From positions 248,001-312,000 of the forward strand of contig JAHQIY010000036.1 of the NCBI GenBank assembly GCA_019054805.1: a stretch of 64,000 nucleotides of DNA. Reading direction: 5' to 3'. The position numbers were made by a program, and so were the translations under genes. Below, piece after piece: positions 1-64,000 of this stretch (positions are counted from its first letter, which is position 1; every line of letters begins with the position of its first letter). This stretch comes from Brachionus manjavacas (taxonomy: Eukaryota; Rotifera; Eurotatoria; Ploima; Brachionidae). The notes beneath the pieces are model-generated. The model did not search any database. It was not told where the DNA came from and saw only the letters and a list, made by a program, of their open reading frames with translations.

Positions 1-52
1 AATTTTTTTTGTTCAATCAATATTAAATTTAAAGCTAAAAAAATGAAATTAC

Positions 53-2601
53 TCCAGAATTGGTGCTCTTATTATCTCCAAATTACGCAAAAAGTTTATT
101 GAGTAAATTAAATCAGATTGAATTCGAACAAAACCATTTATGATTCGAATTGAGCTTAGAACTTCCAACTCTTTTTCTGTTAATTCTGTGATGTCTCTTT
201 AAATTTAAATTTTAGAGAAAAAAAAGAAAAAAAGTGAAAATAAAATAAATTAAACAAAATAATAAGATGTATCTTACGAATTTGAATCAATAATCATTAA
301 ATTTCCATTCAATATTTCACAGTCTTTGAGTAGGTGAATGTTTTCACGATTTAAAATTTCACTTGGCATTTTAATGCTAGTTATAACACAGGCTTTCAAT
401 TAAAATTTAAATAGTTTTCTGTAATATAAAATTTGAATTGGGCAATTTTCGTACTTTTTTTACATTTAGGAGGTTCGCAGGGCTTACATATTCGTCTCAG
501 TCCTTTTTCACCTGTAACTGGATTGTTTATTATCTCTTCCTCTTCGTTTGTATTATCTGGACATTTCGATACGCACAATTCTTGGTAAATAAATAAATTT
601 TCTACATAAATAAATCAAATTAATTAAGGTTTAGCTTATTAGAAGATTTTGATTTTACTAGGACAGCTCCGAACACAAGATATTCCGAATTGGTACATTC
701 CATTTTGGTTATAAACGAGTTCACCAGTGAGTGTATCGACCATCTTGATTCTTGGACAGCTGTCAACACACTCGCCGGTTTCAAGAATACGGAATTTCTT
801 ACATGCTATGCAATCTTTGCTTGTAGGTCCAGTACACCCTCCTAAGCATTCTTTATAGCAACAATCATATTTTCCTGTACCAAAACATCTTCCTTGACAA
901 CTCGAGCTACATTTCAATCGAGACACTTTAATTTTTATTTTTATTTTTATTTTTCAGGTTTAAAGAAGAAAACTTAACTTTTGTGAATTAAACTATTTTT
1001 TATATCTATTATATTTCTATGTAAAACATCGCCAAGCCTGGCGTAATTTTTTTTGAATAAATTAAATTAAATTAAATAATTCAAAAAGTTAAATTTTTTT
1101 CAAAGTATTCAGTTCAAATTTTTAATTTACATTTTTGGCATCCATTTGGAAACCAACAGCCACATGTGTGACTCTCGGAAGTGCCACTTTGACAACATGA
1201 ACTGCCACATTTCGAACATAGCAATGGGTTCGCATTGTTTTGTATGTAATTGTTTTCGTGGTCATTTATTATATCATCCCAGAGAACTTCGTTCATGTTA
1301 CATAACTTGGGATTGTCGGTAATGAAAGAAGATCCTCTTTGAACTTCAGTGAGATTTTTTAAATCCAATCTTTCAAGTTTTTCATTTGAGGCGATAAAAA
1401 TGCTATAGTTGCTCGAAAATAGGGTTTTGCCACGAATTATTTGTAAGTTTTTTAGACGTAAGCTCTTTAAGTTTGTATTGAAAATTATAAGATAACCGGT
1501 AATTTCGCGGATTGAGTCCAAGAATGAAAAATCATACACCGAGACGTCGTCAGATTCAGGCTTAAAATTTTTGATTTCTAGATTTCCATCTACATACACA
1601 CAACCTGAATATATTGCTTTTAGCATTTTGTAATCGTTGCGGCTCCCACTTAAACCATAATTTGTGCCAATGCATACTTAAATAACATATTTAATTGACA
1701 AATGCTGAAAATAAAAGCTTTTGAAAAATTGGTCATTTTTGGAGTGTATTTGTGATAATGGAGCAAAGCAATAATATTTTGCAGGTAGAAAATTCATCAA
1801 AGAAAATCAGCGAAATACCCCAAACTCTATCCAGATTTTTTTCTAAATCTGATCATTTTTTAATATTTTTTTAAATAGCAAAAATTCTATCTAAGTCTAA
1901 GCTAAAATAATTTAATGTATTTATAGCACTGCAACCAGCTATATCTCATTCAGATTAAAAAAAAAAAAGTTAAAACGATTATGATAAAATCAGAAAATCG
2001 AAAAAGAACAAGAAAGTTACTTAACCAGAGGAACACTCAGATATTGGAATATTCGTGAAAGAAAGGAAATAAACTAAGGCAGCTCAGACACATAATGGCT
2101 CAGAACCTGTCTGACAATAAAGGCGAGAGAATCACTCAGTCCTTACCTAACTAACCTTCACACAAATCACAAGACCTTTGATTCTTCCAATTTTTTTAAA
2201 GATTTCTCTATTATCATTTAGTTTAACAATTGAGACGAAAATCGAAATTTCTTAAGATTAAGATTATGCTTGTCCTATTGCTTAAATTATAAAGAATTGC
2301 TCAAATTCTTTTATAGGTAATAATTTAAGACATTTTTAAATTTTTAGAAAAGAAAAGAAATTTAAAAGCCAAAAAATACATGATAGAATTACAGCATTTT
2401 AATTCTTGACATTATAAGCTTGGTCAATAGTTTACCTTGACTTGATCTTATATAAAGATACGGATTGTTGACATATTCCATTGATTTAATTCGATTATAG
2501 AGATAAGATTGCGCTTCGGATATTTCAACCAGATTAGTTAAATTAGATGATAACACATAATTTAAGAAGCATAGTAGAAGAGAAAAAAAATATGGTGACA
2601 T
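53..2601 (-). CDS. EGFR: EGFR/ErbB-family receptor tyrosine kinase, N-terminal ectodomain (partial, continues left of window)
   Basis: Epidermal growth factor receptor homologue; only the extracellular ligand-binding part is in the window. Exons by splice phase: 2601-2436, 1676-1131, 925-659, 601-455, 392-278, 196-53 (about 461 codons), all GT..AG and in frame. Exon 1 starts at an ATG with a hydrophobic signal peptide (MSPYFFSLLLCFLNYVLSS). Exon 2 is the receptor L1 domain (GCVYVDGNLEI, LQIIRGKTLF, DNPKLCNMNEVLWDDI). Exons 3-4 are the furin-like cysteine-rich region (CSSSCQGRC, CCYKECLGGCTGP, DCIACKKFR, QFGISCVRSCP, LCVSKCPDN). Exons 5-6 open the L2 domain (LLKDCEILNGNLMI, INGFVRIQSDL, LRNLEIIR). 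The order and cysteine spacing follow ErbB receptors and not the insulin receptor. Introns 3-5 are about 50-80 bp, intron 1 is 759 bp and intron 2 is 205 bp. The transmembrane and kinase parts lie outside. What is seen is the ectodomain; kinase activity is inferred from family. Confidence 0.93.
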
Positions 2602-4890
2602 TTATTGGATCAGTAAAATTTTGTTTCAAATATTATAACCAAAAAAAGATAAATAAACTTGGCAAAATAGAAATGCTCAAATATTTTTCTCTTTTCATCA
2701 ATTATGACTGCTTGTTTAATAGATTTTTGTGTATTTACATTAAAAATAAATTTTAAATAAAATAATTATAGGTATAATAATAAAATTTTCGTAATAAGAC
2801 TCATCAAAAGATTTCATGACATAAATACACTTTTTAAAGTCGTATTAAAAGCTTTAAATGTCAATTAAAATTGAATATTATTCAAACTAATCTCAAAAAT
2901 CGGTAAATTATATCAAGACACAAAATTTATTATGTAAAATATTAATTTATTATGAATTTTTTGAAAATTTTTCAAGCGTGACCATTTTTAGTTTGAAAAT
3001 TTTATTACCTTTTTCATGCTCGCCGAATTCATTTCTGATATATTGAACCAAAGTGCAGATCAATACTATCACAGCTAGTCGATTTTTGATAATCATTGAC
3101 GCTGCTTTCTTTTTTACGCAACTTTAGTTTAACAACTAATGCTCATATTTGAGCATGGTGCTTTTTCCGAGTTAATTAATTGAGTTTTATCTAAAATTTT
3201 TAGAAAAAATCAAATTGTAACAAAAATTTTTGAGTTATTTGTTTATTAAAGCTAAAAATGAAAATATTTTACTAATAGATTTTAAGTTTGGTCATCAGTT
3301 GGCAGATTAAAAAGATTAATTAGCCTCAAACTAGTTTAATTTTTAAAACAATTTGCCCTTAGAATTTTTGGTTGATGAATGGAAAATTTAAAAAAAATAT
3401 TATTAAACAAAATTTGACAGCTTCAAGAAAAACCATAAATTGCCAATTAATTTCACTCAAAAAAAAATCTGTTTATCTTAGATTTTAATCGTTTATCTTT
3501 TAATTTTTTGTCCAAAATTCATCTTCTTATTTCAAATAACATTCAAACCATTCATTGTTTCTTCTAGTCACGTGCTGATTTAAAATGCACTTCGCCAACT
3601 TGTATTCATGATAAGATTTTCTAGAATGTTCCAAATAAAGCATTCACACAACTGATTTTAAACTCAAAGAGAAAAATTTTTCTAATTTTTTTTGTGTACC
3701 CAATTTCTAAAAACCGTAATTCAGTCTTTTGAATAGATATAAATACAAAAGAGCATAGATTTTCTTTTATTGACTCTGAACAACAATAGAATCAATAAAA
3801 GCCTGATAATTTAAATAGTTTTGAATGCCAATTGTGGGTCATTGAAAAATTTCAAACTTGACTCCTACTAAATTATTGTTTTTTTTTTGTTGAAAAAATA
3901 ATACATTTCTTGGTGAGTTATCAAATAAATTCTACTTCCCAGATATCCCATACATATATATCCCATTTTTTGTGCGAAATTTTGATTTTTAAAATCAAAT
4001 ATTGAAAAATATTGTTCTCTCTTTATCTCTCTAATCATGTAATGCTTTTGAGGTGATATTTATATTCGGATTAGTTTACGTACACTTAATCAAAGTCGTA
4101 GTGTTAATAAATTAGAACCAGTTTTGGTTGACAATTGTTTATAAACTCGAAAAATTTAGTCTTGCTCATTTTTTTTAGGGATCATATATTTTTGATAGTA
4201 ATCTTAGATTAATTAGCAAAAAAGTAAAATATGCATACCAAATAAAAATAAATAAAAATAAATTGGTTTTAAAAAATGAACATTTAATTAAAAAGATACA
4301 AAACATGCTTAAAGGATATTTGTATTTAAATATTCATATCTAATATCGCTAATACTTTTGTAGATATAACTTCCGATTGATTTGATCTAATTAATTATCT
4401 AAACTTTACAAGCCAAAAAAAGACTAAATTTGGAGAAAGAAAAAATATTCTGTATACCAAATTGCCTAGCGTTCTCAGTACTAATAACTTTAAAATTATT
4501 ATTTCGAAAATAAAAACACAAAAAATGAAGCAACACACTTTGAAACTGAATTCCATTTTGAACTAGATACATTGTAAGGCTTGACTTTTAGTATTAATCT
4601 TAAAATTTCAAACCCTATAGGTAATTTAGAAAACACGTTTTATTTTGACCTGACAATTTAAATGAAAAATTTTAAATTTAGTCAAAATCCGTAAAAATAA
4701 ACTTATTTTATCGGCCCAGAAGGTTTTCACTTTTAACAAGATTATATTAGTCATGTTCATATTGATTTTACGAATGATTTTTTTTAAGTAAAAATTAATT
4801 TTTATATTATCTACTTATCTGGGAGAGTGAAGCAAGAGCCAGGCGCAGAATAAAAATAATTTAAGAAGGTGCTGTTAAGGAGAAGAGAAG
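2602..4890. other. Intergenic, AT-rich, upstream of the EGFR-like gene
   Basis: No open frame with recognisable protein content and no clear element ends. The promoter of the receptor gene must lie at its left side, but no TATA box or initiator stands out from the AT-rich background. Confidence 0.5.
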
Positions 4891-5032
4891 TTTTTTAAAT
4901 CTAAATTCAGTTTTTGCAAAAACTGTGCATTTTATTAGAATTTGAAGCAGGTCTTGTTCTAAGCGCCTATAATTCTACAGTATCAGAGAAAATGCAGAAT
5001 TTTTGCAGAGACTGAATTTAGATTTGAAAAGC
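4891..5032. repeat. Imperfect inverted repeat (MITE-like palindrome)
   Basis: Arms of about 45 bp (4891-4935 and 4988-5032) are imperfect reverse complements, sharing AAATCTAAATTCAGT and TGCAAAAA..TGCATTTT, around a loop of about 50 bp. It ends exactly where the target duplication of the hAT element begins. The TGCAGA..TTGCAGAG motifs resemble the centre of the foldback element at 53598-53952, so it may be a related remnant. Confidence 0.55.
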
Positions 5033-5059
5033 TTTTTTTTAGTGATGGGAGTTTTCTCT

Positions 5060-5475
5060 TTAGTTTAGTTAACTAATTTTTAGTCGACTAGTTTTTAGTT
5101 AACTAATTTTTAGTCGACTTGTTTTTAGCTAACTAAATTTTAGTCGGCTTATTTTTAGCTAACTAAAATTTAGCCAACTAGCTTTTAGCTAACTAATTTT
5201 TAGTCGACTTGTTTTTAGCTAACTAAAATTTAGCCAACTAGCTTTTAGTTAACTAATTTTTAGTTAACTAAAATCTAGTCGACTAGTTTCTAGTTAACTA
5301 AAATTTAGTCGACTAGTTTTTAGTTAACTTATTTTTAGTCGACTAAATTTTAGTTAACTAAAAACTAGTCGACTGAATTTTAGTTAACTTATTTTTAGTC
5401 AACTAAAATTTAGTTAACTTATTTTTAGTCAACTAAAATTTAGTTAACTTGTTTTTAGTCAACTTAACTAAAATT
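5060..5475. repeat. Left subterminal array of alternating palindromes (hAT)
   Basis: About two dozen units spaced 15-16 bp apart alternate between AGTTAACT (GTTAAC core) and AGTCGACT (GTCGAC core), with variants AGCTAACT, AGTCGGCT, AGCCAACT and AGTCAACT, separated by AAATTT or TTTTT. Each unit is itself a near-palindrome. The same array in inverted order is at the right end. These are plausible transposase binding sites; that role is inferred. Confidence 0.92.
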
Positions 5476-6603
5476 TATGACTAAAGTTTTTTTTTTACAT
5501 TCAAATTTTTTAGGGAAAATTTTTACTGATATTTTTAATTAAGACTAAATCTTAAAATAAATTTAGATAATTTTTTTTTGTTTTTTATTTTAAATGGCTT
5601 TGAGTAGTAAAACTCCTTTCACCATTGTAATTTTAGTATTTCTGAAATTTTTTAAATATTTTTTTAAAGATCCGAAATGTTAAAAGAATTCGAACACAAA
5701 TTAATTAATTAAAAATCTAACTCATTTTCTAAACTTTTTGTTAATTCAATTTTTATACTTTTTATTCGGTTTTGTTTTTATTCACTTTTTTATTCTCTTA
5801 TCTCTATGATTCAATTTTATTTGTCCATGGGGCTTAAACTTTAATTAAATAAAATTAAATAAATATAAATAAATTTTGTTTTTTTACTTAGCTTTGTGTT
5901 TTACTCACTTTATATTCAATAAAAAAATTGTCAATCAATTCACTTTTTTTATAATCAGTCTCATTGTCTTATTCAAATAATAATTCAATACAATTCAATT
6001 AATTTTTTATTGAATAAAAAGAAAAAAAATTGAATATTTTTCTAACTAATTCACTTAATTGATTAATTCACGTGAAAACTTCACGCCAGTTTATAATTAA
6101 AACAGAGATTATTTTATCCAGTCAAAAAGTTTTATATTTTCTATTCCAATTTTATTTTTTTTAATATTGCACTAAAAACTCAATATGAAAAGAAAATTTT
6201 GAAATATCAATTACAAGTCAAGATCGTTTATTTCGTTGGAAGTACTCCGAGTAAATACGGAGTAAAAAAATTAAATATGATTAAATTATCAATAAAAGAT
6301 TTATTGAATCATTGATTTTATTGGTTAAAAATTAAAGAGTAAACAGGTAAATAATTGAAATTCTTGTCCTATCAATCAACCAATAGAATATAGAAAGATA
6401 AAAACTAGAATTTCCGTTAATGATTCTTTTAGGCTTAACTTAATAAAATCTGGTTTTTTTACCTATCCTCCTTAAAAAAAAGTTTTCTCACAAAAAAATT
6501 ATAACTGTCTAAATAAGGGAATGTTAATTTTAAATAAAAACAATCAATTAATTTCCAAAATCAAATTTAAAATTTTTACTAAAAATACAATAAAAAATTT
6601 AAA

Positions 6604-8596
6604 ATGTCTAATAAAAGAATGAGAACAAGCGTTGCATCGATCTTAGGAGAAAACTCTAGAATGGATGAATTTCTTCAGGAAAATTACAACGACTCAAATT
6701 TACAAACGCAAGCATCAGATGTTCAGCCGACTCAATCAAATACAATTTCAAACGAAAGTTTTCATGTTGAGGAAACCTCTTCGATGGATCCGAATCTTCA
6801 AGGGCAAAATATTTTCTTCGAGGAAGTTGGCATACTACAAAAAGATAATATTGTTGTCCAAATGTTGCAATGTTTAGAATGCAAAAAAGATAACATTCTA
6901 AAATATTATCAAAAGACTTCAGCAAAAACCAATCTCGACTATCATTTAGAGGTAAAACACGGGATAAAAATTGCCAAAAAACAAAGAAAAAATTTACTCA
7001 TCAGAAAATTTAGAACAAGAAAACCAGATAGCGCCCTTTTGTTTTTTTAAATTTTTTGTTTTTTACCTTTTTCAATTGTAGAAAATTCACATTTTAAGGA
7101 ATTTATTTTATTATTGAATAAGGACTATAAATTACCGACAAGAAAAAATTAAGATCCATTTTGGATGAAATTTATCAAAGAAAAAACAAGAACTCTTAAC
7201 CAAACTTATTTCAGTTGATTTTTTAAGTCTTACTACAGATAGCTGGACATCTTGCCAAAACTATAGCTATTTTAGCTTAACTTGTCATTTTTTTGATAAC
7301 TTTAAGCTTAAAACATATTGCTTAAACTTTAGTAACTTAGTTGGTGGTCACACTGCAGAAAATTTAGAATCTTCTATTATTGAGGTCTTAGAAAAATTTA
7401 ATTTGAAAGGTAAAATTTTTTCAATTGTCTCCGATAATGCTTCGAACATTCGAAGAGCAGTTTTAGATATGGATTTAAATCATGAGCCAATTAGGTGCAT
7501 AGGTCATGTCTTACAGTTGATAGTAAAAAAATTTATCGAGAAATGTGGAAGATCTTGCAAAATTTAATGAAGAAAGTGAGCTAATTCAACCTGATATCAG
7601 TAATTATTCAGTGGGTAAAATTCTTTTAAAATGTAGAAGTATTGTCTGCTCGTTTAATCACTCCACTCAGCTGAAAGAATTGCTCGAAGAGCAGCAAAAA
7701 GGGGAAACTAAGATTCTGAACCTTGTCCAAGATGTAAAAACACGCTGGCATTCTACTTTTGCGATGGTAAAAAGAATTTTCACACTTCATTCTTTTATAG
7801 AAACAATTTTTCATAGGCAAGAATATAAGCAATTTAAAATAAATCTTTTAACTAGAAATGAACTAGCTTATCTAGAAGAATTAATTAATGTCCTGTCCAT
7901 TTTTGATAAAGTTAGTGAAACTTTATCTGGAGAAAATTATGTAACTAGTTCAATGATCGTTCCAGGTTTTAAGTATATTGAAATGAAGTTAAGAATAAAA
8001 AATAATAACTCAACTTTCGAAAAAAACATAAAAAATGCGTTAAAAGGTTATTATGATGAATATTTAAACAACTATGATTTAGAATCAAATGATTTTCTTT
8101 TATCAGCTACATTTTTGCATCCTTTTTATAAAAAATTTCAATTTATCACTAATGTATTAAGCAGAAATAATTGTCTAAAAACTAGCAAAAAACTTTTTAA
8201 TTAACTTATTTAAGACGAAAAGATATGACGAAAAGATATCAAGTCTAAAGAAAAAAATTAAAGAGAGAGAAAGACAATTAACAAAAAATTAAATTTTGAT
8301 TCAGATTGGAGATACTGAGGAAACAGATGAAGAAATTTTCGACATTAAAAAAGAAATAAAAAGTTATCTAAATAATGATAAGAATGAAGATGCTATAGCT
8401 CTTTTGGAAAAACAATATTTATGAGTATCCGATATTGTCTATTTTGGCAAGTGTAATTCTAGCTGCTCCGGCAACCAGCGTTCCGAGTGAAAGATTGTTT
8501 TCTCATGCTGGTTATCAGCTCTGGGATCGAAGAAATAGGCTTTCAAAAGCAAACTTTGAAAAAATAATGTTCTTATATGAAAACAAAGATTTATGA
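6604..8596 (+). pseudogene. hAT transposase with BED zinc finger, broken by frameshifts
   Basis: Transposase of the hAT element. The first frame (6604-7050) begins at ATG and contains a BED finger: C-x2-C at CLECKKDN and H-x4-H at HLEVKH. The next segment reads in pieces: FLSLTTDSWTS, SIVSDNASNIRRAV and CIGHVLQLIVKKFI, the usual RNase-H-like hAT motifs. The frame at 7545-8204 carries NLVQDVKTRWHSTFAM, the conserved TRW block. The C-terminal dimerisation block ILAAPATSVPSERLFSHAG is at about 8450-8515, ending NKDL then stop. At least four frame changes (near 7045, 7150-7200, 7535, 8205-8410) make it non-coding as it stands. Part of the first gap could be a removed intron. Confidence 0.88.
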
Positions 8597-8909
8597 GTTT
8601 GTACTAGTTGATTATTTTTTTTTTTATTTTTTTTTATTTTTTTTTTATTTTTTTTTGATTTTTTTTTGTATTTGATTGTATGTATTTTTTCTTCTATAAT
8701 ATTAAAATTTCCATTAAAAAAAGTTAAATAAATGTTTTTTAAAATTTTATTTTTTTCTTTACGATTCCCCTTATATCTGGCTTACCCTATAATTTCCTGT
8801 AAACCCTAAATTGTCTCACTAAGATATCTCACTCCTCCCACTAAAACTATTTTTTACTTAATATAATACTAGTCCCGAGATATCTGATTCACACATTTTT
8901 TGTACTCTT

Positions 8910-9350
8910 AGTCTAACTAATTCGACTAAACTAAAATTAAGTTGACTAAAAATAAGTTAACTAAAAAACTAGTCGACTAAATTTTAGTTAACTAAAAACT
9001 AGTCGACTAAATTTTTAGTTAACTAAAAAACTAGTCGACTAGATTTTAGTTAACTAAAAACTAGTCGACTAAAAATTAGTTAACTAAAAGCTAGTTGGCT
9101 AAATTTTAGTTAGCTAAAAACAAGTCGACTAAAAATTAGTTAGCTAAAAGCTAGTTGGCTAAATTTTAGTTAGCTAAAAATAAGCCGACTAAAATTTAGT
9201 TAGCTAAAAACAAGTCGACTAAAAATTAGTTAACTAAAAACTAGTCGACTAAAAATTAGTTAACTAAAAATAAGTGAACTAAAAATTAGTCGGCTAAAAA
9301 TTAGTTAACTAAAAATTAGTCGACTTATTTTTAGCCGACTAAACTAAATT
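8910..9350. repeat. Right subterminal array of alternating palindromes (hAT)
   Basis: Mirror image of the left array: AGTTAACT and AGTCGACT units alternate with AGTTAGCT, AGTTGGCT and AGCCGACT variants over about 440 bp, ending 20-odd bp before the right TIR. The variants match those of the left array, as expected if the two ends are copied from or corrected against one another. Confidence 0.92.
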
Positions 9351-9576
9351 AGTTAAGTTAAGACCCATCTCTACTTTTTTTCATCTCAACAAAATTTCTA
9401 ATTTCTTTATCACAAACTTTGTATTTTCATTTAGAAATTTGCTCTTAACTTCACTTTCACTATTTATCTCTAATTAACAGTATTTGATAAAAAACGGGGA
9501 TTTTTCCCAATAAAAATTTCAGATCTTTTTGCGATATTATTTTAAAAGAATAATTTTTTTGTCCAGGCCTCATAAT

Positions 9577-9880
9577 TTTATTTTTTATTTATTTGTTTTC
9601 TGTACCGAGCTAGGACTCCTTCAGAATAAATTAAAAAAATCAAAATCAAAATAAAAATAAAATTAAAGATACTGAAATGAGATAAAAAAAAATCAAAATA
9701 AAGTAAATAAGCTAAAAAAAATGAAAGTTTAGAAGACATAGATTGTTACATGTGGCAAATGTTTACATGGTTCAGGTTTAAGGAAAAAAGGAGGAAATAG
9801 CAAGGTAGCAATTACACAATGGAGTTGGGTTTTCAATATATCTCGATTCGAAACCTTCTTTGTATTCCTCCATCAGTCTT
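9577..9880 (-). mobile_element. 5'-truncated LINE 3' end (same family as the LINE at 23996-26945)
   Basis: Read on the minus strand it ends in the LINE C-terminal codons (the plus strand shows AGCAATTACACAATGGAGTT, the reverse complement of the TQLHCVIA codons) and the 3' UTR signature GGAG..CTAGCTCGGTACAGAAAAC followed by an A/T-rich tail. About 300 bp long with no coding capacity beyond the last few residues. Confidence 0.85.
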
Positions 9881-12800
9881 AATTCTTTATTTTCCATTTT
9901 ATAGATTAAAAAAACTTTTAGCTTTGGTAACTAAAAATTTGTTTAGTTCTCAAAAAAATCCTTCAAAATAAACACTCAAAAAATATCTTCGTAATAAAAT
10001 TGACAGCCGCTAAATTTCAAAACTACACCGCAATTATTACCCAGTCGAATCTGGTCCCACATTTTTGGCTCTATATTGCTAGATAGAAAAAAATCTAGAT
10101 AGAAATAAGACAAAAATAAGATAGAAAAATTAGCATAGAAAATGTTGCGAAAAACAACGCCATAAATTTGAAAATAATGGAAAATGGATTTAGAAAATTA
10201 AGTTTAAACGAAGAAACAAATTTTTAGGGATTTAAAAGTCATAAAAAAGAAAATTTTGAAGCTATAGTGAATGATAACTTGTGTGGTATTTTTTGGAAAA
10301 ATTAGTAGAAATAATGTCAAAAATGTAATTTAATAAATGTACAAAATTTTTTATGCCTATAGTTCTATCTAATGTTTTTTTCTTAATAATAATATGTAAT
10401 TGATTTCTATCTAAATTTTTTCGATCTGATATGATACGGACCCCCCCCCCTTAATACCCTCAGCGGGTTTTGAATACTCTATTCTAACACGCAAAGCATT
10501 CGGCTACATGGGCTATAATTGCGGTGTAGATTATCAACTCGATGCGGCACCCTCTGTGTCAGATCGAAACCGTTGCTCAAAAAGGTACTTGAAAAGGAGA
10601 CGAGCGTCTCCCCATTAAAACTAAAATTTTCATTTATCTTTATTTATTTTAATTTTTAAAGGATATTTGTGACAACTTTAAAACTTGACCAAAATAAAAA
10701 CAGAAAATTGAAAACAGCTTATTACGCTTGTACATTTTTTTCTCTATTATTTACATCTAGAATTAAAAATATAAAATTTGTCTAAAAATAAAAGTTGGAT
10801 TTAAAATTTATCATTACTCATTCATAATCTAATTTCATCCCACACTACGGTAAAATTACCTCTAATTGTATATTTACTTTAACCTATTAATTAATTCATG
10901 TAGAAATAATTTAATTTACAAGCCTAGAAATTTATTTACTTAAAAATTAAATATTTAAAATTCAGCTATTTCAAAAAATAGCAATGACTTTTGGTCGATC
11001 ATCATTCATTTCGAAATCTTATTCAAAGACTAGAAATTTTTGAGCCAAAATTAAAAAAAAGGTACTTGAGTTTTACTTAGAAAAAACTGGATTTTGGTCG
11101 CAACTAAAAATATTTTTTTCTTTCTCTACCGCTCAAATTAGAATGAAATAGGCTTAGATAATTAAACGTAATCCTTTATTTTCGATTCAGGATTTATACA
11201 ACTCAAAACAATACTTTAGCCAAAAGAGAGAAATTTAAATTGTTATGATACGTACAATATTCTCTCTCTTTTTTCTCTTTCTAAATTATTTAGTATTATC
11301 TAAATAGGACAAGAACCTAGGCCGAAAAGTTTTGTGTTCGTTGTTGTATTAACAGAATACGAACAAGCATTAGCCTTTTTCTTTTTGTCAATTCACAGTA
11401 TAACTCTAATTTAAATTGAGCTTTAAATAATTAACTTAATCAAACCTTTAGTATGCCATTTTTAATTTTAAATTATAGCGACAATTATTTTCATAATTAA
11501 AAATATCTTATCTTATCGTTTTTATCTTTTTATGATATCGAACTTAAAAATAAGGACTATATAGGTAAATTCCTTAACTTATGCATTTCATGAAAAATAA
11601 ATCTAGCTTCATTTTAATTGAAAACGCGATCAAAAAATCGAATTAAACGATTGCTTAAGATTCGCCTTAAAATAGAGTAAAAAAAATTTTTAGATAATGG
11701 AGGCTAACAATTCCAAACAAAATTTTGAGAAAATATTTTTTATCATATTTTAATATTATACTCAAGGGATCATTTATATTAAGAGAAACGTCCCGAAATC
11801 TCTAAAGAGCCTTTCAGAATTTTTTGAAATTTAATTAACTAAATAACCCAACAAAAAAATTGCTAAAAGGGTCGAATAAATAAAAGAAAACTGGGAAGCA
11901 AATGTTCAAAACAAAACCTTGACATAAAATGAACACTAAAATTTTTATCAACTACTTTTTAGAACATGCTTAGAGCCGCAAATATTAAAACGAAATAGAA
12001 AAATAATTTTGAAATTAGGATTGCAAAATATATCTCAAAACTTTTATTAAGTCATAAGATACCTATAAATAAAATATGCGCCTAATTGAATTCAATTAAA
12101 TATCATCTTTCATTCCATCGATGAACAAGATTTGTTAATTTACGATTAGCGCATTGGAAAAAAATCCTCCTCAATTATTCTATCTGGCCTAAAAGCTCAT
12201 TCACTTTTCGTAAGGGTTCGTCGGGCTAAGCATGATCATCATCATCATTCGCCCTAGCCGATTCGAACTAAAATGATACAATTCAGGGCAATTAAGCTAT
12301 CTTTATCTAGATTAGACTGGTATAAATAATTCATCTTTATCATTGGAATTGTAAATAGTGAGCTGGGTAATCAGATCTTTATTTTGGTTCTAACGGCGCA
12401 ATTATTTGAAAATAATGAAATTTAATCTACTATAAATCCTGGTAGTTTTTGAGGATAAATTAAAGGCTCATAAAAAAAAAATTTAGGCCAAATTCAGTGA
12501 CTAGTCTCTAATAAATCAAAATTTTGTCAAGTTAGTCTATTTATGCTCAGCTCAAGTTCGTCGACCATGTTTGCACAGTATTAAATAGTAGTCTTTAAAG
12601 AATTTATGATATAGTTTACACTTTAAATTGAATTTTTGGAATCGAAAATAATTATCCTATGGCCTAGATATTGATTATTTTGCTAACTAATTTAAATGTT
12701 AGAATAATACTTATCCTTGCAATCAGATAAACCGATGTCTAAATTGTTTTAGAATATTCTCAAATAAACAGAGGTACGAGCTGATTAAGATCGCAGTGGG

Positions 12801-15800
12801 AAATCAGTCAAGTGTAAAATAAATAAATGATTAGCAAAATCTGGTACTTAATGAAAATAGCTCAGAGCCAAGTGAATTGATTTGTTCGATTGTCGCCGAT
12901 AATTGATTTTTAAATCGCTTTAAATTATACTCAAGAACTTGTTGAACTCTTGGATAATTTTCTTTAAAAAAATTAACAGAAACACTTTGACCGCACAATG
13001 GTCTTGGCGTTCATTTCAGACTGATTTCTTTTTGTTTATCAGTTTTTTTTTTAAATAATAAATCATTTTTCGAGTTTATTGACCGCTTGATAAATACATG
13101 AATTTTTAACCTAACCGGATTTAATCTAATGTTCGTATTTTATTAATCTTTACGAAGCTTTGTAAATATTTAATAAACTGTTTTAAATTTAGTTTCTTTG
13201 AGCGGAGGAAACGCTTTTAAATAGACCCCTTTTTTTTTTTTAGAGAGATTATGATTATTTTTTCATCAAAATTTCATCCTTCTATGAAGTAAATAATTAA
13301 AGAAAAAAAAGCATGTGTGCATTTATGAAATCGAGTTCAATTGACAACCTTATTTTTTAAATTATTTATTTGAGCCCTGCAGAGTGAAAATTAAAATAAA
13401 ATCTTTTTGAATAAAAATATAAATTTTCAAAACAAAATGCTTAACTTATTTAATGATAAATTAGCGCAAAATTTATATTTAATGACTAAATTTTTATACA
13501 AAACAAAATTGAATGAAATCTGTAATCTTTAGATTAAGGATTTATAAAAGAGTCTCGCGCAAAAATCTCATTCAAATGTGACCAGTTGACCAAAGCATTT
13601 GAATATGAGATAGTTTTGGACTATATCAAATTTCGAGGTTAAAAAAGAAATTAATTAAGACTGGCCATCCGATTTTTGACCAAATTCTTGTGTTTAAATC
13701 AATCAGTTACCATGGATCTTTATAAAGGAATTTTAAAAAATAACTCTTAAATTGCTAAAATTACTAATTAACTTTTTTTAATTAATTTATGAAAAAAAAA
13801 TGCTTTGACTCACTCTACGTGCTTCTGAAACGATTATATGAAGCCGACTCGTTATTGAATTTAAAAATAAATCAAAAAGTTTTTATTAGCAAATCTTTAG
13901 CTGACCAGACAATAAAAAAATTTTAAGTGTTATTAATTGAATCAACCAGAATTTGTTTTTCTTAAAAATCATTTTCAAAGGTTAGTATTTTCTCTCGGCA
14001 ATATTTTTAATTTTATTTTGAAATACTTGAAATTCTAGTTTTAAAAATATTCCAAACAAACATCATGTGCTAAATCAAAAAAATAATTAAAACGATTTTT
14101 TATTCATCTCATTATCCAAATATCCAAATTACTAATTTTTGAATGCTTAAAATTAAGACATTTTAAATTTAAAAAGTTTAAATGCTCAATTTTCATGATT
14201 TTTCATGATTTTTTAAAATACGGTACAAATGAACAGAAAAAGCGACAAAATGATAATGATCATTATTTTTATTAAATAATTTAAGACTCATAGGCGAAAA
14301 AAAATTAATTAAAATTTAAGAAATGCAAATAGTTTTTTAATAAATACAATTAATCTAATAGAAAATTGCTATCATTATGTGCAAAAGTCTAATTTTAAAT
14401 AACAAATTGAATTTTTTAAATATATAAAATTTTAAATCTCCATTTGTGTCAAAACATATTTATTGAGTCTACAAAGCCGCAGTTTGTACACTAATACAAA
14501 ATCAATCAACTCAATTGAAGTCTATTTATCATATTCAATAATAATGAATTATTTTTCTTAGATTAGCAATTGCATGCAAAATGATGCTTTAATTTTGCTC
14601 TGACTTGGCTGTTTTACAATTTCTAATTTTACTATCTTCCATAAATTTTATAGCTTTTTTCTAGTAGAAAATAATTTAGTTCACAAAAGTATTAATTTGT
14701 TCAAAAACAAAACGAGTGCTCAACTCTTTTGTATAACTGTTATCTTACAATTTATTTTTTATTTTATACATTAACCTTTAATATCTGTCATGCTTGTTTT
14801 TTCTCTATATTTATTTAAACTCTTAGTTTTATCTCTTTATTTCATCTTATTTGAACACCTAATTTTTTTTTTGGTAAATCTAGTTAACGATACAGATATA
14901 CAAAAAATAGAAAAACTATTTTTTTAAATTACAAATAAGAACTAGTCCGTACTTTGTTTTTCGTTGCTTTCTACTACCTCACATCTTTCTCAACTCGTTT
15001 TCTTTCCTTGTCTGACTCCTGTTTCTAAGCTTCACCAAAAGACAAAAATGAAAAATAAAAACAAAAGAGAATGAGTGAGTTATAGCTTGGAGAGTGAAAC
15101 ATTTTTAGGACTCTTAATATTTGTGCACAATTTTTTTAGTAAAAATTCAACAGAATTAATAACAATCGCCAACAGAAAATAATGCAATAATAAAGTTAAT
15201 ATTGTGTCAATTTTTTTAATAAGTAAAAACATAATTTTTTCCATTTAATCAATTAAAAAACTTTTTTAGTAAAAGAAAAATTTAATTTTTTTTTCTTAGT
15301 AAAACCATTTGTTCGAGATGATTCGAATGAGTCTCATCTGATTCTTTGAATTTGCATCGATTATCACTGATCAATTCTAAAACCAAAGCTGACCCATGAA
15401 TCGACAATAACATCGACTAATCTCATCTTGTTTGCTCTTTAACTCTCAAAAATTCCCTTCCATTTCCTCAAAAATTGTCAAAAAATTCAGGTATTTTAAA
15501 TTCTATATTCTTGGTTCTTATCTTTTTGTTAGACTTTTGCAAGACTTTTTGAAATGGAAATGATTCCGCATCATTAAGAGATTCGTCTTAAGGATTAAGT
15601 AATAACCTTTCACTTGATTTGGTCCAATTCACGGATTGCATAAAAATGTTCACTTTTATCAATAAAAACTTCAAGTCATTTACTATTTGGATGAATGCTT
15701 AATTTGTTGCCAATAAAAAATTTTTTTTTATTTTTTAAGATTTTAGTTGCAATTTAAATGATAAAAGTTATAATTTAATAGATTGGTTAGGTTTTCATTG

Positions 15801-16106
15801 ATTTAATTATTTTATTTATAATATGTTCGGAAAAAAATAAAGAGATAAAAACATATAATTTTTGTTGATACTTTAAATAAGTTTATGGTAATTTTTACTA
15901 AATTTATTGTGTTCGATACTGACAGGTAATTTTTACTTAGCATTCTCTATTGCAATGGATTTAAAAAGGGTTAGCTAAGAGTTTCTTTTTTAGCAATAAA
16001 ATTATATTTTTGAGGATCAATAATGAAAATTAATTTTTATAAAAATATATTTCATTTATTTTCTTAACACTTTATCTAAAAAATGAAAATATACTGCTCT
16101 CTATAC
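9881..16106. other. Gene-poor intergenic region
   Basis: Apart from the TIR element at 10021-10528 and a GC-richer patch at 10530-10620 with a perfect hairpin (GGAGACGAGCGTCTCC), no coding or RNA feature can be supported. No long open frames; short dense poly-A/T and AT-rich sequence throughout. Confidence 0.5.
10021..10528. mobile_element. Non-autonomous TIR element of about 508 bp
   Basis: Both ends read inward as CTACACCGCAATTAT followed by related sequence (TTACCCAGTCGAATC on the left, AGCCCATGTAGCCGAAT on the right), so the inverted repeat extends 30 bp or more. No target duplication is obvious. Inside the right end, read on the minus strand, TAGCCGAATGC and TATTCAAAACCC loosely resemble the A and B boxes of a tRNA-type promoter. 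A run of 11 C is at about 10441-10451. Superfamily not assigned. Confidence 0.55.
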
Positions 16107-18191
16107 TCAATCTTGGACGACTCCTTTTCTAGACTCTTCTTCTCTAGAGCTATTTTTTTTCATTTCATTCATCCAATCCATAATACTTAGTACAAAATCA
16201 TGTATTTCCGCATTGTTTGGGATATTTAGCAATTCCAAAATCGAGAAAATTTCATTTCCTTTTCTCAGTGCAATTTGATGAATTAAAGTATTAATAACCC
16301 TAAGAGGCAAATCATTTTCTTGCGATTCCCATGTATCAAACGGGACTGCTTCTAGAAATATGTTGATCTCGTACATCACTTCTACAAAATCGACATTGCC
16401 GAGAGAAAAAGCCACTTGGTTGTTTTTTTGGTCCTTAAAAGTGTACTTTGTCCAAATGCAACTTACAATTTTTTCAACAAAAATTCGCTGAAAGGGCCCA
16501 AAGTTTTTGACATAGCTTTCGGTAATCAAGCGAATTAGAGCACACAAGCATTTGGTTATCTCAGAATCATGCAGAATGGTGTCAATCAGTGATTCCAATA
16601 CTAATGAAGTTGATTCGTGTTTTAAATTAGTATCTAATTGGATCTTGAATAATGAGTAGAGGCAAAATTTCAAGGAACCGGTGGCCAATAATTTTCCCAT
16701 TCCTGATTCGAAAATCGATCTAACTACTTTTTGTAGACTATTAATTAGCTGAAACAAATGTCTGTCTGGTTTTTCAATAGAAATTAATTCAGAAATGGTG
16801 TCCAAGAGCTTTACACTGCATGACAAAACAACATGATCAACATTCTCAAGAATTTTGACTTTTTTCTCTTTACTTTTCATCATGGCAAGTATTTCATCCA
16901 ATGCCACAATGCTCAAATCTTTATTTTTGTCCAAAATGTCAAACACGATCTCTTGAAAATCTTTGGTGTAAATTTGACCATTTTTAGAATCCGATTCAAT
17001 TTCATTTTTCATTAGTCCGGTTATGGATTTTATAGCTTGCATGATAGTGTAACTATCAATTAAAAACATGGAATCTTTCAGAGGAAATATCTGTGAATTC
17101 TTTTCAAATAAATCAATGTGCTCATTTATTTTAACTATGGCATGTTCATCGATTGAGTCCAAAAATTCTTTGAAGCTTTCTAGACCATATTTTGAGTTCA
17201 ACAAACAAATTAAATTCAGAGCTGTGTTGGAAACATTTGAACTAGGACTGTTGACCAGGTCAAAAATAATCTTAAATGAGCTGGCATCAAAATCAGTGGG
17301 AGGAAATTTGTCTAATAGGTAGCCAATAGCTTCAAGAACTTCGATTCTGTTGGACTCAAAACTGTTCGCGTGACATTGATCTATTAGGGATTCAAATATT
17401 GCCACATGATCGCTTAGTTCGATTAGTTGGTTCAGGTTGTGGCGAATTCCCTTTCGCACCAAATATCTGGGATCATCCAGCAAATTTATGAAGTATGGCA
17501 GGAAGCAAGCAAGCTCGAATTTTTTGAAATTAAACTTTGGCAACAATGATGAGTTAAAATAGGTGTCTAAAAATTCAATGCATTTGTAGAGTGTTAGAGG
17601 ATTTCGTTCAAAAAATTTCAATGTAAAATATTTGAAAACCAAGTCACTTGTCTGATGCGAAGATCTTATATCGTTTTTGACAAAGTTTCGCAATTTTTCT
17701 AGTCCGCGAATATTGAATTTAAAATGCGGATGAAACAAGTCGTCAATTATGTGAATGGCGAATTTGGATTCCACAAATTGATCTCTCAGCTCTTTTATGT
17801 GCTGCTTGGTAGGCGTTCTCCAATTCCATGCCGAGATTAATCCATTTTCCTCTTCATATCTACGCTTTTCATACAGACTCAGGTTATCTAAAGTCGACTG
17901 AAGTGCACTAGCCGGGTCTACTTTTTTATAGTCGGATTCAGTGTTTAACAAAGCCACATTAATTAGCGATTCTCTGTTCTTGACCCATTGAGTTTGAGAA
18001 TACTTTTTTTTGAGATGCGCTGGTGAATTAGTTTCTTGGATTTGTTTAAATGATTCATAAAGAACTGACTTTCTTTTGTATTCACTTTCTTCGTCTTCTT
18101 TCACTAATTTTCTCTGAATTTTATCGACGAATTTTTTGTCTAAAAGCTTGAGCATATCCTTCGAGTCCCTTCCTTTGAAATTACTACTCAT
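16107..18191 (-). CDS. XMAP215/CKAP5-family protein consisting of the C-terminal TOG region only, single exon
   Basis: A 694-residue intronless gene. From the ATG at 18191 (MSSNFKGRDS), a charged leader of about 115 residues precedes NWRTPT, after which the protein follows CKAP5 TOG5: LFHPHFKFNIRGLEKL, KYFTLKFFERN, LACFLPYFINLLDDPRYLVRKGIR, NRIEVLEAIGYLLDKF. The second half matches the CKAP5 C-terminal helical domain: VEVMYEINIFLEAVPFDTW, NDLPLRVINTLIHQIALRKG. Full family members (about 2000 residues) have TOG1-4 first; these are absent, and the space upstream is filled by a pogo element and PXMP4. The family binds tubulin and promotes microtubule growth at plus ends and centrosomes; TOG5-like domains contact lattice or lateral tubulin. 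It may be a retrocopy fragment or a genuine short paralogue; the intact frame favours function. The 13 codons upstream of this ATG in the open frame start with TTG and are not used here. Confidence 0.85.
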   Translation of the reverse strand: MSSNFKGRDSKDMLKLLDKKFVDKIQRKLVKEDEESEYKRKSVLYESFKQIQETNSPAHLKKKYSQTQWVKNRESLINVALLNTESDYKKVDPASALQSTLDNLSLYEKRRYEEENGLISAWNWRTPTKQHIKELRDQFVESKFAIHIIDDLFHPHFKFNIRGLEKLRNFVKNDIRSSHQTSDLVFKYFTLKFFERNPLTLYKCIEFLDTYFNSSLLPKFNFKKFELACFLPYFINLLDDPRYLVRKGIRHNLNQLIELSDHVAIFESLIDQCHANSFESNRIEVLEAIGYLLDKFPPTDFDASSFKIIFDLVNSPSSNVSNTALNLICLLNSKYGLESFKEFLDSIDEHAIVKINEHIDLFEKNSQIFPLKDSMFLIDSYTIMQAIKSITGLMKNEIESDSKNGQIYTKDFQEIVFDILDKNKDLSIVALDEILAMMKSKEKKVKILENVDHVVLSCSVKLLDTISELISIEKPDRHLFQLINSLQKVVRSIFESGMGKLLATGSLKFCLYSLFKIQLDTNLKHESTSLVLESLIDTILHDSEITKCLCALIRLITESYVKNFGPFQRIFVEKIVSCIWTKYTFKDQKNNQVAFSLGNVDFVEVMYEINIFLEAVPFDTWESQENDLPLRVINTLIHQIALRKGNEIFSILELLNIPNNAEIHDFVLSIMDWMNEMKKNSSREEESRKGVVQD

Positions 18192-18497
18192 CTTGAAAAT
18201 ACAACTAAAACAAAACAAACACAATTTCAATACACCAAGTCTTTAGCACTTATATAGTAATTTTTTCTAATTTGTAACTTAGTACTTTCATTTTCATTTC
18301 CTAGAGATTTAAAAATAAAATATTTTTTTTTTGGCCAAAATAAAAACAATCTGAACTATTAATGGCCTTCTGTCAAAAATATAAATGAAGCTAAAGATCA
18401 TGATCAAAATTATTATTAATTTATTAAAAGAAAAATTTTATTTTTTGTAAATAAATAATTTCTAATATTTTCAAATATATAATAATATATAGTAATT

Positions 18498-19906
18498 CAG
18501 GCTTGAACCGTTAATGGGGTAAAACCGTGAATTCTTCTTTGAATGACTTTAACTTTTCTTTGAAAAAAAATTTTTCTATTAAATAAAAAAAAGAATATAA
18601 AGAACGTCTTTGTTAATAAAAATGACCAATAAAAAAGAATTTTTATTTTTTTTTTTTTAATTTAAACGACTAGTCTTCGCTACTTAAAAGAAAATGCCGA
18701 TCCTCAAAAAAAACTTTCTTGATAATTGGTAAAAATTTGAACAAAGAACACTGTTGTTTGTATTTTTTGATGCTGATTACGATATTCTAATTGAAAAATT
18801 TAAAAACTTAACCGATTTTCTGTTATTTTAAAATAAAATAAGTTTAAGAAAAAAATGAGATTGGGGTTAAACCGTTAATTTCATTTATTGCAATAAATAG
18901 TGTGAATTTTCTATTTGATTGATATTTAAAAAAAAACTTTTTAAGTAACTTCCAAAAAACCCAAAAAGCTAATAGCGAAGAAACTTTACAAAAAGCCATT
19001 GCCGAAATTGAAGCTAAAAAATGAAACAAACATTAAGCTTCTGTCTGCTTTAACATTCCATATTCAACACTTAACGACCGAATCAATGAAAAGTATAAAA
19101 GACCTGCAAATGGTAAAGATGCTACCCCATGAATCCCTAAAGAATTTGAAACGCTTTTAGTTGAAGTGATCAAACATTAGCTGTTTGGGGTCATGGTATT
19201 AATTTTGCTAGCATTAGAAACTTTGTGAAACACTATTTCAGCAAATAAAGAGAAAACGTCAACAAAAAAAACGAGGATTAAAAGAAAGTACGGTGAAGTT
19301 TTGACTGAGAATCAAGTTTTGAAACAATTAGAAGATGAAGAGGCAAAAAAGTTGAACAAAAAGAGGAAAAAAGTGACAATAATCAGTGATGAAGAAGATG
19401 AAGAAGAGTCTGAAATTGAAATATCTCCACTGAACGACCAAAAAAGTTGTTTCAAATGTAAAACAGTATTTGGAAAAGTCAAAACAAATCAAAACAAATG
19501 GATTTCTAGTGAGAAATGTAACAATTGGTCTTGTGGGAAATGCCTTCCAAGAGGCTTTGATTTAACAATGGAATTTTTTTGTTCAAAAAAGTGTTCTGAA
19601 TAGATAAATTTTGTTTTAAAATAGGATACATTTATTTTCTTATACTTTTTTTTGTATTTTAATTGCTTGAATTTATGTAATTCACGGATAAACCCCAATG
19701 TAAGCGTTGAAACGTTAATGAAAGATCTTATTTATTTTATTTTAACTATAACTTTTGAACCGTTCTTTTATTTTAAATAAAGTTTTTTTTTAAATTAAAG
19801 ACAATATTCTCTTTTATTATTTTATATTTTTTTCGAAAAAAAAAATAAATCTCACAACTAGTTAGCGATCAAATAAAAGAATTCACGGTTTTACCCCGTT
19901 TGACTA
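18498..19906 (+). mobile_element. Pogo-like (Tc1/mariner superfamily) element with catalytic core deleted
   Basis: Ends carry inverted repeats GGGGTAAAACCGTGAATTCT (left 18514-18535, right reverse complement about 19877-19900). Between them are the DNA-binding start and the C-terminal tail of a pogo transposase, with the DDE domain missing. The right end is followed by TATAAT, so a TA target fits; the left outer boundary (CAGG at about 18498) is less sure because the left repeat carries extra bases. Short relatives of the inner repeat (AACCGTTAAT) recur at about 18870 and 19710. Confidence 0.8.
18935..19603 (+). pseudogene. Pogo-type transposase remnant: psq helix-turn-helix and C-terminal Cys-rich tail
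   Basis: The first part reads SEETLQKAIAEIEAKK, then after breaks IPYSTLNDRINEKYKRP, the classic psq/CENP-B type HTH of pogo transposases, followed by KEFETLLVEVIKH. A deletion then joins to FVKHYFSANKEK and an intact open frame from 19301 (MTENQVLKQLEDEEAKK, or LTENQ in frame from further up). This ends in an acidic stretch and a cysteine cluster CFKCKTVF..W..SEKCNNWSCGKCLP..FFCSKKC, the zinc-finger tail often found in pogo-derived proteins. The DDE catalytic domain is absent, so it cannot transpose itself. The 100-residue tail frame is intact, but I see no sign of a separate promoter. Confidence 0.75.
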
Positions 19907-20627
19907 TAATAATTTCTAATAAAAATAAATATTTCAAAAATAAATTTAGATTTATCTCAAATGAAATTAATGGCATTTTTTTCATATTGATTTCGCCTCA
20001 ATTCATTGAAAAATTAAATTATGCCATACCATTTAGTCAATGAGCGGCTCTATGTCAAATTGAAATATCAAGTAATTTGATTTATTTACAACAGATTATG
20101 AAAGATTAGAGTTTAGAAATGCTAATCAATATTTCAAATTAATTCTAATTTTTGATTCCGAAAGCATTTAGGATACACAATATGTTTTGGTTTCGAGATT
20201 TTTATTTTATGAAAAATTATATAAAAATTGTGAAGAAATTATAATACCACTCTTTAAAATCCAGCAAAAATCAGAAATTAATGATCAAATTTATTTAATT
20301 TAAAAATTTTACACAGAAGCATACTTTAGCATTCAACATTTAGCTTACCTTTTAATATCTTCAAAACTCTGAAAAATTTATTTTGATTTTAAGCTGAATT
20401 ATTCATAACATTATTTTAGTAGATGATGGTTAGCACGTGCAAAACCTGATTTTTTACCATGAAGTTTTAGAATTTGGTGATTCAAACTGGGTCTTATACT
20501 AAACAAAATGAAAATTCAAATGCCTGAATTCAGTATCTTAATTATATAATAAAGATATTCTCAAAATAATTTATTGTCTTATTTTACAAATCATGAATTT
20601 TACTAATGAAAAAATTTGATAAAAAAA

Positions 20628-21396
20628 TTATTTGTTGTAGACCAGCAAGTTTTTTATTGAATTCCATCTATTAGAATCATGATACAAGTATGTCATTGAA
20701 GATTGCAAAGAAGGCTGAAGAACATGCTGGTGATATTCAAATAGCCATAAGACTATGGCCCATACCAAAGCTCCAAACCATGGAAATATTGGCTGTTTTG
20801 TATTGGGAATAATATTTTTTTCTTGAGCTAACTTAGCTAAACCCACAAGTATTCTCGACAACAAATACATGTTAATCTTAGATTAATTTTTTTAGCTGTT
20901 TATTTAATTTTATCTCCCCACACTAACCTGCTCGTTTACATTGTTTTTTTCACCAAATACTAAATAACCCCCAACAAAAGCTGCAATTAAAGTATGATAT
21001 TGTTTAATCTCATTGAAAGCTATTCTAGCTAATAATCGAATGGATTTATAAACAAAGACAAATTTTGCCAAATTTGCTGCATGGGTTGTAGTTGCTCTAA
21101 AAATTGCCTTGATTTTTTGTGCCAAACTTAAATCGAATTTAGAATTAGTTTTAGTTTATAATTTAATGAGTAAAAATTAATTACGTTCCATTACGAAATA
21201 AAAATGTCATAACCAAAGCATGTGGAAATCTGATTTTGCATCCATAACTAAAATGAAAATAATCTAGCAGCTATTAAAATGATTTTGAAATTCATTACAC
21301 TAATCCATTTCTAATGCCTTTGATTAAAGCCAACAATGGTCGGTAGTATGGATCATTAACCAGACGATTTGCTAAAATAAAGAGAGAAGCGCTCAT
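20628..21396 (-). CDS. PXMP4: PXMP4 (PMP24), peroxisomal membrane protein 4
   Basis: Complete four-exon gene: 21396-21299, 21247-21185, 21126-20928, 20876-20628; 609 bp, 202 residues plus stop, against about 212 in vertebrates. All three introns are 51-58 bp with GT..AG ends, and the phases match. The start MSASLFILANRLVNDPYYRP is followed by LIKGIRNGLVYGCKIRFPHA, LVMTFLFRNGTLAQKIKAIF, ANLAKFVFVYKSIRLL, VGGYLVFGEKNNVNEQINMY, LLSRILVGLAKLAQEK and the highly conserved C-terminal block WLFEYHQHVLQPSLQSSMTY, LYHDSNRW..LLVYNK. Hydrophobic segments fit a multi-pass membrane protein of the Tim17/22/23-PMP24 group in the peroxisomal membrane; its biochemical role is not well defined. It lies on the same strand as the upstream EGFR-like and CKAP5-like genes but independently of them. 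Confidence 0.96.
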
Positions 21397-21859
21397 AGCA
21401 ATTTACCTGAAATGTATGAAACTGACTAATAATCGAGATTCTAAAAAAATTAAAGTATGTTTTTGTCATAATTATATTAACATTTACTTATTTTGGAGTA
21501 AGTTAAATTTAAAAAATAATTAAGTTTGAATAAGAACGAGATAATGTAAACAAATTAACATTTAAATTTATAAATAAATGTAAGCTTTTTTTTAAATAAA
21601 TTAAAATCTATCAAAAATTATTTTGTAGTAACTAAACAAAAAAATTCTAAATCAAAAATTTTCATCATTAAAATAATAAATTAAAACAATAAATTAATTA
21701 AACAAACTAAATTAACAAATATTTTGTAGCCCTAAAAGTGAAAATTGGCTTGTACTCAAAAAATTCTTTTTTTTCCCGAATGTATGTCTTCATTTCCCCT
21801 CGAGGACGAGTATATGTTAACATTATACAACAATGCTGAAATGTTATATTTCAATTAGA

Positions 21860-22700
21860 TAACATCTTATTTTTTCTTGTATCAAAACCGATTGAAAATA
21901 TTCATAAATATAATATTTAGTAGATAGCTTTATTATTTTTATACTCACCTTTAAAATTAAGACTGTTATTTTTTTATTGTATCTAAATAATAAGCTATCT
22001 AAATATAGTGAATAAATATTTTATTTTAGTAATCTAATTATTTTATCTAAGTATCAAATTTTTTTTTGTTGTATCTATTACAAAAAGGAAGAAAAATTAA
22101 GAAAAAGACAAAAATTAATCTTTTTTTGTTCTTTTGTTTTGAGGTTGATCTTGAATTGATTTCGGCTTGTTTTTTGATCCAGTGGGTCTTCCTCTTTTCT
22201 TTTTTGGAATCTCAGACTGAGCTGAATTTCCTTTAAAATTGTTTTCAACTTCAACTTCATTTTGAATTTCCATTTCTGCTTTTTGAGCCTCAATTTCTTC
22301 CATCACATCAACTTGACTCAAAATTGAATTTACAAGAGCCTCTGGTAATTTCTTTTGATTTCGCACGTAATCTCTTACTTGTAACTCGGATGGTTGAATC
22401 TTTAATGCTTTTTTTGTTGTTACTGGTTTACCGCGTTTCCTATTTTCACCCAAAGGAACATCTTTTGTAATTCTATGCCGTTCCAATTCCTCGATAGCGA
22501 CAAGCAAGAACCAAAATGTGTTTGCAAATATTATTTTTTCTCCAATAAGGACATACACATTCATTTTGAGACCATTCTAAATGAATAGTAGTCATCCAGA
22601 TTTTGCGAGCTTGATTATATTTGTCAATTAGATATTAAATTGAATTATTTTTTGATACAATAAAAAAAAAATTAGATACAAAAATAAAAAAAAAGATAGC
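21860..22700 (-). mobile_element. MULE (Mutator-like) transposon remnant
   Basis: Contains the C-terminal SWIM finger and AT-hook tail of a MULE transposase. Flanks at about 21975-22080 and 22645-22700 share AGCTATCT..TTTTTATT and TATTGTATC/TTGTATC stretches in inverted order, which may be decayed terminal repeats; the outer limits are approximate and no target duplication was identified. Confidence 0.55.
22115..22640 (-). pseudogene. MULE transposase C-terminus: SWIM zinc finger and AT-hook tail, one frameshift
   Basis: On the minus strand from about 22620: YNQARKIWMTTIHLEWSQNE runs into CVCPYWRKNNICKHILVLAC, a C-x-C-x(n)-C-x-H SWIM finger as found after the catalytic domain of MULE transposases. 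After one frame change the frame at 22115-22564 continues RHRITKDVPLGENRKRGKP, TTKKALKIQ and ends with an AT-hook KKKRGRPTGSKNK and a basic tail. The ATG that opens that frame lies inside the SWIM codons in the wrong frame, so the predicted first 25 or so residues are not real. The catalytic domain is missing upstream. Confidence 0.75.
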
Positions 22701-23287
22701 TTTGAAAATATAAGCCTAAAATTAATGCTGTTTTCATCAAAATAGATTTGTGTGTTGTCAAATTGCAAGACTGATTACGAAAAAAATTCACAAGATTTTC
22801 AAAATTAAAAGTATTTAAATAAATATTCGCTTTAAATTATTTTAATAAACCAACTAGACATTACTATTGTTTGTTTAGGCTTCAAATTTTCAATTTTTTT
22901 TAATTTTTTTAATACAACAACAATTGGCAAAATCTCTGCAAAATGCACAAAATTGAAATTGAAACAGAGTCTATTTTTAATATCTGTAAAAATTAATTAA
23001 ATTTATCATTTTGCTCTGTTTTGCAATAGCATTTTGATGTTGTCTCTCAAAATTTTGAGTATTTTTTATTTAATTTATCAAAGTTACAATCCAATAGAAA
23101 AATTGAAATATAATATTATCATATGTAAAAAAGGGTTGATTCTTCTAATAGACAATTAAATATCAACTTTACAATTAAGTAAAAATTCACTTTGGCTAAA
23201 CATAAAAAATTTTCACCAATAGTTCGACTAGGGAATGAAAAATCTAAACTTACTTCACTTAAGTTAGGTGTACCGTAAGGTTCGGTA

Positions 23288-23640
23288 TTGAGTCCACTTC
23301 TTTTCCTCATTTTTATAAATGATTTCCCTTATCTCTTAGATAAATTTAACATAAAAATATTCGCTGATGAAATGGCAATTAGTTATTCAGATAAAGATTT
23401 AGAAAGCGCTTTAGTTAATTTTTTAAATACCATTAAAATTCTTAATAACTGGTGTTTTTATAACAAAAAAGATATTTATTGGTCCAAAACATATTGTATG
23501 ACCTTTTCGAATAAACTATCTAATAAGGTAAAATGATAAGGTAAAATTTTTAGGAAATGATATACAAGTCGCAGATGAAATAAGTCTCTTAGGTTATAGG
23601 ATTGATCAAAAGCGTAATTTTTCAAAGCTTGCTTGTAATA
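23288..23640 (+). pseudogene. LINE-A reverse transcriptase fragment
   Basis: Fragment of RT palm domain: SPLLFLIFINDFPYLL, then FADEMAISYSD with the second catalytic Asp of FADD changed to Glu, then NNWCFYNKKDIYWSKTYCM, and after a frame break KFLGNDIQVADEISLLGYRI. The loss of the second Asp and the frame breaks show it is dead. It continues at 28139-28690 beyond the Tc1 insertion. Confidence 0.85.
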
Positions 23641-23869
23641 CAGTATGTGTCAAAAGTTTAGAAATTGGCTATTTTATTTATCTTAAATTGTCTATTTGTT
23701 GTATTTTACGAAAAATTGAGTGCAAAAGAAAAAAAATTAAAGCACTAATTTGTAGAATTTTTTTTCTCTACAATTTGATATATGACACTCGGAATAAAAA
23801 TATAATTAATGAAAAAACTTCCTCTAAAAAATGAAAAATAAAAGTCGGTACAAAAGTTTAGAAATTCGG
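23641..23869. repeat. Left IR/DR end of the Tc1 element
   Basis: The outer repeat at 23641-23666 has a second, partial direct copy about 210 bp inward at 23852-23869 (TACAAAAGTTTAGAAAT). Two transposase sites per end is the IR/DR layout known from Sleeping Beauty-type Tc1 elements. Confidence 0.7.
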
Positions 23870-24000
23870 GTAATCCGAAAGTTTTAGCAACCATTGCTAC
23901 CTTTTTTCACACCTTTAAGATTAATTCTTAAATAGCTTCTAATTTTTAGTAAATTGTGCTCTTAAACTGATTAAAATAAATACTCTCTAACCACTTAGGT

Positions 24001-25110
24001 TTTAGCTCAAAAATGTCCAGACATTGTTTTGCTCAATGAACTAAAAATAGATTTAAGTGAGGCAAATATTTATCTTGATTTTCACAATTATCAATTCATA
24101 ACAAAACCACGCAACAAGTATGGAGGAGGAGTAGCAATTTTAATTAAAGAAGGAATTGAATTTATACAAGATTTCTCTTATGAGGAATTCAATTCCGAAC
24201 TCCTTTGTATAAAAATGAACTTAGGAAAGAATTGTTTATATTCAGTCTTTATAATCCACCCAATATGCTTCTGAACTTTGAGTTTTTTAAAACTGTTAAT
24301 AAAAAATGTAGAAACTACATTTTAGGTGGTGATCTTAACGCCAGAACAAGGCAAATAGGCTGCGTAGGGGAAAATGAAAACGGCATAATGTTGGAAAGAA
24401 TAATCAATGAGTTAGACTTCTCAGTAATTAATGATAAGCGTCCTACTTTCAATATTTTTAATAGGAATTACTTTGAAATTCTTGATCTTTTCTTAGTTTC
24501 ATCTTCATTAATTGACAAAATTACCGACTTTTGTGTCCTAAATAGTCAAGACATGACTAGTGACCATTTCCCAATCGAAGCATCGATTTCTATGGGCTAT
24601 CAATTAGAAAATAAATCAGCAGCTAAAAAGTTTAACTATAAGAAAGCAGACTGGCAATTATTCAGCGAGATTTAAATTCTCAAATAGTGAATATCACTGA
24701 AAGTTCCCTCACAATAGATCAACTAAATGATAAAATTACAGAAAAAATTATTTCTACTTCACATAAAAGCATTCCTTATCATTCGCATAAAATTTACAAA
24801 ACCAGTCTTCCCCCGAACATTGTTATTCTGATAAAAGAACGTAGGAGAGTAAGAAGAAACTTTCAAAAAACTCGCTGCCAAAATCTCAAGAAAAAATTTA
24901 ATCAACTTACATTCGAGTTAAAGGCCTCTTTAAAAAAATTCTGGAATCAAAATTGGTTTGATTTTATTGAGAAAATGGGAAAAAACCCACTAACAAGTAG
25001 ACCATTCTGGAAAAAAATAAATAAATTTAGATCAAAAAAAGGATCAAATTTAATCCCAAATTTGTTTTTAAATTTTATTATTAAATTTAATATTATAATA
25101 ATAATAATAA
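24001..25110 (+). pseudogene. LINE-B APE endonuclease domain and linker, frameshifted
   Basis: Endonuclease motifs in order: VLLNELKID, NKYGGGVAILIKEGI, ILGGDLNARTRQIG (catalytic GGDLNA), ILDLFLVSS and DMTSDHFPIEAS (SDH active-site motif). Frame changes occur near 24250 and 24675. The linker frame 24687-25127 reads TSRPFWKKINKFRSKKGSNL and is broken by a run of AAT/ATA repeats at 25088-25116, where the RT frame resumes as NDKEFKTNEEKG. Confidence 0.88.
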
Positions 25111-25113
25111 TAA

Positions 25114-26811
25114 TTATTTTTAAATGACAAGGAATTCAAAACTAATGAAGAAAAGGGAAAATGCTTTGGAGAACTCCTATCTTCAATATTTAGTCCTAAT
25201 TCTGATTTAATAGATCGTGATAAAGATTTCGAAATACTTAATTCTAACTCTGAATTCTTTAGAAATTATGATCAGTCTAATTTTAATGATCCAATTTGCT
25301 TAAATGAATTAATTATGGCTCTAAAAAGATTGAAAAATGAAGCGGCATCAGGACCTGACCAAATTCATAATCTAATGTTAAAAAACTTACCTAGAAATTC
25401 ATTAATAGAAATTATAGAACTTTTTAATTTATCTCTTCGAGAAGGTAGAGTCCCTAAAGCATGGAAAACATCGAACATTACTATGATTCAAAAAAAAGCC
25501 TCTTCTTTACAAGATCCTTTAAATTATAGTCCAATTAGTATAACGAGTTGTTTAGGAAAGCTCCTGGAACGCATAGTATTTTCAAGATTATACAATTATT
25601 TGGAACAAAATTCGCTCCTTATCCAGGAGCAATCTGGATTTAGGAAACACCGGCGAACATCAGATAATTTTTTTTTTTTAATTCAAAAAATTGTGGAATC
25701 ATTTAATAGAAAAAAAAGAGTTTGTAGCCTTTTTTTTGATAATTCTAAAGCCTTTGATAGGGTTTGGCATGAAGGTCTACTTTTTAAATTGATTAAAATA
25801 AATCCTACTCATTACTTGACTATCTGGATTAGATCCTTTTTAGATAGTAGGACATTTAAGGTAAATGTGAATGACCAATTGAGCGACGAATATCAAATAA
25901 CTGCAGGTGTTCCTCAAGGCTCAGTAATAAGTCCTCTTTTATTTAGTATTTATATTAATGACATCCCAAAAAGAAACAAAACAAATAATGAATACTCTCT
26001 GCTTTTCGCAGATGATCTAGTTACATTCTTCATTTATAACAAGAAAGGGAACCTAGAAAATAAGATTAATAAATACACCAACGAACTAGAACAATGGCTT
26101 ATTAAATGGAAAATGAAGATATCAGTTGAAAAGTCATGTTCAGTAGTCTTTTCTAGGTACAAAAAAGAGGGTGATAATCTAAACTTAAAAATCTATGGAA
26201 ACAGAATAGTGAGCCAAAAAGAAATCAAGTTTCTTGGTATTAAATTTGATTCTAAGTTAAACTTTAATGTACTGGTAGACGAAATCAAAGAACGCTGCAA
26301 CAAAAGGCTAAATATTATTAAGATATTGTCAAACAAAAAATGGGGTCTCAATCAAAACACACTAGGAAATTTATATAAATCTTTAGTCGGATCGATTTTA
26401 GACTATTCTTTTCCTTGCTTAAATTCATTTTCAGAAAATAATATCAAAAAACTACAAGCAATTCAGAATACAGCAGTAAGATCTATCCTTAAGTTAAAAT
26501 ATGATACTCCCTCCAACATCGTGCAACATGAAGCTTTTAATAAACTAAAATTACTAACAGTCTCGAATCGTCTTTTTGAGTTGAGCGAGAAATATGTTGG
26601 GACAGGACTGAGTCATTCTATTCCATTGGTTGAAAGATTGGTGAAAGAATACAAAGAAGGTTTCGAATCAAGATATATAGATACCCAACTCCATTGTGTA
26701 ATTGCTACCTTACTATTTCTTCTTTTTTTCCTGAAACTTGAACTATTTAAACATGTGCCACATGAAACAATCTTTTCCAATTTATGTCTTTTCAACTTTA
26801 ATTTTTTTTAG
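25114..26811 (+). pseudogene. LINE-B reverse transcriptase, long nearly intact frame
   Basis: Continuous frame of about 565 codons without start Met. RT motifs: NEAASGPDQIHNLM (motif 1), WKTSNITMIQKK, NYSPISITSCLGKLLERI, QSGFRKHRRTSDNFF, FFDNSKAFDRVWHEG (first catalytic Asp altered to Asn in DNSKAFD), AGVPQGSVISPLLFSIYIND, LLFADDLVTFF (intact FADD), KFLGIKFDSKLNF, then a C-terminal thumb and LKLKYDTPSNI. The FADD box and GVPQGS box are intact, so it is younger than LINE-A, in agreement with the nesting order. Confidence 0.9.
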
Positions 26812-27005
26812 CTTATTTACTCTATTTTGATTCTTTTTTTTATCTAATTTTATTTACTTTAATTTTATTTTTCTTTTATTTTTTTATTTTATTTTTAATT
26901 TATTCTGAAGGAGCTTTAGCTCGGTACAGAAAACAAATAAATAATAGGTCCTTTCAAAATTAACTTAACCAAAAAATCATAATTTTGCCAAAAAATTACC
27001 AAAAA

Positions 27006-27921
27006 ATGGGTAAAAAAACGTCTCTAGCCCACTAAAATGGCAGATCGTGGGTCTGCTAAAAAGTGGAGATAAAAAGCAAAATGAGATAGCCAACATGTTA
27101 GGTGTATCTCCAAAATGTGTCTCTTCAACTAAAAAACGATATGAAGAGACTGGTACTGTGTCTGATCGGAACAGTTCTGGTAGATTCGGAAGCTGACTTT
27201 TAGGGATGAAAATTACATTTTTAGAGAGATTAGAAAATACCTTACATCTAGCTATCAAAAACTCGCCACTGATTTAAATTCTAAGACTCAAGGGGTTAGG
27301 ATAAGTAAGTTAATTGGACAGTTAATAATTGGTCCAGAGTTATTTTCAGTGACGAGTCCAATTTTGAGGTCTTCAATCGTAAGTCAAGAGTAATCGTTAA
27401 AAGGTTTAAAAATGAAAAGTTTCATCCGAAGTTCTGTACACCAAGGTTACAAAACGGTGGAGGATCAGCTGGTATCTGGGGATGCATTTCCTACAAAGGC
27501 ACTGGTATAAGCAACATTTATACAGGACGAATTAATCAATTTGTCTACAAAGACACCTTGGAAAACAACCTTTTACCATCTGTTGAACTGCTATTTGGGC
27601 CAGACGACCCTTGGATTGTTCAGCAAGATGGCGCTTCGGCACATACTGCCCACTCAGTAAGGGACTGGACTGAAAGAACAGAACATTGAGGTTCTGCCAT
27701 GGTGTGCCCGTTCACCAGATCTCAACCCAATCGAGAACTTATGGTCATACATGGATGCCAAAATGGTAAACACAAAGGTAACCTCTATCGAGCATTTAAA
27801 AGAGGTTTTACACAAAGAGTGGTTAAAGATTCCGACTGAGTACGTACAAAAGTTGATTGAATCTATGCCAAAAAGAGTTTTGGCTTGTTATAAGGCCAAA
27901 GGCGGTCATTTTAAATTTTAA
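27006..27921 (+). pseudogene. Tc1-type transposase, frameshifted
   Basis: Begins MGKKTSLAH and continues WQIVGLLKSGDKKQNEIANM, LGVSPKCVSSTKKRYEETG (paired-like HTH). The DDE catalytic triad is all present but in different frames: IFSDESNFEVF, IVQQDGASAHTA and ARSPDLNPIENLWSYMDAK, i.e. DD34E-type. Frame breaks are near 27195 and 27665, and the stretch between the HTH and the first Asp (about 27290-27330) looks shortened. It ends KRVLACYKAKGGHFKF then stop. Confidence 0.9.
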
Positions 27922-27927
27922 ATTGTA

Positions 27928-28136
27928 AAAATTTCTAAACATTTGAACCGTTTTTTTTTTTAATTTATTGTATCCATTTTTTCTTTTGTATTTTTTTTTG
28001 GGATATTATGATCTTGGATTGATGACAAATAAAAATTTGAAAAAAAATCGCTTTTTTTATTTTCCCGCCCTTTATATATGCAAAAACAATTCTTTTGTTA
28101 ACGAAAAAAAAATTTCTAAACTTTTGACACATACTG
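27928..28136. repeat. Right IR/DR end of the Tc1 element
   Basis: Outer repeat 28111-28136 with an inner partial copy AAATTTCTAAACATTTGAAC at about 27929-27948, matching the two-site layout of the left end. Confidence 0.65.
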
Positions 28137-28882
28137 TATACCATTAGTTGTAAACAAAAAACTGTTTAGAATTAGTCAGATATTACTTTTCTATCTGACT
28201 AATTCTGTCAAAATTCAGACATTTATTTTGGCTTATTTTGATTATTGTTCAACTCTTTTGAGTTATTTTTCAAAAGACGCAATAATTAAACTTGCTAAAA
28301 GTTATTATTCCTCAATTTTTAAATTATTTAAAATTTAAATTTGAAATTGATAACTTTAAATGATATTAAAAATTTTCTAGAAAAATATGGTATTTGCTTT
28401 TCATCATAGAATTCTTGATAGAATCTTTTGCTTTTAAAATTTAAGAATGAAATCAAATAAAAATGACTCAAGGAGTTTAAAATATAATTTAAGGAATAGT
28501 GACAATCTGGTTGAACCCATGTCAAAAACGGCTAATGGTGAAAAAACCTTTGAATATCTTTATTCAAGATTGATGAATAGCTATGTGATCAAGAGATCAA
28601 TGTTTAAGTTTGCAACATTCAAGCTTTCTATATTTAATAATATCAATTTGGTTTTTACAGAATTTGTAAAAAAAATTCAAAAAATTTAACTTAATTCTTC
28701 AATATTTTGCTATATTAAAAATTTTTTTTTTCTAAACAAATCTATAAAATTTTATTTTTAACTTGTAGTAATTATTTTATAAAATTAAATAAATTAAGTA
28801 TTAATCGGTCTCTATGGCATGGGCACTAGCCTGTTGATTAACCTTGAATTGTGAAAAAAAAAATCCAAATAAAAATATTCAC

Positions 28883-30646
28883 TAATTGAGTTAAAGGAAA
28901 ACAAAACAAATTATTATTTATCCTATTCGATTTGGTTTATTTATTTCGGTAAGATACTCATAAATATACAAGTACATCAAAAAATAGAAAAATGTCACAA
29001 ATTAATTAAATCGTCACTTTTTTCTAATTATCCTCACTAATTTAGTAAAATAAAAGCAAAATAATTTTTTTTAAAAAAATAAAAAAAACTTCCAATAAAT
29101 TTTCTGCTATTTTTATCAACCGTTAGGGCAGTAAATAACTTTTTTTTAACATATCACTTCTCACAACGTTTATGGGTCATAGAACATTTAGTTATGATAG
29201 TGTTTTTTAAATCAAGTAATAAGTTTTGGTATAACAAGTCTTGGACTCGTTAATTTTGAAACCCCAAGTGGAACAGAATTTCTGAATTTTTCGATGGCTG
29301 GTTTTTAGTTTTTGGATTTCTAATAATTTATGATATATGGCATATCTTCAACTTGGTCAAGGAATCAACTCTTTCTCTCGACTCTGCTTCAAAAGTCATT
29401 TTTTTATATATTTTTTTAAATTGCTTAGATTTATTTTTTATAAAAAATTAATAGTAAAATAAGTTGAAATAAAATAAAGGCAAAAAAATTGACATAAATT
29501 TAAATGAATAATCACAGACTAAGAATTTTTTTATTTCTTAAATTAACAAAAGCGAAAAGATTTTTTACTCAAATCCATTTATTAAAAAAAAAAGAAAAGA
29601 AGATAGTTAGTGCTAAAAGATAATTGTTTAGATAACATTGTACTGCTTTTGTTATATCTTTATCTAATCAGTCAAGTCTTAACTTAATATTTGGCTTTTT
29701 CACTGTATTTGTTTTACTGATTTTGTGAAAAAAAAACGAAATAGTTCTTTTTAATGAAAAAGTGATTCGATTACTGAATTTGTGATGATTTTATCCAAAT
29801 TTGTGGTGAGGTTTACTGACTTTCAAAGCTAAATCATACACAGTGCAATTTATACGAGTCAAATCTTCTACTTTTGACAATTGTTTAATGAAAGAAGTAT
29901 TTTTTCTATAAAATATTTTAAAATCTTTTCTTAAGTATTCTTAAGTATCAAATACTTTTTTACTTAATTGGTTATTGAAAATTTGTTTGACAAAAAATAG
30001 TTTTACTTGTAATAAATTTGTTTAATTGACTCCAATTTTATTACTTTGTTTAAAGGCTTTGTTTTGGTAAATTTACTGAGTTCAATGCATCATTTTATCC
30101 AAATATTTTGCCGTAAATGTAATTCTTTCAAACTCTTTTCATTATTATTGAGAGAACTATTTGTTTAAGAAATCTAAAGTTTCAGCTCTCATTAGTTTTG
30201 GCTTGCATTCTACACTATTTAGAGAGTAAAAACTCTTTTCCACTTACTTCATCTTATGTTCCACAAAATCATTTATTAACTTGTGAAGTCCAAGATAAAT
30301 CAAATTTTGCACTTAAAAATTTGAATATATTTCTGAATAAGTAGAATTAGTTAATATAGATTAATTTTTCAATTTATTATAAATTTAAATATTTTAAATA
30401 ATTTAGTAAAAATTGATCCAAGTTGTCAACTATCAAAAAATTGATAAAAAAAAAAAACAAAAACAAAAATTAAATATTTTAATTTTTAAAAAATGAGATT
30501 AAAATTTGTTGCTCAATTATAAGTTGATATTTGTTTAAGCTTGAGTGCTTTTTAAAAAAAATTTTTGTTTTTATACTAAATTGAAATTGACGATAACTGA
30601 GTAAATAGGTGAAAAAAATCTACATAGACTATTGCAAAAAATAATA
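28883..30646. other. Intergenic with a dispersed repeat
   Basis: No gene recognised. Contains a repeat copy at about 29820-30215 shared with 59310-59580; the rest is AT-rich sequence without coding signal. Confidence 0.5.
29820..30215. repeat. Dispersed repeat, copy 1
   Basis: Shares with 59310-59580, in the same orientation, the blocks CTTAAGTATTC..AAGTATCA, GATACTTTTTTAC..AATTG, GGTTATTGAAAATT and GAGAGAAC..TTTGTTTAAGAA followed by AAAGTTTCAGCTCTCATTAG. The two copies differ by an indel of about 150 bp between the blocks. No ends or coding content recognised. Confidence 0.7.
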
Positions 30647-30763
30647 ATGGATTTAGTTGTAGCAACTTTAAGCCCAGCTTTACCAGAATTTTTATCTAAC
30701 ATTATAGAAGTTTACTTTAAACAAAACAATTTAGTAAAAGAAACCCAATTGAGTCGAAATTAA
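30647..30763 (+). CDS. Possible 38-residue micro-ORF, unknown
   Basis: ATG to TAA, reading MDLVVATLSPALPEFLSNII then EVYFKQNNLVKETQLSRN. Codon content (prolines, alanines, no poly-Lys/Ile/Phe run) is unlike the chance frames of this AT-rich DNA. It ends 7 bp before the stop codon of the converging GAS2-like gene. No family recognised. It could be a real small protein, a terminal exon, or chance. Confidence 0.25.
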   Translation: MDLVVATLSPALPEFLSNIIEVYFKQNNLVKETQLSRN

Positions 30764-30769
30764 CAAAAA

Positions 30770-33700
30770 TTAAAAATTTGTTTTGACATCTTGCCAATAT
30801 GTTTCTTCATGGTACTCTTCATCATAGGTGGCGTCAAAATCTTGCTGTTTGCTCAACGGAACGCATTCATATGATGGTAATGATCGTGACCTTTTATGCT
30901 GAGATTTGCTCACCGAATTGGAATCGGAATCACTTTTTTCATTTTGATCAGTCAAGCACTTTGATTTTTGGTCTTGGGCCTTGTGTTTGCTTGACGCTGG
31001 CAGCTTGACTGCCTTGCGGACATTTAATTTTTTGCTGCTCTTGATCTTTGGATCATAATTTTCGCATTCACTTAACAATACCCTGTACTTGGTCAAATCT
31101 CCCACAGGCGGCTCACAATTATTGATCAACTCGATGAGATCCTGGGCCGAATTGGTTCTTTCGAGCTCATAAAACAAATCATTGTTGGACCTTGATCTTG
31201 GCGGCGGCTTTTGTTTGAGTGGCGAACACTTTTTTTTACTCGTGTTTGTTGATGGACTGACTACTTTTAGTTTATTGACAATGGGCGAAGAGGCCAGTAT
31301 TTTATTTCTCAAAATAAAATTAGTCGCTACTGGTATTGAGTTGGACGAAAAACTGGACGAGCCATTCGATCCTATGGACAAATTAGGATCGAATTGTTTT
31401 TCGCTTTTTTTAGCAAACAAACGCTTTCGTGCTGTTGTTGTTTCGGTGATGAAATTTTGCATGCCGTCATTTAGAGTGGCATTCAAAGCTTGTTGTTCTG
31501 TCATTTCGGTCGAGACTGGATGGCTTCTTGAATAAATTGGATCATGCTGGTGATTTTTGATCACTATTTTGTTGAGCAAAGTTGACTTCTTTCTCAGTTC
31601 GTAGGCTTTGTTTTCTTTGAATTCTCTAGGAGTTGTATTTGCCGAGGAAAACGAGAGATTGTTATTACTCAAGCAAGTGAGATTTGATGATGCGGACGAG
31701 TCACGTCTGGTCCTGGAATTGTCCAAATTGTGCGAATTATTTAGACAATTGTTCAAGTTGTGCAGAGACGACGAAGTTTGCCTGCAAATCGGAGCTTGGT
31801 TCATCTTTGGAGACAATTTGGGTATCATACTTGGATTGGATTGGTGTGGTGAGCATGGATTAGGACGTGTTGTTTTTTTGGCACCATCGGCTTCCTTCAA
31901 GATTCCAGTAGTCATTGAGCGTTCGCCGGAGCGTTTTTTCACCTTTCTGGGAGTTGTTCGAATCGCTGGAACTGGCACTGTCCTGGCGCTTTCCAATTGC
32001 TTCAAATTTATCTTGGCATCTATTGTCCTTTTCATTTGGTACAATTGTTCTTTTACTGAATTTAAACTGCTCGTTTTGTTCGATGAGTTCGAGTGTTCTT
32101 TTTTGCAATTGTGGCCGGCTTTTTCCTGCTTCGTGTCACTTGATGCAAAAGACCCAAAAAAATGGTCCGGCGATGTCACTTGAGTTTTAAATTCCAATTT
32201 TTGAGCGGTCTTGTCCCATTGAGCGCGTCCAATTTTTTGGTTCAAATGCAAAATTTCTTGTTCATGTTCCAACTCAATTTCGTTAATGTTTGAAATTGAT
32301 GATGTGGTAGACAATGACAATGAGATACCATGGTCATTGTTAAATAGCAATGAATCGTCTTCGACTTTGATGTCGTTGTTTAGAGTTAAATTAATTGATT
32401 CCAATGAATCGTTTAGCTTTTCTGGCTGCTTTTTGATCTGAGCACCTTCACTGGATTCGTAGTCCGACTCCTCTAGGCTGTCTTGGTGCTGGCTCAAGAT
32501 TGTTTCGTAAGCTGAATTTTTCCCAGGGCCACTATCATGCTGTGCAACATCAGTTGTTTTGCTCTTTCGGTATTTTTTTTTGTTTCTCGGCGGAGGCTTT
32601 GGGCTGCTCGTGATCTTCAGATTGGTATTAGCAGGCTTTTGAAAATTCAAGGCTGGATCGACATTTGATTGCTGGACAGATTGGTTGATTTGTTCCAAGT
32701 CAATTATTACTTCTGTGTTGGCTCGTTTTTTGTCGTACTTTTTCAAAATTCTCGATCTCACTCGATTGTCTGTGTAAATTGGCGTTTGCTCCACAAAGTC
32801 CGAAGATGAGTCGTCGTTGAGACTGTTGTAGCCAGTTGTTGTCGGATTTGAAGACAACTCATTGCTGTTCATTTTCAGAATTGTGCACTGGTTTTCGCCA
32901 AACAGATTTTTGTGCTTTGGGTGAGCATTTTTGGGCGGCGATTTGGGAGGCATTTGATTAAAAAAAATTTTCATTCGATTTTTGGTCACATTCTGATTTA
33001 TAGAGTTGAGCGAATTCGATGTTGGTATATTTGATTTGGCCATCGTTCTACAAGCATTAAACGAATTAGTTTGGTCCAAAAGCTGATTGTGTACCAAGGG
33101 TGCAATAAAGTTTGCCGCATGACCATTCATTTCCATGTTTGATGAATCATTCAACACTTTTAGATTAGTTAAGCAGCAATTGTTTAAGCTACTGTTGCTT
33201 AGGCTTTTGTTAAGAGTGCTGGAATTGGTTGGTTCGCTTGTCTGATTGATGATTATTTTACCAACTACGTGTTTTCCTTGAGTATTCCTCTCAACGACTA
33301 ATTTAGCATCTGTAAAATCTAATTCTTTCTTGCTTGTCGAGCAATTTGTTGACGCGCAGCTTTTTTTGGCCAAAAAGCTAGCTTTGGCTTGAGATTTTTG
33401 GACCGTGTTTTGGCAAACAGACGATTGAGCTTTGTTTGTTAAATTTGTTTGATTAGTGGACGAATTCTGCACTGGAGTTAGAAGTATGTTGGACGAACAA
33501 TTGGAAAGCTCGTTTAAATAAATATTGTCACTCTGTTTAGATTTGAGACCTTAAAAAAAATTTTTTTTTCAATATCATTTAAAAGTTAATCTCAGCTTTT
33601 TTTCTAATTTTCTTTATTTTGAATGATTGAATTTTGATTGTATTTGTAATTTTAAAAATGTTAAGCCTTATTTATTTATACTCTTTTTTGCTTGAATTTA

Positions 33701-36700
33701 AGAAATTATTTTCCAATTTTCGACATTTTTTTTTACTAGAAAAATAAAAATATAATTATTTAAAATGAAGTTTGTTTTGAGAGTGGTCATTTAAGCTCTA
33801 TGGCTAATAAATGTAATTGTTTTTAAATTATAAAACTAGTTAGCAAACTAGCAAAATGACCAAGAGATATTTCATCAAATTTGGACAAGCTCGAATTCGC
33901 CAACTATTTTCAAATTTAATTTATTTTGACATTATTTGTCAAACTTTAATTATAGAAAAATACAATTCACATATTGAACGAAATTGAAAAAAACAAGCCA
34001 TAGACGCTTTTTTTTGCACTCTATTTATTTTTTAAGCATCTAAAAACTAGCTAAATAAATTTCAAAAATAAAATGTCATTAATAATGGTGTTAATAAAAA
34101 CTATTGACAACCTATTTTGAATAAGCAACACATATTTAAAGAGTAATTACTTTTTTATAGTTTATTTCAAGCTTTCCTTGATAAATTAATTTTTTTAAGC
34201 TAAGAAATGTCTAAATGTACCTAATCCGTGTTTGTAGATTAGATAAGGAATTATTTGAAGAAAATGTTTAAATCTTTTATTTAATTAAATCAAAAATTCA
34301 AATTTTTAAAATGACAAAATACCAAAGATCTGGTGAAAAAGAAACAAAATTGGGCTAAAAGTGAAGCAAAAAATTATATAATTAACACAGTCAATGGGTA
34401 TTCAAAAGATTTTAATGGAAAAAGAACAATTTCAGACCAATTTTAAATTATGGAGCGAAATTTACCCAATTTTTGATAAAATCGAAAAATAAACCAAACA
34501 TTATCATTTTTAGGATTAAAATTTAAACACAGATAACATGATAAAGAATTTTTTCCCAAGAATTGTAAAGAGACTACCCAGCTTTAATTTAGATAAAAAA
34601 TCATTAAGATTGATAGAATTTGACGGAGGTTATTAGACTTGAAGTTGATATGCCCTACTACAGTTTATGATTTGGGGCCCTATAAATGAATTTTTTGCCC
34701 GAAATAAAAGATAAAATTATTTGAATTTTGATTATAGAAGACTTTAAATAAAATTTTAATTTTGAAAAAAAAAATAATTTTATGATGCTTGTTGCTAGAC
34801 AAAACGAATGTTTTCTCTTTTAATAGATTGTGGTTTTGAGTGTTTTGAGTGTTCTGAATGTCGATTTATTGAAGAATTTTTCTTTTTTTCTACTAATGAT
34901 TGAAGAAAAGGTCATCCAAATTATTATTTGAGTCTAAATAAATGACCAGACTTAAAGCTATTTTTTACAAGAATTTCTCCTCAAAGATATCTTGTCTATT
35001 TAAATAAAATTTGATGAAATAAATTGAGTGACTCATTTCTCCATGAGATAAACATGGTAAGTTTATAAATTTTTTTTAATAAATCAGCATAAAATAGAGC
35101 ATAATTCACAATCGGTAATAAATATAGGGTTTAATCATTGGAATTTATTTGATTTTTAAATCATATCTAAAAAAACGATTTTTATGATTTAAAAAAAAAA
35201 TATTTTGTTCATTTTTTTTTAATTTTTGAAATAATTCAGAAAATAGCTAACGACTAAAAAAAAATATTTGAAGTTCTGTAAAGATTTTCAAAAATAATTT
35301 TTATCAAATCTGTCATTCAATAATCTATATTTTCCTTTTTGATCCTTTCTTACGTGAAATTTTATTTAATTCGCTGGAATTCGACAAAATTTGATTCAAG
35401 ATTTGGGTTAACATTCTTGCAACCATATCCGAGCATCATAATTAGGTGAACAAACTTGATCATAACAGAAATGTAAAGGCATGAGGTGATCCAAAAAATA
35501 AAATAAATAAAACGCAATTTATTGTGTGACCAATTTTTTTTGTCTTCCAAGTCATAAGCTTTTTTAACCCTCTTTTTTAGAAATAATTTTCATGTATTGA
35601 ACGTTTCCTAGACTGTGTTTATTGTTAAGAGTTTTAAAAGCCGCTTTTAAGTCATTCCAAGTAGAAATATATGGAAATATGTGATCAAACAGGGTTTATT
35701 AAAAAAAATTTAAAATCAATGAAAAACCGGAAATATTTCTTGTCAAAAATTTGCATTGTGAATTTTCATACAAACCTTCCAAAAATTACAAAAACCAATT
35801 TTTTTTAAATTAATTTAAATTGACAAAATTGATCTTTTTAAGGTTTGATGGTGAAACAACCTGAAACAAAATATGTTTTACAAAATTTAGTTAAAAATTA
35901 ATTTCAATTAGCTAAAAAAAAATTAAAAAATAAAAATTAAATTTTTGAGATTTTTTTATTTTTGTTTTTTATGATCTATACTAATTAGAATATTTTTTTG
36001 CAATTTATTTTACTTTTAAAATTCTGTGATCGCCGCTTAAATAATTTTGAATTTGATGGTTATAATTTAAAAAAAATTATTTTTCAAATCTAAACTAACA
36101 TACAATTTGATAAAAAAATAAATTAATCGAAAACATTTATTTTAAACTGGCCTGTTAAATGAAACATTGCTTGTTATTATTTAATTTAATTTAATTAATA
36201 TTTAAAACCCAAATGTGTGAAAAAAAGCAAAATTTTCATGCACGATAACTTACGATAACTAACTTTAATATTTGAAAATAGTGCTTTTATAATTGTCTTA
36301 ATCCATTTTTTTAGATTACATAATATTTATCAATTTTTTTACAACTTGAAAATAAATTTTAATTAAAAAATTAAGAAAAGAAAAAACATTCAAATTCATT
36401 GAACTTCATTCATTCAAGTTTTTCTTTCAAGAAATGTTGCTTGTACAGTATGTCACAAAAAGTTAGAATCAAGTTGAAAAAAATAAAATTATTGTTTTTC
36501 TGCAATAAAAAGAATCGTTAACAATTAATTTTTTTCGAATGATAGCTTTTTAAAGTAAGACTACCTAAAAATCTGACAAAATAGAGAAAAAATGGGTAAA
36601 AATAAAATCAACAGATGGCAAATTGCATGTTTTTTGAAAAATCAGACAAAGACTGAAAGAGAAATAGCCGAGTTAACGAAATAATGAACAAAAAAACAAT

Positions 36701-38788
36701 CAAACAAAAAAAAAGTTTGATTCTAACTTTTTGTGACATACTGTTCAGAAATATTCATTAAATCATTCAATCAATACTTACGAAAAAAATTCTTTAAAAT
36801 CAATTTTTAATAAGAATTTTTCAATTTAATAAATAAAATAAATCAATCAATTAAATAATCAAAGCTAATTTTTTTTTCTTTTATTTTTATTATTCTGGCA
36901 GCCGAGCAACAGGTAAAACCTTGTTTTTATTAAAAAATTAAATTTTGAATTGCAATATTTGTATGGAAATTTGCAATGCTCAACAAAAATAGAGTATATG
37001 AAGTTCATGTTTAGTTAATTAAAAAATTGTATTCTATTTAAGATGGTTTAATAATGAAAAAAACAATAAATCTAAATATAAACATAAATACTACATACCT
37101 AAATTTGAATGGTTCGGATCTCCTGAACATCTACAAGGATCATGTTTGTTAAGATAATTTTCTAAAGTATCCCAACCACCTCCCACTCGAACCATGATAT
37201 GATTTCGCAGAATCTAAAATCATTAATGAGATACAATCAAGATAAGACTAATAAGACTCTAATTTTAGCAAGTTACCCTGATAAAAACAATGTTTTTGGT
37301 ATTGCCAATGCGATACTTTCCTTCGCCAATTTTTATCACTGGAAATTGCTTCTCGCACGTACACCGATCTGCTATTGAGCACACATGATTGTGAAGATTT
37401 GTTTGACTGGTGCCCAAATTGGGCTCATGATTCACATTGTTCTGGTTTGGCGAGTGGTGATGACGATTCATCTTCTGAATTGTTTCGATCAAAATTTTGT
37501 CCATGCACTCTTTATTTAAACTTTTATTCGAGGCGTTTTTGGTTTTTGGCGAATTTGCAGTGAGTATTGCATGCTTGGCATTCTCTTTATGCTGAGGTTC
37601 GTTGCGGAAAAGTGGTGCCAGATTTCTGGCTACTTTGTTTTTTTTCAAATCGAATGCAGTTTGTTTGTGTGCGTCTAGGGCAGCTTCATTTATGCAAGTG
37701 ATCTTAAAGTTGTCGTTTTGCTGGAATATGGAAGAATTTGAAGATAAAGAAGTGGATGAACAAGATGATGGCAATGGACTTGGTTGCTCTGCTTCACTAT
37801 TTACACTCTGAATTGGCGCCACGATTCCATAATTTTCCAATTCATTCTGTACATGTATTTTGTTGTCAACAAGATCTAAATTTTCCAATGAATCATTGAA
37901 CAAGTCTTTTCTGTTTTCGCTTTCATTGAATTCATCGTCGGCTCCAAAAGAGCCGTCTAAACTAGAATTGTCTAAATTTGCCTTTGAATTTGTTTTTTCT
38001 TTGAAATCGTTCGAGACACTTAGAATGGACGAGGACTTGTCGTTTGTCAAATCACCACCAGCTGTGTTCGAAGTTTTGTTCAAATCGTTGCTGACGACTT
38101 TGTCATGCCGCTTGCTTTCAGCCTGGTCTGCCACAGCTCTAATTAAAACGGGCCCAATTGATTGACTTTGCTCAATTTCGCGTTCGATTTCGGCCTCGAT
38201 TTCTTGCTCTAGTTGAATGATGGTGGGCACTTGAATGCCAAATTTAGAACCAAAACGAGCCACCTCAAGAAGACAAAGTATGAAGTTTTTCTCGTTTTTC
38301 CTCAAAATCAAATCGTCTGTTTCGAACATCAAGCACTCTCTCACTTTGGCGATGTATCTACACCATTTGATGAAATTGGAAATGTTGTCACGTGACTGAA
38401 ACGATTGCGGCCTAGCGTCCGACTTGAACAGCAGATAATCTCCTGACCAGTTCGATTTGCCGGTAGGAGTGAGAAGAAGTCGGCTGATGCTGGACCGGGC
38501 CTGAATGGCACAAGCCGGTATGTTTATAACACCGGCTCGATTTAGATCGTTCTGGTCGAATGTCAAAGTTTCCAAGGCCGCTTTGGTTACATTGTTAGCA
38601 TGCTGGCAAATGACAACTCCATTCTCAAGTTTATCAATGAAATTGACTGCTGTCAATTGGACTGAATACATCGAATTGAACCATTCGGACAAGTCCTCTT
38701 TCATCGCATAAATGTACTCGTCTCTGGTCGAGTAGAGTTGGATGGACTTCATTTCGGAGAACTTGGCAGCTTCCGCCGGATCGCTCAT
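30770..38788 (-). CDS. GAS2L: GAS2-like protein (CH + GAR domains, long tail), actin-microtubule linker
   Basis: Three exons: 38788-37277, 37213-37099, 33549-30770; phases agree at both junctions and give 1468 residues. Start at ATG 38788 ([16 protein letters not shown]); the 8 codons before it open with TTG. The calponin-homology domain (about residues 28-175) reads [50 protein letters not shown] and [18 protein letters not shown], as in GAS2. The zinc-binding GAR domain spans exons 1-2: [19 protein letters not shown] then [38 protein letters not shown]. The 926-residue third-exon tail is polar and low-complexity, with two SxIP-type EB1-binding motifs (KSNIPTS near 33035, PSMIPKL near 31830). 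In the family CH binds actin, GAR binds microtubules and SxIP recruits to plus ends. Intron 2 is 3549 bp and contains a small Tc1 derivative. Confidence 0.92.
35362..35680 (-). pseudogene. Possible decayed coding segment in GAS2L intron 2, unknown
   Basis: On the minus strand [15 protein letters not shown] and [14 protein letters not shown] are followed, after one frame change, by [19 protein letters not shown] and a hydrophobic stretch [20 protein letters not shown] that could span a membrane. The composition looks like former coding sequence. No family recognised. Confidence 0.25.
36446..36743 (+). mobile_element. 298-bp deletion derivative of a Tc1 element
   Basis: Terminal inverted repeats of about 27 bp beginning CAGTATGTCACAAAAAGTTA at 36446 and in reverse at 36743; TA precedes the left end, TT follows the right (expected TA). 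Inside, [20 protein letters not shown] followed by [10 protein letters not shown] is the start of a Tc1 transposase HTH, so this is an internally deleted autonomous element and not an unrelated MITE. The end sequence resembles but is not the same as that of the Tc1 at 23641. Confidence 0.88.
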
Positions 38789-40283
38789 GCTGGTTCGAAT
38801 CGCAAGTGTCAATGAATGAGTGTGAATGAATGTGAATGAATGAATGTAAAGGAATGTATGGTGAATTGGGCGCCGAAGTGAGCAAACAAAATTAAAAATG
38901 ACTTGGTGAATTATTCGCCATCTAAGAATAAATTGTAATTGAATTAAAATTTTTTCAAAATTACGTTTGATAGCTTCGAATTCACAATTTGCCTAAGCTA
39001 TTATGTAATTTTATTGATTCTGATGTTGGTTTTGTTGGTTGCTTTTTTTTTTCTTTGCTTTTTTAATTTATTTAGTACAAATAAAATATTGAAATAAATT
39101 TTTAGATCTTTTGTTGTTGAAGTCTTATTTTTGAATTTCTATAAATCAAATAAATAATAATTATTCGACACAATATAAAAAACAAAAAAAACAGTTTTTT
39201 GTTCTTGGGAACGAGTTGTTTTGTGACTTTTTTTTTTTTTCTCTATCTCCAGCTTTGTTTCTCTGAAAGAGGTTTAGATGTAAAATTTTTTCCTGCTTTT
39301 ATTCTATGTCAGGAAAAGACAACTGCATACTTTTTTATACACAATTTTGACCCGAAACAAAAAGAGTGTGCAAATAATAAACAAAATTCCATTATTAGAA
39401 TAAATTTTCTATTTTCTTTTGTCATAATAATTCAACAAAACTTCAAATCGCTAATTTTAACAGGTAACTAACTAGTTGTAATTTTATGTCTGTTTCTAAA
39501 AAACAAATAAATAATTATTTTATCCTCTATTCAAATTATTTTAACCGCAATAGTGATCGTAAGCATCTAAAAGAACCAAAACACAAAAAGTGATAAAATT
39601 TTCGACCTAAATTTACTTCAAATGCGCAAAAGTGCCAAAGTTACATTCAACATCTAAAACAATTAAGATTTTCAGTGGTTTCCCTTAAGTGCTTTTTTAC
39701 TTTGAAATTTATCGGTAATCAGAGAAATCATAAAACGCAATTTTTATTAAAAGAAATTAGAAAAAATTTCAAACAAAAAACGACCAAAATTAAATTTTTT
39801 ATTTTTAATCTATTAAAATGACAAATTTTTAGAAAAAAACACTAGAAAAAATTATGCCTAAATTTAAAACCAAAATAAACAAATTTTTAAAGTAACATTA
39901 CCAAAAAACATCAGATTGCAAATCTTCTTGTCTATCTGTAAAAAAATAAAGCAAAAGGAAAAAAATGTTACATTCTCCTTTTATGCTAGTAAATTTATAA
40001 AATCATTTTTAGTCAGTAATTATATAAACAACTTATACAGTCTAATCAAGTAATTAAATGCTGATAAGGACCATTGATTTGACTTGACTTGATAATATTT
40101 GTGACACAGGATTACGACACAATGACCCCTTTGAACCCAAATCTATAAATTCATGATCTCAGTCTTGATAATAACAAAATTATATTTTTCGGAGCTCATT
40201 TTAATTCCAACATTCTGCTAGGGACTCATGATCGTGCCAAATACAGCCATCAATATTTTGCTAATTTGAATAGATAACTACCT

Positions 40284-40825
40284 CTTATTTATTTTATTTA
40301 TTTGTTTATCTGTACCGAGCTTATGCTCCTTCAGAGTTTAAAAAAAAAAAAAAAGTAAATAATGTAAGGTAAAATAAAATAAAAATAAAGTAAAAAGGAT
40401 TAAAATAAACGAAATTAAAAAAAAAGTAAAATTGATTTTTAATTTTAGAGGTTAGACATGCTTAAATATTTTAAAAATCAGGAAAAAAGGAGAAAATAGT
40501 AAGGTAGCAATTACACAATGGAGTTGGATTATTTTATTTATTTATTTTTTTCTTTACCGAGCAAAAGCTCCTTCAGATTAAAAAAAAAATCAAAATAAAT
40601 AAAGTTAAATAAGACAGGATAAAAATTTATAAAAAAAAATGTAATAAAATGGTTTAAAATAGAGGAAAATTAATGAAATTGAACTAGAGAGTTAAAGGAT
40701 ACATATTTTTAAAAAATTGATTGTTCAGGGAAAAAAGAAGAAATTGTAATGTAGCAATTACACAATGGAGTTGGGTATTCAATAAATCTTGATTCGAAAC
40801 TAGCAATTACACAACGGAGTTGGAT
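40284..40825 (-). mobile_element. LINE-B-family 3' fragment (host copy) interrupted by a second copy
   Basis: The minus-strand 3' end starts at about 40284 (TTGTTTATCTGTACCGAGCT, the reverse of the LINE-B terminal signature) and runs to 40529, the codons for TQLHCVIA appearing reversed at 40505-40527. A 25-bp stretch at its edge (40505-40529) is repeated with one mismatch at 40801-40825, bracketing the second copy. Confidence 0.8.
40530..40800 (-). mobile_element. LINE-B-family 3' fragment (nested copy) with 25-bp target duplication
   Basis: Second 5'-truncated copy, 3' tail at the left (ACCGAGCAAAAGCTCCTTCA) and truncated end at the right (AATAAATCTTGATTCGAAAC). It is flanked by a 25-bp near-perfect direct repeat starting TAGCAATTACACAA, which fits a target-site duplication made on insertion into the older copy. 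Confidence 0.78.
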
Positions 40826-43800
40826 CTTACTAGAAGGTAATTTTAAGGCAGCTATAACCATCTAATGTCTTAATAGCTTAATTTGGCCAGATGGCTTGAT
40901 TTTGAAGATTAATTACTCAAAAATAATCAAATTAATTTAAAAGTGTCTTTCTTAAGCTAATCTGTTATAGAACAGTGATTTTGAATCTAAAAAAGCTCTC
41001 GAAAAGGAAATTGTTTGCTTTTAGAATTTTAATCCCAGCTTTGTCTTGGTGGCCTAATTGTTTCTAAACGACTTATCAACTAAATAATTTTGGATTAAAG
41101 GATTAAGCTTTGTGACATTTAGGAAAACACATTTGAAAATATTTTTGGTGTTAAGCATATGCTTATTTTTTGCTTTAATCAAACAATAACAACATTAACA
41201 TTACCTACTTAGACATTAGGTTCGTGATTTTTTTACGATCCTAATCAGATATTTTTCAAAGCTTAGCCCTTTAGCTCTTGAATAAATAGCCAAAAATATC
41301 CTCTTGTTCTAATAAAATTTAGCGCTAAATTAAACTAAAACAATACGCACTTTACAATATTTTTTTTACAGGTAGTTTCTAAGAAAAAGTGAATTGAGAT
41401 CAAAATTTTGTCTCATTTGAAAAAGAAAGCGATAACAAAACTTGCTCTAGAAAAGGTGTGTATAAAAATTATTTAGACCTAAAGTTTTTGTCTATGAGGA
41501 TCCGTCTTTTAATGAATTTCTGTGATATTCGATATTATTTAGCAGGTGTCTCATGTCTCAATATCAAATAACCATGTTAATTGTTTTTTTTTTATTTAGA
41601 AAAAAAATCCCCTAAAAAAATAATTTAATACGAGTTTTTTTTAATTTTGATAAGTTGAAAACTCCAGTTGTCATTCATATTCTTATAGACACTAGACCAA
41701 AAATAAGTTAAAATTTTTTTTAGTATCGTGATGTTCTATCTTATATTTCGTTGCTAAATTTAATTATCCTTAAATATATTTCACTATTTAAAAGCTTTTA
41801 ACAGACCTACCTTGAAGCTTTAATCAAAATTGATAATGTCCATTGATTCACTATTTATTTTACTTCGGATTTCTTATCATATTAACTTTATCAAAAAATT
41901 AATTATTTTAGTAATTAAAAAGAAAAGAATACCTAGAGGCTATTCTTTATTTATTAACTCTGTAGTATAAAGTCTTACCAATTTTTAGTCTCTTTAAAAA
42001 TAATTTTTAGAAAGATGGTTTTTTTCGAAAAAATTATTAGATTTTTCAAAAAAGACTTGTGAGTCAATGCTGGACTGTCTGGAGGGTGCCTTCAAATTAC
42101 TCTATTGTGAATTTCAAAATAAAACTACAGTTACATGTAAATAGTCTAAGTTTCCATATATTTTATAAATTCACCTAGACCTTTTATTTTTTAATTTTTA
42201 TTTCAAGTTAATTTACTAAAAAAATTTTTTTCCATTTGTTTTTTAAAACAGACACATTTTTTATATATTCATTTGGAAACTTTCAACAACAAAAAAAGCT
42301 TGCAAATTATAAAATGGAAATTTCGTTTTTTGTCTCATCGTGGATGATTCACTTGATTCAAATTTGATTAAAAATTTCTAACAACGATTGAGCAAACTAG
42401 AAGAGGTATCTCGGTGTTGAAATAAATTTGGGGGGGATTCGTTAAATAACTAGTTCTGAAATATTTAAATTTATGCTATGAACTTAATTAAATTAGGTTT
42501 GATTTTTAATTAATGTAAATAACAAACACCTTAGGTACTTAAAATAAACTAGAAAAAGATCTTATTAAATAAAAGTTAATAAACAAATTAAATCAAGAAA
42601 AAACAACTCAAATAAAACATATTTTTATTTTAAGCAAACTTTGCCGAAAAGTTTATAAATATGCTCGATATTTAAATAACCTTAAATTTTTTTCTTCAAA
42701 GTCAAAAAATGCAGAGAACAAAACCGCTATTATTCATATAAACTTCAAATTACCCAAGGTTCTCGTCAGTTTTCATCTTTTATGAAAGCAAATTATATCA
42801 GAAACTAAAGATAAGATGCCAAAAAAATAGAATGCAAATTTTAAACAACTTGTTAAATTCCAATTTTATTTACTAGTAATCTAATCTTTGAAAAAAAAAT
42901 TTTGATTTCTTAAGAAGATGAGTTAATTGTAGTGCTGGATTAATTGGTCTTTACTTTAAAAATAATTAGCAGAAAATAATTTGGAAATTGTATTCTTTCT
43001 AAAAAATTTGTTACATAAAAACTGAACTAATTTGTAAATACTTTCATAACAAAGGATTAAGGTGAATCATTGACCTTTAAGATTTAAATTTACTTAATCG
43101 TAGAACATTTTTTTGATTCACAAAGCTCACTTTAATAATTTTGAAAAAAAGTAGCAAAAAAATATGACCGTTTAATATCCTAACAATGTTTTCGTGATAT
43201 CTCTATGAGAATACTTATCGTTTGTACGACTTGACGATTAAGATTGAGATTTTAGATCATTTTTCAGGCTCCAGTCATACTACATCGTTTGATTTGATAT
43301 CAAAGTTGCTTCACTTAGCACTCAGAAATTTAATGGAAATTAAAATATAAAAAAAATTTTCTAAAAAAAAAATCACAAATTTTCAATTAAGCTTACAGAT
43401 TTAAAAATTAGTGATATTAATTTTAAAGTATTTTAAAACTACTTTAAACAATAAATTTATAGCTTAATTATGTAAGGAAAATAATTAACTTTATTTCGAA
43501 AATTTTTTCTTTCAAAATACTTAACCTAATTAGCGTAGAATTTTGTGTTCGAAAATTTGTAACTTTTAATCTAGCTTTAAATGATTTCCATTTTAATTCT
43601 TAGCAATCTTTCGATATTTTGAATCGCTTTAATACCATACAGTGAGGTTGACACATATCTTTTATCAAAGAGAAAATTAACAGAAGCTATTAACTTAAAT
43701 CCTCTAAGGCAATTTTTCAACTTATCTATTTGAAAATTATAAACTAGCATGAATAAAAGTATTTGGTTAAAAAAAAGATTTTTAATAAAGCACAACTTCA

Positions 43801-46559
43801 CACATTGAAATAGCCATAAAAAAATATCAACTAAAAATTTTACATTCATATGCTCTACGACTAAAAATGTAGTTTATTGATAAATAATATTGATTTTAAG
43901 CCAAAAATATTTCAAATCTATTCAGATATTTAAAGTAAGAATAAAATATGAAAATGAATCGAATCCATAAATAAATTAAAATAGCCGATTCCATTTCGTC
44001 TTCAAAATGAAACATTAGCATAATAATGTGATCATTGTGAAGCTTTTAACATTACTTGAAAAAATTTTTAATTATTAATTTAATTTTTAGTACTTTTTTG
44101 ATTCTAAATTTGTAATATTCCTTTGCTATTTTTTTGAGCGGATTTTTTATTCCGACATTTCTTCTTAAAAAAAACATTCACATTCATTTTGATCCATGCT
44201 TGACCTCTTGATCAAAAATTTCGCCACTCGTGAATTTCTTCATTCCTAAGATTGACATTTTTTGTCTCTGTTGATATTATTGTTGATAAATTGTTGATAT
44301 ACTAACATAAACATTTTTATATCAATAATTAAATCAAGAAAAAATTTTAGCTTGAATTATTAATGTTTTATCTAGCCTAAAAATTGTACGATTTGATTTA
44401 CTTTTGTAAACTTTTGTTTATACGTGTTGTGTTTTTTTACAAAAGACAGCAATATATAAATCAACAATGAATAATAAAAAATTTAAATAGGAAGATATTT
44501 AATTAACTTATTTATGATAAAGTATTTCTAAATTGAGTATTTGATATGAATTTAAACATTTTAGTGACTGTAGATCCAATTCTGTCACGCTTCAATATAC
44601 TTACTGAAAGGTTTCAAATAATTCTGGATAATAAAATAATTGTAAAAACGAGTACTGTTTAGAATTAAATTAATAAAATGGATGCCACTTTTTATAAACA
44701 TTTTGAAAAAAAAAGTATTTTCAACTTTTACGAATATTTTAATTTTTGAATTATATATTCTACTTGTCCATTTATAAACAAAAATATTTTATTAAAATTT
44801 TAAAACTATTCAAAAGTTAATTTAGAAATGGCAAATGTTGAAATTATTCGAATATTTTTTAAATGAACATTTTGAACGTAAGCCATTATTTAAAATTAAG
44901 GTAGACTAAAAACTCGAATATTCAATCTATAAAAATTGAGTTAAAAAATAATTTGCTTTTATTTACATATTAATTAAACAATTAAATACTTAAGTTCGGA
45001 AATTTAATTTAAAGATTCAGTTGAGTAGAATATTAAAACAAAATTTAAAAAAAAGCAACAAATTATAAATTTTCTAAATGAAAATTTTAGCTTTATGTGT
45101 TTAAAAAATAAAAACAAAAATTAAAACAAATATTACGATTGTGAATGCTTCATAAAAAATAAGAATTTTAATTGTTGTTTTTTTAATCATTTTAAAAAAG
45201 CGATTTTATACGAAAAAAAAATATCAAACCAACTTGGATGGATGAGGATCTACAATTAGAAATACAAGAAAATTATATATCTAATCCAAAAGCACAAACT
45301 AGCAAGTAGTTATAAAAAAATAGGATAAAGAATATGTATGTGGTCATAATTCCTTGTTTTAAAAAGTAAAATGTTGCGCTTAATTAAACTAATAATTATG
45401 TTTTAGAATGAACAAATTTTTTTAATTAGTAAAAACATTCCACGATACATTTAAACTAACAAAATATTCACTCTCAACTAAAAAACCAACAAAAATATAC
45501 ATTATGAATAAACCCAAATGGTTGTATCAATAAATACATTCAAGAATAAGAAAAAGATTTGAAACTCGTCATATATTAAATTAGGGCGATAGATAACATT
45601 TTTTGATAGAAATTTTTGAAAATTAATTTTGAAATGAGTGATTTTCAGCTTAAACACATAAGCTCATGACACACCATATTAGAATACGAATTATCAAAAT
45701 AAAAGAAAAACCTTATTCCAAATATTACTCCTTACGAGAGAAAAGTCTAAACCAGTGTCTCTTAATTTTTGATTTCAATTCATAATTAAAATTTGCATTT
45801 AAAATATAATTTATTCATTCTAACCCATTCGCTAGGATGAATGACTTTGATCTATTCTAAATTGCCATAGACGATTCACTCAAATTATCTAAATAAATAA
45901 AATACAAAATTAATAATATTATCTTAAAGTGTGATTCAAATAGATTTAGATTTTGAGGCTGTTGAACTAAAAAAGCTTAATTCGACCACTACATTCTCAT
46001 TTCTATTTATTCCAGATAAGAACAAGAGGTTTGTGACCTCATTCAAAAGTACGATGAATAAAATTGAACATATCAGAGAAATAAAAACTTGTTTTGTTAA
46101 TTAATAAAATATAAGCTCAATTAGATTATTTTTTTAAGAGAACACTTTTAAGAGATAATAAATGAATAAAAAAACTATGAAAAAGATAATAAAATTTAAA
46201 GATTTTTATCCAAAGGGGGTTGAGCTCATATTTTTCCATATTCCAAAGAATTTTGAAAGAATCCAATTTATTAAGTAAAGCTAGAAATTTACCATCTATT
46301 TGATCGGCTTGGATATAAATAGATTATTTGATTTGAATCTGATTGAGAAAAAAAAATTTGTTAAATAATAGTTAAAAAATTTTGGTTTTTTAAATTAACT
46401 TATTTAACTTGTTCTATTAATAAAGCATTATTCTGAAAAATTAAAACAAATAGTAATTATGTTCACAGTCAAATTTTTTTTAAAGACTATTACCAAATAG
46501 TTACTAGTCAAGTTAAACAGATGTGTATTTTGTGATCGCTTTAGAATCGTTTTATGGAG

Positions 46560-47349
46560 AATTATTTTTGGCGAAGGAAAATTAATGATCCAAATTTATT
46601 AAAATCCAATTTTAGCTTTATTAAAAATATTAATTTTTTTACTAGTTTTATCTAAACTAACTTCAATAGTCTCATCCATATGAATATCAATTATATCATT
46701 ATTTAAATTATTATCTTCCTGTTTGTCATAAACTTTTGAATATTCTTTTTAATCAGAAAAAAGTTTTTTCTTAATCCATGATAGATTGAGTATCATCTTT
46801 TAGATTCATTTTCTGATTGATAATTTAAAGAGAGATTTTTTTTTTTAATTTAAAATTGTTTATTACCACAAAACATGAAGATTTCCCAAATTTTGATACA
46901 CATCTCCCGACTCTTTGTAAAACGAATTTATTAAATCTATACGTGATTTACAATTATTAAAAAAAAATTCAATTTTTTTATAAATAAATATTTTTATTTA
47001 TTTTTTAAATTTTAAAATCATTTAGAAATTCAAGTTTTAAGAATTAATCAATTTTTAGATATTTTTGAGAACTATGCTTAAATAAACTTAAAAGCCCATA
47101 TATCTTTTTAGCTTTATATTTAGTAAACATAGATTGAAAAGATTTTGGAATTGTTAAATGTGCTATGCAGTCAAATGACCACGATATTTGGTCACATTTA
47201 AAAATTTTAGTCAAATTAATAACTTCAAAAAATTTAAAATTTGTACTTTTTTTTATGAATTTGAAATTCACCTTACATTTTGAGGAGCAAATAACAAGTA
47301 TCAATAATCTAAAAATAATGTTTTTTTTCTCTGAAAAACAGACACACAA
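46560..47349 (-). pseudogene. Possible decayed coding region, unknown
   Basis: Minus-strand pieces look protein-like but lie in different frames: CDQISWSFDCIAHLTIPKSF then QSMFTKYKAKKIYGLLSLFK (about 47230-47080), FYKESGDVYQNLGNLHVLW (about 46925-46870) and EYSKVYDKQEDNNLNNDIID then IHMDETIEVSLDKTSKK (about 46745-46630). No family recognised, and chance cannot be excluded. Confidence 0.25.
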
Positions 47350-50300
47350 AACCGGATCAAGATATTGAATAAAGCTTAATTATCTTTTGACATTATAAAT
47401 TTTTATTTTAGGAAATATAATGATTGAAAGAAAACCATGATTCAGTCTTTTATCGATTAATTCATGTGACCATAATTACTATTAGTGACAATTCACAGCT
47501 AATCGCATGCAAGCGTATATTTTAATTCTTGCAGAAATTTCAAATTACAAAATATGATTTTTAGATATTAAAATTAATCTTTGAACAAATTTAAATAATT
47601 CAAATGTATCATGCATGCTATGTAGGATTACAAAATCAAAGAAAAATTAAAAAAACATATTTTCTCAATCGTTTGAATTGAAACAATATTTTAAGTTGAT
47701 AATATTAAATTAAAAATTAATTGAGAAATTATTTTCGAGAGATATTAATTTAAAAAAGTAAAGTTTTTTTTCAATTTTAACTTTAAAATTTTATTTACAG
47801 ACTCAATTAACTCTTTAAGTTTAAAATTTTAAATTCTAAATTACAACTATTCAATCCAAAACAATAGAGCTGCTTAAAACAGAGTTTTTTCTCGCTTCTT
47901 ACGTCTTTCGACGCTATTACTTAAAAAAAAAATTAGTGCTGAATTTTTTGTTTAATTTTAATCAAGGTATGCACTGATTATGCTTATCTTAAAAAAATAT
48001 TTGAAATGAAAATTTTTTTAAAATAAATTAATTTTAATGAAAATTACAATAATAATAATAATGGTTTATTAGTAAATGAAAATGGCTCCAAATCTATTTT
48101 AAATTTTAACAAAATTTATTACATTTTTGGACTTTTTGAAGAAAGCTATTGATTTTTCAATTTTTATTCTAAATGTTTTTTTTTAAATAGGTTGTTAGTT
48201 ACAATTGGGCATAAACCGTTTGTAATCTTAATTAATTCTTGATTTAAATTCGATTTAAATTCTTGATTTTCTATTATTTTCTCCTACTTAAAATGCTGTT
48301 GACTTTTTTGTACTTTTTTTTACTTTTATTTTTAATTCTTAAGAACTTATAGTGGCTTTTTTGTGGAATTTTTAAATTTTTTCATATCTATGTTGAGTGC
48401 TTTTATCTTTGTTATTTGCTTTTAAAATACAATTATCTTTTGTGATAATATTTCAATCATTTAAAAAAAAAAAACTATCATTATACTTTATTTTAAATAA
48501 AGTCTTTATCCATCTTTCAGTGAACAAGCAATTCGATTCCTCTTCAGAATCTTAAGAGCTAAAAAACTAACATCACTCAGCTTCATATTAGTTTTTGTTT
48601 GTAAAATGCCATTCTCTAAGGAAGTGAATTATGGATTTAAAAAGGTGACAATCAAAAGGATACAGTTGCAGACTTTAAGCTATTTGAGTGTTATATAAGG
48701 CTTAGCGTCATCTAGAAGAAGCATACCAAGTTTTCGGCCCACCAAAATAAGACATATTCTTGTAGATTCATCCTTTCTAACCATCATTATAATTTTAGAA
48801 AATAAATCCATTTCTTATCAAAAGTAATGATCCGTCTGAAATACCGTTCATCACGTAGATTTTCAAGTATCTTTATACAATTTAAATACGTTTTAATTTA
48901 AAATTTAAAAAGTGTTCCACATTTTTTTTAGATTGTTTTAAAATAATCAATTCAATTTAAATTTATTTTAATTTTTTGGATCAACTTAAGGTGACGAGAT
49001 ATCGTAGATTGTAATGTGTAAATGTCAATTTAATAACTGAGGAGTACTAAGCCCAGGATTGATCTCAACAGTCACAGAGTGTTCTGGCCGAAGCAGACTG
49101 GTATTTTAGACCTTTCTACCTTCGATAATTGGCATTAGCCCCGTTAAACCAATCTTGTAACTTTGTTGCTTTACTTTTCTGATGTAGTTAGGCCTTTTTT
49201 CCAACATTTGCGAAACTGAACCAAATTTTTTTTTAAATCTTTAACCAAATATTTATTTATTTTGTAAACATTTTTAGATTCAAAGAAATTAAAAATTAGA
49301 CATATCATTTGAAGGACATACTTTTTTTTTTTAATTTGACATATAAAATGATTTCAAATTTTAGAATTTCAAAAGAGCTAGAATCATAAATATCTAACCA
49401 TTTTAATTATTTATGACTCACAATTTTAAATGCATTTTATAACTTATCCTGATATAAACTTCTAGTACTAAATATAAAACTTAAAAGCGTTTCTTAAAAA
49501 ATTGATCGCCATTTTTTTAAATAATAAATTATAGGCTCAGTAAATTTTATTATAAATTTTATTAATTGAACGAAAGGATTTGATTTTTTTGGAACATCAA
49601 AGTTTATGCTAATTTATGATATTGTTAAAGAATTGTGAGTTTTTCAATAAGATCAAAATTATTAAAAAAAATGTAATGAATTTTTACAACAGTCAAATGT
49701 TTACTAATTTTTAAACTTTGTTTATTTAATATTTGATTCATGCTCAAGACTATTCATCCACTTTATTAATTGATATCTTTGTTTTTTTTAATATTCATTT
49801 CTTCCAGGGATTTAGTTTATTAATCTTAAAAATTATAATCTTTGTATTACATTTAGAATTTAATACAACATAATTTATGATATTTGAAAAAACAAGTCAG
49901 CAGTTAAAATTTTACTGGATACTAATACCTAAAATCTCAGCAATTATGCAAATTTGTATTTATGCATTTTTTGCTTTACTAGTTAAATCTAGTTAGAGAA
50001 TTAAAAAATTAAAATAATCGATTTTACTTGATTTGTATTTGTTTTTAGTTTTTTATTATATATGAAATAATATTTATTTAAACTTGAAATGATCATATTG
50101 GTTTAATCCAGAGCAATACACATTCAGATTTATTATTTATTATATTTTAATATGATCTTCTTAGCTTTAAAGCAATCACGAAATTCTAGAAAATACATCT
50201 AAGTGTTAATTATTTTGAAATTGTAAAAGAGTCTTGTATTTATTTCTTTTCTTTTTTGTTCGAAAATTATATCAATCAGCTTATAGAAACAATTTGTTAA

Positions 50301-51618
50301 AATTAAGTTAAAATTTAAGAATAGTTTTTTTGTTAAATTGAATAGTGATTACCAAATTGTTGAAATTTTATTTAAAAACAAATGAATATTTATTTAACTT
50401 GAAATTCATTAGCATGCCAATAATTTTTTTGTCTCTTCGAACGAATTATGAAATAATTTAATTATTGAAATCGAAAATAGAAATCTTGATTGTTGAATCA
50501 ATATTATAAAATACAAATTTATAGCTATAATTTGTATCCTAGAAATGGAGATTGGTATTTTTTCCTAGATAATTTCTTTTATTTTCATAGTTTTCAAAAC
50601 ACATATTATAAAAAAATTAAGCATAATCATAATCAAATTTTTCACTTTATTAGAACAGAGTATTAGAGTTTCTGTTAATAAATGAAAAAAAAAATTAAAT
50701 AAAACTCAGATTCAAATAAAAATTCGTCTATTATAAGTTTTTTTTTTGTTAATTTATTAAATATGTCATTATCACTTTAGATTTATCTGTTATTTTTGCA
50801 GTTCTCTATCGATAAAATTTAATTCATTTAATGTCTTTTAAAAAGTTTTTTGTCAAATTCACAGAAATTGATCCTATCACTCAAAGCTGATAATATTTTG
50901 CATATTTCTATGAATTGACTAATTTGAAGTTTTTTTTTTTTTTTATTTAGCTATTAATGCCTTTTTTTAATCATAAATTGTAGTTCAATTCCTTATTTAA
51001 AGTTAAACCTCATCAAATCTTCGAATCTCAGAAACAGAAAGTTAAAGCCATTTAAAAAGTGCGATTCAGTTATTCATTTAATCTTGTGAATGCAGTTTTT
51101 TTTTAAATGTGCTTTGTTAATCAAAGATTTAATTAAAACGTTTTAATTTAAAAATATTTTATATTATTCAATTCACTTGTGATTAGATAGAAAAGAACTA
51201 TTTTTTCAATTTTTAGAATCAAAGTTTATATCAATTCAATATTTGGTGATCATATTCCAAGTTAAACAAGCCAAATAGTTTTGAATCATCTTTTAAACAG
51301 CAATAATCAATCGGAGTAACACAACCGAATAATATTTCACGATAGAATAACATAGCAAAATTTTAGAAAATTTATTTAAAAAACTATAAAAAGCATAAAT
51401 ATTTAACTAACAATATCATAACTCCTTGTTATCATGTTTATGTCATGAAAATTTAATTACAGTTTTTCACATTTGAAAATTTTGGTTCAAATAATTTAGA
51501 TTTGTATAAAACAATGCTAGGAGCTATAATTTGCAGTTTTGTTTGCTTTATCAAAAAAAACTTAGTTAAATCGATGTAGAAAAAGGAAAACTTTAAAAAA
51601 ACTGTTAAAAAAATCGAT

Positions 51619-54600
51619 ATGATGGTTCTAAATACGGAATGGACTCAATTGGAAATAGTTGAACTACTTAACGAGTTACCGTCACAAAATTTAGATGACA
51701 TAACCAGTTCAACAGCAGGAAATGGTGGATTTGGCTTCGGTATCACTGGAAATAAAAGTACTGGAGTTGTTGTCAAAGTAATTACACCAGGAGGTAGCGC
51801 TGCTAAAGTATGAAATATAAATAAATTTTATATTTTTGTGTTTTTGACATTCTTGTTATATCATTTTTATTAATCTATTTTCTATTGAATTTGTCTCGTA
51901 ATTACCTAAATGTCAATCATTGGGTCTTTAAATTTCATTTGCTTCAGTTATATTTAATTAAAAGGGTGCATGGTGTAATTGGAAAGTTTTTGGTTAAAAA
52001 AATTCAGATTTTTTGAATTTTAATAAAAAAAATTCTGTAAAAGGATTAGATTCTTAAAAAATAATCAATTGAATGTTTATTTCTAAACACAATTAAAACG
52101 ATGCTTGAAAATTGTTTATCCTTATATTAAAAAATCAATATTTCTGATTATATTTCTATAAAGAATTTATTATAAAATATAATTATTTGTTTAGAAAATT
52201 ATATTTATTTTTGGCTAAATTTTTTACCATAATTCACAAGCTCTAAATTTTTTTAATCAAAACCTTCCCCAATCCATTCAATTTTACCACGCTTTATTTA
52301 TTCTGAAATCCGAGACGATACTCACTTCAAAAACAGCTTCCAATTTTATAATTAATTTTTGTTTGGTGAAAAAATAAAAATTTTTATCAAGGCATTCTAG
52401 AATTTTTAAAGAGGCTGACTAAAATAATCAGGGCTATTTTGTTTCCAAATTTTCTAATTTAAGATTTTCTAATTTTTAAAAAATATTACATTTTTTAAAC
52501 ACATTGTTTAACTATCACATTAATAACTTATTATTTTTACCATAAATCAAACATGATTTAAATTGGATTCGTGAAGGCTTTTGATAAAATTAAGTTTAAA
52601 TAATTTATTAACAAAAAAATGTCATTTCGCTATATCTAATCTTTCAAAAATGCCTATTTATAAAGTGCTCTAACTTTTTATAAAGATGAGCTAGAAAATG
52701 TTTAAGACAGTCAAGCATTAACAGTTCAAGTCAAACATAACAAAAAAATGAAATACCTTCACAAAAAATATGAATCAACTATTTCTCATTATAATTATTG
52801 TTTTCATTATTATTTTATAAGTTTAAAAGTTATGAAAATGTTAAATTGAACAAATTTCAGAACTTATTTATAAAATAACTCTTAAATTAAAAAGATAGTT
52901 TCGTCCCAAAAAATCTTTTTTTTTTCCCTTCAAAGCTAAACTTACGGCTCTAAATCAAAATAGCTATTATTAAAAGGAAAAAATATATAAACGCCATGTC
53001 AATAATTAAATCTTCATTTAAAATCAATATTGATTATTGCATTAAAATTGAGCGACGTCCGGGGCGGAACCCTTTTTTAGGCATTTGGGTTACAAATTAA
53101 TAATTAAACTTTTTATGAATTAAAATCTTAAATTTAATTATCCATATGACGATTTTATTTATTTTCATATGAAAATTTAACTATTAATTTGACGAGTTGA
53201 TATGAATCCTTTTTAAAACAGCTAATTTTGCTATGCTTTTTTCCTATTAATTGTTATATTAAATTAGCAATAATCAAAATAGCCACCAACAAAAACTAAG
53301 AACAAACAACCATGTGGAAGCTTGGCGCATGGCTTTTTCAGTTTGTTAAAAATTTGAATTTTTCAATTTTTTTGTATTAAAGAGATCGTTGAATAAGCAT
53401 TCACTAGTTTATTCTTATTCAGATAAAAAAAATATTAATTGATTTATGTTTACTTTTAAAATATTGGTTTTCATTAAAATAATTTAAGACTCATACTTGA
53501 CATTAAATAATAGATTGGCTATTTTGAATAAATTAAATTTTGTCATGTAGCTTTTTTTATGGCTATTTTAATTCAAAAAAAATCAGATAAAACTTTAGGG
53601 GTTGTGAAGTTCGTTTCAATTCGATCATTTGAATTCAGAAAAACTTGAATAACTTTTTTACTAAAAGAGATAATTTAGTTCTGTAAAATGCTTAATGGTT
53701 AAGCAACTTTGCTTAATCCAAAAATATATGTCTGCAAAAACTCTGCAATGTAATTGCACACTTGATTGGAATACTTTTAAATGGGCTGCAAAATGCAGAA
53801 AATTGCAGAGTATTTTGCAGACTTTTTTTACAGCATTAAGCAAATTTGCTTATAATTAAGCATTTTACAGAACTGAATTATCTCATTTAGTAAAAAGTTA
53901 TTCAAGTTTTTCTGAATTGAAATGATCGAATTGAAACGAACTTCACAACCCCAAAACTTTAGCTATTTTGCCAAGTGCTATTTTGAATCTTCCCCAAAGT
54001 GACCGAAAAAATTTATCTTTCAAATTTTATAAAAATAAATTGAGTTTTTCCTTAATTTTGGTTTTACTAATAAAAACATATTTGACACACAGAATGAATT
54101 TTGAGCATTGAGAAAAAAAATCGTAGGTTTTTTATTTGTTTTGTACAGTTCTGTTGAGCTGAATTTCACAAAAAACTCTTGAAGATTATTAAAAGATGTA
54201 GAAAAGATAAGTTATAAATGAGTGATAAGAAATATTAATTTTAAATAATTATTGTTGTCTAAGTTCAGAAAAAATTTGATCGTTCTTAATTGATTTTTCA
54301 AAAATTAAAATATTGCAAACCCATCACTCTTGGCATTAAAATGTTGACAATGAAGTTGACTCGGGTTGCAAAATTGCTAAGCGTTTGTTATTTTGTTAGA
54401 GCCATTTTTTTAGAACCAAAGGAAAACGATAAGAATTCTGATAAATTCAATTCATTAAAAAGAAAAAAAAGAATCGTATACTTTCAAAATGTTAAAAGAA
54501 AAACAATTTTAGAAAAATGCAACCAGGGAATTTCAAAAAGTATTTAATCAAAGGCTTATGCTAAAACAAATATTCATTTTTTATACAAGAATGTAGAGAT

Positions 54601-57600
54601 TTTAATTCTCTACAAAACGGTATGCAAAAAGTTTTTAAATTATAAATTAGAGAATTTTACCAAAAAAATACATTTTTAGTTATTTTTTAAAATTTTTCAG
54701 CTATGAGCTTAACAAAAAAAAGATCTAGGAGACAATTTATTTTTCTGCAATAATGCTTAGCCTATTCTCTTTCATATAATTAGTGGTCGAAAGGTCAAGG
54801 TCTAATCATTATCCTGGTAACATGTGGTCCGTTAACAGCAACTCTGGTATTGACTCGTTATTTCTAGTTTTACAAGTCAAAAACTAGGTCTTTTGGTGCA
54901 ACTGATAATTTTGCGTAAAAATATAATATTAATAAAATATATAATTTTGCGATAATTTGTCATTAAATTCTCTACAAAATGGTCGGTAGTGGGAAGTTTT
55001 TTGTTCGTGTTTTAGCATAAGCCTAATCAAATAGATCTTGGTGGAATAATTATTTTTTGGGTGAAACTGTGCTTCGAATTTGGGATTTTAAAGATTGAGA
55101 TTGAGACGAAATTAACTTTTTAAATTCTCTATCAGATTTTTTAGGCGCTGATGTTTACATTCAAGTGCAGGACTTGAGTGGTCGTGTGTCGTGTCATTTT
55201 CGTTTAATAAGAACATAAAAATAATAGCTTAATTTTGTGTTGAAAGGATGGACGTCTAAAGATAAATGATCAACTATTTCAAATTGGCAACATAAATGTT
55301 CGCGGTATGAATTCTGAACAAGTTGCTGCAGTTCTCAGGCAATCAGCTTTCCATGGTCAATATGTAAAATTTCTGGTTGCTCGTCCTGTTCATAACTCAG
55401 CGAGTGACGCCGAACTCATAGATTCAAATGAAATAATCGATTTAAATGAGGAGAAAACAAACAATGACGTGTTCAACATTGATCTACCGATCTCAAAGAG
55501 TCAGTGTTTTTTGATCAAAACCAACACAATCATGGACAAGCGGATTAATTTCAGAAATTTAATTACTCTCCAAAATCAAGACACAAGCAATGAACACTGT
55601 GATCTGAAAGAAGTCGCAAGCATAGAGCACAAAATAGATTCAGCGCATGGCAATACGCAAAATGTTATAAAAACTGATATCGACAAATCAATGAACGGAG
55701 AAGAGTTCGAACCAAAAGAGGTTCTATTCGACAATGATTACACAATTGAGTTTGCGCGAAGTTACGATCTTGATGATTTGAGAAGAAGTCCACTTGTTTA
55801 CGTCAACAAAGAGTTAAACCATTTCGGACTGGTCATAGAGAAAAAGCAAGAAAATTTCTTTATTCAAACTATTGACACACTCAAGAATAAATTCGAGGCG
55901 CCAGAAATTTATGATCAACTAACAGAAATAAATCAAACAGAATTGCTCAATATTGGCAATTGTAATTTTCTAGAAGAGAAAATAATTTCTTTTAAATTTT
56001 GCAAGAATTTTGAGTTAAAAGCTCACATGCTAGAACAAAAATGGCATCGCTATTTGACTAGCGAACAAGATAGCTGTTGTGAACATTGTGTGAATATGAC
56101 AAGTGGTGACTTGCTAATAATTGCCAGCCGCATTGACAAGACAAAATCGAAAAACATCGGCATCAGCCTAGAAGGCACCGTTGATCTAGACCACAACGGA
56201 ACGGAAAAATTTCCTCACCACTACATCCGCTCTATCATGCCAAATGGTCCTGTAGACACCACCGTAGACACAAAGTTTGCGATAGGCGACGAACTGCTAG
56301 AAATCGATTCGATCAAATTATATGCCACTAGCTATGTTGAACTTTTGGAGCATTTGAAAAATCTCAAAAATAAACAAATGATTCTAGTGTGCGCTCGGAG
56401 AAAGGCCACACACGACTCAAACAATAGTTGTGTGGCCAAGCACGAACAATTTTCAAATCTAGACTCGGCTCAAAGCTGTGATCGTCGTGTGAAAACTGAA
56501 AGTGATTTGGTCGCAAAAACAATCGATCAAAAGCCGCTTGCCAAACCAAAAGCTGCTACAAAAATATTAATTGAGACAAATGAACACAAGCACATGTGCG
56601 TGGACCAAGCGCCTTTTAAACCCAATCAGTTGTGCATTCGGTCACGATCTCTCGAGCTAAACGGTCTTACACTATGGAACAAAAAAATAACCTATATTAA
56701 TTTGATCAAAGGCCCCAACGGACTAGGATTCTCATTAATTGATTACCAAAATGACTGCTACAATCCTTTGTCAAAAACGATGATTGTGATCCGAGCTTTG
56801 GTTCCGGGCGGCGTAGCTCACATGGACGGCAGACTAATGCCCGGACAAAGACTGGTCACTATCAACGATCACATTTTGGATGATGACTTCATTTTGAACA
56901 ATGGCAATGACACGATGGTATCATCGTCCATTCACGATATCAAAAATGCCTTGTCATCCGGCTGTGTCTATAAAAATTTTCACATCAACTTATTGAGCTA
57001 TGCGGTAGACATTTTGAAAAATTTACCCATTGCAAAAGTAGTCTGCTTGGGCATTCAAAAGTCACTGCCCTATCCAGACGCAGAAATGTCAAGTGTGCAA
57101 AGTCAAGACGAAGATTTTTCTTTGTCCAGTCGCGTCGCTCAATTGTCCAACTTGAAACCTCATCAAGCCGACTTATCCATCCAGACAAAAAAAGAGCTGC
57201 ATTCACTCAAAATTGAGGGCAATGGTGCGCCCTGTGATCAGCAGTTAAATTCGCAACAAAAAATAGATGCGGTGCTGAGCGATGGACATGTCCTTTCGGT
57301 TAGGAACGTTTGTGCGCTTGAGAAAAAAATCAAATACGAATATAAGTATGGAATAGCTGCTACGTCCGCACCAGCGATTTTATCTCACGTTCAAACTGAT
57401 TGCGACAACCTTTTTTCTTTTTATTCGTCTTCGTCACAATTAAAGCTCAACACTCTGACTCTTTACAATCAAAAATTCAAGTCCAATTCCACTCTATTTC
57501 TAAATGACACAATTTCTAAATGCCATTCATGCAGAAATGATCTCAATGATTTCAATGATCTCAATGACTGCAAATATTTTGATGCAAATTCAAAACGTTG

Positions 57601-60600
57601 CCACTGGACTAAACAAGACCGGTCATTTTCGGTTTCGTTTCCTTTGCACACTTTGCCCAATGGACCTAGTCGCAAGCGCCACAGCAGTAAATCGCGAAAT
57701 TTTTCCAACTCAATTAAATTTCTGGATAATCTTTTGCTAAATGAAAAACAAAATGAAAGTGAAAATATTAGAATTCAATCAAATCAGCAGTTAATCAATG
57801 AGAATCAATTTCACCTAGCTTTTGTTAGAAATGTGAGTAGCTTGTTTTTAGAAATTGGATTAAAATTCATTAATTTAAAAAAAAATGAAATTTAAGTTTT
57901 ATTTTATTAGTAAATTTAATCTTTAAATGTATCATGATTATGCTACTGAGTTAAGAGAGAAACTGAACATTATTTGTATGGGACAATGTTAAAATTTCTT
58001 TCAAAAACAAATTTTTTTTTGAGAATTTTTTCTATACTAAATAAAGGAAATTTTTTGAAAATTTGCAAGTAAATGTGTTGATTTTATGCAATTTGTTTAG
58101 CAACAAACTTTAATTGTTTTTAGTTTGTGTTTCTGTTTGAGCTTGGGATCTCTTATTTTTTAAAGGAAATCGTTATCGTCAGCTTAAAAGCAAAAAAAGC
58201 TAGAAAATAAAATTTATTTTGTAAATAATGTTTGAATATTAATTTTCATAATTTGTTTAAAAAAAAATTGAATTAAATAATAAAAAATCCATTTTTTTTC
58301 TTTTTTGTTAAATTTTTACCATTTTTTACCTTTTTTTTACAAAAATTTACTGAAATTTACGTCAATTTTTGTCACAAAATTCAATCAATTTGTCACAAAT
58401 TTTTTTTTTTTCCTTTTTCAAAAATTCATAAAAAAATTTTTTTTTCATAAAAATCGGTTTTTTTCGAGAAATTTTGGAAATCTTTTTTTTTCACTGAATT
58501 TTACAATAATTATCGGTATTTTACGATAATTATCGTTATTTTACGAAAAATACCCTTTTTTAGATTACCATATTTTACGGTAAATATGGTAAAATATCGT
58601 GAATTTACCATATTTTACGTAAAATATGGTGAATTCAAGGTATCGTAGTAGCACTGTAATTGGGCACTTTTTGAAAAAAATGAATTTTTTTTATTTTTCA
58701 ATATTTATTTTCAAAAATATTCCTTAGAAAAATTTACCATAATTTACGAAAATTTTGGTAAAATTTTATCAATTAAATGGTAAAATATGATAAAAAGTGG
58801 TAAATTAAATTTTAAATTGCAAAAAAAAATTTTTTTTATAGTTCACGAAATTCAAAACTTTAGTGCTATCTGAATTTCACATTTTTGACTCAAAATTCGT
58901 AATCTACGCCTTCAAAAACCCCAAAAAATAAATTTTTTTGAAGGGGGCAAAAAAAAAATTTTTTACACCCAGGGTTCCAAAAATAGCAAACCCTTTAAAA
59001 AGTTGTTGTTCTTTAAGACTCAAAATCTCAAAGATAAAACTTAAATATACTAAAAAAATATATATATTCTGAAAGAGAATAAATTTCTCTACATGCTAAT
59101 GTAATTTAGAAAAAAAATAAAAATTTCTAAATTTATGTAAATTTGAAACATTGCACTTTTTTATGCTTTTTCAAACTTGGAGGAAAATTTCAATACACCA
59201 TGTCTTTTTTAAAAATTAAGTTAAAAAAATCACTTTTTTTATACATAAGAATAACACACTAAATTCGATTAGATAAAAATAGTATTTTATCTAATCGAAT
59301 CAGTTAGTTCAGACCTGCCAAATCGTTTTCAGTGCAATTTTGATGAGTAAAATGTTCTGTTTTTGACAAATGTTAAATGATAAAAGTATAATTTTTTCTT
59401 AAGTATTCACAAGTATCAGATACTTTTTTACATAATTGATTATTGAAAATTTTCAAAATTTTCGAACTCTTATCATTAATAGAGATATTATTTAGATGAT
59501 ATCTTAAGATTGATTGAGAGAACCTTTTGTTTAAGAAAGCTATAGTTTCAGGTCTCATTAGTTTTAATCTTGTGCAAACCAAAAAAAAATTTAAATTTAA
59601 AATTTTTATCTATAACTAAATTTTAGCTTTTAATAATTATAAAAATATGTTTCTTGCCATCCAACATGATAATAGGGAAGGCGCTCATTTTCTTTTACAA
59701 TAACTTTTTAGATTTTAGGTTACTGCTTGATTATTAAATAAATTAAATAAAATAGGACAGAATTTTTTTCCCTTATTCGCTCTTTGTGTAGCATAGGATC
59801 ATTGCTTTTGATTTCTACTAAAGTCGATCTTTTGCCTTTCCACTTCCTTCTCAGCATTTCATTCCCATTTCGATGAGCTCATTCATGATTGTTGACCTCC
59901 ATATTACGGCTCATCCTTTTACCTTACGTCGCCCTTGAGCGGTTTATTGAAGTACTCTTTTTGGTATCCATGTTTCTTTTATTCAAAGTAGATATCCAAG
60001 CCATCGCAGTCTTTTATTCTTAATACACTCACTTAATGACTCTAAATTTGTTGGTTTGCATAGCTCAGCTTTCGAAAATGTCTCAGGCCAGTAAATGCCA
60101 AGAATCCTCTTTAGGCTTCTATAATGTAAGAAATTAAACTAAAATTCGCTTCCGTACATCAGAGTTGCTTTTACTACATATTGTGCAGTTTAAGTTTTGT
60201 TTCATTGCTGTAGCTGGTTGATATCCATACTAGTCGGAGTCTACCATAGGGAATATTTACTTTAGCAAGTCTAGTCTTTATGCCTCTCTGTATTCCTCTC
60301 GATGTACTGATGGTGCCCCTTAAGTATGTGAATCCGCTTACACGCTTTTTTTGTGCATATGTGTTCTTTTTGCTTGATAGCAGTGTAATTCCTGGCCAAT
60401 TGTCACAAATCAATTTTTTTACCTTTCATAAGTAGCTTGATTATTAGGCCTGTCCTGTCCGTTAGTATGATTTATTGCCGCCAAAAGTTGCTGAAGAGGT
60501 CTTGCAACATCCCATTTGTGATCTATCCGTCAACTTTCAACATTTCTGTCGTGACTCTGTCAATACCGGGGCTTTCTGTTCTTCAAGGTCTTAATCAAAG

Positions 60601-63328
60601 CTTCTTTTTTTTTTTGGCTAGGCACTTATGTATCAATATCGAAATCAGTGCTAGCTGATTAAGGTTGTAGAGATTATTTAGGTTCTGTTCTATTCCGGTT
60701 GTCTCTTCAGCTGTTTTGTAAAAAACTTCCCTAATTTCTAACCGTATTTTCTTTAGATGAGACTCCTCTCGGCTTATAAGTTTTTGGAGGCTATTTCAAA
60801 GTTTTGTGCTGATATTTGCTCGCAACGAGTCGTCCGACATCGCATTTCTTTTCTGCTATTCTCTGATTGCTTTTCATCAGCTTCAATTTAATACACACTT
60901 TTACCTGGTAATGATATTCATAAATGTCGGTACTTTTAAAGACTTTCGTGTCATTTAAGGAAGACTTCAATTTTTTATTTATTATTCTTGGATTGGCCTG
61001 ACTCTGCCTAGCGACTTTCACAAATACCAAACTTTTCTAAATCAGATGCTAAATCAAGAGGACTAATTTTGGGCTTTTAAGTTTTTTTGATTTTTGTTCC
61101 AAAATTAACTATTACAACAAAAATTTTAGGTGATAAATTGATTTTTTTTTTCGATTTAGTACAAAATAAATGTTTTAGATTTTTTTCTTTTTTAATCTAT
61201 TTTTCTAAATTTAAAGATTAAAGATTTGTTAAAAAAATCTTAAAATTAATCAAAATAGAATTACAACAATTAGAAATAAGCTATTTCTACATAAATAAAG
61301 TCAATTATTTTAAATAAGGTATAATTAAAAAAAAAAAAAGAAAGACGATTATTAATAGCAAACTAATAATTAAGAGAAAAAAAACTAAAAATGTGTATAT
61401 TCAATTCTTTAAGATTAAATTAATCGGTTCAATATTTGAAAAAAGTTCTAAATATATTGTCTAGATTAGAATTTAAATTAAAGCATAAAATTAAATTTAT
61501 TTTTCAAAAGGTTAACAACAAGTTTCAAAATTTACTCCCCGGAGAGAACCCAAATGACAGGATAGATAAAGAAATACTCGAAATCGAAGCAACTTTAAAA
61601 AACAAACGAAATGAATGTGAGTTGAGTGATGGAGATATTTTAGATATGGAAACAGAAAATTTCAATGAGTTGAGAGACAAGCATTATTGTAGCGTATTAA
61701 ACACAATAATTTATAAGATGGCATCTCATTCATGGCCCAAAACAATTCAGAAATCAGTGAAGACTAATTTGTCAGGTGTTAAAAAGCAACTCGACTTGAA
61801 CAACCAAAAAAATAGTAGACCAAACATGAATAGGAAAAAGCGAACATTTGAAGAACAAATATATGCAATTAATCAAAGTCGTTCGCCCAGTGGTGCTCGC
61901 TATCTGAGAAACTTTCCAGATTGCAATCGTTTTCGGAGTAAATCACAAGGTAATTATGCGAGAATGGGCCATTTGGCAGTCAAAAACAACTCGCTTTCAA
62001 AAACCAATTCCAATAGTTCGAATAGCGTCAAAATTATAAATATTCTTGGCAAAGAAATTATCAGACTACCTTGTTATTTAGAAAAAGAAATACGAATAAA
62101 AAAAAATTTCTATCCGCTTGGAATTGTTAGTGTCGATTGTTGTGTTGATGAGGGCATAAATGGTTGTGTCATTAAAAAAATTGAATCGAATTCAGCTTGT
62201 GCAAAAGATGGTCGTCTTAAAGTAGGTGATTATCTTCTTTCGGTTAACAATGAACAGATGAGAATTTTGAGTAATTCGAGCGCCCGTGCCATTTTGAACA
62301 GAGCCTCTTTGACCAGCAAAGATGTCGTGTAATTTTTGGTAACATTTTTTACTTAAAAAGTTTAACATTTCATCTTTTTAGAGTAATTTACATTACGCAT
62401 GAAAATGCGTTTAAATTCAAAAGAAATGTCATTAAATTTGAAAAAGCCCATGATTTTCCATTTTCGTCGTCAAGTCCTAAAAAAACGCTCAGAGCTGCAT
62501 CTGTGTCAACAAGTTCAAGGTCTCTCTCAACCAGTTCAAGTCTATCAAATTCCAGTGTTTCTAAATCGTCATATACCACCAAATCGATTTCCCTTGAATC
62601 TTTATGCTCACTTTCAAATCAATATAATGGTAGGTGAACATTCATTTTAAATAGTTTTTGAGTCGATTGGAAAAAAAGCCCATTTTAGCCATTTGTCATT
62701 AAGGTCAAACTAAAGTTATTGATTAACAGATAAAGAACTAAAGCTAAATATTTTATTTCATTTTAATAAAACATTTTCATTTGATCTAACTGACATCAAA
62801 TGAAAATCACTTAATCCAAATTAAGACTAAACTTTTCTTATCTTTTATTAATCTGTAAATAAGTTTATTTACAAAAATTTTTATCTGTATCTTTTTAATT
62901 GTATTAAACATTTTTATAATCGCATGCGGGTTGAAAAGAAGGCTTTAGACCATTCTGAACTTCCCAAGGGCCACGGCCCTTAAATTATCATTTAAATAAA
63001 AAAAATAAAAAAATTTGATCTAACTGATTTAAAATAATTTCAAAAGTTTTGATTTTTATTGAGGCTGCAAAAACAAATGAGACTTAAACAAAAATTAATC
63101 AAATCTAAAAAAAATAATAATTTTTTAGCCATTTTAGATTTAGAGCCAAAGCAATCCTTAGTTTATTTTCATTTTTTTTTCCTTAAAATTTATAAAACCA
63201 TTTTAAAGAAGTAAATAAGTCGATTACAGTCGACTTAAGGATAAAACTTTTTTTTTACCAAAATACTAATTTTCGATTATTTATTTAGATTCAGAAGTAA
63301 CTTGCGAACCGGAACATCAACTAAAAAG
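51619..63328 (+). CDS. PATJ: PATJ/MPDZ-type multi-PDZ scaffold protein (partial at both ends)
   Basis: Five exons: 51619-51807, 55247-57832, 61511-62328, 62382-62629, 63289-63328, in frame throughout and continuing right. Exons 1-2 encode a PDZ matching PATJ PDZ2: GFGFGITGNKSTGVVVKVIT, DGRLKINDQLFQIGNINVRG, MNSEQVAAVLRQ. Exon 2 (862 codons) also holds a PDZ like PATJ PDZ4 (56100-56400; NIGISLEGTVDLD, PHHYIRSIMPNGPVDT, GDELLEIDSIKLY) and one like PDZ5 (56680-57050; LIKGPNGLGFSLIDYQND, IVIRALVPGGVAHMDGRLMP). Exons 3-4 give an MPDZ-PDZ6-like domain (GCVIKKIESNSACAKDGRLK, ARAILNRASL..VIYITHEN) and a Ser-rich tail. PATJ binds Crumbs-complex members and sets apical polarity and tight or septate junctions. 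The segment expected to hold PDZ3 (55750-56000) has no GLGF loop. ATG 51619 may be internal: the frame is open back to a TAG at 51577, and upstream L27/PDZ1 exons were not found. Confidence 0.9.
53598..53952. mobile_element. Foldback MITE of MULE type with 9-bp target duplication
   Basis: A 355-bp element in PATJ intron 1 whose two halves are inverted repeats of about 140 bp, starting GGGGTTGTGAAGTTCGTTTC and including CAGAAAAACTTGAATAACTT and GTTCTGTAAAATGCTTAA. It is flanked by perfect 9-bp direct repeats AAAACTTTA (53589-53597 and 53953-53961). Long TIRs and a 9-bp duplication are the hallmarks of Mutator-like elements. No coding capacity. Confidence 0.9.
54553..55023. mobile_element. 471-bp MITE with 8-bp target duplication
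   Basis: Ends are inverted repeats GGCTTATGCTAAAACA (left 54553, right in reverse to 55023), flanked by perfect 8-bp direct repeats TAATCAAA (54545-54552 and 55024-55031). An inner inverted pair (ATTCTCTACAAAA at about 54605 and 54970) follows. An 8-bp duplication fits hAT-type mobilisation. No coding content. Confidence 0.88.
58500..58800. repeat. Cluster of AT palindromes in PATJ intron 2
   Basis: Overlapping palindromes built on ACCATATTTTACGTAAAATA and TACGGTAAATATGGTAAA (58565-58635), with TTTTACGATAATTATCG units before (58500-58540) and degenerate TTACCATAATTTACG/TGGTAAAAT units after (58735-58800). No terminal ends or coding signal recognised. Confidence 0.6.
59310..59580. repeat. Dispersed repeat, copy 2
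   Basis: Same orientation and block order as the copy at 29820-30215, including TTCTTAAGTATTC, AAGTATCAGATACTTTTTTA and GTTTAAGAAAGC..GTTTCAGGTCTCATTAG. Lies in PATJ intron 2. Confidence 0.7.
59770..61040 (-). mobile_element. RTE-like LINE remnant with most of RT deleted
   Basis: Read on the minus strand, from 61030: endonuclease C-terminus (YEYHYQVKVCIKLKLMKSNQ, KKCDVGRLVASKY), RT start (GIDRVTTEMLKVDG at about 60560, CDNWPGITLLSSK near 60405), a deletion, then the C-terminal block FTYLRGTISTSRGIQRGIKT, RLAKVNIPYGRLRLVWIS, and IKNKRLRWLGYLL (about 60030). This motif order is typical of RTE-clade LINEs. Multiple stops and frame breaks; it lies antisense in PATJ intron 2 and is more GC-rich than its surroundings. 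Confidence 0.82.
62930..63010 (+). repeat. Short retroelement-like 3' tail with GC hairpin in PATJ intron 4
   Basis: CGGGTTGAAAAGAAGGCTTT, then a perfect hairpin AAGGGCCACGGCCCTT at about 62966-62981, followed by an A-rich tail with AATAAA-like words. A GC hairpin before an A-rich tail in AT-rich DNA suggests the 3' end of a LINE or SINE copy; family unknown. Confidence 0.4.
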
Positions 63329-64000
63329 GTAAATTATTAACTAATTAATTCATTTTTGTAATTTATTAATTTTTTTTTTAATGTTGGTAATTTATTAAAA
63401 ACACATTTAAAATTTTAAAAACTAATTTATTATTTGGCTTAATACTTTTTAATAAAAAAAGAATTATCAACAACTAAAGATAGATTTATATTTTCAATAA
63501 TTTTAAATTATCCATCAGCGATCTTCAGTTAATTTGATTATCATTTTCTTTTCGAAGTGTGCTTAAATAAAGTTAAATTGACATTGTTAAAATTCAAAAA
63601 AATAATAAATATTCAAATTAAAAACCATCTAACTTTGTAAAGGCTTTTACTTTAACTCATTTTTGTTATGGATTGAACCTTTAGGTCTGAAAGAAAAAGT
63701 TAAAGTTGGAATAAAAAAAATAAATATTCGAGTAAATCTTTTGCAATTCCGGTAATTTTAAGGAAAATTACTTACAAGAAAAATCAATTAATTAAACAGA
63801 TAAAACGCAAATTTATCAATATAAGCAGAAATTTTCTTTAATCTAGAAGGAAAAATAAAAGCTATCTTTACTACACAAAAAATCCAAGAGAGCTATTAAT
63901 CTGTCAATTAAAATAACAAAAGAGACAAATTATAATTATTTTTTTTAGTTTTCGAAAATTTGGCTGATCTTGGTAAAATATGGCAAATTTTTTCTTTTTG

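Follow-up and report, generated by a model that had tools for sequence, protein, structure and literature searches.

The 64,000-nucleotide stretch of Brachionus manjavacas DNA analysed here (the window) carries a 4,334-bp hAT transposon at positions 5040-9373, a young cut-and-paste element with phased arrays of two-fold symmetric octamers at both ends (Table 1). These arrays are predicted to form a binding platform for the element's own transposase, a role that we consider probable and that would make them an extreme, phased form of hAT subterminal repeats. The element is flanked by an exact 8-bp target duplication, CTTTTTTT on both sides, as the first-pass annotation of the window had reported, and its terminal inverted repeats are short, with TAGTGATGGG and TAGAGATGGG agreeing at 9/10 bases. 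The GC content of the window is 23-30% in 8-kb blocks, and the genome comprises 114 Mb in 61 contigs. A search for TTAGGC, the telomere repeat of nematodes, had no hits.

Table 1. Features of the hAT element, in positions of the window.
Feature	Position	Strand	Remarks
Target site duplication, left copy	5032..5039	.	CTTTTTTT, same as 9374-9381
Left tip TAGTGATGGG	5040..5049	+	Identical tip in 7/7 full-length copies
Left array, 27 palindrome-like octamers	5067..5464	+	15-bp step 26/26; site 1 starts at element base 28
Transposase N-terminal reading frame	6604..7050	+	CX2C-X20-HX4H zinc-finger motif, BED-like; no Pfam hit
Other transposase pieces, shifted frames	7132..8596	+	Frame broken in window copy
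hAT C-terminal dimerisation domain	~8396-8584	+	Within transposase pieces 7132..8596
Right array, 27 palindrome-like octamers	8940..9340	-	15 bp 23/26, 16 bp 3/26; site 1 starts at base 34 from right tip
Right tip	9364..9373	-	CCCATCTCTA on +; TAGAGATGGG read inward
Target site duplication, right copy	9374..9381	.	CTTTTTTT

The octamers of the two window arrays have the form AGNNNNCT (n = 27 per end). Perfect AGTTAACT or AGTCGACT make up 17/27 of the left octamers and 16/27 of the right ones, and the other 21/54 are variants, mostly imperfect palindromes, a qualification to the two-palindrome satellite described in the first-pass annotation. Both arrays stand far above chance, as judged from 1,000 dinucleotide shuffles per array. 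The left array contains 27 strict AGYYRRCT sites with 26 pairs at 15 bp (shuffle mean 0.55 sites, at most one pair), and the right array 25 such sites with 20 pairs at 15 bp (shuffle mean 0.52 sites, no pairs), confirming the palindrome arrays seen at both ends in the earlier reading. Genome-wide, AGTTAACT-N7/8-AGTCGACT occurred 244 times and its reversed control not once.

A whole-genome DNA search identified seven near-full-length copies of the window element at seven separate places, and 7/7 of them have the two tips, an array at each end and an exact 8-bp duplication. Full-length copies without arrays, which the first-pass annotation had named as the observation that would speak against its reading, were thus not encountered, and a local expansion peculiar to the window copy is ruled out. 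Some of the duplications are A/T runs, such as AAAAAAAA in copy L013. Across these copies the arrays hold 22-30 sites on the left and 23-31 on the right, where one count includes a spurious outer left site and another adds a degenerate inner right unit. Neighbouring sites are 15 bp apart in 354/358 intervals and 16 bp apart in four; the chain finder used for these counts favours a 15-bp step, but tallying the spacing of strict sites without any chaining gave the same comb at 15, 30, 45, 60 and 75 bp, in full-length copies and short derivatives alike.

In pairwise alignments of their internal parts, the full-length copies agree at 99.1-99.8% of aligned bases and differ by 6 to 24 gap events. 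Summed over the 21 pairs, 201/316 gap events alter an A/T run of at least five by 1-2 bp, so some of these length differences may be assembly errors. Compared with copy L011, 12 changes in unit number were found, of which 10 involved an even number of units; one left deletion is common to L012, L013 and L014 and may be a single event. As the copies are young, the constancy of the 15-bp step among them is partly inheritance. An attempt to use the absence of small indels as a sign of constraint on the step, with pairs of derivatives, gave no clear answer because the copies are too young.

The two ends are set apart by the distance from the tip to the first site. At left ends genome-wide, the first AGTTAACT begins 17 bases past GATGGG in 34 cases and 12 bases past it in two (45 rows, of which eight unrelated and one right-type end were set aside; reversed control 18), whereas at right ends the first AGTCGGCT lies 23 bases past GATGGG in 33 cases and 22 bases in two (37 rows, two set aside as unrelated; reversed control 5), both searches detecting only ends with an unaltered first site. 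Left and right ends thus differ by design.

The transposase of the window copy is interrupted by apparent frameshifts, and the longest uninterrupted frames among the seven copies were 569 residues in L012 and 487 residues in L014. The latter protein (P0001) contains the hAT dimerisation domain PF05699 above the cut-off (E 4.9e-17), as does the window copy when one stop is read through, and a search of solved structures with P0001 returned four Hermes-type sequences (E 1.1e-13 to 2.3e-13). The 8-bp duplication, the dimerisation domain and the Hermes match together substantiate the hAT identity given in the first-pass annotation. By eye and without an alignment, TTDSW, VSDNASN, CIGH and PSERLFS were located in P0001, which we take to be the candidate catalytic D, D, E and CxxH motifs. 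The CX2C-X20-HX4H finger pattern was found by inspection in 6/7 full-length copies (L010 not listed); the N-terminal finger had no Pfam match to zf-BED in the window copy or in P0001.

In addition to the full-length copies, 13 short derivatives of 0.7-1.8 kb could be delimited among genome DNA matches whose counts are lower bounds; L022, L025, L027, L039, L040, L044 and the rest of L042 were set aside because either a pair of ends or a duplication could not be located. Exact 8-bp duplications flank 9/13 derivatives, three have one mismatch and none was found in L042b, which has two left-type ends and was included nonetheless. The derivatives span 1 to 23 detected sites per end, and by a relaxed count 11/13 have at least five sites at both ends. 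Three of them (L018, L024 and L026) combine exact duplications with as few as 5-6 detected sites at one end. L028 and L041, both with one duplication mismatch, have a single detected site at one end, so long arrays may not be needed. Their sites are spaced by 15 bp in 196/206 intervals and by 29-30 bp in the other 10.

For the alternation of the two palindromes, octamers were assigned to one of two classes, TA or CG/CA/TG, according to the dinucleotide at their centre. In the full-length copies 342/350 class steps alternate, against a mean of 182 and a maximum of 209 in 1,000 permutations, with exceptions at the outermost pair of the right array and, in the window copy, at one pair of the left array (in the window element, 9318/9333 on the right and 5247/5262 on the left). 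The derivatives, in contrast, alternate in only 103/188 steps (permutation mean 90, SD 5.8, maximum 109). Unclassed sites were dropped before these counts and touch 16/358 full-copy and 33/196 derivative intervals; counting only neighbours 14-16 bp apart gave 335/342 and 87/163, respectively. Since the derivatives keep the 15-bp step but not the order of classes, the period holds generally, unlike strict alternation. Strict alternation, asserted in the first-pass annotation, accordingly describes the full-length copies nearly without exception, but it was rejected as a rule for the whole group.

Such alternation could itself be under selection if the two palindrome classes served different functions, one helix face being bound, for instance, by the transposase and the opposite face by a host factor or by a second surface of the transposase. 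The near-strict order in the full-length copies would fit this, as would the slight excess over the permutation mean in the derivatives and the alternation of two words over much of the arrays of two related families described below. However, the derivatives, with exact duplications in nine of the 13, alternate barely above the permutation mean and within the permutation maximum, and growth in 30-bp units yields alternation for free. We therefore regard functionally different classes as improbable, and the two-site code that the earlier reading had built into its binding platform is not sustained. The alternation is best explained, and most likely arose, as a by-product of array growth in 30-bp double units rather than from a need for two kinds of site.

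The mirrored order of variant forms at the two ends was also borne out: within the roughly 400-bp repetitive ends of the full-length copies, left and right share 138-220 bp exactly in mirrored order. Left ends share 107-223 bp exactly with the right ends of other copies, about as much as within a copy. Because sharing within a copy is no longer than between different copies, the copying of one end to the other preceded the spread of the copies, which fits one older, common copying event; ongoing conversion between the ends is unsupported. The shared variants thus give no support to the suggestion of the first-pass annotation that the two ends are at present kept alike, and such sharing is absent from the derivatives, twelve of which share 11-30 bp (59 bp in L042b). 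The exact identity in the seven full-length copies, together with the two left-type ends of L042b, could indicate a mainly foldback role for the arrays, as long inverted repeats at two ends that pair with each other and so give rise to end copying, rearrangement or derivatives, rather than a role in protein binding. Yet nine derivatives have exact duplications in spite of their short shared stretches, and the ends of the two related families share only 14-28 bp (L051, L054, L052 and L055), making pairing of the ends a highly improbable account of the arrays.

Using the 487-residue protein of L014 as query, two related hAT families were found in the same genome. Family 2 (L049, L050, L051 and L054; 42-53% amino acid identity) uses the words GGTTAACC/GGTTAGCC, a pair with 15 genome matches against none for the reversed pair. 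L051 has TAGTGATGTTGGTT at both ends and an exact duplication, and the 24 steps in L051 and L054 are 14-17 bp in 18 cases, 30-31 bp in four and 23 bp in two, while L049 and L050 have just a few of the sites. Family 3 (L052 and L055; 35% amino acid identity) has TAGTGATGAAATCGAAT ends, exact duplications and arrays of ATTCGAAT/ATTCAAAT at both ends, with steps mostly of 13 and 16 bp, giving a 29-bp double unit. With the left array of L052 as query, six genomic places matched at both ends and a seventh at one end only; three of the six are spaced about 13.4 kb apart on contig 33, possibly as a single duplicated block. The better-kept ends in all three families start with TAGTGATG, and the right tip of family 1, that of the window element, is TAGAGATG.

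Among older relatives, clusters of at least three strict sites were found in L029 (4 sites), L031 (6 and 4), L037 (3 and 4), L036 (3), L039 (3) and L040 (3), and none in L030, L032, L033, L034, L035, L038, L043, L045, L046 and L047, whose ends were mostly not delimited; L033 holds remnants. The hAT-like L053 (37% amino acid identity) and L056 showed no such palindrome array, and as their ends were not found they were counted neither way.

Between families 1 and 2 the octamer differs at both outer bases, A..T being replaced by G..C, and this symmetry is what a site contacted by two like domains would be expected to show. The finger motifs are alike in families 1 and 2 and different in family 3, and finger and site may be linked across families, on three data points. 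It is conceivable, and we advance it only tentatively, that these families belong to a clade of hAT transposons with a conserved nucleoprotein scaffold of symmetric sites spaced by a half-integral number of helical turns (about 15 bp per step and 30 bp per double unit), in which the letters change with the zinc finger and the geometry is kept. If so, geometry and not sequence would be the conserved end signal, and the number of sites would act as dosage control.

A further alternative is that the arrays are a passenger satellite, a tandem repeat grown by slippage and end-to-end copying, with the tip and the nearest one or two sites being all that matters. The range of 22-31 units among copies nearly identical inside, with changes mostly by even numbers of 15-bp units, agrees with this, as do the derivatives with exact duplications and 5-6 sites at one end and the nearly identical units of family 3, which look like fresh growth. 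On the other hand, palindrome-like words in a double unit of about 29-31 bp are common to three families in spite of their differing letters, derivatives with a turnover of unit order still have the 15-bp step, and the first site stands at a constant distance from the tip. We consider a passenger satellite unlikely.

Binding of the transposase to the arrays, as proposed in the first-pass annotation apart from its two-site code, is the best fit to these observations, including the similar layout with other palindromes in two other families. Weighing against it are the negative zf-BED search in Pfam, the 21/54 variant octamers of the window, the single-site ends of L028 and L041, the scarcity of strict sites in older relatives and the partly inherited constancy of the step. 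Each octamer would then comprise two back-to-back half-sites for two N-terminal BED-like zinc-finger domains, and the transposase would bind the octamers by paired fingers. The 15-bp step would place neighbouring sites about 1.5 helical turns apart and like sites about three turns apart, such that many transposase protomers could assemble cooperatively close to the tips and recognise the correct ends in an AT-rich genome, and more sites would presumably confer higher activity. The octamers look like a Hermes-type site, with back-to-back TAGT half-sites and AT-rich linkers, in 22-31 phased repeats.

Structural detail on how hAT transposases select and pair their ends comes mainly from Hermes. 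The present genome offers a natural series, with three families of similar spacing and different palindromes and with derivatives of 1 to 23 sites per end, allowing a direct test of whether spacing, palindrome sequence, alternation or site number governs end recognition, as well as a test of co-evolution of finger and site.

Ends with multiple sites are already known for hAT elements (Hermes, Herves, Ac and Tol2) and, in the form of tandem repeats, for Galileo. We found no description of phased palindrome arrays in hAT elements in searches of an open-access literature library, which is a weak negative. In Galileo, of the P superfamily, tandem repeats in long terminal inverted repeats hold several THAP-domain sites and were proposed as a source of specificity (PMC3688188), similar to the arrays described here; in contrast to that element, which differs in superfamily and DNA-binding domain, the window family has a short palindromic unit on a helical step. 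Herves, an Anopheles hAT element, is alike in that a repeated short subterminal motif suffices for transposase binding, but its three imperfect 100-bp tandem repeats are at the left end only, and the motif is not described as a phased palindrome in the part of that report concerned with it (PMC3143072). About 150-200 bp of each end are needed in Tol2 and Ac, and Tol2 has a perfect palindrome, AAGTACTT, just inside its tip (PMC10368747); the passages of PMC10368747 dealing with these elements mention no long regular array. Among hAT-derived BED proteins DNA preference varies widely, and for four hAT proteins the motif corresponds to subterminal regions of the element concerned (PMC8097297). Hermes, to which the transposase is matched, likewise has multiple subterminal sites including a quasi-palindrome: AAGT/AAGC half-sites number 17 on the left and 14 on the right, the quasi-palindrome lies within the first 27 bp, and two BED domains cooperatively bind a quasi-palindrome of AAGT-type half-sites and need adjacent AT-rich DNA (PMC10368747). 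Unlike those of Hermes, which according to the same account mostly occur singly, with a similar orientation inside each end and an asymmetric arrangement between the two (PMC10368747), the sites of the window family are palindrome-like, number 22-31 per end and follow a fixed 15-bp step.

Despite their near-identity, the element at window 5040-9373 and the other full-length copies (L009-L014) are separated from one another by many gaps, and 201 of the 316 pairwise gap events among these seven sequences were 1-2 bp changes in A/T runs, a possible sign of length errors in the assembly.

At L017, two arrays about 3 kb apart mirror each other and have equal spacing, which suggests an inverted duplication of a single element end. 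The short element of L042 has two ends of the left type: the first palindrome site begins at base 28 from either end, and 59 bp are identical between the two. It is surrounded by a cluster of related pieces, and no target duplication was found flanking it.

Coordinates of the features (positions in L-loci are locus-relative)
Feature	Locus or contig	Position	Description
Paired arrays	L017 (G000:C26:212200-218500)	near 1000-1217 and 3942-4159	one end present twice, in mirror orientation
706-bp element	L042 (G000:C7:3511000-3518500)	about 3518-4223	both ends left type
hAT-like frame	L053 (G000:C9:73200-79200)	2204-4411	uninterrupted, 736 residues
Family 3 element, three copies	G000:C33	matches near 227578, 240980, 254374	

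No recognisable transposon ends accompany the hAT-like frame within L053; it is possibly a domesticated gene, or else an element whose ends were overlooked. The three copies on G000:C33 of the family 3 element, which belongs to a more distant hAT family, are spaced about 13.4 kb apart and probably result from tandem duplication of a larger block.
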